In this document: in pieces, positions 1 to 39,929 of the stretch
How positions within the stretch are numbered: the first letter of the stretch is position 1
How the letters are laid out: each line of letters opens with the position of its first letter
Virus record (IMG/VR): IMGVR_UViG_3300042691_043283
Span: 1 to 39,929 of that record
Direction: 5' to 3' (one strand)
DNA from: a virus
Length of the DNA: 39,929 nt
The notes under the pieces: generated by a model
What the model was told of the DNA's origin: nothing
Seen by the model: the letters and a program-made list of their open reading frames with translations, nothing else
The model's database searches: none
Made by a program: the position numbers and the translations under genes

Positions 1-354
1 TGTGGAAATTTCCCCAATTTTAACATTTTATTTACGTTATATGAGGATGATGGTCTGTAACCGTTGGTGCTAAAGGGTTTTGTGGCTAGCTGTGTGTTGC
101 TAGTGCTGCAAAGGGCTAAAGCCTTAGTGTGTTTACCGCATAGACTTAACAACTAAGGCACATAATAACATTAGTCCCTATGTGTAGCGGGCTACACTCA
201 GTTAGTCCCTACATCATGCGGTCTGGCAGATCGCATGGCAATAAAATTATGAGGGTAGTGTATGAATGATAATGAATACTTTACCCGATGCGTTAGGGAT
301 TGTAGCAGCTTACCATGTAAGGCGTAAAGCCCGGGCAAAGCAACGCCCTAATGA
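1..354. other. Structured non-coding region downstream of the terminase gene
   Basis: No convincing open frame is seen here. The stretch is dominated by successive hairpins: CTAGC 86-90 with 99-103; GCCTTAG 121-127 with 153-159; GTGTAG 182-187 with 192-197 around a CGGG loop; CATGCG 215-220 with 232-237, extended inward to a three-base loop; GGGTA 253-257 with 282-286; and TTAGGG with CCCTAA at about 293-351. The ten bases TTAGTCCCTA occur twice (171-180, 202-211), each time just before a hairpin. The last hairpin contains GCGTTAGGGATTGTAGC and AAAGCCCG, which resemble a repeated intergenic element I remember from flavobacterial genomes (possibly Flavo-1-like). That resemblance is from memory only. 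It could be a non-coding RNA, a packaging signal or a terminator complex. Confidence 0.55.
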
Positions 355-1839
355 CTACATAAGCCAACCTGTTCCGGTGACTCTATCTCTTAACTTAAAG
401 TATATGAGCGTGTCTCCTGCATCACTGAAGTGAGTAGTCTCCTCATCAACTGCATTAGCTCTATGCTCAGGTCTTTTATCCTTCTCTGTTCCTTTTGGAC
501 CTTCCTTAGCACCTGCCTGTTGCATTGATATGATAAGGTTCTTACAGTTGTTCTTGTTATAGCTTACGTGTGGTAGGTTAGCACTCTCTCCACTAAACAA
601 CATGCCAAAGAATAAGTACTTAGTACTATGGAATGGTGCCTGTCCTACATAGATCCTGTTAACCTTCCAACCATTAGCCTCAAACTTAGCAGTTACTTCA
701 TCTGCAAACGTTGAGTTACTTGCTGCATTACGATATACTGCAGTATGATCATAATAATAATTTACCTCTTTCTTTCTGTGGTTAGAATAATAATCGCAGA
801 ACTTCTGCACTAAGTCGGTAATAAGCAATGGTGACTTAACAAATAAGCCATTCAACACAGTATATTGCTTATTATTATCTTGCCCTGCAGCAACACAATT
901 AATTTTAGACCCGTAATCAAACGCAACATCAATAGGCGCATCTTTATTAAGATCTGCATCGAAATTACAATTGCTGTTACGCATCTCTTCAGAATCATAC
1001 GAAATAGAAAAAATGTAATTATCGTTTCCTCCATAATGGGTGTGTTTAGTCTCATCAAATGTAGGGTAGAAGCCTGTTTGCACTTTACCCGGACGAATAC
1101 ACATTATCTCGGCGTTATAGATCAAATCTGTTAGTAGCCGTTTATTCTGCTTAAAAAAATCAGCTCCTAAATTATGTGCGTTATATTGTGAATTTGCAAT
1201 CATGTACAAAATATCTTCAGGATATTTTTTAGCGTTCTGCTCTTGATTAATGAACCAACGACCGTTTAAAGTTGTTGGAGTACTTGAACAAAATAGAAGC
1301 GAGTGGTGTAACCAAGTATGTTTAAAGCGATCGATGTTTCCGCGATTGGATGTTAAAACATTATTACCGAGCTTATCAATATTAAATAGCGCAGATTCAT
1401 CACCAATGACAGCATCTAAATTTAAACCACGACCACTATCGGGCTTATCTAAAGATATTAATTGAAAGCCGGTACCGTTATAAAAAGAAAAGTAATTTTC
1501 ATAATTAAGCGGTGGCTGAAAAGCTTCTGGCCATCGCCACTCTTTTGGCGGGCGCTTACCGAAAAAATAATGTATATCTTTTTTAAATCCTAAAAGTTCT
1601 AGACCTTCAATTGTAGAAGGTAAGGTCCTAGTCATTAATTGTTGGTAATCCTGACCAACTAAGCCTGTTTTAGACCTAGGCATGAATTTTACAATGTCTT
1701 TTTTACGCCAGGCAATTACAGTACTTTTTCCGGTACCACGACCCCATTCTAAATAGGTTTGTTTTTTTTGTGAATTAGCAAAAGCGACCTGCGGTAAATT
1801 TAACTGAACTCGCCTTTGTGGGAGATCCGGTTTATTCAT
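355..1839 (-). CDS. terL: Phage terminase large subunit (packaging ATPase-nuclease)
   Basis: This is the motor that pumps phage DNA into the prohead and cuts it. The N-terminal ATPase shows Walker A WGRGTGKST (residues 32-40), Walker B LDAVIGDE (141-148, with D147 and E148) and a coupling motif LLFCSSTPT (181-189). The C-terminal RNase H-like nuclease has candidate metal ligands D308 in FDYG, D364 in YYYDHT and D473 or D476 near the end. The length of 494 residues is normal for the family. It is the last gene of the packaging group and overlaps the preceding gene by 8 bases. From about residue 322 (position about 870) codon choice shifts from AAA, AAT and TTA towards AAG, AAC, ATC and CTA, which suggests that the nuclease part was acquired by recombination. 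Confidence 0.93.
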   Translation of the reverse strand: MNKPDLPQRRVQLNLPQVAFANSQKKQTYLEWGRGTGKSTVIAWRKKDIVKFMPRSKTGLVGQDYQQLMTRTLPSTIEGLELLGFKKDIHYFFGKRPPKEWRWPEAFQPPLNYENYFSFYNGTGFQLISLDKPDSGRGLNLDAVIGDESALFNIDKLGNNVLTSNRGNIDRFKHTWLHHSLLFCSSTPTTLNGRWFINQEQNAKKYPEDILYMIANSQYNAHNLGADFFKQNKRLLTDLIYNAEIMCIRPGKVQTGFYPTFDETKHTHYGGNDNYIFSISYDSEEMRNSNCNFDADLNKDAPIDVAFDYGSKINCVAAGQDNNKQYTVLNGLFVKSPLLITDLVQKFCDYYSNHRKKEVNYYYDHTAVYRNAASNSTFADEVTAKFEANGWKVNRIYVGQAPFHSTKYLFFGMLFSGESANLPHVSYNKNNCKNLIISMQQAGAKEGPKGTEKDKRPEHRANAVDEETTHFSDAGDTLIYFKLRDRVTGTGWLM

Positions 1840-2449
1840 CTGTCTTTTCTCCTTCGTTTAATTCATTAGCCTCTTCAATTCCTAATGTTGAAATATCTTG
1901 GGCCGGTATAAAATCGGCAAGATTTAAACTACCACCTTTAACCATTCCAACAATAATATTTAATACTGCAGGCGGAAGAGAGATAATATAATTGTGCTGT
2001 TCTAAAGCTGCAAAGTCAGGCATATCCGGAATAAAATCTGCAAGACCGGCAAACTTGTAATGAGCCGTTAGCGCTTTAGAAATAGCTAAACTATTTCTAC
2101 TGGCCATGGCGAGCTCTACATTTTTACGAGAAGCTTCTAATAAAAAATTACGTTCATAATCTTTATGAACGCCATTAACAGAACCAAAAACATGTTCTGT
2201 TTCATTTATTAAATTATAAGCCTGGCGTTGACCTACGCCGTGGATATTTATGAGAATAGAAATTATATCTGCTTTTCGGGTATACCTTGCGCGATAACCG
2301 TGAATTAATTTTAGAAGATCAAACTTCTCTTTTTCGGATTGCGTTAAAACAATTGATTCATCATCCGGATTAAGCAGGTAGCGAATAATTCTATCTGCAT
2401 GCGAAAACTCCTTCAGGTATAAACGGCTTGTTATTTCTTTGCTACTCAT
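1832..2449 (-). CDS. Probable terminase small subunit or terminase-associated protein (205 aa)
   Basis: The gene ends 8 bases inside the start of terL and begins 4 bases inside the previous gene, so the three are translationally coupled. The protein is mostly alpha-helical. Its middle section (about residues 55-95) includes RKADIISILINIHGVGQRQA, which reads like a helix-turn-helix, and the C-terminus is very acidic. Size, helix content and position directly before terL fit the DNA-recognition subunit that selects phage DNA for packaging. The 93-residue gene just before it is a competing candidate, and the two may work together. The family was not identified by name. Confidence 0.5.
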   Translation of the reverse strand: MSSKEITSRLYLKEFSHADRIIRYLLNPDDESIVLTQSEKEKFDLLKLIHGYRARYTRKADIISILINIHGVGQRQAYNLINETEHVFGSVNGVHKDYERNFLLEASRKNVELAMASRNSLAISKALTAHYKFAGLADFIPDMPDFAALEQHNYIISLPPAVLNIIVGMVKGGSLNLADFIPAQDISTLGIEEANELNEGEKTDE

Positions 2450-2727
2450 ACATCAATTTGATTTTTATTAGAGTCTTCAATTATTTTTATAGCCATTGTT
2501 TGAGCAGGAGCGCTGCCCATTTTAGCGAGTGTTAAAATTGATTGTCTTACTTCAGCTTCACTCTTTAATTTCCCTTTGGTATAAGCGATAAAAAATGGTG
2601 TGTCTGGAAGGATCATTGCTTCGTAATCATCAAGAGATATTCCCATGATAATAAAAACTTCTTTTTTAGAAAAAAAAAGTGCACTGAACGATTCAATGTC
2701 TGTTAATTGTTTTTCGCTTAGAACCAT
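2446..2727 (-). CDS. Small helix-turn-helix protein, terminase small-subunit-like (93 aa)
   Basis: The N-terminal part reads like a helix-turn-helix (FSKKEVFIIMGISLDDYEAM, residues 19-38). It is followed by FFIAYTKGKLKSEAEVRQSI and a helix rich in alanine and leucine. This arrangement, a short DNA-binding head followed by a KGK-containing linker and a helix, is one I associate with phage small terminase-type proteins of Bacteroidota. It starts at the stop of the PLD-like gene and overlaps the next gene by 4 bases. It probably recognises the packaging start site, alone or with the 205-residue protein downstream. The assignment rests on pattern and position only. Confidence 0.5.
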   Translation of the reverse strand: MVLSEKQLTDIESFSALFFSKKEVFIIMGISLDDYEAMILPDTPFFIAYTKGKLKSEAEVRQSILTLAKMGSAPAQTMAIKIIEDSNKNQIDV

Positions 2728-3341
2728 TAGTTAACTTTTTTTCCGGCTAAAACATCTGTCATCCAATTGATATGAAAATAATAAGGCTGCTTGTTAAACG
2801 ATATATAACCTGCTTCAATTCGAGGATTATTACTCAAATTGGCAGAGGAAAGTATTGTAATTTTAGTTTCTTCAAACTCCATTAAAATAACTTTTGCATG
2901 ATTTTTTGTAAGCTCGTATTTATTAAAGTAAGGTTCAATTAATTGAAAACTTTTTAAGTCTACAGATTTTATTCTGTAATCAAACACACCGTACATCTTA
3001 GCTATTAGACCTTTATTGTGTATAGCTAAAATACTTCTTGCAGCTGCTTCTTTAATTGCCCATGTGGAGATGTATAAATTATTACATTTCCCAAAACGAT
3101 TGATCATCAATTCAATGATGTTATGAAGCGACAAATTACCTGCAGTCATAAAATCAATGTGCATGGTTTTTTTATCTATCAGTTTATTTAATTCGATGGT
3201 AAAGTTTCTTGCAGTACCATGATACCATGAATATGACTCTTCTATATTTCCTTCAATGAGATCGCTTTTTAAAACATCTGCAGCAGCATCTTCAACCAAA
3301 GTATTAATGTCTTTTGGACTAAATAAATAATTATCCTTCAT
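2727..3341 (-). CDS. Phospholipase D-like (HKD) nuclease-type protein
   Basis: The C-terminal half carries a PLD-superfamily signature: NHAKVILME (H148, K150) followed by ILSSANLSNNPRIEAG (S165, S166, N168, E176). This matches the H-x-K ... S/G-x-x-N ... E pattern of single-motif enzymes of this superfamily. Such proteins usually dimerise to complete the active site and cleave phosphodiester bonds, often in DNA. The first 80 residues show no motif I recognise. The gene overlaps its upstream neighbour by 11 bases and touches the next gene by one base, so it belongs to the packaging operon. A nuclease here could process packaging ends or attack host or rival DNA. The exact role is unknown. Confidence 0.72.
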   Translation of the reverse strand: MKDNYLFSPKDINTLVEDAAADVLKSDLIEGNIEESYSWYHGTARNFTIELNKLIDKKTMHIDFMTAGNLSLHNIIELMINRFGKCNNLYISTWAIKEAAARSILAIHNKGLIAKMYGVFDYRIKSVDLKSFQLIEPYFNKYELTKNHAKVILMEFEETKITILSSANLSNNPRIEAGYISFNKQPYYFHINWMTDVLAGKKVN

Positions 3342-3972
3342 AACGCTTTTCTAGTAATTGATTTAGTTTTTTACACACTTCCTGATACTCAGGTAATCGG
3401 CGATCGTTTTTGCTAAGTTTTGTTTTTTGAGTGCGGAGTAATTTTATTTGATACTCAACTTCATAATTTCGTTTTAATTCCGGACGGATTTTTTGTACAG
3501 GAGTTTCTTCGATTTTTGACTGATCGTTTCCTGAAGAAATATATGTATCAATGCGCGAAAAGGTAGATCTGCGATCTCTTACCAAAGCCATTATTTCTTC
3601 AGCAAGCTCATAGCGTTCCTGATCAGATTGACAGCTGTAAAGTTTTGTATGTAAAAAAGAGATCTTTCTTATTCTCGGACCTTGCTTTGCGTATTCATCG
3701 CGAAGCTCTGCAGGAAGAATTTCTAAATTTATTTTTTGATCACGATTTTTTGAAACAGCAAAAGAAGAGAAGTCGTTCACTTCTTTATTATGGCTCAATT
3801 CTTCAAATTTAGCGTCTAAGGCAGCTTTAAGTTTCCTTTTGCTGTATCTATCTTCAACTTTAAAAAAATCGCTAAGAGGGGAGGCAGGATTTATTGTAAA
3901 AAATAACTCAACGCTTTCCTTATAAGAAAGTTTTCCGGATTGATGTTTTAATAATGTTGGCCATATTTCCAT
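3331..3972 (-). CDS. Hypothetical charged helical protein (213 aa), first gene of packaging operon
   Basis: I chose the ATG at 3972 (reads MEIWPTLLKH) over a TTG six bases upstream. The protein is rich in lysine, glutamate and arginine, is predicted to be largely helical with likely coiled coil in the last 60 residues, and has no membrane segment or catalytic motif that I can see. A conserved TGTCCTTT element lies 31 bases before the start, the same spacing as in front of two other late modules. That suggests this gene opens a transcription unit running through the PLD-like protein and the terminase genes. The 3' end overlaps the PLD-like gene by 11 bases. Function unknown. Confidence 0.7.
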   Translation of the reverse strand: MEIWPTLLKHQSGKLSYKESVELFFTINPASPLSDFFKVEDRYSKRKLKAALDAKFEELSHNKEVNDFSSFAVSKNRDQKINLEILPAELRDEYAKQGPRIRKISFLHTKLYSCQSDQERYELAEEIMALVRDRRSTFSRIDTYISSGNDQSKIEETPVQKIRPELKRNYEVEYQIKLLRTQKTKLSKNDRRLPEYQEVCKKLNQLLEKRYEG

Positions 3973-3997
3973 AATCAAATATGGAAATTGGAAATTT

Positions 3998-4276
3998 CTA
4001 TTTAAAGGACAGTTGTTTTATACTCTTTAGCATCCAAACATAACTATCGGTTCCTGGTAAGGGATTGCCTTTAAATTTATCTTTTAAACAAATAAATAGC
4101 TCTGTGGAAGAATACCATTGATCATAAGCGATTGCGTTTAGTTGTTCTAAAACCTGATCGGTTGTTAATGAGATCTCGCAATCAAATTGGTTTATTGCGG
4201 GCTCATATTGGGATAAAAAAATTAACCAGGCTAAATGTTGATTTGGATTTGGATTTTCATTTTCGTGTTCGTTCAT
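3998..4276 (-). CDS. Hypothetical protein (92 aa) behind a structured leader
   Basis: The start is set at the ATG at 4276 (reads MNEHENENPN). A longer frame to 4303 would run into the structured leader at 4291-4396. The polar, asparagine-rich N-terminus is followed by a hydrophobic and aromatic stretch (about residues 14-25) and then a mixed region, with no motif I recognise. The C-terminal codons contain the TGTCCTTT element that serves the next gene. It sits between the secreted 138-residue protein and the packaging genes. The pseudoknot-like RNA directly upstream is the most notable thing about it and may control its expression. Function unknown. Confidence 0.6.
   Translation of the reverse strand: MNEHENENPNPNQHLAWLIFLSQYEPAINQFDCEISLTTDQVLEQLNAIAYDQWYSSTELFICLKDKFKGNPLPGTDSYVWMLKSIKQLSFK
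4004..4011 (-). promoter_or_regulatory. TGTCCTTT element before the packaging operon
   Basis: On the minus strand TGTCCTTT ends 31 bases before the ATG at 3972. Exact copies lie 31 bases before the tail gene at 25749, 32 bases before the gene at 39115 and 47 bases before the protease at 8582. Upstream of this copy the minus strand reads AGTATAAAACAACTGTCC, close to AGTATATAACTGTCC in the 39.15 kb copy. A late promoter or activator site is the simplest reading. Confidence 0.45.
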
Positions 4277-4290
4277 CTCTAAAATATGGC

Positions 4291-4396
4291 GGCAGGGTTG
4301 CACAATTAAGAACGCGAGCGTTTTAAAATGAACGGACCTTACGGTATCCGTCTCCCTGCCAGATTAATAGATAGAACTGTAAAAACTTAATTGTGC
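4291..4396 (-). ncRNA. Pseudoknot-like structured RNA leader
   Basis: Two perfect inverted repeats interlock: GGCAGGG 4291-4297 pairs with CCCTGCC 4354-4360, and GCACAATTAAG 4300-4310 pairs with CTTAATTGTGC 4386-4396. The order A-B-A'-B' is that of a pseudoknot. Between them lie two more hairpins, AACG/CGTT at 4311-4322 and ACGGA/TCCGT at 4332-4351. Read on the minus strand the second is capped by GTAA, a GNRA tetraloop, which favours minus-strand transcription in line with the genes. The element fills the leader of the gene at 4276, 14 bases before its ATG. It could be a cis-regulator, a stand-alone RNA or a packaging-related RNA. I do not recognise the family. Confidence 0.5.
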
Positions 4397-4433
4397 GAGG
4401 TAAAATTGAACAAACAAAAAGAAATTTCCAAAT

Positions 4434-4850
4434 TTATTTAAAATTGAGGCATAAGCCTGCTTGAGTTGGGCTAGCTTTAAACTGTAAATAAGCTGTTTCA
4501 GATACTTTTAAATTTCTAGAGCCGTAATATAGATCGGCACCTGCAAAAATCATTGATAAGCCTGCAACAGCCATTCCTGCGCCAAAAATACTATTATATG
4601 TTTTTTGGTTTTTTTCCCACTTTTTAAATGATTTATTGTAGTCATCTATATTTGTGTTAGCATTAAATGTTGGAGCGGGATCATTAGCCGCTAAAATTCT
4701 ACAAACACCTGCGGCCATTAAAGATGTGCCGGCAATACCAACGTATAAACCTGCTCCATTAAAACCATTATATTTTTGTTTCTCGCTCGTTTGAGCAAAA
4801 GATTGATTGGCAAAAGCAATCATTGCGATAATTGTGATTAGTTTTTTCAT
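4434..4850 (-). CDS. Secreted or periplasmic protein with signal peptide, possible moron (138 aa)
   Basis: The N-terminus MKKLITIIAMIAFANQSFAQ is a clear Sec signal peptide with a likely cleavage after the SFA-Q region, near residue 19. The mature protein has two small-residue-rich hydrophobic stretches (about residues 35-55 and 87-107) separated by a polar linker containing NANTNIDDYNKSFKKW. They could be membrane-inserting or beta-rich segments. Nothing about it looks structural, and it interrupts the head and packaging genes. An intrinsic terminator stands just upstream and a pseudoknot leader just downstream. That arrangement is typical of a moron, a gene carried for expression in the lysogen and changing the host surface. 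Family unknown. Confidence 0.65.
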   Translation of the reverse strand: MKKLITIIAMIAFANQSFAQTSEKQKYNGFNGAGLYVGIAGTSLMAAGVCRILAANDPAPTFNANTNIDDYNKSFKKWEKNQKTYNSIFGAGMAVAGLSMIFAGADLYYGSRNLKVSETAYLQFKASPTQAGLCLNFK

Positions 4851-4866
4851 GAAGTAAATATAAAAA

Positions 4867-4892
4867 AAAGCCCCGGATTACTCCAGGGCTTT
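4867..4892 (-). terminator. Intrinsic terminator upstream of the secreted protein gene
   Basis: AAAGCCC 4867-4873 pairs with GGGCTTT 4886-4892, with an extra GG/CC inside. On the minus strand it is followed by a run of eight T, so it should stop transcription coming from the capsid genes. The same hairpin, with one base changed, occurs at 10222-10247 and 10577-10602. Confidence 0.75.
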
Positions 4893-4919
4893 CTTTATAA
4901 TTTAATTATTGCTTTCCTG

Positions 4920-5120
4920 TTACGATTTCTTCACTTCGTTAGTGGGTTTTACCGCTACAAGAACATCAAAACCGTCTTTAACCAACTGTTCTGCCTCTTC
5001 GGATGATACTGTTGTAAGATCAATTTCTTTGCCTTTAAAAGAATACTTGCCAGCGTGGTGGCCAGTATTTAGTTTAAACTTCCCGTTAAGGGCTTCTGAT
5101 AATTTTGCAGTTTCTGCCAT
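4920..5120 (-). CDS. Small head-region protein (66 aa)
   Basis: A soluble protein with KLNTGHHAGKYSFKGKEIDL followed by a helix SSEEAEQLVKDGFDVLVA. Short proteins with the plan of a strand with an -AGKY- motif, an -IDL- strand and an -AE-L-K-GF- helix are common next to capsid genes of Bacteroidota phages, so a minor head or adaptor role is likely. This is inferred from context and memory of similar loci. It is the last gene before the terminator at 4867-4892 and follows the tail-tube-like gene with a 32-base gap. Confidence 0.6.
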   Translation of the reverse strand: MAETAKLSEALNGKFKLNTGHHAGKYSFKGKEIDLTTVSSEEAEQLVKDGFDVLVAVKPTNEVKKS

Positions 5121-5152
5121 TTTTTTTAAATTAAGTAAATAAATTTATTGGT

Positions 5153-5698
5153 TTATGGTGCAGGTGTTAAAGAGATGGCGGCTTTGTAAATATAATTACG
5201 GTTAGCCATTGCATGCCCTTTAAAAGTATATCCGCGAACACCTGCGCTATTTGTAGATGTAGTGAATTCCGGTTCAATTTTAGCAGGAAACATTTCTGTA
5301 CCTACTTGTAAATAACCGTTTGCTACTGATGAATCTGGCATCTCAAGTAAGCAAATGAAATTATCATTTTTACATTGAGCAGCAAAACCATGAGCTGCAG
5401 ATAAACTTCCTGGTAAAAAAACTTCAAACTCTTGTTTGTAGCTTTTTCCATCAGTATCGCCTTGCCCTTTAGCTTCCATTTTGCCTTTATCCATTGTACA
5501 ATACAATTTTTTAAAGCAACCACCACTATTAAAAGTGTGAGCTGTAGGAATATCCACTAAATCACCTAATGTTACCGGAACGGCAATAGGTGTTTTAATT
5601 GATAAAAATGTAGATTTCGAAGCGAAATACATTCTTTGGGTTAATCCACCCATGTTATCTTCGGTTCCGTTAGGACCGTTTAAGTCTGCGTAATCCAT
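5153..5698 (-). CDS. Virion structural protein, possible major tail tube protein (181 aa)
   Basis: The protein is predicted to be mostly beta-strand with many glycine, threonine and serine residues and no signal peptide. It shows the general plan of tube or decoration proteins: an N-terminal arm, the hydrophobic segment IAVPVTLGDLVDIPTAHTF, a polar loop (about residues 70-85), then the strands FEVFLPG, FICLLEMPD and MFPAKIEPEF, ending in a strand near GYTFKGHAMANRNY. It is encoded two genes after the major capsid protein. A major tail tube subunit is my first choice and a capsid decoration protein the second. Confidence 0.5.
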   Translation of the reverse strand: MDYADLNGPNGTEDNMGGLTQRMYFASKSTFLSIKTPIAVPVTLGDLVDIPTAHTFNSGGCFKKLYCTMDKGKMEAKGQGDTDGKSYKQEFEVFLPGSLSAAHGFAAQCKNDNFICLLEMPDSSVANGYLQVGTEMFPAKIEPEFTTSTNSAGVRGYTFKGHAMANRNYIYKAAISLTPAP

Positions 5699-5719
5699 TG
5701 TTTATTTTTTTTATGTGAA

Positions 5720-6109
5720 TTAATCTGTTATTTCGGTGATGTGACCAACTTCATTCTCAATGAAGATGTCTTGTAATTCTTTGTCTTCGCAAAGTTCTTC
5801 AGCAGTTACTGTTTTACCTTCCCAAGAAAAGCTTTTGGCATTAACCTCATAAATTTTGCCGTTGTTTTCGAAAATATTTTTGTTGCTTTCTGATTTTTCT
5901 TTGCGCAGATCTGCAATTACTTTATTCATTTCTAGAAATGCATCTTTTGCGCCTTCTAATTGACTTTCGATTTCAGAATTTTTTTCTGATAAACGAGAAT
6001 TTTCATCGTTTAAAGCCTCTATAGTTTCTTTAAGCTCTGCAACTTTTGCTTCTAAAGAATTGATAGCCGTCTCAGCCTCTTCAATATTTTTAAATTTTTT
6101 GTTACTCAT
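5720..6109 (-). CDS. Coiled-coil protein behind the capsid gene (129 aa)
   Basis: The first 85 residues form one long heptad-type helix rich in glutamate, leucine, lysine and asparagine. A small mixed domain follows, with KIYEVNAKSFSWEGKTVTAE. I start it at the ATG at 6109 (MSNKKFKN). An in-frame ATG at 6127 lies inside the hairpin at 6123-6144 and is unlikely to be used. The position directly after the major capsid gene and the coiled coil suggest a scaffold, head-fibre or assembly factor. The second domain may bind the capsid. No specific family recognised. Confidence 0.65.
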   Translation of the reverse strand: MSNKKFKNIEEAETAINSLEAKVAELKETIEALNDENSRLSEKNSEIESQLEGAKDAFLEMNKVIADLRKEKSESNKNIFENNGKIYEVNAKSFSWEGKTVTAEELCEDKELQDIFIENEVGHITEITD

Positions 6110-6122
6110 TTTTAAAATATTA

Positions 6123-6144
6123 AGCACCCCAATTAAGGGGTGCT
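6123..6144 (-). terminator. Hairpin after the major capsid gene
   Basis: An 8-base-pair stem, AGCACCCC 6123-6130 with GGGGTGCT 6137-6144, with a six-base loop, lies 22 bases past the capsid stop codon. On the minus strand TTAATATTTT follows. It may be a partial terminator that lowers expression of the next gene, or it may protect the 3' end of the abundant capsid message. Confidence 0.6.
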
Positions 6145-6166
6145 ATTAAACAATTTATTTAATTTA

Positions 6167-7234
6167 TTACGCTTGATCGTTAACGTAAAGGGTTTCTAAA
6201 TCTGCGATCTCGCAACCTTGAATCCATTTTACAACAGTTGTATATCCGTGTAATGTTTCAATTACTTTTCCGGCTTTTGTAAGATCAGATTCAACGTTTG
6301 TGCCAAAAGCAAGATTATCTTTTTGTGTTGCAATTAAGCGGCTTGATGTTCCCATCCAAGAGCATTGCTCTAATTGCCATTTTGGATAACCGTAAACAGT
6401 TTTAGTGCCATCACCCATTTTTTGGTCAAGAGCAGCTGTGAAAGTAGCTTTTTCTTGTTTAAGGTATTTTGCATAAGATACTGGAGACATTCTAATAGTA
6501 CCACCTAAATTTCTATGAGCAACAGTCATCCCGTCGATCATTAATTCAACTTTATCCATTGCGTTAGCGTTAGTTAAAGCACCTGTAGTAATTAAATTAG
6601 CTCCAGTGATTCCACCACCAGCAATTTCATTTGCAATGATTTTACCCCAACCGGTTGAGATAATAGAATCGTTTACTAAGGTCCATTTTGCAGGTGCAGT
6701 TAAAGGCGACTCTCCTGCAACAGTTAAGGTAACACATTTGTATATATCTAATTCTGTTCCAAAAGAAATATACGAGTTAACCGCATAAACACTTGCTCCA
6801 TTGAATAACGCAGCGTTACCTTGATAATCCGATAAGTAAATATTATCGTTAATTTCTTGGCTGATCTTTTTAAATTCATTTTCCCACAACCATTGTGCAA
6901 AAGGAATTTCTTTAACACCCGGAGCCATCATATCGCTCAAAAAGGTATTATATACCTCTTCGGGTATTACATCAATAATTTTCATACCTGGGTAAACTAA
7001 AAGTTTACGTCCTGTATAAGCGCGGTGTGCTCCTGAGCGAGAATTAACGTCAGTATTTAAATTTCTAATGCCTTTTGCAATAGTCATTTTTTGTAAGCCT
7101 GTTCCGTTAAGAGATGCATTACGGATTACGCGAACTTGTTGAGCAAAGTCAAGACCGTTTAAGGCTTGACTAATTAATTTTTTATCATTGTTTCCAATGA
7201 ATTTTGCGACTGCGTCGAAGGTTGATTTTGGCAT
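6167..7234 (-). CDS. Major capsid protein
   Basis: This 355-residue protein builds the icosahedral head shell. It follows the maturation protease directly (34-base gap). It has the usual plan of phage capsid subunits: a helical N-terminal arm with charged residues (about 1-60), a mixed core with PGMKIIDVIPEEVYN, a long helix with WLWENEFKKISQEINDNIYL, an internal region with repeated small residues (about 200-220), and a C-terminal strand block. The ending CEIADLETLYVNDQA resembles the closing strand of Bacteroidota phage capsid proteins. No glutamine- or cysteine-rich cross-linking segment stands out. The start MPKSTFDAV is the only reasonable one. Confidence 0.85.
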   Translation of the reverse strand: MPKSTFDAVAKFIGNNDKKLISQALNGLDFAQQVRVIRNASLNGTGLQKMTIAKGIRNLNTDVNSRSGAHRAYTGRKLLVYPGMKIIDVIPEEVYNTFLSDMMAPGVKEIPFAQWLWENEFKKISQEINDNIYLSDYQGNAALFNGASVYAVNSYISFGTELDIYKCVTLTVAGESPLTAPAKWTLVNDSIISTGWGKIIANEIAGGGITGANLITTGALTNANAMDKVELMIDGMTVAHRNLGGTIRMSPVSYAKYLKQEKATFTAALDQKMGDGTKTVYGYPKWQLEQCSWMGTSSRLIATQKDNLAFGTNVESDLTKAGKVIETLHGYTTVVKWIQGCEIADLETLYVNDQA

Positions 7235-7268
7235 TTTATTTAAAAATTTTAGTTAATATTTTTTTTAA

Positions 7269-7670
7269 TTATTTGTATTCGCTTGGTACAGCAGCTTTTG
7301 TAGCTGCTAATTTTTCATCGTATTCAGTTTTGTAATCCGGCTTTTCATCTTCAGATATTATCTCGTTGCCTTTAATATCTGTTTTTGTAGCGCCTGGATT
7401 AGCTGCTTTTAAAGTAGCTATTTCAGTATCTTTTTCAGTTACTGAAGCCTCTAAAGCAGTTATTTTAGCAACGCTATCTGAACCTGCTTTTACAGAATCA
7501 GCAAGTTTTGCTGTAAGATCTGCGTTTGCAGTTTCTAACGCTTTAAATTTATCATCTAAGGCTTTTAAATGATCATCGTTTAAGCTATCTAAAGCTTCAG
7601 GTTTTTCAAATCCTGCTGCTGACAGTGCAACCGAAATGGTAGCAAATGCCGCTATTTTTAATTTACTCAT
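7269..7670 (-). CDS. Possible nested scaffold protein translated from within the protease gene
   Basis: Methionine 305 of the protease (MSKLKIAAFA) begins exactly at the start of the coiled-coil scaffold-like part and is preceded on the minus strand by an unbroken run of A residues, the kind of leader that supports initiation in Bacteroidota. In-frame expression would give a 133-residue scaffold without the protease. Phage lambda does the same with Nu3 inside gene C. The hydrophobic start of this segment (KIAAFATISVALSAAGF) is unusual for a scaffold and could instead be a helix that inserts into the capsid. This is inferred from sequence layout only. Confidence 0.35.
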   Translation of the reverse strand: MSKLKIAAFATISVALSAAGFEKPEALDSLNDDHLKALDDKFKALETANADLTAKLADSVKAGSDSVAKITALEASVTEKDTEIATLKAANPGATKTDIKGNEIISEDEKPDYKTEYDEKLAATKAAVPSEYK

Positions 7671-8582
7671 ATTTTTTTTTGGTTGGTTTTGCGTGGATGG
7701 ACTGCCGGCTAATTCAAAGGCTTTATCTATTGCCTGATTTAAGTTTCCGATAGAATCAATTAAGCCGTTGTTTACTGCGTCTGATGCTACATAAACTTTG
7801 CCTGTAAAAATGTTTTCTTTTTTAATATCAAATTTTCCTGCTCTATTTTCTTGAACAGAGGAAACAAAATGATTATTTAATGGGTCAAGCATTTCTGTTT
7901 TGATGCGATCGTAATTATTTTTACGAGCTTCAGCAAATGCCGCGTTTTTATCAGTGCTTTGTGTTGCGTAGACCTCATGAAACTTTACGCCCATTTTTTC
8001 CCAAACAGGTTGCATATCATTAAATGAGATCATTGTACCTATTGAACCAATTCGATCAGTAGCAGAATTAGCCATGATGTAATCTGCTGAAGAACCAGCC
8101 CAATACATTGCACTTGCCATTAAACCATCAACGAAAGTAACAACCGGTTTGGTTGTGGCTTTTATTACGTTAGCTAATGATTGTGTTCCGTCAACTGTTC
8201 CTCCTGGAGAATCGCATTGTAAAATAATTGCAGAAATATTTGGATTAGCATCCGCTGCAAAAATTAAAGACTCAAATGTTTTTGTTCCGGGATCGCCACA
8301 ATTATCATGTTTCATAATTGGACCATCAATTGAAATGATGGCAACTGAATTTGGCAATGCATTAGACAATTGAAGATCGTTTGCCGAATAAGGTGAACGA
8401 TTGCTGTCTACTAACGTAATAGAGTTTTTACATAATTCCTCGGCTGTTGATTTGTCAAGATCTTTCCAAAATGAACCTCCTGCTAAAATAGAAGCAACTG
8501 ATTCTCCTAAAGAAGCAGCTGCTTGTTGTTCGATGTACCAAAATCCATTGGTTATAGCGAGAAGAATATTTTTTTTAGACAT
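7269..8582 (-). CDS. Head maturation protease (peptidase S49/SppA-type) with C-terminal scaffold domain
   Basis: Residues about 78-285 form an S49 serine-lysine protease: IISIDGPI, the clan-typical DSPGGTVDG (124-132), the nucleophile S157 in LMASAMYWAG and a probable base K212 in TQSTDKNAAF. This fold processes scaffold and capsid proteins during head maturation. After a proline- and glutamine-rich linker (about 293-303), residues 305-437 are alanine-, lysine- and glutamate-rich and mostly coiled coil, as in phage scaffolds. A second start at Met305 could give free scaffold. The gene follows a TGTCCTTT element by 47 bases. The leader has an inverted repeat, 8581-8605, that includes part of the start codon. 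The major capsid gene follows. Confidence 0.85.
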   Translation of the reverse strand: MSKKNILLAITNGFWYIEQQAAASLGESVASILAGGSFWKDLDKSTAEELCKNSITLVDSNRSPYSANDLQLSNALPNSVAIISIDGPIMKHDNCGDPGTKTFESLIFAADANPNISAIILQCDSPGGTVDGTQSLANVIKATTKPVVTFVDGLMASAMYWAGSSADYIMANSATDRIGSIGTMISFNDMQPVWEKMGVKFHEVYATQSTDKNAAFAEARKNNYDRIKTEMLDPLNNHFVSSVQENRAGKFDIKKENIFTGKVYVASDAVNNGLIDSIGNLNQAIDKAFELAGSPSTQNQPKKNMSKLKIAAFATISVALSAAGFEKPEALDSLNDDHLKALDDKFKALETANADLTAKLADSVKAGSDSVAKITALEASVTEKDTEIATLKAANPGATKTDIKGNEIISEDEKPDYKTEYDEKLAATKAAVPSEYK

Positions 8583-8605
8583 TGGTATTACTTAGTGATA
8601 CCAAT
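8581..8605 (-). promoter_or_regulatory. Inverted repeat covering the protease start codon
   Basis: ATTGGTAT 8581-8588 and ATACCAAT 8598-8605 are perfect inverted repeats with a nine-base loop. Two bases of the ATG at 8582 lie in the stem. In the transcript this could reduce initiation of the protease, whose dose must be low. It also accounts for most of the extra distance between the TGTCCTTT element and this gene compared with the other three sites. Confidence 0.4.
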
Positions 8606-8616
8606 ATTATTTTATT

Positions 8617-9114
8617 TTAATATCCCTTTAAAGGACATAAACCTTTGAAAATCGGGCTTTTGTCAACTCCTTCGCCATAAAATTCTACTTCATGTTCATT
8701 TCTTCCAGGAACATCATCTTTAGAATCGAATCTATTTTTAAACGATAACGGTTCCTCTTTTGTTCCAACCAAAATTTTCTCTCCGTTATTATCTGTAAGT
8801 AGAAGAATAAACTTTCGGTTTTTCATTTTATTAAATATAGCAACGAGTTCAGCTCTATTTTTAGGTACGTTACACATGAACTTTTTTAAATAAAATGTTC
8901 CATGATCATTTTCTGATTCAACATCTGTAAATCTTAAAGTTCCTTCGGTACCATAACCAAAGAACCATTTTTTTAAAGGTTTTAAAATAATCTCAGTATG
9001 TATAGCTCCTTCAAATACAGTTGGTATTGTTAAAACATCATCTTCAGGAATAAATATATATGAATTATTTCCTCCGAGATTATCATCATCGTGTCGTTTT
9101 ATGTCGTTTATCAT
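8617..9114 (-). CDS. Putative minor virion protein (165 aa)
   Basis: A soluble, probably beta-rich protein without membrane segments. It contains HTEIILKPLKKWFFGYGTEG, a middle block LVAIFNKMKNRKFILLLTDN, and a C-terminal stretch near NRFDSKDDVPGRNEHEVEFY. The last pattern, an aspartate-rich turn followed by a strand ending in a hydrophobic aromatic, occurs in small structural proteins encoded next to the head genes of Bacteroidota phages. This is from memory. The gene is the first of the head group, starts 2 bases after the upstream gene and carries the TGTCCTTT element in its 3' end. Function not certain; a head-tail joining or tail component is the likeliest. Confidence 0.5.
   Translation of the reverse strand: MINDIKRHDDDNLGGNNSYIFIPEDDVLTIPTVFEGAIHTEIILKPLKKWFFGYGTEGTLRFTDVESENDHGTFYLKKFMCNVPKNRAELVAIFNKMKNRKFILLLTDNNGEKILVGTKEEPLSFKNRFDSKDDVPGRNEHEVEFYGEGVDKSPIFKGLCPLKGY
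8630..8637 (-). promoter_or_regulatory. TGTCCTTT element before the head operon
   Basis: An exact copy of the eight-base element found before three other late modules. Here it overlaps the 3' codons of the 165-residue gene and lies 47 bases before the protease start. See the entry at 4004-4011 for the spacing comparison. Confidence 0.4.
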
Positions 9115-9116
9115 AA

Positions 9117-9710
9117 TTATTGTGGCTGAGGGACATTAAGGTTTAAAATTTTTATTCTATAACGGTAATAATCTTTCTTTACTGTTTCGTAAGAAATGAC
9201 TTCAAAATTTAATTTAAGGGTATCAATAATAACTTTTGAGATGGCTGTTTTTATAGAAAATTCGTGACCGTTGAGTTCTTTTTTTATATCACGAATTCTA
9301 ACAATTAGATCTTTATTTGCAGCTTCTTTATTAATTAATTGAATGAGATCTAAATACTTTTTCTTCCAATTGGTTTGTTGCTCTTGAAGCGCTAATAGGC
9401 TATCTAGGTTAGTACGGGTTAAATTTTTAATGTAGTTATCTACTGCTGTATTAAACGTTCTGGTATTAACGGCATTAATATTAAAACCATCGTAGTTAAA
9501 GTTTTTTTCAGAGATATTGATGTAGATATCATCGGGATAATCAATACAACTATCGGTAGGCCTACTATTAACTTTAAACAACTGCGAAGTAGCTATTTTG
9601 TAAATAATGTGCTCATCTGGAATTGTTACCGGATTACCAAAATTACTCTCTAAATAAGCTTTAACAAGAGGCTTACATTTTACTTTTACGGTAAGAAAAT
9701 TTGAAGACAT
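9117..9710 (-). CDS. Hypothetical protein beside the repeat array (197 aa)
   Basis: I place the start at the ATG at 9710 (MSSNFLTVKVKCKPLVKAYL). A longer frame to 9815 adds a basic, low-complexity leader that crosses one of the GTTACAAA repeats. The N-terminal part, with VKAYLESNFGNPVTIPDEHI, is well ordered and resembles a small family of uncharacterised proteins in Bacteroidota phages and integrated elements. The middle is a long helix with an RDIKKELNGHEF block, and the C-terminal third is basic. It is the nearest gene to the phased repeats, so it is a reasonable candidate for the protein that binds them. That is a guess; no DNA-binding motif is certain. Confidence 0.6.
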   Translation of the reverse strand: MSSNFLTVKVKCKPLVKAYLESNFGNPVTIPDEHIIYKIATSQLFKVNSRPTDSCIDYPDDIYINISEKNFNYDGFNINAVNTRTFNTAVDNYIKNLTRTNLDSLLALQEQQTNWKKKYLDLIQLINKEAANKDLIVRIRDIKKELNGHEFSIKTAISKVIIDTLKLNFEVISYETVKKDYYRYRIKILNLNVPQPQ

Positions 9711-10329
9711 AGGCAAAAATATTAAGTGTTTCTTTGTAAAACGAATATCATGCCAAATTATTAGAAAGTGTTTTACGGGAATTTTTTTGTAACGATGTGA
9801 CGGTTGTGACAACACACCTTAAAATAATGATAACCAATAGTTTAATTAGTTACAAATACATTTTTAAGTTTGTAACGCCTTGCTTTTGATTTGTAACGAT
9901 TTGCTTTTTTGTTTTTGCGTTACAAATAGTTTGTAACGGTGCTATTTTAGTTACAAATCTTAATTTTTTTTTGTAACTGTAAAAAACTTAGTAAAATCGC
10001 ACTTTTCAGCCTATTAACTCCTTATTCTTTTATCTTCGTCACTAAGTTACAAAAAAAATATAAAATAATAATAAGAAGAAAGGGAAAAAAGAAAATTTTT
10101 GATTTTGATAAAAAAATGTGAAAATCGGGCCGCTGATCAGCTTATTTTTTAGGCCTAAATTTTCTAATAATTAGGGTTATGGTGGCGCGGGGGACGGATG
10201 GCTGAACTATACATAAAATAAAAAGCCCCGGATCACTCCAGGGCTTTAAATAGTTTTTAAATGCGGGCTAAACATCCGCGCGGTAAATTTTTTGTGGCCG
10301 GTTTATATGACTTAAAATAGTTCTAGATT
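9711..10329. other. Long non-coding gap with phased GTTACAAA repeats (candidate origin)
   Basis: No gene is supported in these 620 bases. The eight-base word GTTACAAA or its reverse complement occurs nine times: 9786, 9849, 9869, 9890, 9919, 9930, 9950, 9970 and 10046 (start positions). Between 9849 and 9970 the start-to-start steps are 20, 21, 29, 11, 20 and 20 bases, all close to whole turns of the helix, with both orientations mixed. To the right comes an A-rich tract (10050-10130) and the palindrome GCTGATCAGC at 10132-10141, then a GC-rich patch at about 10182-10200. Iterons beside an AT-rich unwinding zone are the plan of a replication origin. Cooperative repressor operators would be the other reading. 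Confidence 0.55.
10222..10285 (-). repeat. 64-base direct repeat, copy 1, containing a terminator
   Basis: Identical over 64 bases to 10577-10640. The pair brackets the 65-residue zinc-ribbon gene. The first 26 bases (10222-10247) form the AAAGCCC/GGGCTTT terminator hairpin. The second part contains a GCGG/CCGC inverted repeat. Copy 1 sits just downstream of the zinc-ribbon gene on the minus strand and probably ends its transcript before the repeat array. Confidence 0.9.
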
Positions 10330-10527
10330 TTACTGTGTGTAAGCGTAAAACTCTTCTTTGTTTCCGCATTTAGGACAAACCAAAAGGTACATGTCATTTA
10401 TTACGGGTGATTTATCAGCCGTATCGGAATGTTTTCCAATCCAATCGCATTTACAACATTTCCATTTTTTATTTACATCTACCTGATGAAAATCAGGAGG
10501 TAATAAATTTGTCTTATCTTTTTCCAT
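10330..10527 (-). CDS. Zinc-ribbon protein (65 aa)
   Basis: Two CxxC knuckles (C24-x2-C27 in WKCCKCDW and C51-x2-C54 in LVCPKCGN) in a 65-residue chain form a rubredoxin-like or transcription-factor-type zinc ribbon. The flanking residues are polar. Such small metal-binding proteins in phage early regions usually bind nucleic acid or another protein, for instance RNA polymerase. The gene is isolated between two perfect 64-base repeats, each with a terminator, so it appears to be a separate unit that could have been moved or duplicated as a block. The actual partner is unknown. Confidence 0.7.
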   Translation of the reverse strand: MEKDKTNLLPPDFHQVDVNKKWKCCKCDWIGKHSDTADKSPVINDMYLLVCPKCGNKEEFYAYTQ

Positions 10528-10576
10528 AATGTTTACGTTTACAAATTAAAGTTAATGATTTTATTTAAAATATAAT

Positions 10577-10640
10577 AAAGCCCCGGATCACTCCAGGGCT
10601 TTAAATAGTTTTTAAATGCGGGCTAAACATCCGCGCGGTA
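10577..10640 (-). repeat. 64-base direct repeat, copy 2, containing a terminator
   Basis: Perfect copy of 10222-10285, starting 355 bases to its right. The terminator hairpin is at 10577-10602. The end of the repeat overlaps the last codons of the small frame at 10623-10772, so leftward transcription from the 71-residue gene should stop here. Confidence 0.9.
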
Positions 10641-10772
10641 TATGTCCGGTTTAAATCGGGGCTCAAAGAATGAATAAAAGCCTTTTGCTACCATTTCTAT
10701 CTTAGGCTGAACTATTATAACAGCTGCATAAATGGATTGCATTAGGAAGATTATATTTAATGTTGATGGCAT
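10623..10772 (-). CDS. Possible 49-residue protein
   Basis: A frame from the ATG at 10772 begins 5 bases after the stop of the 71-residue gene and ends inside repeat copy 2. The N-terminal part (LNIIFLMQSIYAAVIIVQP) is hydrophobic enough for a membrane segment, and the rest is mixed with several aromatic residues. The spacing fits an operon. The stop codon falling in a duplicated block is a reason for doubt. Confidence 0.35.
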   Translation of the reverse strand: MPSTLNIIFLMQSIYAAVIIVQPKIEMVAKGFYSFFEPRFKPDIYRADV

Positions 10773-10777
10773 TTGTA

Positions 10778-10993
10778 TTAAGAGCTTGCGATTGTTACGC
10801 GTTCGGAAACTATTAAATTTGTTTTATCAAACAAAGGCTCGGCCGTTTCTTCATTGTGATATTCTTTTACGTGTATCCTAAATCTATTCATTCGATTTTC
10901 AACTTCGTTTTCTACTGCAGTTTGAATTTGATCGTTATCCATATCTTCCGGCACATATGCCTCGTATGTTATTACAGCTAATACTCTTTTCAT
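10778..10993 (-). CDS. Hypothetical protein (71 aa)
   Basis: A small acidic protein with a beta-alpha-beta look: the strand RVLAVITYEAYVPEDMD, a helix DNDQIQTAVENEVENRM, then the strand RFRIHVKEYH and a C-terminal strand. This ferredoxin-like plan is common among small phage early proteins and says little about function. It follows the 62-residue gene after 9 bases and belongs to the early operon. Confidence 0.55.
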   Translation of the reverse strand: MKRVLAVITYEAYVPEDMDNDQIQTAVENEVENRMNRFRIHVKEYHNEETAEPLFDKTNLIVSERVTIASS

Positions 10994-11002
10994 GTTTTTG
11001 TT

Positions 11003-11191
11003 TTAATAATTAATTGATTTAATTTCTTTGTATAAACGCTCGCTCATATCGAAAAAAGACTGTTTAAAGTTAATTCTCTGGTGAATTGAAAGACTTTTAT
11101 ACCATTCGACACCCATCTCTAAGCAGTACCACAGTACTGAGTCTTCAAGATAAACCATTTCGCCATTTTTAAAGCTCTTCAGGAATTTCAT
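11003..11191 (-). CDS. Hypothetical protein (62 aa)
   Basis: A short helical protein rich in aromatic residues (EDSVLWYCLEMGVEWYKSL) with a C-terminal amphipathic helix. No motif recognised. The 11-base gap to the next gene and 13-base gap to the previous one are typical of the surrounding string of small early genes. Confidence 0.5.
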   Translation of the reverse strand: MKFLKSFKNGEMVYLEDSVLWYCLEMGVEWYKSLSIHQRINFKQSFFDMSERLYKEIKSINY

Positions 11192-11204
11192 AGGTTATAA
11201 TCCG

Positions 11205-11486
11205 TTAAAATTCCTTTCCGCAAAACGGGCAAAAATTATGAGCTATAAAAGATTTTGTTGATTTTTCATTACCGGATTTAGTTTTACGATATATCTTAAT
11301 TGATTGGCCAGTTTTATACCTCTGTGGTTTTGCTCTAAAACGTTGAAGTGTAGAAAGTTCAACTTCGATGTTTTGAATGGATTGATCGTTTTGTTTTGCA
11401 GCCTTGGTCATTTTATTAATACACACTGATACATCGTGTTTATAAGGCGTTGGTGTTGTTTTTTTTCCTGCTAATTGTTTTTTCAT
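11205..11486 (-). CDS. Small basic protein with C-terminal zinc knuckle (93 aa)
   Basis: The chain is strongly basic, which suggests nucleic-acid binding. It ends in CPFCGKEF, a half zinc-ribbon motif. A second metal-ligand pair is not seen within this protein (one cysteine at about residue 22 only), so it may dimerise or use histidines. Together with the zinc-binding proteins at 10330 and 13054 it gives this early region an unusual number of small metal-binding proteins. Function unknown. Confidence 0.55.
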   Translation of the reverse strand: MKKQLAGKKTTPTPYKHDVSVCINKMTKAAKQNDQSIQNIEVELSTLQRFRAKPQRYKTGQSIKIYRKTKSGNEKSTKSFIAHNFCPFCGKEF

Positions 11487-11490
11487 GGTT

Positions 11491-11709
11491 TTATTTTTTG
11501 ATTGTTTTAATTCTTCTCACACTAACCTTAAATGTTGCTTGTTCTTCATCCGTATCAATAGATCCTGAACGATTGTAGAATCCTGTACTTTTGATTTTAT
11601 CGAGTGCCTCTACAACTGAATGATTAAAATAATCTTCCGGCGTAAGCCATTCACGGCATTGTTGTGTGTTCATTGGAACTGCGATTGTTATTGTTACTTT
11701 TTTTTCCAT
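11491..11709 (-). CDS. Hypothetical protein (72 aa)
   Basis: The chain begins with a strand (KKVTITIAVPMNTQQCREWL), followed by a helix with TPEDYFNHSVVEALDKI and a C-terminal strand ATFKVSVRRIKTIKK. The fold looks like a compact alpha/beta protein. No catalytic or binding motif is visible. It lies between a lipoprotein gene and the basic zinc-knuckle gene with short gaps. Confidence 0.5.
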   Translation of the reverse strand: MEKKVTITIAVPMNTQQCREWLTPEDYFNHSVVEALDKIKSTGFYNRSGSIDTDEEQATFKVSVRRIKTIKK

Positions 11710-11726
11710 TGTTTTAATTTAAACTG

Positions 11727-11999
11727 TTATTTATAATTATGAAATTTATTCCTGCAGTTTGCTTTGTGTATGATATTTCGCCCGTCTGTACCGAATATTA
11801 TAATATATTGGCAGCTATCTATTGTCTTTTCTATTATTTGGTACTCAACTACATACCAGGTGCCGCTACTGTGTTCGTAGGATACAACTTCTGCATGTTT
11901 TTCAGATTCTTCGCCAACATTACTACAGGAAGAAATGCTAATGATTACCGCCATCGTTAAACTGAGAATAGTGGGCTTAATTAAATTTGATTTTGTCAT
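11727..11999 (-). CDS. Predicted outer-membrane lipoprotein (90 aa)
   Basis: The N-terminal hydrophobic segment ends in SISSC, a lipobox with the lipid-carrying cysteine at residue 25. Acidic residues follow the cysteine (CSNVGEESEKH), which in Bacteroidota often directs lipoproteins to the cell surface. The mature part is about 65 residues with strands, two further cysteines and a basic end. Phage-coded lipoproteins expressed early or from the prophage typically block re-infection at the cell surface (superinfection exclusion). That role is inferred from type and context, not from a recognised family. It starts 2 bases before the stop of the upstream gene. Confidence 0.65.
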   Translation of the reverse strand: MTKSNLIKPTILSLTMAVIISISSCSNVGEESEKHAEVVSYEHSSGTWYVVEYQIIEKTIDSCQYIIIFGTDGRNIIHKANCRNKFHNYK

Positions 12000-12001
12000 G
12001 A

Positions 12002-12286
12002 TTAACTTGTTTTTAAATTTTTAAGTGAAATAATTGTTTCGATAGCCGGTAAAATATTAAAGATAAATTCTGAATCTAAGTGTGTAATAGCGGATAAGTC
12101 GTTTATTCTCAAATAAGCAATGTGAGCAGCTTTAATTGAATAACCCATCGTTAAAAGATTAAGGAAGAGTTTGTACCCATGGTGTGAATTCATTGTGTAA
12201 AAAATATCTAAGTCGTCTCGGCTCTTATCAAAGTCTTCAGGAGTGGTTACTTTTCTAACATCGTGTATAAATGCGATTTTTTCCAT
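12002..12286 (-). CDS. Hypothetical helical protein (94 aa)
   Basis: Mostly helical, with the N-terminal strand EKIAFIHDVRKV and a C-terminal hydrophobic helix (about residues 70-90, FIFNILPAIETIISLKNL). No clear membrane-spanning segment and no motif I recognise. It ends 2 bases before the lipoprotein start, so the two may be co-translated. Confidence 0.5.
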   Translation of the reverse strand: MEKIAFIHDVRKVTTPEDFDKSRDDLDIFYTMNSHHGYKLFLNLLTMGYSIKAAHIAYLRINDLSAITHLDSEFIFNILPAIETIISLKNLKTS

Positions 12287-12300
12287 ATTAGTTTAGTGAT

Positions 12301-12591
12301 TTAGTTTTTATTTAAATTAAATACGTGGTTAAGTTCTTCTTGCTGGTACCATTGTAAATCAGTTACGTCTATATTAATTGGTTTTTTAATTATTATTTCT
12401 TCAGCGGTTTTTGGAGTAAGTAACTTTTTACCAAACCACCAACCTTGTTCTGATCGCTTAACATGAATTGGTATATTATCTATAATAAAAAGTTCACGTT
12501 TACGAAAAGCAATGCGTTTACCTTCAAAAAACAAGTGATTTGAATAAGTAATTATGTAAGGCTTTTCAATAGTTATGTTATTGCTTTTCAT
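12301..12591 (-). CDS. Hypothetical beta-rich protein (96 aa)
   Basis: The chain is a series of short strands with basic turns (KPYIITYSNHLFFEGKRIAF), then EQGWWFGKKLLTPKTAEEII, then a tail with QWYQQEELNHVF. The aromatic-rich middle suggests a small compact beta domain. No family recognised. It lies directly after the cassette-like site at 12611-12646. Confidence 0.5.
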   Translation of the reverse strand: MKSNNITIEKPYIITYSNHLFFEGKRIAFRKRELFIIDNIPIHVKRSEQGWWFGKKLLTPKTAEEIIIKKPINIDVTDLQWYQQEELNHVFNLNKN

Positions 12592-12610
12592 TGTATTATA
12601 ATTTAATGTA

Positions 12611-12646
12611 CGCTTAGCGATTAGTTAGCACCAATTAGCCAACGCT
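12611..12646. repeat. Cassette-like site B with inverted 13-mer
   Basis: Contains CGC-TTA-GCG, then GTTAGCACCAATT (12624-12636), the near-identical inverted match of AACTGGTGCTAAC at 12991-13003, and CCAACGC (12639-12645), which recurs directly at 12979-12985. The stop codon of the preceding 105-residue gene lies inside it. Confidence 0.5.
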
Positions 12647-12952
12647 CGGTTTAGTGGTGTCAAACCAATTATTATGATGATGTGCATTATTGCAAAAAAA
12701 TCCACACAAAGCACAACTTAAATTTTTAGTCTGTTCAAAATATTCATCTTCTGATGGTAAACTTTCTCCTGTAAGTGCTTTATGTAAACCCTCAATCCTT
12801 AAAGCCTTTGTTAAGTTTATTAGCTTTTCTTTTGAGGATAATTCAGGGTGTTTTAAATCATACGCCTTTAATAATTCAACAGGCTTTAAGTCTGCATTTT
12901 CTTTTGCAAACTTCACAAACCTTAGCATATCAACTTTACTATAATTTCTCAT
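12635..12952 (-). CDS. Small helical protein with Cys/His-rich C-terminus (105 aa)
   Basis: I use the ATG at 12952 (MRNYSKVDML). A TTG 30 bases upstream is less likely. The N-terminal 70 residues are helical and charged. The C-terminal part contains CALCGFFCNNAHHH, which could coordinate a metal ion. The stop codon lies in repeat site B, and the region in front of the gene holds site A, so the gene sits between two related structured sites, like a mobile gene cassette. Function unknown. Confidence 0.55.
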   Translation of the reverse strand: MRNYSKVDMLRFVKFAKENADLKPVELLKAYDLKHPELSSKEKLINLTKALRIEGLHKALTGESLPSEDEYFEQTKNLSCALCGFFCNNAHHHNNWFDTTKPSVG

Positions 12953-12978
12953 TTGTATATTGTTTTTAGTTATTAAAT

Positions 12979-13058
12979 CCAACGCACTTTAACTGGTGCT
13001 AACAGCACCTATGTCGCTATGCCCTTCGGGACACAGCGCATAGCTGCCTACCGTTATG
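12979..13058. repeat. Cassette-like site A with nested hairpins
   Basis: AACG at 12981-12984 and CGTT at 13052-13055 enclose two hairpins: GGTGCT/AGCACC at 12995-13009 and an imperfect stem of CTATG/CATAG plus GCT/AGC at 13009-13043 capped by CCC-TTC-GGG. The stop codon of the 64-residue gene is at 13054-13056, inside the site. Outer AACG/CGTT ends around folded arms recall integron attC sites, although the 7-base core consensus is not met exactly. Confidence 0.5.
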
Positions 13059-13248
13059 TTCCAGTTTGCGCAGCCGCACTTGGCATTAATGGCTTTCCGC
13101 ATCCCATACAAGTTCCATTACTCGTAAATATATTGCCAGTACATTTACAAAAGTTTTGAGCGTAAAGGTGTCCTGCTAATGCAGATAGTTGCACCTTTAA
13201 ATTCATAACTTCACTTTCTAATTGGTCAATTCTTTCTTTTGTTGTCAT
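13054..13248 (-). CDS. Small coiled-coil/zinc-knuckle protein (64 aa)
   Basis: Start at the ATG at 13248, one base after the stop of the previous gene. A longer frame runs back into that gene and is rejected. The first 25 residues are a heptad helix (MTTKERIDQLESEVMNLKVQ). Then come C34-x-C36 and C47-x2-C50 (FCKCTGN, TCMGCGK), a likely single zinc site, and an unusual tail ending QTGT that is encoded within cassette-like site A. A dimerising helix plus a metal knuckle suits a small regulator or adaptor protein. Confidence 0.6.
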   Translation of the reverse strand: MTTKERIDQLESEVMNLKVQLSALAGHLYAQNFCKCTGNIFTSNGTCMGCGKPLMPSAAAQTGT

Positions 13249-13249
13249 G

Positions 13250-13588
13250 TTATTCAGATACGCTAAAATTATAGTCATCATCTTCTGTAACAATTCGCAC
13301 TCTGATACCTTTTGCGTAATCGATCTCTCTAACCAATTTATTTCCATCGTACGCAGGAATTAGAGTACGATCCTTTTTGTGTGTTTTAATAAATCCAAAA
13401 CCTTCAATAAATCTGTTAGACCCAAAACGCAGGATCTGATTCGAAATGTGAACGGATAATTCTTCTAAGGTTTCAATATCAAAAAATGATTTAGACCATG
13501 CTTTTAATTCCTTTTTATTCCAAATTTTCTCATCGATCTCTATCTCATAGACATCTGTTCTTTCTGCTTCAACGCTAAATTTTTTCAT
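13250..13588 (-). CDS. Hypothetical protein (112 aa)
   Basis: A mixed alpha/beta protein that starts with strand KKFSVEAERTDVYEIEID, continues with a helix around residues 25-50 and ends with strands that include IRVRIVTEDDDYNFSVSE. The acidic end and alternating strands suggest a compact soluble domain. The next gene starts one base after this stop, so the two are coupled. No family recognised. Confidence 0.55.
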   Translation of the reverse strand: MKKFSVEAERTDVYEIEIDEKIWNKKELKAWSKSFFDIETLEELSVHISNQILRFGSNRFIEGFGFIKTHKKDRTLIPAYDGNKLVREIDYAKGIRVRIVTEDDDYNFSVSE

Positions 13589-13589
13589 C

Positions 13590-13883
13590 TTAATTGGTTT
13601 TTAAAAATTGTTCAATTTTTGTTTTTATTACTTTGCCGGCTTCAACAGCTAATTCGGGAGAATTAAAGCGCTTTAATTTAACGCCGTCATTAACTGTTAT
13701 TCCGTTAAGTTTAGGCCTGTAGAACGTTTTACCTGTTTTAAAATCAATCCATTCTTTAGCTAATAAAGTTCCTTTAGTAAGGAAGATGTATCTATCTCGT
13801 GTGGACATCTTATCAAAATCACGATGTGTTTTTTTTCTTCGCTCCGGGAAGACTACAATTTTTAATTTTTCTGAAGGTTTCAT
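13590..13883 (-). CDS. Hypothetical basic protein (97 aa)
   Basis: A lysine- and arginine-rich protein with FPERRKKTHRDFDKM near the N-terminus and a C-terminal helix (about residues 73-95). Charge suggests nucleic-acid binding, but no defined motif is seen. The leader is identical over 23 bases to that of the P-loop gene upstream, which points to duplication of the expression signal. Confidence 0.5.
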   Translation of the reverse strand: MKPSEKLKIVVFPERRKKTHRDFDKMSTRDRYIFLTKGTLLAKEWIDFKTGKTFYRPKLNGITVNDGVKLKRFNSPELAVEAGKVIKTKIEQFLKTN

Positions 13884-13903
13884 TTGCTTGCTGTTTTATA
13901 TTG
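13881..13903 (-). repeat. Repeated gene leader, copy 1
   Basis: On the minus strand the 20 bases CAATATAAAACAGCAAGCAA directly precede an ATG. The same leader stands before the genes starting at 14276 (14274-14296) and, in part, 15016 (15014-15030). Confidence 0.8.
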
Positions 13904-14276
13904 ATAATTCTACTATGGTGAAATTTTCTGAGAAACTTTTAGTTGTAGGGAAATCTTCTCTTGTAATTTTTTCATCGAAAGTGATAATCAACTTAGGATA
14001 TATAACCTGTTTTTTATTACAAAAAGGCAGGTCAATTAATGCTCCAGATGAAGAAATTGACTCATATGCTTTAAGGTGTTTTAAACTTGGCACGTCGTCA
14101 ATAAGAAGTATTTTTGTGCTTGGTTTACAGAATCTACCGTACCCATATTCGCCAGGTTTAGCCCCACCGGCTAACATTGTACTTTCTTCCTCAGGTATTA
14201 GGTTCATTAACTCCATTGCTAATCTTGTTTTGCCACTTGCGGCTGGTCCAAGTATTATTATTCCTCGTTTTTTCAT
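13896..14276 (-). CDS. Small P-loop ATPase, SF3/AAA+ helicase-core-like (126 aa)
   Basis: The N-terminus holds a Walker A motif GPAASGKTR (G10 to T17), followed by a Walker B ILLIDD (56-61) and a sensor-like strand PKLIITFDE near residue 98. The order and spacing match the core of superfamily 3 helicases, including the ATPase of the 1007-residue primase-helicase encoded upstream (GGSGKT, ILIDD, FTSN). It has no primase or DNA-binding domain, so it should act with a partner: perhaps the detached winged-helix protein two genes upstream, or as a modulator of the large helicase ring. It overlaps the previous gene by 4 bases. Confidence 0.7.
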   Translation of the reverse strand: MKKRGIIILGPAASGKTRLAMELMNLIPEEESTMLAGGAKPGEYGYGRFCKPSTKILLIDDVPSLKHLKAYESISSSGALIDLPFCNKKQVIYPKLIITFDEKITREDFPTTKSFSENFTIVELSI

Positions 14277-14563
14277 TTGCTTGCTGTTTTATATTGTTTT
14301 ATAGTTGCTATTTTTCTTTCTACTTTAGATTTATGCCATAATTCTAAATAAGCCATGCTACTCAAATATGGATCGCCATTCCACTTAAGTCGATATTGAA
14401 CATCTGCACAACAAATATTAATTCTAGGTAGCTTTGATATCTCATTATTAAAGCTTGTTTCAAAAATTGACAAAGTTTCGCAAGTCTTGCATAGTCTTAA
14501 TACTCCCAATACCCTTAACTCTAGAAGAGAGTTTTTTGTGTTATGTGTAATTATTTCAATCAT
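14273..14563 (-). CDS. Hypothetical cysteine-containing protein (96 aa)
   Basis: The protein contains CKTC (residues about 25-28) and CC (about 51-52), which could make one zinc site, and ends in a basic helix. It lies between the detached winged-helix gene and the P-loop ATPase and overlaps both by 4 bases (ATGA), so the three are made together. A small bridging or DNA-binding subunit of a three-part complex is a plausible idea. No family recognised. Confidence 0.55.
   Translation of the reverse strand: MIEIITHNTKNSLLELRVLGVLRLCKTCETLSIFETSFNNEISKLPRINICCADVQYRLKWNGDPYLSSMAYLELWHKSKVERKIATIKQYKTASK
14274..14296 (-). repeat. Repeated gene leader, copy 2
   Basis: Identical to 13881-13903 over 23 bases and placed the same way, with the ATG of the P-loop ATPase gene at its end. 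Confidence 0.8.
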
Positions 14564-14889
14564 ATTGTTTTAATAAAAAAAAATTCTGCTGCAACGGTAG
14601 TTCCGTCTGCGCGTTTGAGTCTTCTGATTATACGGCCACTTGAATTATGTAATTCTTCAGGATTTAATGTGTAGCCTTTTTTATCGCACCACTCTTTTAA
14701 ACTGCGCTTTAGTTTTTGGCTAGAAACGCTTCCTAATTTCATCCAGTGATTATCTGAAGGTGCTAACTCGCTATATGGAATTAAAGCGTTTAATCGGGCT
14801 GCAAATTGAAAATAACCGTCAAAATATTCCGACAGCGGATATTTTGCTATTAGGTTAAGCCGGGTTTGATTATTTGGCGAGTTTTTCAT
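14560..14889 (-). CDS. Detached copy of the primase-helicase C-terminal domain (109 aa)
   Basis: This protein aligns by eye with residues about 853-961 of the 1007-residue primase-helicase. Shared landmarks are an F/V or L/I before a proline (V871-P872; I37-P38), a helix ending in W-C (W901-C902; W67-C68), N-P nine residues later (N910-P911; N76-P77), S-G-x-x-I-I (S917; S84) and a final strand ending in IKT (I961; I106). The domain has a winged-helix character and probably binds DNA at the origin or fork. Here it stands alone. It may load or block the large helicase, or be the initiator that recognises the origin. It is in a coupled operon with the P-loop ATPase. Confidence 0.65.
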   Translation of the reverse strand: MKNSPNNQTRLNLIAKYPLSEYFDGYFQFAARLNALIPYSELAPSDNHWMKLGSVSSQKLKRSLKEWCDKKGYTLNPEELHNSSGRIIRRLKRADGTTVAAEFFFIKTI

Positions 14890-14890
14890 G

Positions 14891-15016
14891 TTACTTGTAA
14901 AATGCTAGAATTATTAATCCTAAAATGAAAAGGATGTATGCAGAGAAGCCAATAATGCCTAACCAACCTATACCGGGTTCTTTTTGTTTTTTTATTTTAT
15001 TTAAGATCTTACTCAT
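14891..15016 (-). CDS. Single-helix membrane protein (41 aa)
   Basis: A short frame from ATG 15016 to a stop 1 base before the next gene. A basic N-terminus (MSKILNKIKKQKE) is followed by a hydrophobic stretch of about 24 residues (GWLGIIGFSAYILFILGLII), predicted to span the membrane with the N-terminus inside. It carries the same AAACAGCAAGCAA leader as two nearby genes, which supports translation. Single-helix phage proteins of this size often act on host membrane proteins or are superinfection or toxin elements. Confidence 0.6.
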   Translation of the reverse strand: MSKILNKIKKQKEPGIGWLGIIGFSAYILFILGLIILAFYK

Positions 15017-15030
15017 TTGCTTGCTGTTTA
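15014..15030 (-). repeat. Repeated gene leader, copy 3 (partial)
   Basis: AAACAGCAAGCAA next to the ATG at 15016, matching the proximal part of 13881-13903 and 14274-14296. A diverged version, AAACAGCAAAA, precedes the gene at 39882. Confidence 0.7.
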
Positions 15031-15234
15031 ATGGTTTTTTATTTGAGTTAATATTTTATTGTCTAGCATTTTTTGAAACTTTTCCGAGGTGATATCCTTC
15101 GAATTTTCTGAGTTCACGTTTAAAAGTTTTACGGTGGCCGGCAAAACTCTCCAATCGTCAGTTATTTTCCCGGAACGCTCAACGATTATAAAAAGTCGTT
15201 GCTCCTTGTCTAGATATCTGCTATATAATTCCAT
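15028..15234 (-). CDS. Hypothetical protein coupled to the primase-helicase (68 aa)
   Basis: The ATG overlaps the stop of the primase-helicase gene by one base, so ribosomes can re-initiate here. The protein starts with a strand block (QRLFIIVERSGKI), then WRVLPATVKLLNV, and ends in a helix with basic residues. A small partner or accessory of the replication protein is likely from the coupling. No family recognised. Confidence 0.55.
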   Translation of the reverse strand: MELYSRYLDKEQRLFIIVERSGKITDDWRVLPATVKLLNVNSENSKDITSEKFQKMLDNKILTQIKNH

Positions 15235-18200
15235 TAATATGGTAAATCATCGTTTAAATTATTACTAAATATCCCTGGACCTTCTGGCATTTTTACTGCA
15301 GATATTCCCTCTTTAATTTCCGTTACTTCAGTATCTTTAAAATGTTCGGGATTAAGCGCTCCTTCAGTAGTTTTTATGTAAATCATTTCTGTGGCCACCT
15401 TATCGGCTAAAACTTCTTTCATGGTTCCGTCTTCCTGTTTTTTGAATACTCTTTCAAACTGACCATCAGGGCGTTTTTTATGCGCCTTTTTAATAATACG
15501 CTTACCGCTATTTTGAACAGCAACCGGATTAAACTCAAATTTGTAATACTTACACCAAGCTTCTAAACAAGAAGTAAAGCGCTGCGGCGAAAATTGCTTT
15601 ACGTTACATGATTTTATAAAATCGCTCATCGCTTCTTGTCTTGGAACAAACTCATCTGTTCGTCCGGATTGATAGCTGAAATAAACATCAGCCCAACCAA
15701 GGAATGCATCACCCATAATACCTTGTAGGTTTCTGCGGCTTACGTTATCTCCCGGAGGATTAACCTTGTAAGGAATTACCATATAAGACTGTAGGCATCT
15801 TACCATTGTGTTTATAAACAAATTCCATTCCTCATCTGTAAAATCATCAAATAGATCTTTTCCAAAATCATGTTTTGCGGTGCGCTCTTCGTTATAATCA
15901 CCGGTCATGTTATTATGGTAGTAATCACAAAATGAAGAGTAAATTAAACGACGCTCGGCAGAACTTGTAATGTTTCTAACGCCATAGTTTGATGTAAACA
16001 TAAACCTTGCGCTTGTTTTGTAAGGAATAATAAAACGCTGATTGTATTTAGGATTAACAGTAAGATCTTCGGTGATCATCGAAAAGAAAGGTTCTATTCC
16101 TACATACTGAGAAAGGTCATCAATAAGGATCTGTTCAGTTTGCTCGGTAACATTTTCAAACGCAAACTTATCATCCGTTAACGATTTGCTTTTACCGTCA
16201 ATTAATAAGAAATCTAAAAAGTGTTCTACCGATCGGGCAAAAATTGTTTTACCGGATCCACCATGCGATTCTCCTTCAGCCGATAATTTATGATCCATTA
16301 AAAATGGGGCCCAGGCTTTTGATTTTTCTTTGTGGCGTGAAAGTGTGTAACCTAATACATATAATTTATTAATAAGGTGTTTTTTTTGCTCCGTCTGCTC
16401 TTCTTTTGTAAGAAGTGGACCTGCGATGTTAAATTTATTATCAAGCCTGTATTTTTCTCTTTCTTCAGTTGTTGCATATTCTTTTTCGCAACGTTCTTCT
16501 AACTCAACACGCCAATGAATGCGGCAAGTGTTTATAAGGTAGCAAAGGAATAAACATTTATTATTATGAATTTCAATATCCAATTCGCTAGTTCCGTTAG
16601 GATTTTGAACCTCTTTAATTGTAAAAATTGGATCTAGTTTTTTAACCTTGTGTTTAATAACCTTATTTTCCCAAACCATTTTGGTGATGTCGCCAGGGCG
16701 ATGCTCGATAATATCTTGAGCTGTTACTTGCCAAGTTTTATTTTTAAAAAAGAAGTATTGGTAATCTTTATCGTAATACTTAAAGTCCGGCTCAATAAAC
16801 TTTAAGTTGTCTAGTGAGTCATCCTTTAACTGTGGCGATCTGAAAAAAGTATTACGAAGCTTTTGATCAGCCGTGTAACGCTCCTCTAGGAATTGATTTA
16901 TAAACGCTTTAACGGCTTTACCTTTAACAACTTTTACAACATTATTTACAATGTGAACATACTCCTCACCATCTTTAGATGTTTTTGAAACGATGCGATG
17001 AAAGCCACAAGCTTGAATAAAATTGTAAGCGCGAACGTTATTAAAAACATAAACACTTTTTTTCTTATTACCGTTTTTATCGTAGCCGGTATCCTCCTCA
17101 TCCCAAAATTTATATTCTAAAGCATTTTCTACAAGCTTTTCAAAATCCTTTGCTCTCCAATACGATAAATAATCTCTAACATCTTTGCACTTATTACCGC
17201 GCCAGTCTGTTTTTTCCATCAACTCAGCAGGTAGTTTTATGGTTTTCATTTCCATAAACTTCAATGCTTTTTTGTGAGCCTGGCGTTGGCCGGTAGTATC
17301 AAGATCAGGAAGTAAATAAACATTTTTTGCTTTTGATGAAAGTGAAATGTATGTTTTATAAGGCATTACCTGCTCTTCGGAGTTAAGCCAGATAACATTA
17401 TAACCTAATGCCGCAACATTGATAGAATCACGATCTCCACTGCATTCAATAACGTCTTCTAGCTTATAACTTTTTTCTACATATTCCCCTGCAGCAGCTT
17501 TGTCTTCTTTTTCGTTCAGCCATTTTTTTTCACCTTCGGCCCATGTATGGCAAAATCTTGCGTAGCCAAAAATATAATCGTTACTTTTTTTACCAGAGTA
17601 TCTGAATCTATATTTTTTATCAAGCGCTTTGGGTTGGTATATTTTAACAAACGTGTCGCCTTTTATTACAAAAATCGGATACTTATCAGTTGACTTGGTT
17701 ATTTTGGCAATGCCGTCTTTTATGTAAGTAAAAGATATTAATGAGAAAAAACCATAAGCAGCGCAAACCTTATTCAGGTATATTTTCCAATCATCTTTGT
17801 GCACATTAAAAGCATAATCAATTACATGCTTAGCAAAAACGGTTTCAATTTCAAACTCATTTAATGTGTCTTTATATTCAAAAGAGTAATCGCCTTCTTT
17901 TTCAAGCTCTGTTGAATTTCTTTTTTCACGAATAGGTAAAAATACTTCGGGGGGGGCGGCGTTATCAAAAACGCCGTATTGAGTTGCTAAAATTTTAATA
18001 GCATCTTTTAACTCAACACTTTCCTTGTACATATAAAGATTAACAGCGCCTCCGCTGAAATCGCCGCCATGATCTTTTACGTAATAATTACCGTTATCGC
18101 CTTTTTTTATAGTGCTAGAAGGCGTTTTTTCGCTATCTCTTATTTTAAACGCACGGTTATTGTTTACACATTTTTCGGCCTCAGGATAAAGTGAGAGAAT

Positions 18201-18257
18201 AATGTCAAGTCCGCCATTGGTGCGGTCTAAAATTTGTTGTATAATATCTTTACTCAT
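15234..18257 (-). CDS. Phage primase-helicase (Toprim plus SF3-type ATPase)
   Basis: One 1007-residue protein that probably makes primers and unwinds phage DNA. Residues 30-100 look like the DNA-binding front of DnaG (FKIRDSEKTPS, KDHGGDFSGGAVNLYM) but lack zinc-binding cysteines. A Toprim catalytic domain follows: E271 in VIECSGDRDS and D318/D320 in LLPDLDTTG. After a long middle region comes the helicase: Walker A SHGGSGKT (664-671), Walker B ILIDD (710-714), sensor N757 in FTSNYG and probable arginine finger R769/R770. Residues about 853-961 are a winged-helix-like domain repeated as a separate gene at 14560. The next gene overlaps by one base. It is the core replication protein, and no separate DNA polymerase is encoded. 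Confidence 0.88.
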   Translation of the reverse strand: MSKDIIQQILDRTNGGLDIILSLYPEAEKCVNNNRAFKIRDSEKTPSSTIKKGDNGNYYVKDHGGDFSGGAVNLYMYKESVELKDAIKILATQYGVFDNAAPPEVFLPIREKRNSTELEKEGDYSFEYKDTLNEFEIETVFAKHVIDYAFNVHKDDWKIYLNKVCAAYGFFSLISFTYIKDGIAKITKSTDKYPIFVIKGDTFVKIYQPKALDKKYRFRYSGKKSNDYIFGYARFCHTWAEGEKKWLNEKEDKAAAGEYVEKSYKLEDVIECSGDRDSINVAALGYNVIWLNSEEQVMPYKTYISLSSKAKNVYLLPDLDTTGQRQAHKKALKFMEMKTIKLPAELMEKTDWRGNKCKDVRDYLSYWRAKDFEKLVENALEYKFWDEEDTGYDKNGNKKKSVYVFNNVRAYNFIQACGFHRIVSKTSKDGEEYVHIVNNVVKVVKGKAVKAFINQFLEERYTADQKLRNTFFRSPQLKDDSLDNLKFIEPDFKYYDKDYQYFFFKNKTWQVTAQDIIEHRPGDITKMVWENKVIKHKVKKLDPIFTIKEVQNPNGTSELDIEIHNNKCLFLCYLINTCRIHWRVELEERCEKEYATTEEREKYRLDNKFNIAGPLLTKEEQTEQKKHLINKLYVLGYTLSRHKEKSKAWAPFLMDHKLSAEGESHGGSGKTIFARSVEHFLDFLLIDGKSKSLTDDKFAFENVTEQTEQILIDDLSQYVGIEPFFSMITEDLTVNPKYNQRFIIPYKTSARFMFTSNYGVRNITSSAERRLIYSSFCDYYHNNMTGDYNEERTAKHDFGKDLFDDFTDEEWNLFINTMVRCLQSYMVIPYKVNPPGDNVSRRNLQGIMGDAFLGWADVYFSYQSGRTDEFVPRQEAMSDFIKSCNVKQFSPQRFTSCLEAWCKYYKFEFNPVAVQNSGKRIIKKAHKKRPDGQFERVFKKQEDGTMKEVLADKVATEMIYIKTTEGALNPEHFKDTEVTEIKEGISAVKMPEGPGIFSNNLNDDLPY

Positions 18258-18385
18258 AAGGGCTGTTTAAAATTGAGTAAATCAATTAGGAATTTATTTT
18301 TTCTACTAGGGTGAATACTATACTTTGTGGTTTTATATCGATTTGGAAATTCATTGTTTCTAGTGTTTAAGGGTTAATTTTTGAT

Positions 18386-18880
18386 TTATTGTTTAGTGAT
18401 AGAAATTGCGACGAGATCTCGCATCTCTTTAAGTATTTTAAAAAGCTCTACCATTATGTTTTCTTCGCTTGATTTTATTGTGAGGTAGTTTAAATGTTTT
18501 TTACCCTGCTCATATAAACCATTTAGCCTGGTTAATTCTTTTTCAAAGTCAATATGACCTACAGATACTCTTAACTGTTCGCCGCTAACGGTATGTATTA
18601 ATTTAAAATCAGGGTCTTGGGTTTCTTCGCTGCTGAATTTTAATGGTAATGTAAAGCCGCTAAGAAAATTTACTTGCGCTTTTTTTACCAATGCAAAATG
18701 TAATTGATCATCAGGTGTTTCTGCCGGAACCATACCTCTGTATAAAAAAGCAACACAGTATTTTTTGTATTTGTTTAGATCTACTTCATCTAACTTAATA
18801 CCCGAATCTCTTAAAGCTTCAGATAATAATTTTGCCGCTGCAGTAATGTCTTCTGCCGATCCTAAATGATTTAAACTCAT
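18386..18880 (-). CDS. Hypothetical early protein (164 aa)
   Basis: The N-terminus is a helix (SAEDITAAAKLLSEALRDSG), then a short aromatic block (KKYCVAFLYRGMVPAETPDD), and the last 60 residues form a long amphipathic helix (KELTRLNGLYEQGKKHLNYL). The chain could be a helical adaptor or recombination accessory. No motif recognised. It precedes the primase-helicase by 128 bases, a gap that has no supported gene but may hold a promoter. Confidence 0.55.
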   Translation of the reverse strand: MSLNHLGSAEDITAAAKLLSEALRDSGIKLDEVDLNKYKKYCVAFLYRGMVPAETPDDQLHFALVKKAQVNFLSGFTLPLKFSSEETQDPDFKLIHTVSGEQLRVSVGHIDFEKELTRLNGLYEQGKKHLNYLTIKSSEENIMVELFKILKEMRDLVAISITKQ

Positions 18881-18886
18881 AGTTTT

Positions 18887-19213
18887 TTAGTTTAATAAAT
18901 TGCTACTACTTTGATTTTTCGGGTAGCCTACAAATGATTTGCAAAGTGTTTTTATATTCTCAAGATTAGTAATAGAGCTCTTGTAGCTTTTATTTAGTGG
19001 GTTTGGTAAAAGCTGTTCTAATTTACTTTGGTGTTGCAGCATCATATAAGCCACCTCTCTATCAGATAAGTGTTTGCCCTGGTACTTAAAAAATTGTTGT
19101 AAGGAATAAGCCCAATCAAGCGCCTGTTTTTTATCAGGCGCCTGATAGTGTGAGCTTACTTTAGCTAGCAACAGCTTATGATTTAAGTATTTTAAAATTT
19201 TAGGCGCTAACAT
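18887..19213 (-). CDS. Hypothetical helical protein (108 aa)
   Basis: A basic, helix-rich protein beginning MLAPKILKYLNHKLLLAKVS. The middle contains LDWAYSLQQFFKYQGKHLSD and the end is polar and asparagine/serine-rich. It overlaps the previous gene by 14 bases. No motif recognised. It may be a replication or regulatory partner. Confidence 0.5.
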   Translation of the reverse strand: MLAPKILKYLNHKLLLAKVSSHYQAPDKKQALDWAYSLQQFFKYQGKHLSDREVAYMMLQHQSKLEQLLPNPLNKSYKSSITNLENIKTLCKSFVGYPKNQSSSNLLN

Positions 19214-19571
19214 TTTGCGATTCTTTTTCGATTAATTCTAAAAATCTATCAGCGTGAACAATTGTTTTAGTAAGCGCTCTTGCAACATTAATTAGCGATT
19301 GAGCATTAAAACATTGCTGCCAGTTATTAAGCGTTACTACTTTATCGCACATTACTAAATAAGCAGCGCAGCGATTAACGCATTCGCTAATAGTAAATGA
19401 TTCAGTGTCTAGGTTATCAAAAATCGTATGCATATTAATGCACTTAATTCCTTTAGCTTTTAGTTTTGCTTCAAAATCTGCAAACTCTTGAAAAGCGGCC
19501 ACTTCAATTTCAGAAGCTTTACCGCAAATAAATACGGTGCCTTTTTCGATTTTAATTGGATTTTCAGTCAT
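19200..19571 (-). CDS. DUF4406-like protein, nucleoside deoxyribosyltransferase fold (123 aa)
   Basis: The pattern is that of the small DUF4406 family: the opening strand TVFICGKASE, a helix containing FEAKLKAKGIKCINMHTIFD, then CDKVVTLNNW and a helix with INVARALTK. These proteins have a Rossmann-like fold related to nucleoside 2-deoxyribosyltransferases and are frequent in phages. Some may alter nucleotide pools; for most the substrate is unknown. The usual P after the first strand is replaced (GKASE), so activity is uncertain. It is the second gene of the early operon. Confidence 0.6.
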   Translation of the reverse strand: MTENPIKIEKGTVFICGKASEIEVAAFQEFADFEAKLKAKGIKCINMHTIFDNLDTESFTISECVNRCAAYLVMCDKVVTLNNWQQCFNAQSLINVARALTKTIVHADRFLELIEKESQNVSA

Positions 19572-19572
19572 G

Positions 19573-19836
19573 TTATTTATGTTTTTGAGGGTGAGACGAT
19601 TTAAGTTTTAGAAGAGCGTACTTTTTATTAAGCTTCTCTTTTTGTTTTAATTTTTCAGCGGCTATTCCAGCGGCTATTTCTAATACTCCGTGATTGTCTT
19701 CACAGTCTCCCGCTAGAATTCTTTGGACTGTCCTTAGGGATAAAATGATGTTTTCTGATTCTAATTTCCCCTTTACTACAGCAGCAGTTCCGCGTGGAAG
19801 AATTTTGTTATATTTAATATTTACTTCTTTGTTCAT
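19573..19836 (-). CDS. Cro-like helix-turn-helix regulator, first early gene
   Basis: The 87-residue protein has an N-terminal helix-turn-helix candidate (RGTAAVVKGKLESENIILSL), then RTVQRILAGDCEDNHGVLEI, which resembles the recognition-helix part of Cro/CI-type regulators, and a basic C-terminal tail rich in lysine. Its gene starts 124 bases from the divergent repressor gene, so it is placed exactly as Cro is in lambdoid phages. It probably represses the repressor gene and opens the lytic programme. Confidence 0.6.
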   Translation of the reverse strand: MNKEVNIKYNKILPRGTAAVVKGKLESENIILSLRTVQRILAGDCEDNHGVLEIAAGIAAEKLKQKEKLNKKYALLKLKSSHPQKHK

Positions 19837-19871
19837 GTCGTAATGTTTCGCAATTATGACGCAATATTAAC

Positions 19872-19901
19872 AACTATTTTCTCATAAATGAGAAAATAGT
19901 T
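19872..19901. promoter_or_regulatory. Operator palindrome between the divergent regulators
   Basis: Two perfect 14-base arms, AACTATTTTCTCAT (19872-19885) and its complement (19888-19901), around a two-base centre. It lies midway in the intergenic gap between the Cro-like gene and the repressor. Near it are CGCAAT words at about 19849-19868 that could be further sites. This is the obvious binding place for the dimeric switch proteins. Confidence 0.8.
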
Positions 19902-19960
19902 ATCAAAAGTGAAGTGTTTTTTGTAAGAACTTAGCAATCAATATAATAAAATTGTTAAAA

Positions 19961-20290
19961 ATGAAACACAGAGGTGAAATTTTAAAAGCCGCAATTGATA
20001 CAAGTGGAGTTAAGAAACCACAGATAATTGAAGCGTTGAAAATCAGTTTAAGCAAGCTGTACCGTATGTTTGAGGATCCTTTTGTTTCTTTCGATGATTT
20101 AATTGCTATAGGAAAAATCATTAGACACGACTTCTCAAACGACTTTCCCGAAATTGCGAATCCTGATAAATTAAAGGCTGCTCAGGATAACCTTGACTAT
20201 AAATTAAAATATTTTGAGTTGCTTGAGAAGCATTTGGCTATTTTGGAAGAGCGCCAAGAGAAATATGAAAAAGATAAAAAGAAAAAATAA
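19961..20290 (+). CDS. CI-like prophage repressor (109 aa)
   Basis: Start at the ATG at 19961 (MKHRGEILKAAIDTSG). A TTG nine bases earlier is not needed. Residues 1-65 form a helix-turn-helix domain with KPQIIEALKISLSKLYRMFE as the likely recognition region. Residues about 75-109 form a coiled coil (lysine- and glutamate-rich) for dimerisation. It lacks a peptidase-type C-terminal domain, so RecA-driven self-cleavage is not expected and induction must use another route. It is divergent from the Cro-like gene and followed by the integrase, the usual lysogeny pair. Confidence 0.72.
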   Translation: MKHRGEILKAAIDTSGVKKPQIIEALKISLSKLYRMFEDPFVSFDDLIAIGKIIRHDFSNDFPEIANPDKLKAAQDNLDYKLKYFELLEKHLAILEERQEKYEKDKKKK

Positions 20291-20299
20291 TAGCCTGGT

Positions 20300-20321
20300 A
20301 CAAGTGCGCCACAAGTGCGCC
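20300..20321. repeat. Tandem ACAAGTGCGCC repeat before integrase (candidate arm sites)
   Basis: Two adjacent 11-base copies, at 20300-20310 and 20311-20321. The word TGCGCCA returns in opposite orientation as TGGCGCA at 20450 and 20460, inside the integrase N-terminal codons. Four copies with 10-11 base pairing near an integrase look like arm-type binding sites for integrase or an excisionase. Confidence 0.55.
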
Positions 20322-20357
20322 AAAAAGTTTTTAGGTAACTAATTTAAAATTAATTAG

Positions 20358-21623
20358 ATGAGCAAAAAGTTATTAGAGTTCGAATCTGGCCACCCCGACT
20401 TAAAACCTGCACCTAGTGCGGGTTTTATATTAAAGAGACTGGCGCACTTTGGCGCAGATGATCATAATGTTATAAATGGTTTTGAGGGTGAGATCTCTAA
20501 CCAAATAAAAACAGAAATGATTAAATCAGTTTCAATTAAAGATTTCAATGGCGATATAGCCAAGCGCTGGTATATTGAATACCGGGAGTTTAATCCATTA
20601 GATAAGTCTTGGAGTCGCAAACGTGAATACGGTGGCGTTAATCGGGAAAAGGATCCTTCGAAGCGTTATGATTTAATAAACGCGCTCAATAAGGAGGTTC
20701 TTACATCACTAGGAAATAGAATTGTTGTAGTAAATTCAAAATCAGAAATTAGCATTAAACAATACATTGACTCTTACCTTGATGATAAAAAGGAAACTCT
20801 TCGTAGCGTAAAAAATTATAAGTTATCACTAACTTATTTTTACAATTACTTGGTTAGTATCAACCTTCAGCAAATTCAAATGAAGGAAATAAACCGATCG
20901 ATTATTCACGAATTTAGAAAACAGTTATCTCGTAAAACCGGATCTCGTTCTGTGTTTAATCACATCAATTGTTTGAAAGGTTTTTTTAATTATTACAAGG
21001 ATAATTACGACGATATAATATTAGCGAACCCTGTTGACGGAATTGATAATCCTTCAGCTGACAGTGAATCGCATGTAGCTTACACATTTGCTCAACAAGC
21101 TGCAATTTTTGAATACTTAAAAGAAGCTAATCCTAAACTGTTGTTATACATTCAATTTGTCGGTATGGGTTTTATAAGATGTAAAGAATTACGTTTTTTA
21201 AAAGTTGGGGATATCGATTTTATAAATAGAACAATTACCATTACAGCAAAAAGGGGGAAGACGAAAAAAAGAAAAATTAAGCCAATGATGAATGTTTTTT
21301 TTAATACTGTTATTGCCACAGGAATACAAAACTATCCGTCACACTTTTATGTTTTTACATTAACTGATACTCCTGGGCCTGATATGGTGCATGAGAATTA
21401 TTTTCAAAAGAAATTTCAACCCGTGAAAAAGGAATTTAAATTAAGCGTTAAGCACACGCTTTATGGATTCAGGCATACGTTTGTATGCAGGTTGTTACGA
21501 AACGGCGCTAAATGGCACGAGGTAATGAAATACACCGGACATACAACAATGGAAGCTTTTTCGAAATATGCCCGGAGCTTAATGGATGAACCTGCAGAAG
21601 ATCTAAGTAAATATTTGAAGTAA
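20358..21623 (+). CDS. int: Tyrosine recombinase, phage integrase
   Basis: Catalyses site-specific insertion of the phage genome into, and excision from, the host chromosome. The catalytic domain shows R274 in GFIRCKELRFL, a lysine in AKRGKTKK (K298 or K301), R372 in LYGFRHTF, H395 in YTGHTT and the nucleophile Y404 in FSKYAR. The first histidine of the usual H-x-x-R is replaced by Y369, a frequent change in Bacteroidota integrases. A SAM-like core-binding domain covers about 130-230. The N-terminal 53 residues overlap the inverted GGCGCA sites and are atypical. Another start at 20517 (MIKSVSIKDF) is possible. The gene converges on the DUF6527-like gene with one base between. Confidence 0.92.
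   Translation: MSKKLLEFESGHPDLKPAPSAGFILKRLAHFGADDHNVINGFEGEISNQIKTEMIKSVSIKDFNGDIAKRWYIEYREFNPLDKSWSRKREYGGVNREKDPSKRYDLINALNKEVLTSLGNRIVVVNSKSEISIKQYIDSYLDDKKETLRSVKNYKLSLTYFYNYLVSINLQQIQMKEINRSIIHEFRKQLSRKTGSRSVFNHINCLKGFFNYYKDNYDDIILANPVDGIDNPSADSESHVAYTFAQQAAIFEYLKEANPKLLLYIQFVGMGFIRCKELRFLKVGDIDFINRTITITAKRGKTKKRKIKPMMNVFFNTVIATGIQNYPSHFYVFTLTDTPGPDMVHENYFQKKFQPVKKEFKLSVKHTLYGFRHTFVCRLLRNGAKWHEVMKYTGHTTMEAFSKYARSLMDEPAEDLSKYLK
20450..20466. repeat. Paired TGGCGCA sites inside integrase
   Basis: TGGCGCA occurs at 20450-20456 and 20460-20466, inverted relative to the tandem copies at 20300-20321. Likely additional integrase arm sites or an autoregulatory operator. Confidence 0.45.
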
Positions 21624-21624
21624 A

Positions 21625-21933
21625 TTATAACTCAGGAAGCTCTATTGTCTTTCCTGCTAAATGATGTGTGCAGTCCGTTAGATATTCAATGAATCCGTTT
21701 CTTATAAATGAATGACAAATAAAATCATTTTTTTTTATTGAGTTATATCCTCTAACCAACAAAGAAGGGCTCACTGTTGGTTTATCTATATCATCATTAA
21801 AACTCCATTTAGCGCCAGTTAAATTATTAGGAGTATTTGTCCAGACTCCGTGATCACATTCACACCCTGGACAATGAAAGCTATATGTTGGGCCTTCATT
21901 ATTTCCGTTATCACACAATTCAAACTTTGCCAT
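21625..21933 (-). CDS. DUF6527-like small protein (102 aa)
   Basis: The chain holds FHCPGCECDHGVW (C-x2-C-x-C zinc-like set), WSFNDDIDKPTVSPSLLV, and CHSFIRNGFIEYLTDCTHHL with AGKTIELP. This order is the one I associate with the DUF6527 family, frequent in phage late regions. Function is not known; the cysteines and histidines suggest a metal site. It is the last gene of the tail region, 2 bases after the tape measure gene, and its stop faces that of the integrase. Confidence 0.65.
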   Translation of the reverse strand: MAKFELCDNGNNEGPTYSFHCPGCECDHGVWTNTPNNLTGAKWSFNDDIDKPTVSPSLLVRGYNSIKKNDFICHSFIRNGFIEYLTDCTHHLAGKTIELPEL

Positions 21934-21935
21934 AC

Positions 21936-24900
21936 TTATCCTACTGCGCTTGCAGATCTTGCGTTATTAATACTTGTTAATGTTCTAGTGTAATTATCGT
22001 AATCCAAATGAGCTTCAATTCCACTTTCTAAAATATTATTTAAGCGGTTCAACTGTAAGGCTAATTCCATGTTGTTATTACTTACGTTTCCTGAGACTGC
22101 GCTTACACCACTAGAACTTGATTTAGATGTTGCTGTATTCCCTCCCATAGCAAACGCTCTGCCGTTTCTCATTGCCTCTAGCATAGCGATTGTATTGGCC
22201 GTAACTGGATCCTTTAGCATCCAATTTGGAGCGATCCATTCAGCGCCTTTTTCTCCTGCAATAAATGGTGATCCTGAAGAGCTTGAAAATAAAGTGGCGT
22301 TATTTACCATTCCTCCCGGAGTGTTATAACCACCGGTAGCAAATTCCGGAATAGGTCGCGCATTAATCGTTGCAACTCTCATAGCTGCTCCACCGGCAGC
22401 TAATGCAGATAAAGCTACACCATGTGGTGTTAAGCCATACTTTGCAAATGTTTTAGCCACAGATTCTATGCCGCTCAAAAAAGCACTAAAGCTCGCAGCC
22501 TTTTTTTCTTTCTCTGCCGCAGTTTGCTTAATCTTTTTTTCATTTAAGGCTTTGTCTGCTTCAAGCTTTGCAACACGAGTGTCATATTCTTTTTGAGTTA
22601 TGATTTTACCATCGAGTAGTCTTTTTTCACGTGTTAAATCAGACTTATGTTTTGACTCAAGTTGGCGAAGAGAGGCTTCTGCCCTTAATTGTTCCTGTGC
22701 TTGGAATTCTTGAGCAATTACATTTAACGAGTCGTAATACTGATGGTATTGAGAAAGAAGTTCGTTTAATTTTTCTTTATCAGATGGACCTTTATCGTGT
22801 TTATCTTTTTTCCCTTCAGACTTCTCGTTATATTTTTGTTGGATCTCACGAATTTTAATCCATTTATCAGCCTCCAGCGTTGCATATTCTTCATTGTATG
22901 TTTTAGCCTGTTCAATTAGCTTGTCATACATTTCCATTACGGCGTTTATCTCATTTACCTCTGCGCCACTTTGAGCTCTCTCTCTATCCTTTAAATAGGC
23001 TTCTTTTGCTTGTTTTGCTTTTTCATTATATTTCTTATCGAGATCTTCAAGGTCATTGACCATTGCGGTACGAATAACAATTTCTTCGTGAGAACCTTTT
23101 TTTACTTGTTTTAAAAGACCTTCGTATTTATCGAAAATGTGTTTTTCTTCACGTTCACGATCGGATAAATAATGCTCTTGGTTTTTCTTTTCAAGAGCAG
23201 CTATATCATCTAGTAATTTTTTCCTTGCAGCAAGTAATTTTTTATTTGTTTCCTCATCAAAAACAACAGCCTGTTTCCCGTTTTGCTGTCTTCTGTCTAA
23301 TTCTTCCTGGCTTAATTTTGCCTCTTCACGATGAAAGTTTCCTTTAGATTCTTTAGCATCTCTAATGTATTCCTGTAATTGAGCTGTAGATAATCGGGTG
23401 TAATCAATTTGTTTTTTACCTGCAGTATCTTCACTAATGCCCAGCTGCTTCATTAATGAATTTTTCTCATCTAACAACTCGTTAGATTTAGTTAGAGCAC
23501 TAGAATATTCTTTTTCTGAATAAGTAATTGAATTAGCCTTACTTAAAATATTCTGCATTAACATTGCTTCTTTATCTCTAGTAGTAGATCCATCACTTTT
23601 TCTAGAATACTCTTGCGACCTGGCAAGTGTATTTAAATTTTTGATTTTATCTACAATAGATAAATTCTCATCATCAATTATTTTTTTAGCCATTGTTCCA
23701 ACACGGCCGTTCAACTCCTGAATTTTAGATAAAGCAGTGTAAGCTTTGGCTTGATCACTTGCTAAATTGGTTAATTTTTCTGCTGCTACTTCGTTAGATT
23801 CATCAATCTTTTCTTGTTGCTTTTGGATCACTATTTTATTTACAGCCTCCTGATTATATTTTTGAAGATTACCTGTTAACTTTTCGATACTAATATTTTC
23901 TCGATCGATACCATCAACAATATCCGGATTAATAGCTTTTAACTCATCATAAATTTCCAGTCTGCGCTCATTAGTAATATTTGATGTTTTAAGCTCTATT
24001 GCAAGAGCGTTAGCTTTAACTCTTTCTTCCTCCATGCCTTCGCTAACTTTTTTGGTATTGTCAAATAAATCAGCTAATCCGCCAATAATTGATTTAATTC
24101 CTGAAGAGATTGCTGAATTTGTAAATGCACCAGACATTACTTTTCCTAGGCGATCAACTTCACTTCCTAGCGTTGAGTTTTTCATTGTAAACTCAGCCAT
24201 AATACTATTTGTATTTTGAAGAGCTCCGTTAGCCATAGCAACTTTTTCCTGTAGTAATTTTGTATTGCTGCCCAATTTTGCCATTACCTCACTAGCGCCT
24301 GATCCATCAACGCCGAGTTTATCTAAGATTTGACCAAATGCTGTTGCGCTAGCGCCACCTTTTTTAGAACCCTCAACTACTTTATTGAAAGCAGCAAATA
24401 GATCTCTATTAACTAATTCTGTAAAAGACTTCACATCCATACCTGCAACCTTTGCAAATTCAGAAGTGTGTGTGGTCATTCGTTGCAATATTTTTACGGT
24501 TGATGTTCCGCCTCGTTCTGTGCTAACATTTAATTCCTGCAGTGTAGCACTTAAACCTAATACTTGCCCGGATGTTAACCCTAATGTAATTCCAACACCG
24601 CCAATACGATTAGCAAAATCAGAAACCACCGGACCTGTGGCAGCGCCTGAACTTGCAAGTTCATTAATAGCATTACCAATGTGTAACATATCCTGATCTA
24701 TTTTATCTGACTTTATATCAGTAAAAATATTTCTAAGACCTCCCATTACCTTAGTTACTTCAGATGCTCCTCCACTAAATTCATCACCTAATGAAACTAC
24801 CATTTTATCAACGGCGCCTGTAAATTTTAATACATCATTTTTTGCAATACCTAATTGCCCTGCAGCAATAGCAATATCTCTTAATTCTTTTGTGGGTGTC

Positions 24901-25328
24901 CTAGTATCAAGTTGAGAAAGTGATTTGTTTAAATTATCAGCCTCTAACGCTGTCATGCCGGTTGTTTTTCTGATGTCTGCAAGACTATCCGAAAGCTCAG
25001 CATTTCCTTGTATAATACTTCTGAATTTAGAAGTAATAAACTCTAAGCCAAGAGCGCCTGCAGCAATAACACCAAAAGCTTTAATTTCTTTGCCGATAGA
25101 TTGAAACATTCCCCCTGTGCCTTTTAGCTCGTGGTTTAATGATGTTATCTTTTTTGTTACGTTTTGAAATTCAGCAGATTTTTTGGTAAACTCTTCAGAA
25201 TCTACAGGAAGGCTTTTTAACTGCGCGCGCAAAGCACGAGCAGATTTTTCCATATCCTTAAGTGATGCATTTGCTGCCTGGCCTTTTAGGATTATTTCTA
25301 CAATGGCCTGTTCGTTTCTTGCTGACAT
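21936..25328 (-). CDS. Tail tape measure protein
   Basis: The 1130-residue length, repeated helices and location identify the protein that sets tail length and is threaded through the tail tube. Residues 1-80 are coiled coil. Residues about 105-420 carry the TP901-type tape-measure domain (ELSDSLADIRKTTGMTALEA, VSDFANRIGGVGITLGLTSG). The middle (about 620-1000) is long charged helices with a KDKHDKGPSDKEKLNE linker, and the C-terminal 150 residues contain hydrophobic and glycine/serine-rich stretches that may insert into the host membrane during DNA entry. A siphovirus-type tail is implied. Confidence 0.9.
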   Translation of the reverse strand: MSARNEQAIVEIILKGQAANASLKDMEKSARALRAQLKSLPVDSEEFTKKSAEFQNVTKKITSLNHELKGTGGMFQSIGKEIKAFGVIAAGALGLEFITSKFRSIIQGNAELSDSLADIRKTTGMTALEADNLNKSLSQLDTRTPTKELRDIAIAAGQLGIAKNDVLKFTGAVDKMVVSLGDEFSGGASEVTKVMGGLRNIFTDIKSDKIDQDMLHIGNAINELASSGAATGPVVSDFANRIGGVGITLGLTSGQVLGLSATLQELNVSTERGGTSTVKILQRMTTHTSEFAKVAGMDVKSFTELVNRDLFAAFNKVVEGSKKGGASATAFGQILDKLGVDGSGASEVMAKLGSNTKLLQEKVAMANGALQNTNSIMAEFTMKNSTLGSEVDRLGKVMSGAFTNSAISSGIKSIIGGLADLFDNTKKVSEGMEEERVKANALAIELKTSNITNERRLEIYDELKAINPDIVDGIDRENISIEKLTGNLQKYNQEAVNKIVIQKQQEKIDESNEVAAEKLTNLASDQAKAYTALSKIQELNGRVGTMAKKIIDDENLSIVDKIKNLNTLARSQEYSRKSDGSTTRDKEAMLMQNILSKANSITYSEKEYSSALTKSNELLDEKNSLMKQLGISEDTAGKKQIDYTRLSTAQLQEYIRDAKESKGNFHREEAKLSQEELDRRQQNGKQAVVFDEETNKKLLAARKKLLDDIAALEKKNQEHYLSDREREEKHIFDKYEGLLKQVKKGSHEEIVIRTAMVNDLEDLDKKYNEKAKQAKEAYLKDRERAQSGAEVNEINAVMEMYDKLIEQAKTYNEEYATLEADKWIKIREIQQKYNEKSEGKKDKHDKGPSDKEKLNELLSQYHQYYDSLNVIAQEFQAQEQLRAEASLRQLESKHKSDLTREKRLLDGKIITQKEYDTRVAKLEADKALNEKKIKQTAAEKEKKAASFSAFLSGIESVAKTFAKYGLTPHGVALSALAAGGAAMRVATINARPIPEFATGGYNTPGGMVNNATLFSSSSGSPFIAGEKGAEWIAPNWMLKDPVTANTIAMLEAMRNGRAFAMGGNTATSKSSSSGVSAVSGNVSNNNMELALQLNRLNNILESGIEAHLDYDNYTRTLTSINNARSASAVG

Positions 25329-25329
25329 T

Positions 25330-25749
25330 TTATATTATAGTTTGAATTGATTCTTTAATAATGTTTGCTCCGTCTTCGCCATATTTCACCAATAAGAGAT
25401 TTCTTAACTCGGCTACTTCAGCGTAATAGGTTTTAGAAAACCATTTTTTAGGGGTGCGTTTTTTTCCTGATGCAAGTGCAATGATTGCTCCGTTACCTTT
25501 TACAGATTCAATTTTTTGTCCACGACCGACACCCATGTCGGAGAATTTTCCGTAAAAGTTAAAAGTGTGTTTTGTGCCGGTAGTATCTCCAGCTGCTCCA
25601 ATTACATCGTATAGGATAGAATAAATTAAATCACCGGTATCTTTAACGCCGTGTTTTTTGGCAGATTTCTGAAGGCGTTGAGCTGTGTATTTAGCCCAAT
25701 CCGCAACCATTTGGCCGCGTTCTATTTCGTGTTTGTGAGCATCTGGCAT
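25330..25749 (-). CDS. Tail-associated protein before tape measure (139 aa)
   Basis: A mixed protein with the N-terminal helix around WAKYTAQRLQKSAKKHGVKD and a C-terminal helix after KKWFSKTYYAEVAELRNLLL. It looks like a tail completion or chaperone-type protein by position, one base pair upstream of the tape measure gene. The start at 25749 is used, although MVADWAKYTA is an alternative. A TGTCCTTT element sits 31 bases before the ATG, suggesting that tape measure and this gene have their own late transcription start. Confidence 0.5.
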   Translation of the reverse strand: MPDAHKHEIERGQMVADWAKYTAQRLQKSAKKHGVKDTGDLIYSILYDVIGAAGDTTGTKHTFNFYGKFSDMGVGRGQKIESVKGNGAIIALASGKKRTPKKWFSKTYYAEVAELRNLLLVKYGEDGANIIKESIQTII

Positions 25750-25780
25750 AATTAAAAATAGCCAGACGGGATTGCTTGGT

Positions 25781-25788
25781 AAAGGACA
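25781..25788 (-). promoter_or_regulatory. TGTCCTTT element before the tape measure unit
   Basis: Directly after the stop of the 720-residue gene and 31 bases before the ATG at 25749. Beyond the core the following bases resemble those after the 39.15 kb copy (AGCAATCCCGT versus AGCCATCCCCCGT). See 4004-4011. Confidence 0.45.
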
Positions 25789-27951
25789 CTAAAGCTTTAG
25801 AAAAACGCCTTTTACGCGAGCTACATTTTTAGTGATGGAGGTGGTAAGATTCTTGATTAAGAATACATTAAAGTCAATATTTATTTTTGAGGTTGATTTT
25901 ACAGATATAATTTCTTTAGCGTCAAGAGATAGATCTCTCTCAACCTCTTCAGCATTAGTCATTGCAATATAAAATCTTTCACAAAGTTTTCTGATAATAC
26001 CTGTTGTATTATCTAGGCGGAAACCATATTCACCAACAACATTTTTATTTATGCCATGTATTGTAGATGATGCAAGAGAATAAATTCCACCTTTTTGTAC
26101 TACAGATGGACCCATTTGATTGATACCTCTATAAAATACAATTTTTAGAGAGTATGGGTTAACCCCAAGACCAAATAAAGCAGAGGATCCTATTCCTATA
26201 TATTCAGGCATAAGTGCAGTGTTTTCATCTGTGCTGCCGCTTTCGTTTGTAGATACACACATAAGCATAGGCGCTAATCGGCATTTTAATACAGACTCTC
26301 CTGCACCGTATACATAAGGCGCATAATTATTACCAATTTCTTGCCAAGTATTATATGAAGATGATCCAACTTTTACTACCTGGTAAACTTTATTGGTTAA
26401 AGTTACAATGGCGTAATTACCTTGTTTAGATGGATTAGGAAGATCTTCGAATGTAAAATATTCGCCTTTAAATTTTGCGGGATCAATTACTATTTCGCTT
26501 TTTTCCTCGTCTTTAAATTCATAACCAATGGTAACGCCTTTGCCTTTATTTTCAAAAGATAAACTATAATCATTAGAAGCATATTTACTCCAATCTTTTA
26601 TTTGTTCAGAATTTACAATTTGATCAACCATTTCCATGGCAATTTTTCCGTTTTGGAAGTCAATATCAATACTTACGCCAAGTTTTTTTACTTCAGCAAG
26701 TAGCTCACTTACTGTAATGTCAGGAGCGTGATTTTTGAATACAACTCTAGTGTCAAATAAATTAATAGGAGCTAGTGTGTCTTCAGTAACAGCAAAAAAA
26801 GAATTTGGCAATACTTTTATAACAGTTGATGGATATGGCGTTGCACCAACAGGTAAATGAAATCTTAGATGTAATTGTTTTCCGATATCGCCAACTGTTG
26901 CATTTAAGGTAAATGAAAGGTTTTTAGTTTGGATGGTGCCAGGCGGTCCGTAAAAGCTAAAACTGGCAACGTCTACACCATTGTAAACTAGCCAAAATGT
27001 TGGGCTAAAATATGGCCCCATGTAACTAACCAAGTTTACAATTTCAGTTTGTAATTCTATATCGATATAAAAAACACCGGCTTTTATAATTACATAATTA
27101 AATGTTGAGTTGTTCCATCCTCCTATATTATCAAAAGAACCTGTTGGACCTTTAAGAAACTGAACAACTTGAAAAGCTGCATTAAAAGATTGATTAGCGG
27201 TAGAAATTACTTTAGTGTTTGTGTCAACAGGATTGCCATCTAATGCGTAATTGTTGTAAAGTAATATTTTTTTTAATTCATCATTATCCCAAAAAGTGCC
27301 AGAGGGCGTTAAACTTTCGGCTTTAAAAATTTTATCAAGAATATAAAAAAGAAAAAACCACGGAACGATCGTATAAGCATTGCCGGAAGTTAATGAATTG
27401 GCTGAAATATTACCTGTTGTAGAATCAACACGGTTTACAACGCCGCAGAAAGTTGGATTAGTTCCGTTATAAAAATCGGTCTGCTTGAATGGCACAAAAG
27501 TAAACCCATAGGTTGACCAATTTCCTTGCTGACTAATAAACTTAGCCTTAGACATAACAGCGGCTTGCGTATTTCCTAAAACATAATCCGGAAATAAATT
27601 TAATTCTGCTATTTTTTTATCGCTATTTTTTAAAGCTTTTATTCCAGATGATAAAACTATGGTTAAGCCTCTTTTTCTGCCACGAGATACCTTTAATTTT
27701 GATTTGCCTTGCGGTATTCCGTAAATACGAATGTAAGCCTCATAGTCAATGATTCTATTGCTAATATCGATTAAGTTTGCAAATCCAAATATTCTCAGGT
27801 TTTTTTCTGTAGCCGGGCATTCAAACGGAAAAGAATAATCGCCCTGATAAACCTCTGTAACAAACAAATGATTTACTTTTTCAAGACGAATAGATGACTC
27901 ACTAAGATCAATGAGCTCACCGTTAACTTCTATGTCAATTATACTAGGCAA
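25789..27951 (-). CDS. Large tail tip or baseplate protein (720 aa)
   Basis: The N-terminal part has a pattern I connect with Bacteroidota phage tail hub proteins: IRLEKVNHLFVTEVYQGDYS, then FPFECPATEKNLRIFGFANL. The rest is beta-rich with many threonine and glycine residues, as in tail tip or adhesion modules. It lies between the 536-residue baseplate-type gene and the tape measure unit, the usual place for the tail tip complex. The best start is a TTG at 27951, since no in-frame ATG lies nearby and an upstream stop blocks a longer frame. It overlaps the previous gene by 8 bases. Specific role uncertain. Confidence 0.55.
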   Translation of the reverse strand: MPSIIDIEVNGELIDLSESSIRLEKVNHLFVTEVYQGDYSFPFECPATEKNLRIFGFANLIDISNRIIDYEAYIRIYGIPQGKSKLKVSRGRKRGLTIVLSSGIKALKNSDKKIAELNLFPDYVLGNTQAAVMSKAKFISQQGNWSTYGFTFVPFKQTDFYNGTNPTFCGVVNRVDSTTGNISANSLTSGNAYTIVPWFFLFYILDKIFKAESLTPSGTFWDNDELKKILLYNNYALDGNPVDTNTKVISTANQSFNAAFQVVQFLKGPTGSFDNIGGWNNSTFNYVIIKAGVFYIDIELQTEIVNLVSYMGPYFSPTFWLVYNGVDVASFSFYGPPGTIQTKNLSFTLNATVGDIGKQLHLRFHLPVGATPYPSTVIKVLPNSFFAVTEDTLAPINLFDTRVVFKNHAPDITVSELLAEVKKLGVSIDIDFQNGKIAMEMVDQIVNSEQIKDWSKYASNDYSLSFENKGKGVTIGYEFKDEEKSEIVIDPAKFKGEYFTFEDLPNPSKQGNYAIVTLTNKVYQVVKVGSSSYNTWQEIGNNYAPYVYGAGESVLKCRLAPMLMCVSTNESGSTDENTALMPEYIGIGSSALFGLGVNPYSLKIVFYRGINQMGPSVVQKGGIYSLASSTIHGINKNVVGEYGFRLDNTTGIIRKLCERFYIAMTNAEEVERDLSLDAKEIISVKSTSKINIDFNVFLIKNLTTSITKNVARVKGVFLKL

Positions 27952-29554
27952 TGGGATGGTAACTATATTCGGTTAATTCAGATCTAATAGCTTCGTAATA
28001 TTCAATTACAAATCCTTTCAAATTTTGATTTGTTTTTTTTCTAACTAACTTTTTTGAAGTTATTATTATTGGTATAACGGCTTTTGAGTTGTAATCGTTG
28101 CCTACGATAAAAGCTTTCTTCGTTAATATAAGATCTTCTATGTAATTTAATTTTGCCTGATCACAAAATCCACTAAATACTTTAGTGGTGTTTGTTTTTT
28201 GACTATAAAGAGTTTTTGAGTCGCCTTCGTAAGGTGATTCAAAAGGTATAAGTGTTCTTTCTGCAACTTCATAGCTAAAATCTATATTGTGCTCAACAGA
28301 ACCACTCATTCTTATTGTATCCATGCCACCATCGGCATTCATAAAAAAAATAAATTTTTCGTCTAAATAAATCTCGTCATCAGCTAAGTATGTAAATTTT
28401 TCACTTAAAATTGCAAAACTTGTTAAGTCAATTACTTCGACTTCCATTTTTACAATTTCCGGATAATTAACAAAAAAACCATTTGGTTCATTTACCGGAA
28501 ATGCCCATACGTTGCCGTAAAAAATTGGAGCAGTTGCGTTCATAACGTATTGAACTGCTACTCCGGCTTTATCATACAGCGTGTAGTTTATGGCCGCATT
28601 TGCCGTCAGTGTATTATGAAATAAAAAATATAAATATTCAGTTTGATACCTTGCTATTTTTTTTACACGGGGCTGCCTGGTTAAAAATGATTTGTAAAAA
28701 AGATAAAAGTTAAACTGAAAACCTCCAAAATAACGGCTGCTAACAACGTCAAATCCTGCTTTCAATACGCTGAAATTAATTGTATCTGTAGCGTTTTGCA
28801 TAAATCCGGGCGGCACAATTGTTGGAGACGCTGTTACTTGAGGGTAACCATACTTTTCATTGATCTTAACATAAAATCGTTTACATAGTTGCTCGCAAAA
28901 AAAAGCTGAAGGAACGCTCCAGTTTGGCGGCATTTTATACTCCAGGTAATTGTCTATTATTGGACCTAAATCACATTTAATAAAATTTCCACTTGGCTCT
29001 TTTTCGATTTCAATTATTTTATTGAAAACACCTGAATTTGCTGCAGATTCTTCATAAAGAGATAGTTTTATTTTATAATTTTCTTTAACGGTTACAATAA
29101 TATTATCTGTTCCTAAAATATTATTGTAAAAGGCGCCGCCAAGTGCATTTGTAGATGATCCTGTAAGACTATATTGAGGTCCGGGGGCTATGGCTGTAAA
29201 TACTAAATTTGTATAATCTGCGGTTACGTTAAATGCTGCTGCAATTGGTGCGGATGTCATAAGATCTGCTGCAACTTGTGCGCAATAATCATCATAAGAT
29301 TGCCCTACAGATTTAACTGCAATTTGTAAGAGACCAATATTAGTTGCCGCCTTAAACGTAAATACATAAGTAGTTGCGTTGAAAGTAACTGTCATTGTTT
29401 GATTAACAAGAGCCTGTACAATTATAAAAATACCAAGAGCTTTTTTACCTGTATTGGTAGTTGTAGCATAATTATCAGTAGAGATCTTCGCGGTTATCGA
29501 ATTTCTGCTGAAGTTATAAAACGTTGGACTATCAATTATAGTAAGAGTGCTCAT
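27944..29554 (-). CDS. Tail or baseplate structural protein (536 aa)
   Basis: A beta-rich protein with hydroxyl-rich strands in its first half, typical of tail structural proteins. The C-terminal third has KFIFFMNADGGMDTIRMSGS, YEVAERTLIPF and a long KTNQNLKGFVIEYYEAIRSE ending, a signature I recall from tail proteins of Bacteroidota phages. It follows the lysis genes and overlaps the next tail gene by 8 bases. Likely a part of the tail tip or fibre-attachment site. Function assigned by context only. Confidence 0.5.
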   Translation of the reverse strand: MSTLTIIDSPTFYNFSRNSITAKISTDNYATTTNTGKKALGIFIIVQALVNQTMTVTFNATTYVFTFKAATNIGLLQIAVKSVGQSYDDYCAQVAADLMTSAPIAAAFNVTADYTNLVFTAIAPGPQYSLTGSSTNALGGAFYNNILGTDNIIVTVKENYKIKLSLYEESAANSGVFNKIIEIEKEPSGNFIKCDLGPIIDNYLEYKMPPNWSVPSAFFCEQLCKRFYVKINEKYGYPQVTASPTIVPPGFMQNATDTINFSVLKAGFDVVSSRYFGGFQFNFYLFYKSFLTRQPRVKKIARYQTEYLYFLFHNTLTANAAINYTLYDKAGVAVQYVMNATAPIFYGNVWAFPVNEPNGFFVNYPEIVKMEVEVIDLTSFAILSEKFTYLADDEIYLDEKFIFFMNADGGMDTIRMSGSVEHNIDFSYEVAERTLIPFESPYEGDSKTLYSQKTNTTKVFSGFCDQAKLNYIEDLILTKKAFIVGNDYNSKAVIPIIITSKKLVRKKTNQNLKGFVIEYYEAIRSELTEYSYHPIA

Positions 29555-29558
29555 AAAA

Positions 29559-29750
29559 CTATTTTAATTTTTTCATTTCAGAACCATAACCACCAGCTGC
29601 AATTGCAATTACGCAAAGAAGTTTAGGCCACTCAGAAGCTATAACAAAAGTTTTAAAATCAATAGTTAAAACACCTGTTGCAATAGCAACTATTAAGCCT
29701 AAGGCTGTAGCGCGGCGACTTCTTTTCATTTTATCTAAATCTTCAGGCAT
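29559..29750 (-). CDS. Putative holin (63 aa)
   Basis: A short protein with two hydrophobic stretches, ATALGLIVAIATGVLTIDF (about residues 14-32) and LLCVIAIAAGGYG (about 44-56), and a basic N-terminus with KMKRSRRA. Two-helix holins form the membrane holes that let the endolysin reach the cell wall. It stands 1 base after the amidase gene, the usual pairing of holin and endolysin. Confidence 0.6.
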   Translation of the reverse strand: MPEDLDKMKRSRRATALGLIVAIATGVLTIDFKTFVIASEWPKLLCVIAIAAGGYGSEMKKLK

Positions 29751-29751
29751 T

Positions 29752-30222
29752 TTAATAAATATTTGCTTTGTTTATTCCGATTGAAATTAACCACTTAGGC
29801 ACGTCAAAACAAGGACATGCTTTAGCTGCAACTTGATTATGGCCGAGTATTTTTATTGTAGGGTGTTTGGCGATCATATCGTAACACTTATTTTTTAAAG
29901 CTGTTATTTGCGCTTGCGTACGAGTGTCTTTTGCTTTTAGGTTTTTGTCAAGACCGCCGACATAAACAATATGCCTGGCTTCACCATTTAATCCTAAAGC
30001 GCCGTTAGTTATTTCTCTAGGTTGAACTTCCTGATCATTATCATACGGCACTAGGTTTGTAATAGCTCCGTCTAAATGGATCATATCGGAATATCCAACT
30101 TGTTTCCAACCTCTACCTACAGGAGGAGGAGAACAATGCATTTTTTTTATGTCTGCTGCAGTATATTCTTTACCTTCCTGCGTGGCGGTACAATGAAGCA
30201 CGAAAAATTTAAGTTTACTCAT
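29752..30222 (-). CDS. Endolysin: N-acetylmuramoyl-L-alanine amidase (amidase_2/PGRP type)
   Basis: Cleaves the bond between the glycan strand and the peptide in peptidoglycan to lyse the host. With the start at 30222 (MSKLKFFVLHCTATQ) the zinc ligands are H10 in FVLHCTAT, H128 in ILGHNQ and C136 or C138 in KACPCFD. Y44 in VGYSDMIHL is the usual catalytic tyrosine. A longer start at 30258 would overlap the previous gene and is unlikely. The protein has no signal peptide, so release depends on the neighbouring holin-type genes. The 156-residue size is that of a single catalytic domain without a wall-binding domain. Confidence 0.88.
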   Translation of the reverse strand: MSKLKFFVLHCTATQEGKEYTAADIKKMHCSPPPVGRGWKQVGYSDMIHLDGAITNLVPYDNDQEVQPREITNGALGLNGEARHIVYVGGLDKNLKAKDTRTQAQITALKNKCYDMIAKHPTIKILGHNQVAAKACPCFDVPKWLISIGINKANIY

Positions 30223-30224
30223 AT

Positions 30225-30440
30225 TTAATCTTGAAAAAATTTTAAAATGTAATGCCAAATACCTACAAGAATAGGCGTTCCGACAAAAACTCCTCCTGCT
30301 ACTTTTGCCTTAAGATTTACATCGCCTTCTTTATAGGTTTCTAAATCTTCCAGGCGTTTAATTATGCCTTTGTTGCCAGTTTTATTACCGACAATAGCGG
30401 CATGAACTTCATCTAATTTTTTTATTTGATCAGCTGTCAT
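30225..30440 (-). CDS. Small membrane protein, XhlA/holin-like (71 aa)
   Basis: The N-terminal 45 residues are polar and coiled-coil prone (IKKLDEVHAAIVGN, IIKRLEDLETYKEG). The end holds one membrane helix (VAGGVFVGTPILVGIWHYIL). This layout resembles XhlA-type accessory lysis proteins, which work with holin and endolysin. It precedes the amidase gene by 2 bases. One of several small lysis-region proteins. Confidence 0.55.
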   Translation of the reverse strand: MTADQIKKLDEVHAAIVGNKTGNKGIIKRLEDLETYKEGDVNLKAKVAGGVFVGTPILVGIWHYILKFFQD

Positions 30441-30461
30441 CCTTAATGAATTCTATTATAA

Positions 30462-33047
30462 TTATTTTATATAAGCGCCTATGTTCCAGTTAACCGGTTG
30501 TTCTTTTGTTACTACATTAGGGGTAGACGCGGATCCTCCCCATGTTGTAGTTCTATCTAATCCGGTAGTAGCTCCTGTGTTTACACCAACTATAGGCCAT
30601 GTAAAGCTTTGTTTAATTGCATAGTTATCATTTGTAGTATCTTCAAACATAGCATTATATTCAGCGTCAGTTAAAACAACCGAATTAACATCAAATCCTA
30701 ACGCTTGCCATTCTGCAAATGTTTTTTCTACACCTACATAAATGAATTTACAGGGATAATTTTTATTGTAATAAATGTTATAATTAATTTGATTATTCGG
30801 GTGATCAAGCCTAATCATACCCATGTTTCCTCCGATACCAGTGTACGCAATGATATTATTTTTAAATTCACAATTAGTTGAATTAACAAGTGGTCCTGGC
30901 AACGCATTACTTGATATTGATACTAAATTTGCACTATCAGGCATGTATTGATTTACAACAACTGTATTATTATAAAAATTACCATACGTAACTCCTTTCG
31001 CTAACATCGGAGCATTTAATTGTAAATTATAATTCCATTTGTTAAGTATATAAGAATCTCCGTGTGCTTTGAAACCATTTACAGGCAACCCATTTATTTT
31101 ATTATGTCGCACTGTAACACCTGAGTTTTCATACAAAACAATAAAGCCATGAGCTGTTGAATCATTCATGTGCATAAAGTGATTTTTCTCAACGACTCCT
31201 GTAATTTTATTAGGATAAGGATGAGGATCTTGTCCGATTGTCAGCGCTCCGTTGCTAATTGGCGCATCACTTCTAATCATATTATTAGAAATATTTACAA
31301 CCGTGTTCCTGTTTGAGTAATTTTTTTGGTAAACAGAAATAGCAAATATTGTTGCCGGATCCGTTTTGTACATTATATTGTTGATAAAATTGAATACTCC
31401 ATTTATATCCTGAGCCCCTATAAATCCACTCATATTAGGACATTCAAGTTTACTATTTCTAATATCTAACTTTGTTACACTTTGCGATTCTGTAGTTATA
31501 AATCCGCCAACTGTGGTTCCTGTATATTTTATATTTACCCCATTATAATTTCTTTCGCCTCCGCTTGATGCATTAACAGACATCATTGCTAAACTTTGCC
31601 ATTCAAGTAATCCTCCAGTCATTGTTAGATTTACTAAATAGTAAAGTCTAAAAGGAGTACCAGCGTTAATTATTTTACTATTTATTATGTTAATAGTTGT
31701 TTGGTTAACCCCGTCTTTATATAAACAGAATGAAGAACTGTTAATAAGTGAATTGGTAATATTTAAATTTTTATTACTGTAAACACCTTTACTGTTTGTG
31801 TTATTAATGACACACTCATCTATACTAAATAATACCGTCGAAAACGGAACGGATTCAATGGCTGAATTGGTCGCGTTAATAATTTTAAATTTTTTTATTG
31901 TTAACGGATGAACTGTTGAATTACAATTAATACCTACGGAGGTAGCAAAATTCGCCATATCAATATAGTATCCATTTAATTCTTGACTTAACGTTCCTGC
32001 TGGATCATAGTCTATTCCTCTCCCTGAAACTGAATTAAGTATTTTTGTAAATCCTAGTGTTTTTATTTGATAGTTTTTATTCCATGCGATAGGAGCTACT
32101 GTTCCAGTTTTAACATACGCTAGTATACCTTCCGTTAAAGTTAAACCGTTAACCTTGCTGTGTAATTTATAAGGCGCCGCCTGTGTACCTGCGTTGGTGT
32201 CCACTCCATTTACAGGATCTATCCATTTAGCGACTCCGTCAATTGCCGGAACACCGAAATATGAATTCGCTGCAGTTAAATTAGGCCCAGTTAAAGCTGT
32301 AAAATATGTGACAATTTCACTAACCCTTGGTTCAAAGGTTTCAACACCATTAATATCAAGTTGCTGTGCAGAATGTCGACAAAATATTTTATTACCATAA
32401 TTAATGTTTTGAAAAAAACTAACAACCGGGATTTGATTTGGAACTCCTGCTGTAAACCAAAAATTATTGTCATCAGGAATTAATCCATAGTTAGCTATTT
32501 TTTGTGCGATTAAGGCATTTGATTTATAAGGAAATCCTTTTGATAAAGCGATGTCATTATTGATAATATCTACATCAAAGCCATTGCCGGTTTTATCTAA
32601 AAACAAATTGCCGACAGGTTTTAAAAGTAATTGCTGAACAACAGTTCCGAAAGTGGTAGATAATAGTGCAATAGGAGCCCCTGTTAATGATAATATTTGT
32701 GGAACCATGTTGGTAGAGGTGAACGTAATGTCACCAGCGTAATTCATATCATCGGTTGGCAAGAATTTTACATAAATAGTAGTGTTAGGTATGATTCCGC
32801 CGACATTTCCAATCGTTAACAAACTCATGTTTGTATTACTATTATCGGTATTAATTATAAAATTACTAGGCGCTGAAATAATAAGATTGCCAACCATGTT
32901 TATTCCGGAAAGAATAAAACTTTGACTGGCTGATATGTCATCAACTTCAACCCCTGTAAAGTTTAAACTAGCAACTGATGTAATTATCTCCGGGTAATTA
33001 AGATCAACATCGTTACTTAATTGAATTGTTTTATTTATCTCTGACAT
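30462..33047 (-). CDS. Tail spike/receptor-binding protein with beta-helix and shared N-terminal Ig-like domain (861 aa)
   Basis: Residues about 25-123 form an Ig-like domain, nearly shared with the next gene upstream (NTDNSNTNMS, TTIYVKFLP). After a linker, from about residue 275 (WIDPVNGVDTNAGTQAAPY) it follows the plan of right-handed parallel beta-helix proteins, with many short N-I-x-N type turns. Such spikes bind, and often cut, surface polysaccharides. The C-terminal 150 residues look like a trimerisation or tip part. It lies after the lysis genes on the right side of the map (upstream in transcription). Catalytic residues cannot be named by eye. Confidence 0.6.
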   Translation of the reverse strand: MSEINKTIQLSNDVDLNYPEIITSVASLNFTGVEVDDISASQSFILSGINMVGNLIISAPSNFIINTDNSNTNMSLLTIGNVGGIIPNTTIYVKFLPTDDMNYAGDITFTSTNMVPQILSLTGAPIALLSTTFGTVVQQLLLKPVGNLFLDKTGNGFDVDIINNDIALSKGFPYKSNALIAQKIANYGLIPDDNNFWFTAGVPNQIPVVSFFQNINYGNKIFCRHSAQQLDINGVETFEPRVSEIVTYFTALTGPNLTAANSYFGVPAIDGVAKWIDPVNGVDTNAGTQAAPYKLHSKVNGLTLTEGILAYVKTGTVAPIAWNKNYQIKTLGFTKILNSVSGRGIDYDPAGTLSQELNGYYIDMANFATSVGINCNSTVHPLTIKKFKIINATNSAIESVPFSTVLFSIDECVINNTNSKGVYSNKNLNITNSLINSSSFCLYKDGVNQTTINIINSKIINAGTPFRLYYLVNLTMTGGLLEWQSLAMMSVNASSGGERNYNGVNIKYTGTTVGGFITTESQSVTKLDIRNSKLECPNMSGFIGAQDINGVFNFINNIMYKTDPATIFAISVYQKNYSNRNTVVNISNNMIRSDAPISNGALTIGQDPHPYPNKITGVVEKNHFMHMNDSTAHGFIVLYENSGVTVRHNKINGLPVNGFKAHGDSYILNKWNYNLQLNAPMLAKGVTYGNFYNNTVVVNQYMPDSANLVSISSNALPGPLVNSTNCEFKNNIIAYTGIGGNMGMIRLDHPNNQINYNIYYNKNYPCKFIYVGVEKTFAEWQALGFDVNSVVLTDAEYNAMFEDTTNDNYAIKQSFTWPIVGVNTGATTGLDRTTTWGGSASTPNVVTKEQPVNWNIGAYIK

Positions 33048-33054
33048 ATGACTA

Positions 33055-34185
33055 TTAATTTACGCCTAACTCGGTTGCACAAGCAAGGACAGCGTTATAC
33101 AATAAAGCAATATCTATATTTCCACCAATAAACACACATTCAAAAACCCGTGTTGAAAGATCTGCCGCAGAACCATTATTATTTCTTGCTCCTAAATAAA
33201 CATCTAAGTTCACATCGGCAGCGCTTCCTGTAATCCCTATAGTAGTTGTAGTTCCATTTTGAGTTAATTTTATAGCGCCACCGGCTTCTATTTTAGCGGC
33301 AAAAAAACCTTTAGAACTAGCGTTTGCATTACTAACCACACTCGCATGATTTACAACTGCTGATTGATTCCCACTATATAAAGTTTTCATATATGTACTT
33401 GTAACAGCATCATTACATCCAATATCTACAGAGTTTTCATCAATATTGCTGAAGCTGTAAACGCCAATAGTAGCATCTTTTTGCGCGTAGGCTACCGCGT
33501 TTGTGTACGGCTTCCATTTAAGGTTGAAAAAAGCGCCGCTAAATGAAAGTCCACTAGGGGAGTAATTTACCGTTCCGGTTGAAGATGGTGCGAAGGATTG
33601 TCCACTAGTAGAGATAATTGGTTTTAAAAACTGATCCATAGCGGTTAATTTTCCGAAAAAATGGAAAAGATCTAACTTATCTAAATTACCATCATCTGTA
33701 ATTTGCTTAAACATTTTTTGAAACGCTACCATTACGCTTCCATTAGGCTTAGTGGTTAATGAATTCCACCAAGTTACAAGAACCGGCTCAACAGTTCCTG
33801 TTCCTATGCAATGTACACTTGCTGTTATGGCTCCTGTGGAGTTATTTGAAATAACTGTACTGAAAGTTGAATAATTATTTGGAATAAACTTAACATAAAT
33901 GGTTGTAGCGGCAACGGAACCAAGTGTAGGCGCTAAACTTATAGGACTCATGTTAGTGTTACTTCCATCTGTATTTACTATATAACCAGGTCCTGTTGTA
34001 ATTAGTATAGGAGCTATTAAATTTATTCCAGATACTTGATATGTTTGCGCAGTAGAAATTGTGCCTAGTTTAGTTGACATGAAACCAAAACTACTTGCGC
34101 TTATGCTGATAGTTGGTGGATTTGGCGCTGGAGCTGGCGCTACAAATGACCGTTTTAATTTAATAGTTAGTGTTGCTTTTGCCAT
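33055..34185 (-). CDS. Tail fibre-like protein with Ig-like domain (376 aa)
   Basis: A short basic start is followed by a proline-rich spacer (residues 15-25) and an Ig-like domain at about 25-131 with NTDGSNTNMS and TTIYVKFIP, the same fold as in the spike gene downstream. The rest (about 135-376) contains WWNSLTTKPNGS, a helix with LDKLDLFHFFGKL and a beta-rich end, typical of host-binding or fibre parts. The shared domain may attach both proteins to the same tail ring. It follows the next upstream gene by overlapping its stop. Confidence 0.55.
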   Translation of the reverse strand: MAKATLTIKLKRSFVAPAPAPNPPTISISASSFGFMSTKLGTISTAQTYQVSGINLIAPILITTGPGYIVNTDGSNTNMSPISLAPTLGSVAATTIYVKFIPNNYSTFSTVISNNSTGAITASVHCIGTGTVEPVLVTWWNSLTTKPNGSVMVAFQKMFKQITDDGNLDKLDLFHFFGKLTAMDQFLKPIISTSGQSFAPSSTGTVNYSPSGLSFSGAFFNLKWKPYTNAVAYAQKDATIGVYSFSNIDENSVDIGCNDAVTSTYMKTLYSGNQSAVVNHASVVSNANASSKGFFAAKIEAGGAIKLTQNGTTTTIGITGSAADVNLDVYLGARNNNGSAADLSTRVFECVFIGGNIDIALLYNAVLACATELGVN

Positions 34186-34583
34186 TATGGTAAACTTGGT
34201 AAAGTATTAATGATCGATTTTTTAACTGTAAATACGTAAATGCGACTCTCTAACACATCGTTATATGAATCGTCGGTATAATTAACGTCAGCATATCTTA
34301 AGCGCAGCTCGATGTAGTATTTGCCTTCAGCTAAAAGATTTGTAATAGAGGATAAAACCTTTATTTTAAACACACCGGTTGCTCCGTTGGTTAGATCGAT
34401 TGGCGACCATCCGAAAGCCGGTAATCCTGTTTTGCTAAATTTCGCAAATACCGAGTTATATCCATCATGAACGGCTACATACATCTTAGTAGTTAAGTTT
34501 AAGTTTACCGGATTGCCGTTAATATCTAGAACTGTTCCGGTAATATCAAGATCTTCTGTTTGAGTTATGATTGTCTCTGTCAT
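34185..34583 (-). CDS. Baseplate or fibre-attachment protein with Ig-like fold (132 aa)
   Basis: A small beta-sandwich protein (DLDITGTVLDINGNPVNLNL, TGVFKIKVLSSITNLLAEGK, YYIELRLRYADV). The plan resembles the N-terminal domain of BppU-type baseplate upper proteins, which hold receptor-binding proteins in place. It precedes the two fibre or spike genes, consistent with an attachment role. The family assignment is from pattern only. Confidence 0.5.
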   Translation of the reverse strand: MTETIITQTEDLDITGTVLDINGNPVNLNLTTKMYVAVHDGYNSVFAKFSKTGLPAFGWSPIDLTNGATGVFKIKVLSSITNLLAEGKYYIELRLRYADVNYTDDSYNDVLESRIYVFTVKKSIINTLPSLP

Positions 34584-34585
34584 GG

Positions 34586-35122
34586 TTAAATTTTAAATGG
34601 TGTATCACTATACCAGTCAGCCTGGTCTAAAATTAAATTGCTGGTAAAGGTTTGATCGAGTGTAAACGTAAATCTATAGCCGTAACTGTTTCCGAAAATT
34701 GGACCAACTTTTTGCATATCAACAGATCCTACATTAAACCCTTTAATTTTAAAAGGGTGTAGACTGTTTATCTTGTGCTTTTTTAAGTCGTTCAATATTT
34801 TTGCTAGGATCTGATCACAAACTGTTTGGCAAATATCGAGAGCCTCAAGTATCTGATCAACATCACTTACATCTACCGGTTTCATTATTAAAAAAGCGCC
34901 TTTAAATAGCTTTCTAGGATTGTCAGAAAGTGCGTCTGCAGGTTTTATTTCGGGAGACTCTAAATACATGCTAACACCTTCAAGATCGCTTCTAATTCCG
35001 TTAATAACGTCTTCGATGTCGATTCTTTTAAAAGCAACTCTATCCTGCGGTGTAGCGTGAGAAATTATTTTATTTCCCTTAGCTACATTCTCAAAATAAT
35101 CTACAAAATCTTTTATCGTCAT
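34586..35122 (-). CDS. Tail-associated virion protein (178 aa)
   Basis: A protein with a helical first half (residues 1-60, then VDQILEALDICQTVCDQILA) and a strand-rich second half ending with FKIKGFNVGSVDMQKVGPIF and YRFTFTLDQTF. I recognise the KVGPIF-type ending from Bacteroidota phage tail terminator or completion-like proteins, by memory. It overlaps the 279-residue gene by 4 bases. Role assigned by context. Confidence 0.45.
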   Translation of the reverse strand: MTIKDFVDYFENVAKGNKIISHATPQDRVAFKRIDIEDVINGIRSDLEGVSMYLESPEIKPADALSDNPRKLFKGAFLIMKPVDVSDVDQILEALDICQTVCDQILAKILNDLKKHKINSLHPFKIKGFNVGSVDMQKVGPIFGNSYGYRFTFTLDQTFTSNLILDQADWYSDTPFKI

Positions 35123-35958
35123 TTTGTTTGAGTTTTAGAGTTAGCAATAATTAATTCTCTTAGTTCCTTTAGAATGATGTAAAGGTTTTGGTTTTTAGTA
35201 GTATCGAATGGACCAAATTTTCCGCCGCTCATATTAACAACTGCATCAATAAAAGAACCTCCTGAATATTTCTTTTCGTTCCCTGAGTTGAATACTTGAG
35301 GGAATTGTTTTTCGCTTGCTAAAAACTCTAAGCATCCTTTAAAGAATAAAAACACAGCGTGTTTGTATTCTCTTGGTAGTCGAGCTGTTTTTTTCTCATA
35401 GCGAGTGATCATTTTATTATTGAAATCAACACGCAGTTCGCCGGTAGTTTTGTAATTTTTGTTTTTAGGGCGATATAGAACAGCTACCAGTTTATCTAAA
35501 TGGGTTTCTTGGTGCGTTTTTAAATAATTGGAGTAGCAAGCAAAAGCAAATGAAAACTCGCTAATATTAATATCAACTAGTTTTTCAGCCGGTCCGTAAT
35601 ATTTTGTAAAAAAACCTACAGGAATAGACGGTAATAAGTTTTTCGTTAAGGTAAGTTCGCCAAAAATAAAATTAGTTGTGTCAAGAATGTTGACGTCAGT
35701 TTGTTCATTTATAAATGAAAGAGCAAAGCATAACCTTTTTTTCTCTCTTCTTGATGTAATGTTTGTGAGCTCTAAAAAAAGTAAAGCCCGGGCTTTTGTT
35801 AAACTAATGTTCTCCTGGATAAACTCTTTCCAAATGAACCAAAATTTAGAAACATAAAGTAGCTGCTTGCCGGAAAGTTCATTCCAACAAGTAGGCAAAT
35901 TAAGCTTGATACTTTCAGCGCCTGAGCTTTTATTTATTTTTATTTCTACCTCTTGCAT
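35119..35958 (-). CDS. Conserved Bacteroidota-phage protein of unknown function (279 aa)
   Basis: The protein is soluble and mostly helical. It includes FAFACYSNYLKTHQETHLDK, LVAVLYRPKNKNY and AVFLFFKGCLEFLASE, and ends in an SGGKFGPFDTTKNQNLYIIL block. Proteins with the L-VLYRP motif plus a GKFG-(F/Y)D end recur in tail regions of Bacteroidota phages, as I recall. It may be a tail assembly chaperone or another non-structural factor. The gene overlaps both neighbours, by 29 bases on its upstream side. Confidence 0.5.
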   Translation of the reverse strand: MQEVEIKINKSSGAESIKLNLPTCWNELSGKQLLYVSKFWFIWKEFIQENISLTKARALLFLELTNITSRREKKRLCFALSFINEQTDVNILDTTNFIFGELTLTKNLLPSIPVGFFTKYYGPAEKLVDINISEFSFAFACYSNYLKTHQETHLDKLVAVLYRPKNKNYKTTGELRVDFNNKMITRYEKKTARLPREYKHAVFLFFKGCLEFLASEKQFPQVFNSGNEKKYSGGSFIDAVVNMSGGKFGPFDTTKNQNLYIILKELRELIIANSKTQTK

Positions 35959-36520
35959 TTAGTTTAAATGTTAAGCCGATCACAGCAGCTTGGTTTTTAA
36001 GATCTATTCCTATTCTATAATAATTCCTTTTTGTTACATAAGCAGCTTCAAATCCATATCCTAAAATTTGTTTTTGCGTTCCTTGAATAAAAGGCCCTGC
36101 ATAAAATCCTTTTGGATTGTTTTCTATAGTGATCGTAGTGGATTCTATTGTTTTTACCGGCTTTAACCAGTTATAATTTGTTCTGCGGCCTACAACTTTA
36201 TTTTGTGTAATACTGTCAAATATTTGGAAACGTAAGCTGCTATCCTGTATTTGTTGAGAATAAGTATAGCTTGCGAAAAATCGTTTTAAAATTTCTGCCG
36301 TATCTATAATGCTTGGTACCGGAACTGTAAAAATTGACACAGCTGCTGGTGGAGTTTTTGCCGTTAACTGTTTTTTGGTACTGTCATAAATAACGGTTGT
36401 CTTTTTTTCGATAGTATGTGTTGACGGGTCCGCACATTTATTTAAAAAAATAATGATCACTAGGCAGATTACAAAACCAACCCATCCGGCAAAACAAAAT
36501 ATGGTATTAATGTTTTTCAT
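35930..36520 (-). CDS. Membrane-anchored phage protein, possible spanin or porin-like part (196 aa)
   Basis: An N-terminal membrane helix (residues about 8-27, FAGWVGFVICLVIIIFLNKC) is followed by a periplasmic part with charged strands and a beta-rich C-terminal end (GFYAGPFIQGTQKQILGYGF). The topology, one inner-membrane anchor with the bulk outside, fits an inner-membrane spanin or an injection-associated protein. The start overlaps the upstream gene by 4 bases (ATGA). Not assigned to a family. Confidence 0.5.
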   Translation of the reverse strand: MKNINTIFCFAGWVGFVICLVIIIFLNKCADPSTHTIEKKTTVIYDSTKKQLTAKTPPAAVSIFTVPVPSIIDTAEILKRFFASYTYSQQIQDSSLRFQIFDSITQNKVVGRRTNYNWLKPVKTIESTTITIENNPKGFYAGPFIQGTQKQILGYGFEAAYVTKRNYYRIGIDLKNQAAVIGLTFKLNARGRNKNK

Positions 36521-37524
36521 AATGCACTATAAAAACTGTCTGTATCTGCTTGAGTGTTTGTTGTAGTTGTTGTTTCTATATAGGTAGAGTCGTTAGCGTA
36601 TAGCAAATAGGTTGTTTTATTTGCCTCCAGATATTCCTTTAGTTTCTTTAAATAGGTTCTGCCATCTTTGTCAGCCTCTAATCCAATTCTTGATAGATCA
36701 ACATGAGAAGCCGATTTTTTAGAGTCTAGGCTTTCTCCGGTAGTATTATCAAAAACTAAAAAGCCATCTGCGTTTAATTTTGCAGGTATTTCATTTACTG
36801 CTTTTGCAATTGTAAGATTAACTACTGCAGGAATAATTAAATCCATTAGTGCGTTGTCAGAATCATTAAAAGCTGTTCCTGCTTTACTTTTTGTTTTTAA
36901 GTAATTATAAAGGTCAGGAAGGATAACCGCTTTAACTTCAAACTCTTCAATTTTTTTAATAGTAGACTTTAAGCGATAATAGTTTGATCTACCGCCTAGC
37001 ATTAAACTATAGTTTTCTAAAAATAATTTTGACGATGAAACAAATAAACTTTTGTTTGATTTATACTCATCAGAACTTTTGTAAGCAGGAAAAGCGGAAA
37101 TAGTTTTCTCGAGGTATTCTAGCAAATTTTCTAATGAAGTTGTTCCGGTCTCATTTAAAGAGTCTTTTAATTCCCTTACCTGCCATTGAAAGGCTGGCTT
37201 TACGTTTTCGCTTGTAGTTATTCTAATTCCTGAATTATCGATCATTACCTGACCTACAGGAATCCATTTAGCAATAGCAAAATAAGGAGTGCACTGTCTT
37301 ATTAATTCAATAACCTGTGCCATTTCTCCAATAATAGGTTGAGGATTTTGTAAAGTAATAGATGCGTTATAGGCAGTTTGTGCTTGAGTATAAAAAGTTT
37401 CTCCTAAATATTTTTTTAAAATATTAGTATCAACAGACTTTAAATAAACCGACAGTTCCTTGAAGTTGAAAGAAACATTTATCGTTAAATAATTTTTGAA
37501 ATCAGCTATATCTTTGAAAAACAT
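36517..37524 (-). CDS. DUF6712-like head-tail connector-type protein (335 aa)
   Basis: The N-terminal half carries a helical pattern (LYLKS-type helices, LKKYLGETFYTQAQTAYNAS) that I associate with DUF6712 and similar connector proteins of Bacteroidota phages. The last part is charged, with ETTTTTNTQADTDS at the end. It follows the portal gene by one shared base and precedes the membrane-anchored protein with overlapping codons, a position fitting a head completion or connector role. No enzyme motif is seen. Confidence 0.55.
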   Translation of the reverse strand: MFFKDIADFKNYLTINVSFNFKELSVYLKSVDTNILKKYLGETFYTQAQTAYNASITLQNPQPIIGEMAQVIELIRQCTPYFAIAKWIPVGQVMIDNSGIRITTSENVKPAFQWQVRELKDSLNETGTTSLENLLEYLEKTISAFPAYKSSDEYKSNKSLFVSSSKLFLENYSLMLGGRSNYYRLKSTIKKIEEFEVKAVILPDLYNYLKTKSKAGTAFNDSDNALMDLIIPAVVNLTIAKAVNEIPAKLNADGFLVFDNTTGESLDSKKSASHVDLSRIGLEADKDGRTYLKKLKEYLEANKTTYLLYANDSTYIETTTTTNTQADTDSFYSAL

Positions 37525-38858
37525 TATCCTATTTTTTTAGTGGTTTCAGTTCCTTTATCTAGTGTATTCATGAAACTATTCTTAAATCTAAATTCAACCT
37601 GTTCATTCCAGCCGTTATAGTATTTAATCAAATTATTTAAAGGCTCAAGAATAATGTCCTGGTGTGCAGTGATCATCATCATGTGCAAATTATATGCTTC
37701 GCGAATATTGCTACCAGCTCCACCTAAACCGTTATTTGGCATAGTTCCAACTAAAGCCGGATGTAAGCCTATCGCGCTCATTTTGTAAAGCGAGGCGTCT
37801 TTTCCTTCTTCAAGGAATTGACCGGCTTTAATTTTATCATCGATGGCGGTGATCTTCCAAAGACTAAATTCTTTACCAAGATTAAAATCAGATTTAAAAG
37901 GCGTCACAAGACTATTACCGTTTTTCTCTGCTCCGGCTAAAAGTTTTTGAAAATTCTCTAGCTCTGTTTTTTTAATCAATTGTCTTTTTGCTTCGTCGAT
38001 GGTAGACCAGTCTGAATATTTAAGTGGCCAGAACTGATCACTGATCTCAATATGATATTTGATATTCAGTTGTTTTTCTAATAAACTCTTTTTGAACTTA
38101 GGAATTGCTTGAGATACAGCTAACCATCCACTTTCACGAATACTATTCCAGTCTGTTAACTGATAATATTTTGAGCCGGGAGACGGGTAGGAGATCGGGT
38201 AAATAAAATTGAAGCCTTTGGCGCTAATAGTTTTTAAATTAGCCGCAGGATCATAATAAGGGTCAATTACAGGCAGTTTTTTAGTGCGCTTGTTATTTTC
38301 ATCGTCGTCTGGAAAATTTGCGTTTATAAAGCAGGTATCTATTACGCCGGCATTATTTTGTTTTGAAAATCGGCAACTCTCAGAAGCTTGAACGCAAAGC
38401 TGAATAATTTCTGTTTTACCAACGTTAAGTACTGTTTCTGGAAAAACATTTCCGAAATAATAAAGATCAGTAGCAGCTTCAAGCAGATAGCGCTTGATGT
38501 TACTTTTACGCAGCCAGTCGCTAATTTTAAGATCGTCAGCTTCAGGTAACGGCGTCATTGTTTCAGAGCCATCAGAACCTTTTTTAATTATTCCATAAAC
38601 TAAACCACCGGAATAAAGCAGAGCTGCTTTTTTAGAAAGTAAGGTTCCTATTTCAGGATCCTTACGAATATCTGCAATAACTTTTTGAGGAAAGTCGTTA
38701 TCGTCTCCCCACTTAGCCATTACGCTTGAGTCTTCAGATTTTATTAAAGGCGATGTGATTGGCGCTACTTTTACTGAAGGTGTAGCAATAGCGTTAATGC
38801 CAGGCAGGATATATGCGCTGTAATCACTATTAGGTATAACTTCGTTTGTAGGCGTCAT
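37524..38858 (-). CDS. Phage portal protein
   Basis: The portal is the ring at one capsid vertex through which DNA passes. The 444-residue chain contains KWGDDNDFPQKVIADIRKDP, SGGLVYGIIK and a C-terminal half with SAIGLHPALVGTMPNNGLGG followed by AGSNIREAYNL, which resembles the C-terminal wing region of portal proteins. Length and position at the start of a late operon also fit. The 5' overlap with the 86-residue gene is 4 bases, and the next gene shares the stop/start base. If the genome is circular, it lies about 1.8 kb after terL, the usual neighbourhood. Confidence 0.78.
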   Translation of the reverse strand: MTPTNEVIPNSDYSAYILPGINAIATPSVKVAPITSPLIKSEDSSVMAKWGDDNDFPQKVIADIRKDPEIGTLLSKKAALLYSGGLVYGIIKKGSDGSETMTPLPEADDLKISDWLRKSNIKRYLLEAATDLYYFGNVFPETVLNVGKTEIIQLCVQASESCRFSKQNNAGVIDTCFINANFPDDDENNKRTKKLPVIDPYYDPAANLKTISAKGFNFIYPISYPSPGSKYYQLTDWNSIRESGWLAVSQAIPKFKKSLLEKQLNIKYHIEISDQFWPLKYSDWSTIDEAKRQLIKKTELENFQKLLAGAEKNGNSLVTPFKSDFNLGKEFSLWKITAIDDKIKAGQFLEEGKDASLYKMSAIGLHPALVGTMPNNGLGGAGSNIREAYNLHMMMITAHQDIILEPLNNLIKYYNGWNEQVEFRFKNSFMNTLDKGTETTKKIG

Positions 38859-39115
38859 ACAAATAATTGTTGCTCGTTAATAGATAAGATAAGGTGAGTG
38901 TGAACGATGTAAGGATGATTGCTATTGCCGATCTGTTTAACAGAAATAGTATCATTGGCCTTTTGATTGTGTTTAGCTCCAACTCTTACAGCGTTAGTTA
39001 ATTTAATAATTTCACCACCTTTTTTTCTTGACTGATCAAATGTCACAAACTCAATAGCAAACGGTCGCTGAGAGTCTTCTGTAATATTCAATCCATCGTG
39101 AAGTGATAAAGCCAT
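38855..39115 (-). CDS. Hypothetical protein at the start of the portal operon (86 aa)
   Basis: A soluble protein with strands (FAIEFVTFDQSRKKGGEIIK, TISVKQIGNSNHPYIVHTHL) and no clear motif. It is the first gene of the portal operon and overlaps the portal gene by 4 bases, which suggests translational coupling. A TGTCCTTT element stands 32 bases before its ATG, just after a strong terminator. Small proteins at this place may be portal chaperones or packaging accessories. Confidence 0.6.
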   Translation of the reverse strand: MALSLHDGLNITEDSQRPFAIEFVTFDQSRKKGGEIIKLTNAVRVGAKHNQKANDTISVKQIGNSNHPYIVHTHLILSINEQQLFV

Positions 39116-39147
39116 ATTACAATAATAAAGAACGGGGGATGGCTAAA

Positions 39148-39155
39148 AAAGGACA
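39148..39155 (-). promoter_or_regulatory. TGTCCTTT element before the portal operon
   Basis: Lies 32 bases before the ATG at 39115 and about 30 bases beyond a strong terminator pair, so an initiation signal is expected exactly here. This is the best argument that TGTCCTTT is part of a late promoter. See 4004-4011. Confidence 0.5.
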
Positions 39156-39184
39156 GTTATATACTGAGCGGGTTAGCTTTTTTT

Positions 39185-39238
39185 GCTTCTTTTTTTATCA
39201 AAAAAAGAAGCGGAGGCAAAATTTCTTTGCCTCCGCTT
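39185..39238 (-). terminator. Strong terminator with overlapping alternative hairpin
   Basis: A 13-base-pair stem (39208-39220 with 39226-39238, five-base loop) is followed on the minus strand by CTTCTTTTTTT. That T tract and the base of the stem also belong to a second palindrome, 39185-39196 with 39200-39211 (12-base arms, loop ATC). The two cannot form fully at once because they share 39208-39211. Either a very efficient terminator or an attenuator with two states. Confidence 0.8.
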
Positions 39239-39271
39239 GGGAGATTAACCAATAGGTTAATTAAAGTGGCT

Positions 39272-39439
39272 TTAAATGCCGTTTAAAATAAACATATCGA
39301 AGATGTTTAAGGCGATTAGGTATTTATTGCCTCCGCCCGTGAGCCGTATTATTTTATTGTGGTATTGATTAAAATCAGAATCGCTATAGATATGCAATAA
39401 ATCCCTCTGTGAAAGTAGGTCTTGTACTGTTTTTTTCAT
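39272..39439 (-). CDS. Small hypothetical protein (55 aa)
   Basis: A frame from the ATG at 39439 (MKKTVQDLLSQRDLLHIYSD) to a stop at 39272. It reads as a helix, a short charged turn (NQYHNKIIRLTGGGNKYL) and a hydrophobic end (IALNIFDMFILNGI). Reasonable composition, position after the 118-residue gene's terminator and before a strong terminator support it as a separate small gene. The leader has a diverged TTAAACAGCAAG, similar to that of several early genes. Function unknown. Confidence 0.5.
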   Translation of the reverse strand: MKKTVQDLLSQRDLLHIYSDSDFNQYHNKIIRLTGGGNKYLIALNIFDMFILNGI

Positions 39440-39490
39440 AAATTTGTTAAGGTTATAATGTAAGACTTGCTGTTTAACGTTTGACTAAGA

Positions 39491-39520
39491 AAGCCCCGAA
39501 GGTTACCGCCAACGGGGCTT
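39491..39520 (-). terminator. Terminator after the 118-residue gene
   Basis: Eight-base-pair stem, AAGCCCCG 39491-39498 with CGGGGCTT 39513-39520, and a TTTCTT tail on the minus strand, 5 bases past the stop codon at 39526. Read as an intrinsic terminator. Confidence 0.75.
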
Positions 39521-39525
39521 TTGCT

Positions 39526-39882
39526 TTATAAAGAAAATTCTTCGATTTCCTTCTCAACTTTAATAACTGCTTCCTTTATCCTTACTCGCAGAAGCTTGGT
39601 AACCTCCTCCATAATTGCAGGATTAGACACTTTTACATCAGTGTAATTACAAGTCATGGTAACTTTAGCACCACCAAAGCCATCATCACCCGAGCCAAAT
39701 TTTTCAAGATTTGTTTTAACCTCTTTAAGATATTCGTGTTTAGAAGCGAGCGCTTCAAAAGCCATAATGTGGTCAATTTTTTCGGCAACACTTAATTTTT
39801 TCTTTACAACTGTTAAGGCGTTGTTTCCTTCGCTTGTAGATACTTCTAAAGTAGTACTAGCGTTTGCTGTTTTGTTTTTCAT
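39526..39882 (-). CDS. Hypothetical helical protein (118 aa)
   Basis: The polar, threonine- and serine-rich N-terminus is followed by a helical block (KKLSVAEKIDHIMAFEALAS), a glycine-rich turn (FGSGDDGFGGAKVTMT) and a C-terminal helix rich in glutamate. The leader contains AAACAGCAAAA, like the repeated leader of three early genes, so it may be expressed in the early or lysogenic state rather than late. In a circular genome it would follow terL by about 400 non-coding bases. No family recognised. Confidence 0.6.
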   Translation of the reverse strand: MKNKTANASTTLEVSTSEGNNALTVVKKKLSVAEKIDHIMAFEALASKHEYLKEVKTNLEKFGSGDDGFGGAKVTMTCNYTDVKVSNPAIMEEVTKLLRVRIKEAVIKVEKEIEEFSL

Positions 39883-39929
39883 TTTTGCTGTTTAACTATT
39901 TGATATTCAATAATTTAATGTATATAAAA

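Follow-up and report, generated by a model that had tools for sequence, protein, structure and literature searches.

A putative replication origin of Bacteroidota phages whose repeats appear to be read by the winged helix of a primase-helicase

Introduction

Short repeats clustered in a non-coding gap of a viral genome raise two questions: what are they for, and which protein reads them? We address both for an array in a virus record of 39,929 bases, the whole of which was analyzed and is referred to as the window. A preliminary description regarded the array as an iteron origin or a cooperative operator, and named as candidate binders the 197-residue protein encoded next to it and a detached winged-helix protein. 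According to our analysis, a virus of Bacteroidota most likely starts its replication at these nine repeats, and its primase-helicase appears to be their reader, an assignment well supported by sequence covariation.

Helicases that act on iterons are found in several mobile elements. The alpha protein of satellite phage P4 is a primase-helicase fusion that binds the origin repeats via a C-terminal winged helix, according to the passage of PMC4234260 that cites Yeo et al. 2002. In SaPIs and other phage-inducible islands, sets of iterons flank an A+T-rich region (PMC6092414), and the C-terminal domains of SaPI and SCC helicases act on iterons downstream of their own genes (PMC7581432, PMC6092414). 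The isolated C-terminal domain of Cch2, a D5-like helicase of a staphylococcal cassette, binds AAGTG repeats downstream of its gene (PMC7581432).

Results

The array and its surroundings

The features discussed are collected in Table 1. The array holds nine exact copies of GTTACAAA in both orientations, starting at 9786 (-), 9849 (+), 9869 (-), 9890 (-), 9919 (+), 9930 (-), 9950 (+), 9970 (-), and 10046 (+), in agreement with the preliminary description; no further copy is present on either strand of the window. In 100 dinucleotide shuffles of the whole window the word appeared 2.67 times on average and at most 7 times, and in 20,000 draws from a first-order Markov model of the local A+T-rich stretch the mean was 0.10 and the maximum 4. 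Two copies form a palindromic pair, GTTACAAA-TAG-TTTGTAAC (9919 to 9937), and two pairs (9849/9869 and 9950/9970) are separated by 12-base spacers. The intervals between copies are 63, 20, 21, 29, 11, 20, 20, and 76 bases. Six of these eight are close to whole helical turns, the number originally given; the interval of 29 bases (2.76 turns), which had been counted among them, is off phase, as is that of 76 (7.24 turns). In the window alone, helical phasing is marginal (P 0.056). The A-rich tract and the palindrome reported beside the array are both present, and the tract is a candidate melting region.

Table 1. Features of the window relevant to the array
Feature	Position	Strand	Remarks
Protease-like and capsid genes of the late operon	6167..8582	-	Mark the early/late boundary
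Second late gene, 165 aa	8617..9114	-	
197-aa protein, first late-operon gene	9117..9710	-	Conserved family beside the array
Iteron array, 9x GTTACAAA, both orientations	9786..10053	.	Homologous arrays in related phages
A-rich tract adjoining the array	10054..10125	.	86% A+T (genome, 66%)
Palindrome GCTGATCAGC	10132..10141	.	
Terminator-like hairpin closing the early transcription unit	10222..10247	-	In a duplicated 67-base module
Second copy of the 67-base terminator module	10577..10643	-	99% identical; hairpin at about 10576-10603
Detached winged-helix protein, 109 aa	14560..14889	-	Stand-alone relative of the primase C terminus
Primase-helicase, 1007 aa, DUF5906/D5-like, predicted initiator	15234..18257	-	PF19263, 8.9e-7
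C-terminal winged-helix domain, aa 840-975, predicted iteron reader	15333..15740	-	AlphaFold2 and covariation
Wing strand R920-I-I922-K-K924	15486..15500	-	Residues 920/922/924 track word positions 5/3/1

Nearly all genes of the window are on the minus strand, in the order early/replication genes, two near-identical terminators, array, and structural operon headed by the 197-aa protein. The array is situated 3' of the replication genes, past the two minus-strand terminators, and 5' of the structural operon, which bears out its placement at the early/late boundary. The terminators belong to a 67-base module composed of the hairpin and GCGGGCTAAACATCCGCGCGG, whose two copies (10222-10288 and 10577-10643) flank a small zinc-ribbon-like ORF at 10330-10527. 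As the terminators are upstream, the late genes need a promoter at the gap that contains the array; the Bacteroidota-type promoter pattern TTTG-N17-23-TAnnTTTG has no match in the window. An Rfam scan of 9500-10800 also gave no match. The GC-skew plot that had been suggested did not favor a bidirectional origin at the array: third-position GC skew has no step there of the kind that such an origin predicts, and a small step runs in the wrong direction.

Arrays in related phages

Eighty loci were gathered with a primase profile alone, without use of the array in the selection; a single-sequence scan of IMG/VR with the primase of the window had found no relatives. At most of these loci, the most clustered 8-mer 3' of the primase gene is GTTACAAA or a near variant. 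The arrays are located 0.3 to 7.1 kb 3' of the gene, consist of 8 to 16 copies, and occupy the same early/late boundary, with a word that differs by phage (GTTACAAA, GTTACACT, GTTACATT, ATTACAAA, GTTAAGAA, GTTAATAA, GTTAAAGA, GTCACAAA, GATACAAA, and others). Short repeats far above chance in a non-coding gap, the pattern expected of an origin, are therefore found in the window and in its relatives alike. An array is missing from some loci, among them L241/L310 and L142/L165, where as much as 10 kb of 3' sequence is available.

Removal of near-duplicates and of loci without a convincing word left 58 loci. In 54 of them no more than 600 bp lie between the array and the first late gene downstream of it, irrespective of how far the array is from the primase gene, and in the other four 0.7 to 2.1 kb separate array and late operon. 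Among the 54, the late gene is a member of the 197-aa family in 43; in the other 11 it belongs to a family that was built with the 165-aa protein of the window, and the array has no neighbor from the 197-aa family. With one mismatch allowed, the arrays contain a median of 10 words. When the 58 phages were pooled, a 10.5-bp phase was evident (R 0.222, against 0.086 for the largest jittered control), and the idea of helical phasing thus holds for the family; spacings between adjacent words peak at 8, 11 to 12, and 18 to 22 bp. The word, copy number, position, and helical phase are kept across relatives. The exact spacing varies, and the lack of conserved spacing that the preliminary description had named as an argument against its reading is thus, taken literally, observed. 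The 197-aa protein has a single close relative in IMG/VR, 59% identical and encoded by L003; there, five words occur at the same place at intervals of 64, 39, 145, and 33.

The array-bearing phages span 28 to 56% GC. Their arrays are 11 percentage points richer in A+T than the respective loci; a flanking A+T core is not consistent among phages, and an A-rich tract on the side seen in the window is not general. Second word clusters are essentially absent from the related phages. In a second scan, we searched for two inverted GTTACAAA words 10 to 14 bases apart. Among the 120 contigs listed as matches, 24 had at least five words within 330 bp and 10 encode a relative of the primase-helicase; among the 120 matches listed for a reversed-word control, neither occurred.

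Word clusters were also seen beyond this family. In unrelated phages, GTTACAAA arrays adjoin genes for VapE/DUF5906, D5, or DUF3987 helicases (L110:2530-2768, L073:10270-10509, L102:2726-3047, L057:1741-2070, L089:53-195, and L015:1152-1445), and those of L110 and L073 are away from late genes. The last residues of the D5-type protein of L089, ...INGRIIRVYTE, are similar to the wing of the primase family of the window. L034, L055, and L090, contig pieces of 5 to 14 kb, carry 30 to 76 copies of GTTACAAA in many clusters, a different phenomenon. On the small Salinibacter ruber plasmid pSR14, which encodes a distant primase-helicase, the 3' end of that gene is directly followed by seven GTGGTCCA words (L331:4765-4994). 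This cluster is probably the origin of the plasmid, which fits the origin reading, and is unrelated in sequence to the array of the window.

Covariation of the word with the primase tail

The helicase region of the primase-helicase corresponds to DUF5906, and its primase part has a weak PHROG match. AlphaFold2 gives the C terminus a winged-helix layout with a mean pLDDT of 93. Neither the winged helix nor the whole primase gave a useful result in profile searches of the PDB, and no NCBIfam model matched the primases or the 197-aa family.

Each of 916 primase columns was scored against every word position across the related phages, with words assigned by hand in a few loci that had a poor automatic consensus. 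For position 1, residue 924 ranked first of the 916 columns (score, 0.24 to 0.32; next column, 0.12; shuffled labels, at most 0.16). In a set of 86 rows, G at this position accompanies K or R at residue 924 in 67, and A mostly accompanies N, S, or T. Residue 920 was first or second for position 5 when the full residue alphabet was used, with C accompanying R920 in 74 rows and A accompanying K, L, N, or P in 9; it fell to rank 10 when K and R were grouped. The signal of residue 922 for position 3 is weak, ranking between 1 and 11 depending on the set, and K78 ranks higher without long branches; Q922 goes with C3. Residues 920, 922, and 924 alternate along the wing, in a stretch that AlphaFold2 puts at the start of a strand.

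We then examined these changes on a tree built from the primase without its winged-helix domain. There are 12 changes at word position 1 and 11 at residue 924. Over 12 independent pairs, the change in residue 924 agreed with that in the word in a mean of 9.3 and ran against it in none (median p 0.004). With 3 changes, word position 5 offers too few for a test, and P835 covaries with it as well, so hitch-hiking is possible at this position. The word changes in step with residues of the primase tail, and this argues that the primase-helicase is the reader.

Loci outside the discovery set, taken from further contigs and from genomes of bacteria, follow the residue-word rule in most cases, also where they bring in new residues; some of the bacterial-genome loci are copies of phages already in that set and hence are not independent. 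Examples are L269 (P920 with GTTAATAA), L282 (N920 with GTTAAAAA), and L254 (N924 with ATTACAAA); L003 and L014 conform too. The cultured Polaribacter phage Leef_1 has L924 and 12 ATTACA words ahead of its first late gene, and in the cultured Bacteroides phage BT-TP2 residues 920 and 924 are R and K, and the corresponding gap contains four GTTACAAA words. An origin is annotated in neither of these two cultured relatives. The computational results comprise the array, its conserved place, and a covariation between protein and word that has predictive power. Exceptions occur at position 1 in L274 (N924, G1), L151 (R924, A1), and L160 (K924, A1); at position 5 in L194 (Y920, C5) and the distant Chryseobacterium members L319/L321 (N920, C5); and at position 3 in L278, where Q922 is found and yet a GTTACA cluster has T3. 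L179, a candidate exception with GATAAGAA and R920, was rejected as such on inspection of its gap (L179:11690-11940), where GTTACAAA and GATACAAA words are interleaved with different AAGATAAG/GATAAGAA repeats. The latter are possibly the sites of a second regulator.

The binders proposed earlier

The 197-aa family is widespread as the first late gene and has no PHROG, NCBIfam, or confident Pfam match; its alignment is too variable for scanning. As a reader of the words it was rejected, because it has no covariation comparable to that of the primase winged helix and is missing beside the 11 arrays noted above. The detached winged-helix protein has the wing GRIIRR, which predicts the same word as the wing of the primase. 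It is nearly confined to the phage of the window among the loci examined, and the array is general; the protein therefore cannot be the general binder, and what is left of its nomination is that it may be a second binder of the array. It may, by analogy, act as a copy-number regulator that competes for the words, an idea suggested by a P4 study (Yeo et al. 2002, as cited in PMC4234260) whose title speaks of heterodimerising winged helices.

Discussion

Our results suggest that the array is a P4-like replication origin at which the primase-helicase binds 8-bp words with its C-terminal winged helix, a reading to which we assign a probability of about 0.7. Since the apparent reader is the replicative primase-helicase, an origin is the natural function. 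Of the two functions first proposed, the iteron origin is thus better supported than the operator, and the binders named with it were wrong in one case and at most secondary in the other. The binder was newly identified here by covariation, and the origin reading is likely.

In the mechanism that we propose, the early operon would supply the primase-helicase, whose C-terminal winged helix would bind the 8-bp words through the predicted match of residues 920, 922, and 924 with positions 5, 3, and 1. Some ten words, in both orientations and on one face of the DNA, could gather enough protomers for helicase hexamers, and hexamers at this A+T-rich site would melt the DNA, load, and prime. Contact by the wing, loading of hexamers, and the start of replication at the array are each steps that we infer. 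With the early terminators on one side of the array and the first late gene on the other, its occupancy may affect late transcription as well. We see an even chance for the more specific proposal that one wing strand reads the origin, with residues i, i+2, and i+4 facing bases 5, 3, and 1, that the word is predictable from these three residues, and that the array, through its location in the late promoter region, may couple late transcription with replication.

Phage P4 served as a positive control: the same clustering statistic ranked first TGTTCACC, the annotated type 1 repeats of ori. The P4 repeats are six 8-bp words in both orientations over about 100 bp, 170 bp before the late gene sid. 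The window resembles P4 in having 8-bp repeats in both orientations in a gap before the late operon and, by prediction, an initiator that is a helicase with a C-terminal winged helix. It differs in the word. P4 also carries a further array (crr); in the family of the window, a second cluster is essentially never seen. The winged helices of the two are not related in sequence (hhalign probability, 0.4%; none by hmmsearch either), and we suggest by analogy that the initiator of the window works like P4 alpha, with no claim of membership in the P4 alpha family. SaPI/PICI origins directly follow rep, unlike those of the window family, which are separated from the primase gene, and two iteron sets around an A+T-rich core are not the rule in this family. 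Cch2 acts on three 5-base repeats in a different host and element, and is likened to the window by description, not by sequence.

The alternatives differ in how much they explain. An array region of 74% A+T might invite the suspicion of a chance or low-complexity artefact of the gap, but the controls refute this, and we give it essentially no weight: the local Markov mean was 0.10 against 9 observed, arrays recur in phages of widely different GC content, and the reversed-word control was empty among its 120 matches listed. It is very improbable that the array is an operator through which the 197-aa protein autoregulates the late operon. This would agree with the gene directly downstream, within 600 bp, in 43 of the 58 phages, and with the annotation "transcriptional regulator" of the copy in BT-TP2 (L330:5501-5989); however, for positions 1 and 5 the primase scores 0.27 and 0.46 and the best score of the family is 0.13, no such gene adjoins 11 arrays whose words are of the same kind, and near relatives of the protein (L138, L132, and L145) accompany different words.

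A late-operon operator of another kind, at which the primase-helicase or another early protein would switch on or hold off the late promoter while replication starts elsewhere, is a more serious rival, although we consider it unlikely. The proximity of 54 of the 58 arrays to the first late gene, at any distance from the primase gene, and the promoter implied by the upstream terminators are what such an operator would predict. Against it, the covarying domain is part of a replicative primase-helicase, four phages have their array well apart from the late operon, and the arrays of unrelated phages adjoin helicase genes, in L110 and L073 away from late genes. Moreover, the mapped P4 origin also lies just before the late operon, so a position beside late genes is compatible with an origin. 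A site that is origin and late operator in one, where occupancy by the initiator couples replication to late transcription, would account for both the conserved position between terminators and late gene and the covariation with the initiator; with the Bacteroidota-type promoter pattern absent from the window, we regard it as distinctly unlikely.

The origin reading locates a probable origin and names an initiator for a large family of temperate phages, whose hosts include Mucilaginibacter, Pedobacter, Larkinella, Spirosoma, Algoriphagus, marine Flavobacteriia, and gut Bacteroidales. The residue-to-base rule for the specificity of initiator and origin is testable, with the cultured phages Leef_1 and BT-TP2 as a testing ground. 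It could be of use for predicting the initiator that serves a given origin, for phage-derived shuttle vectors in Bacteroidota, and for following how origin specificity drifts between related phages.
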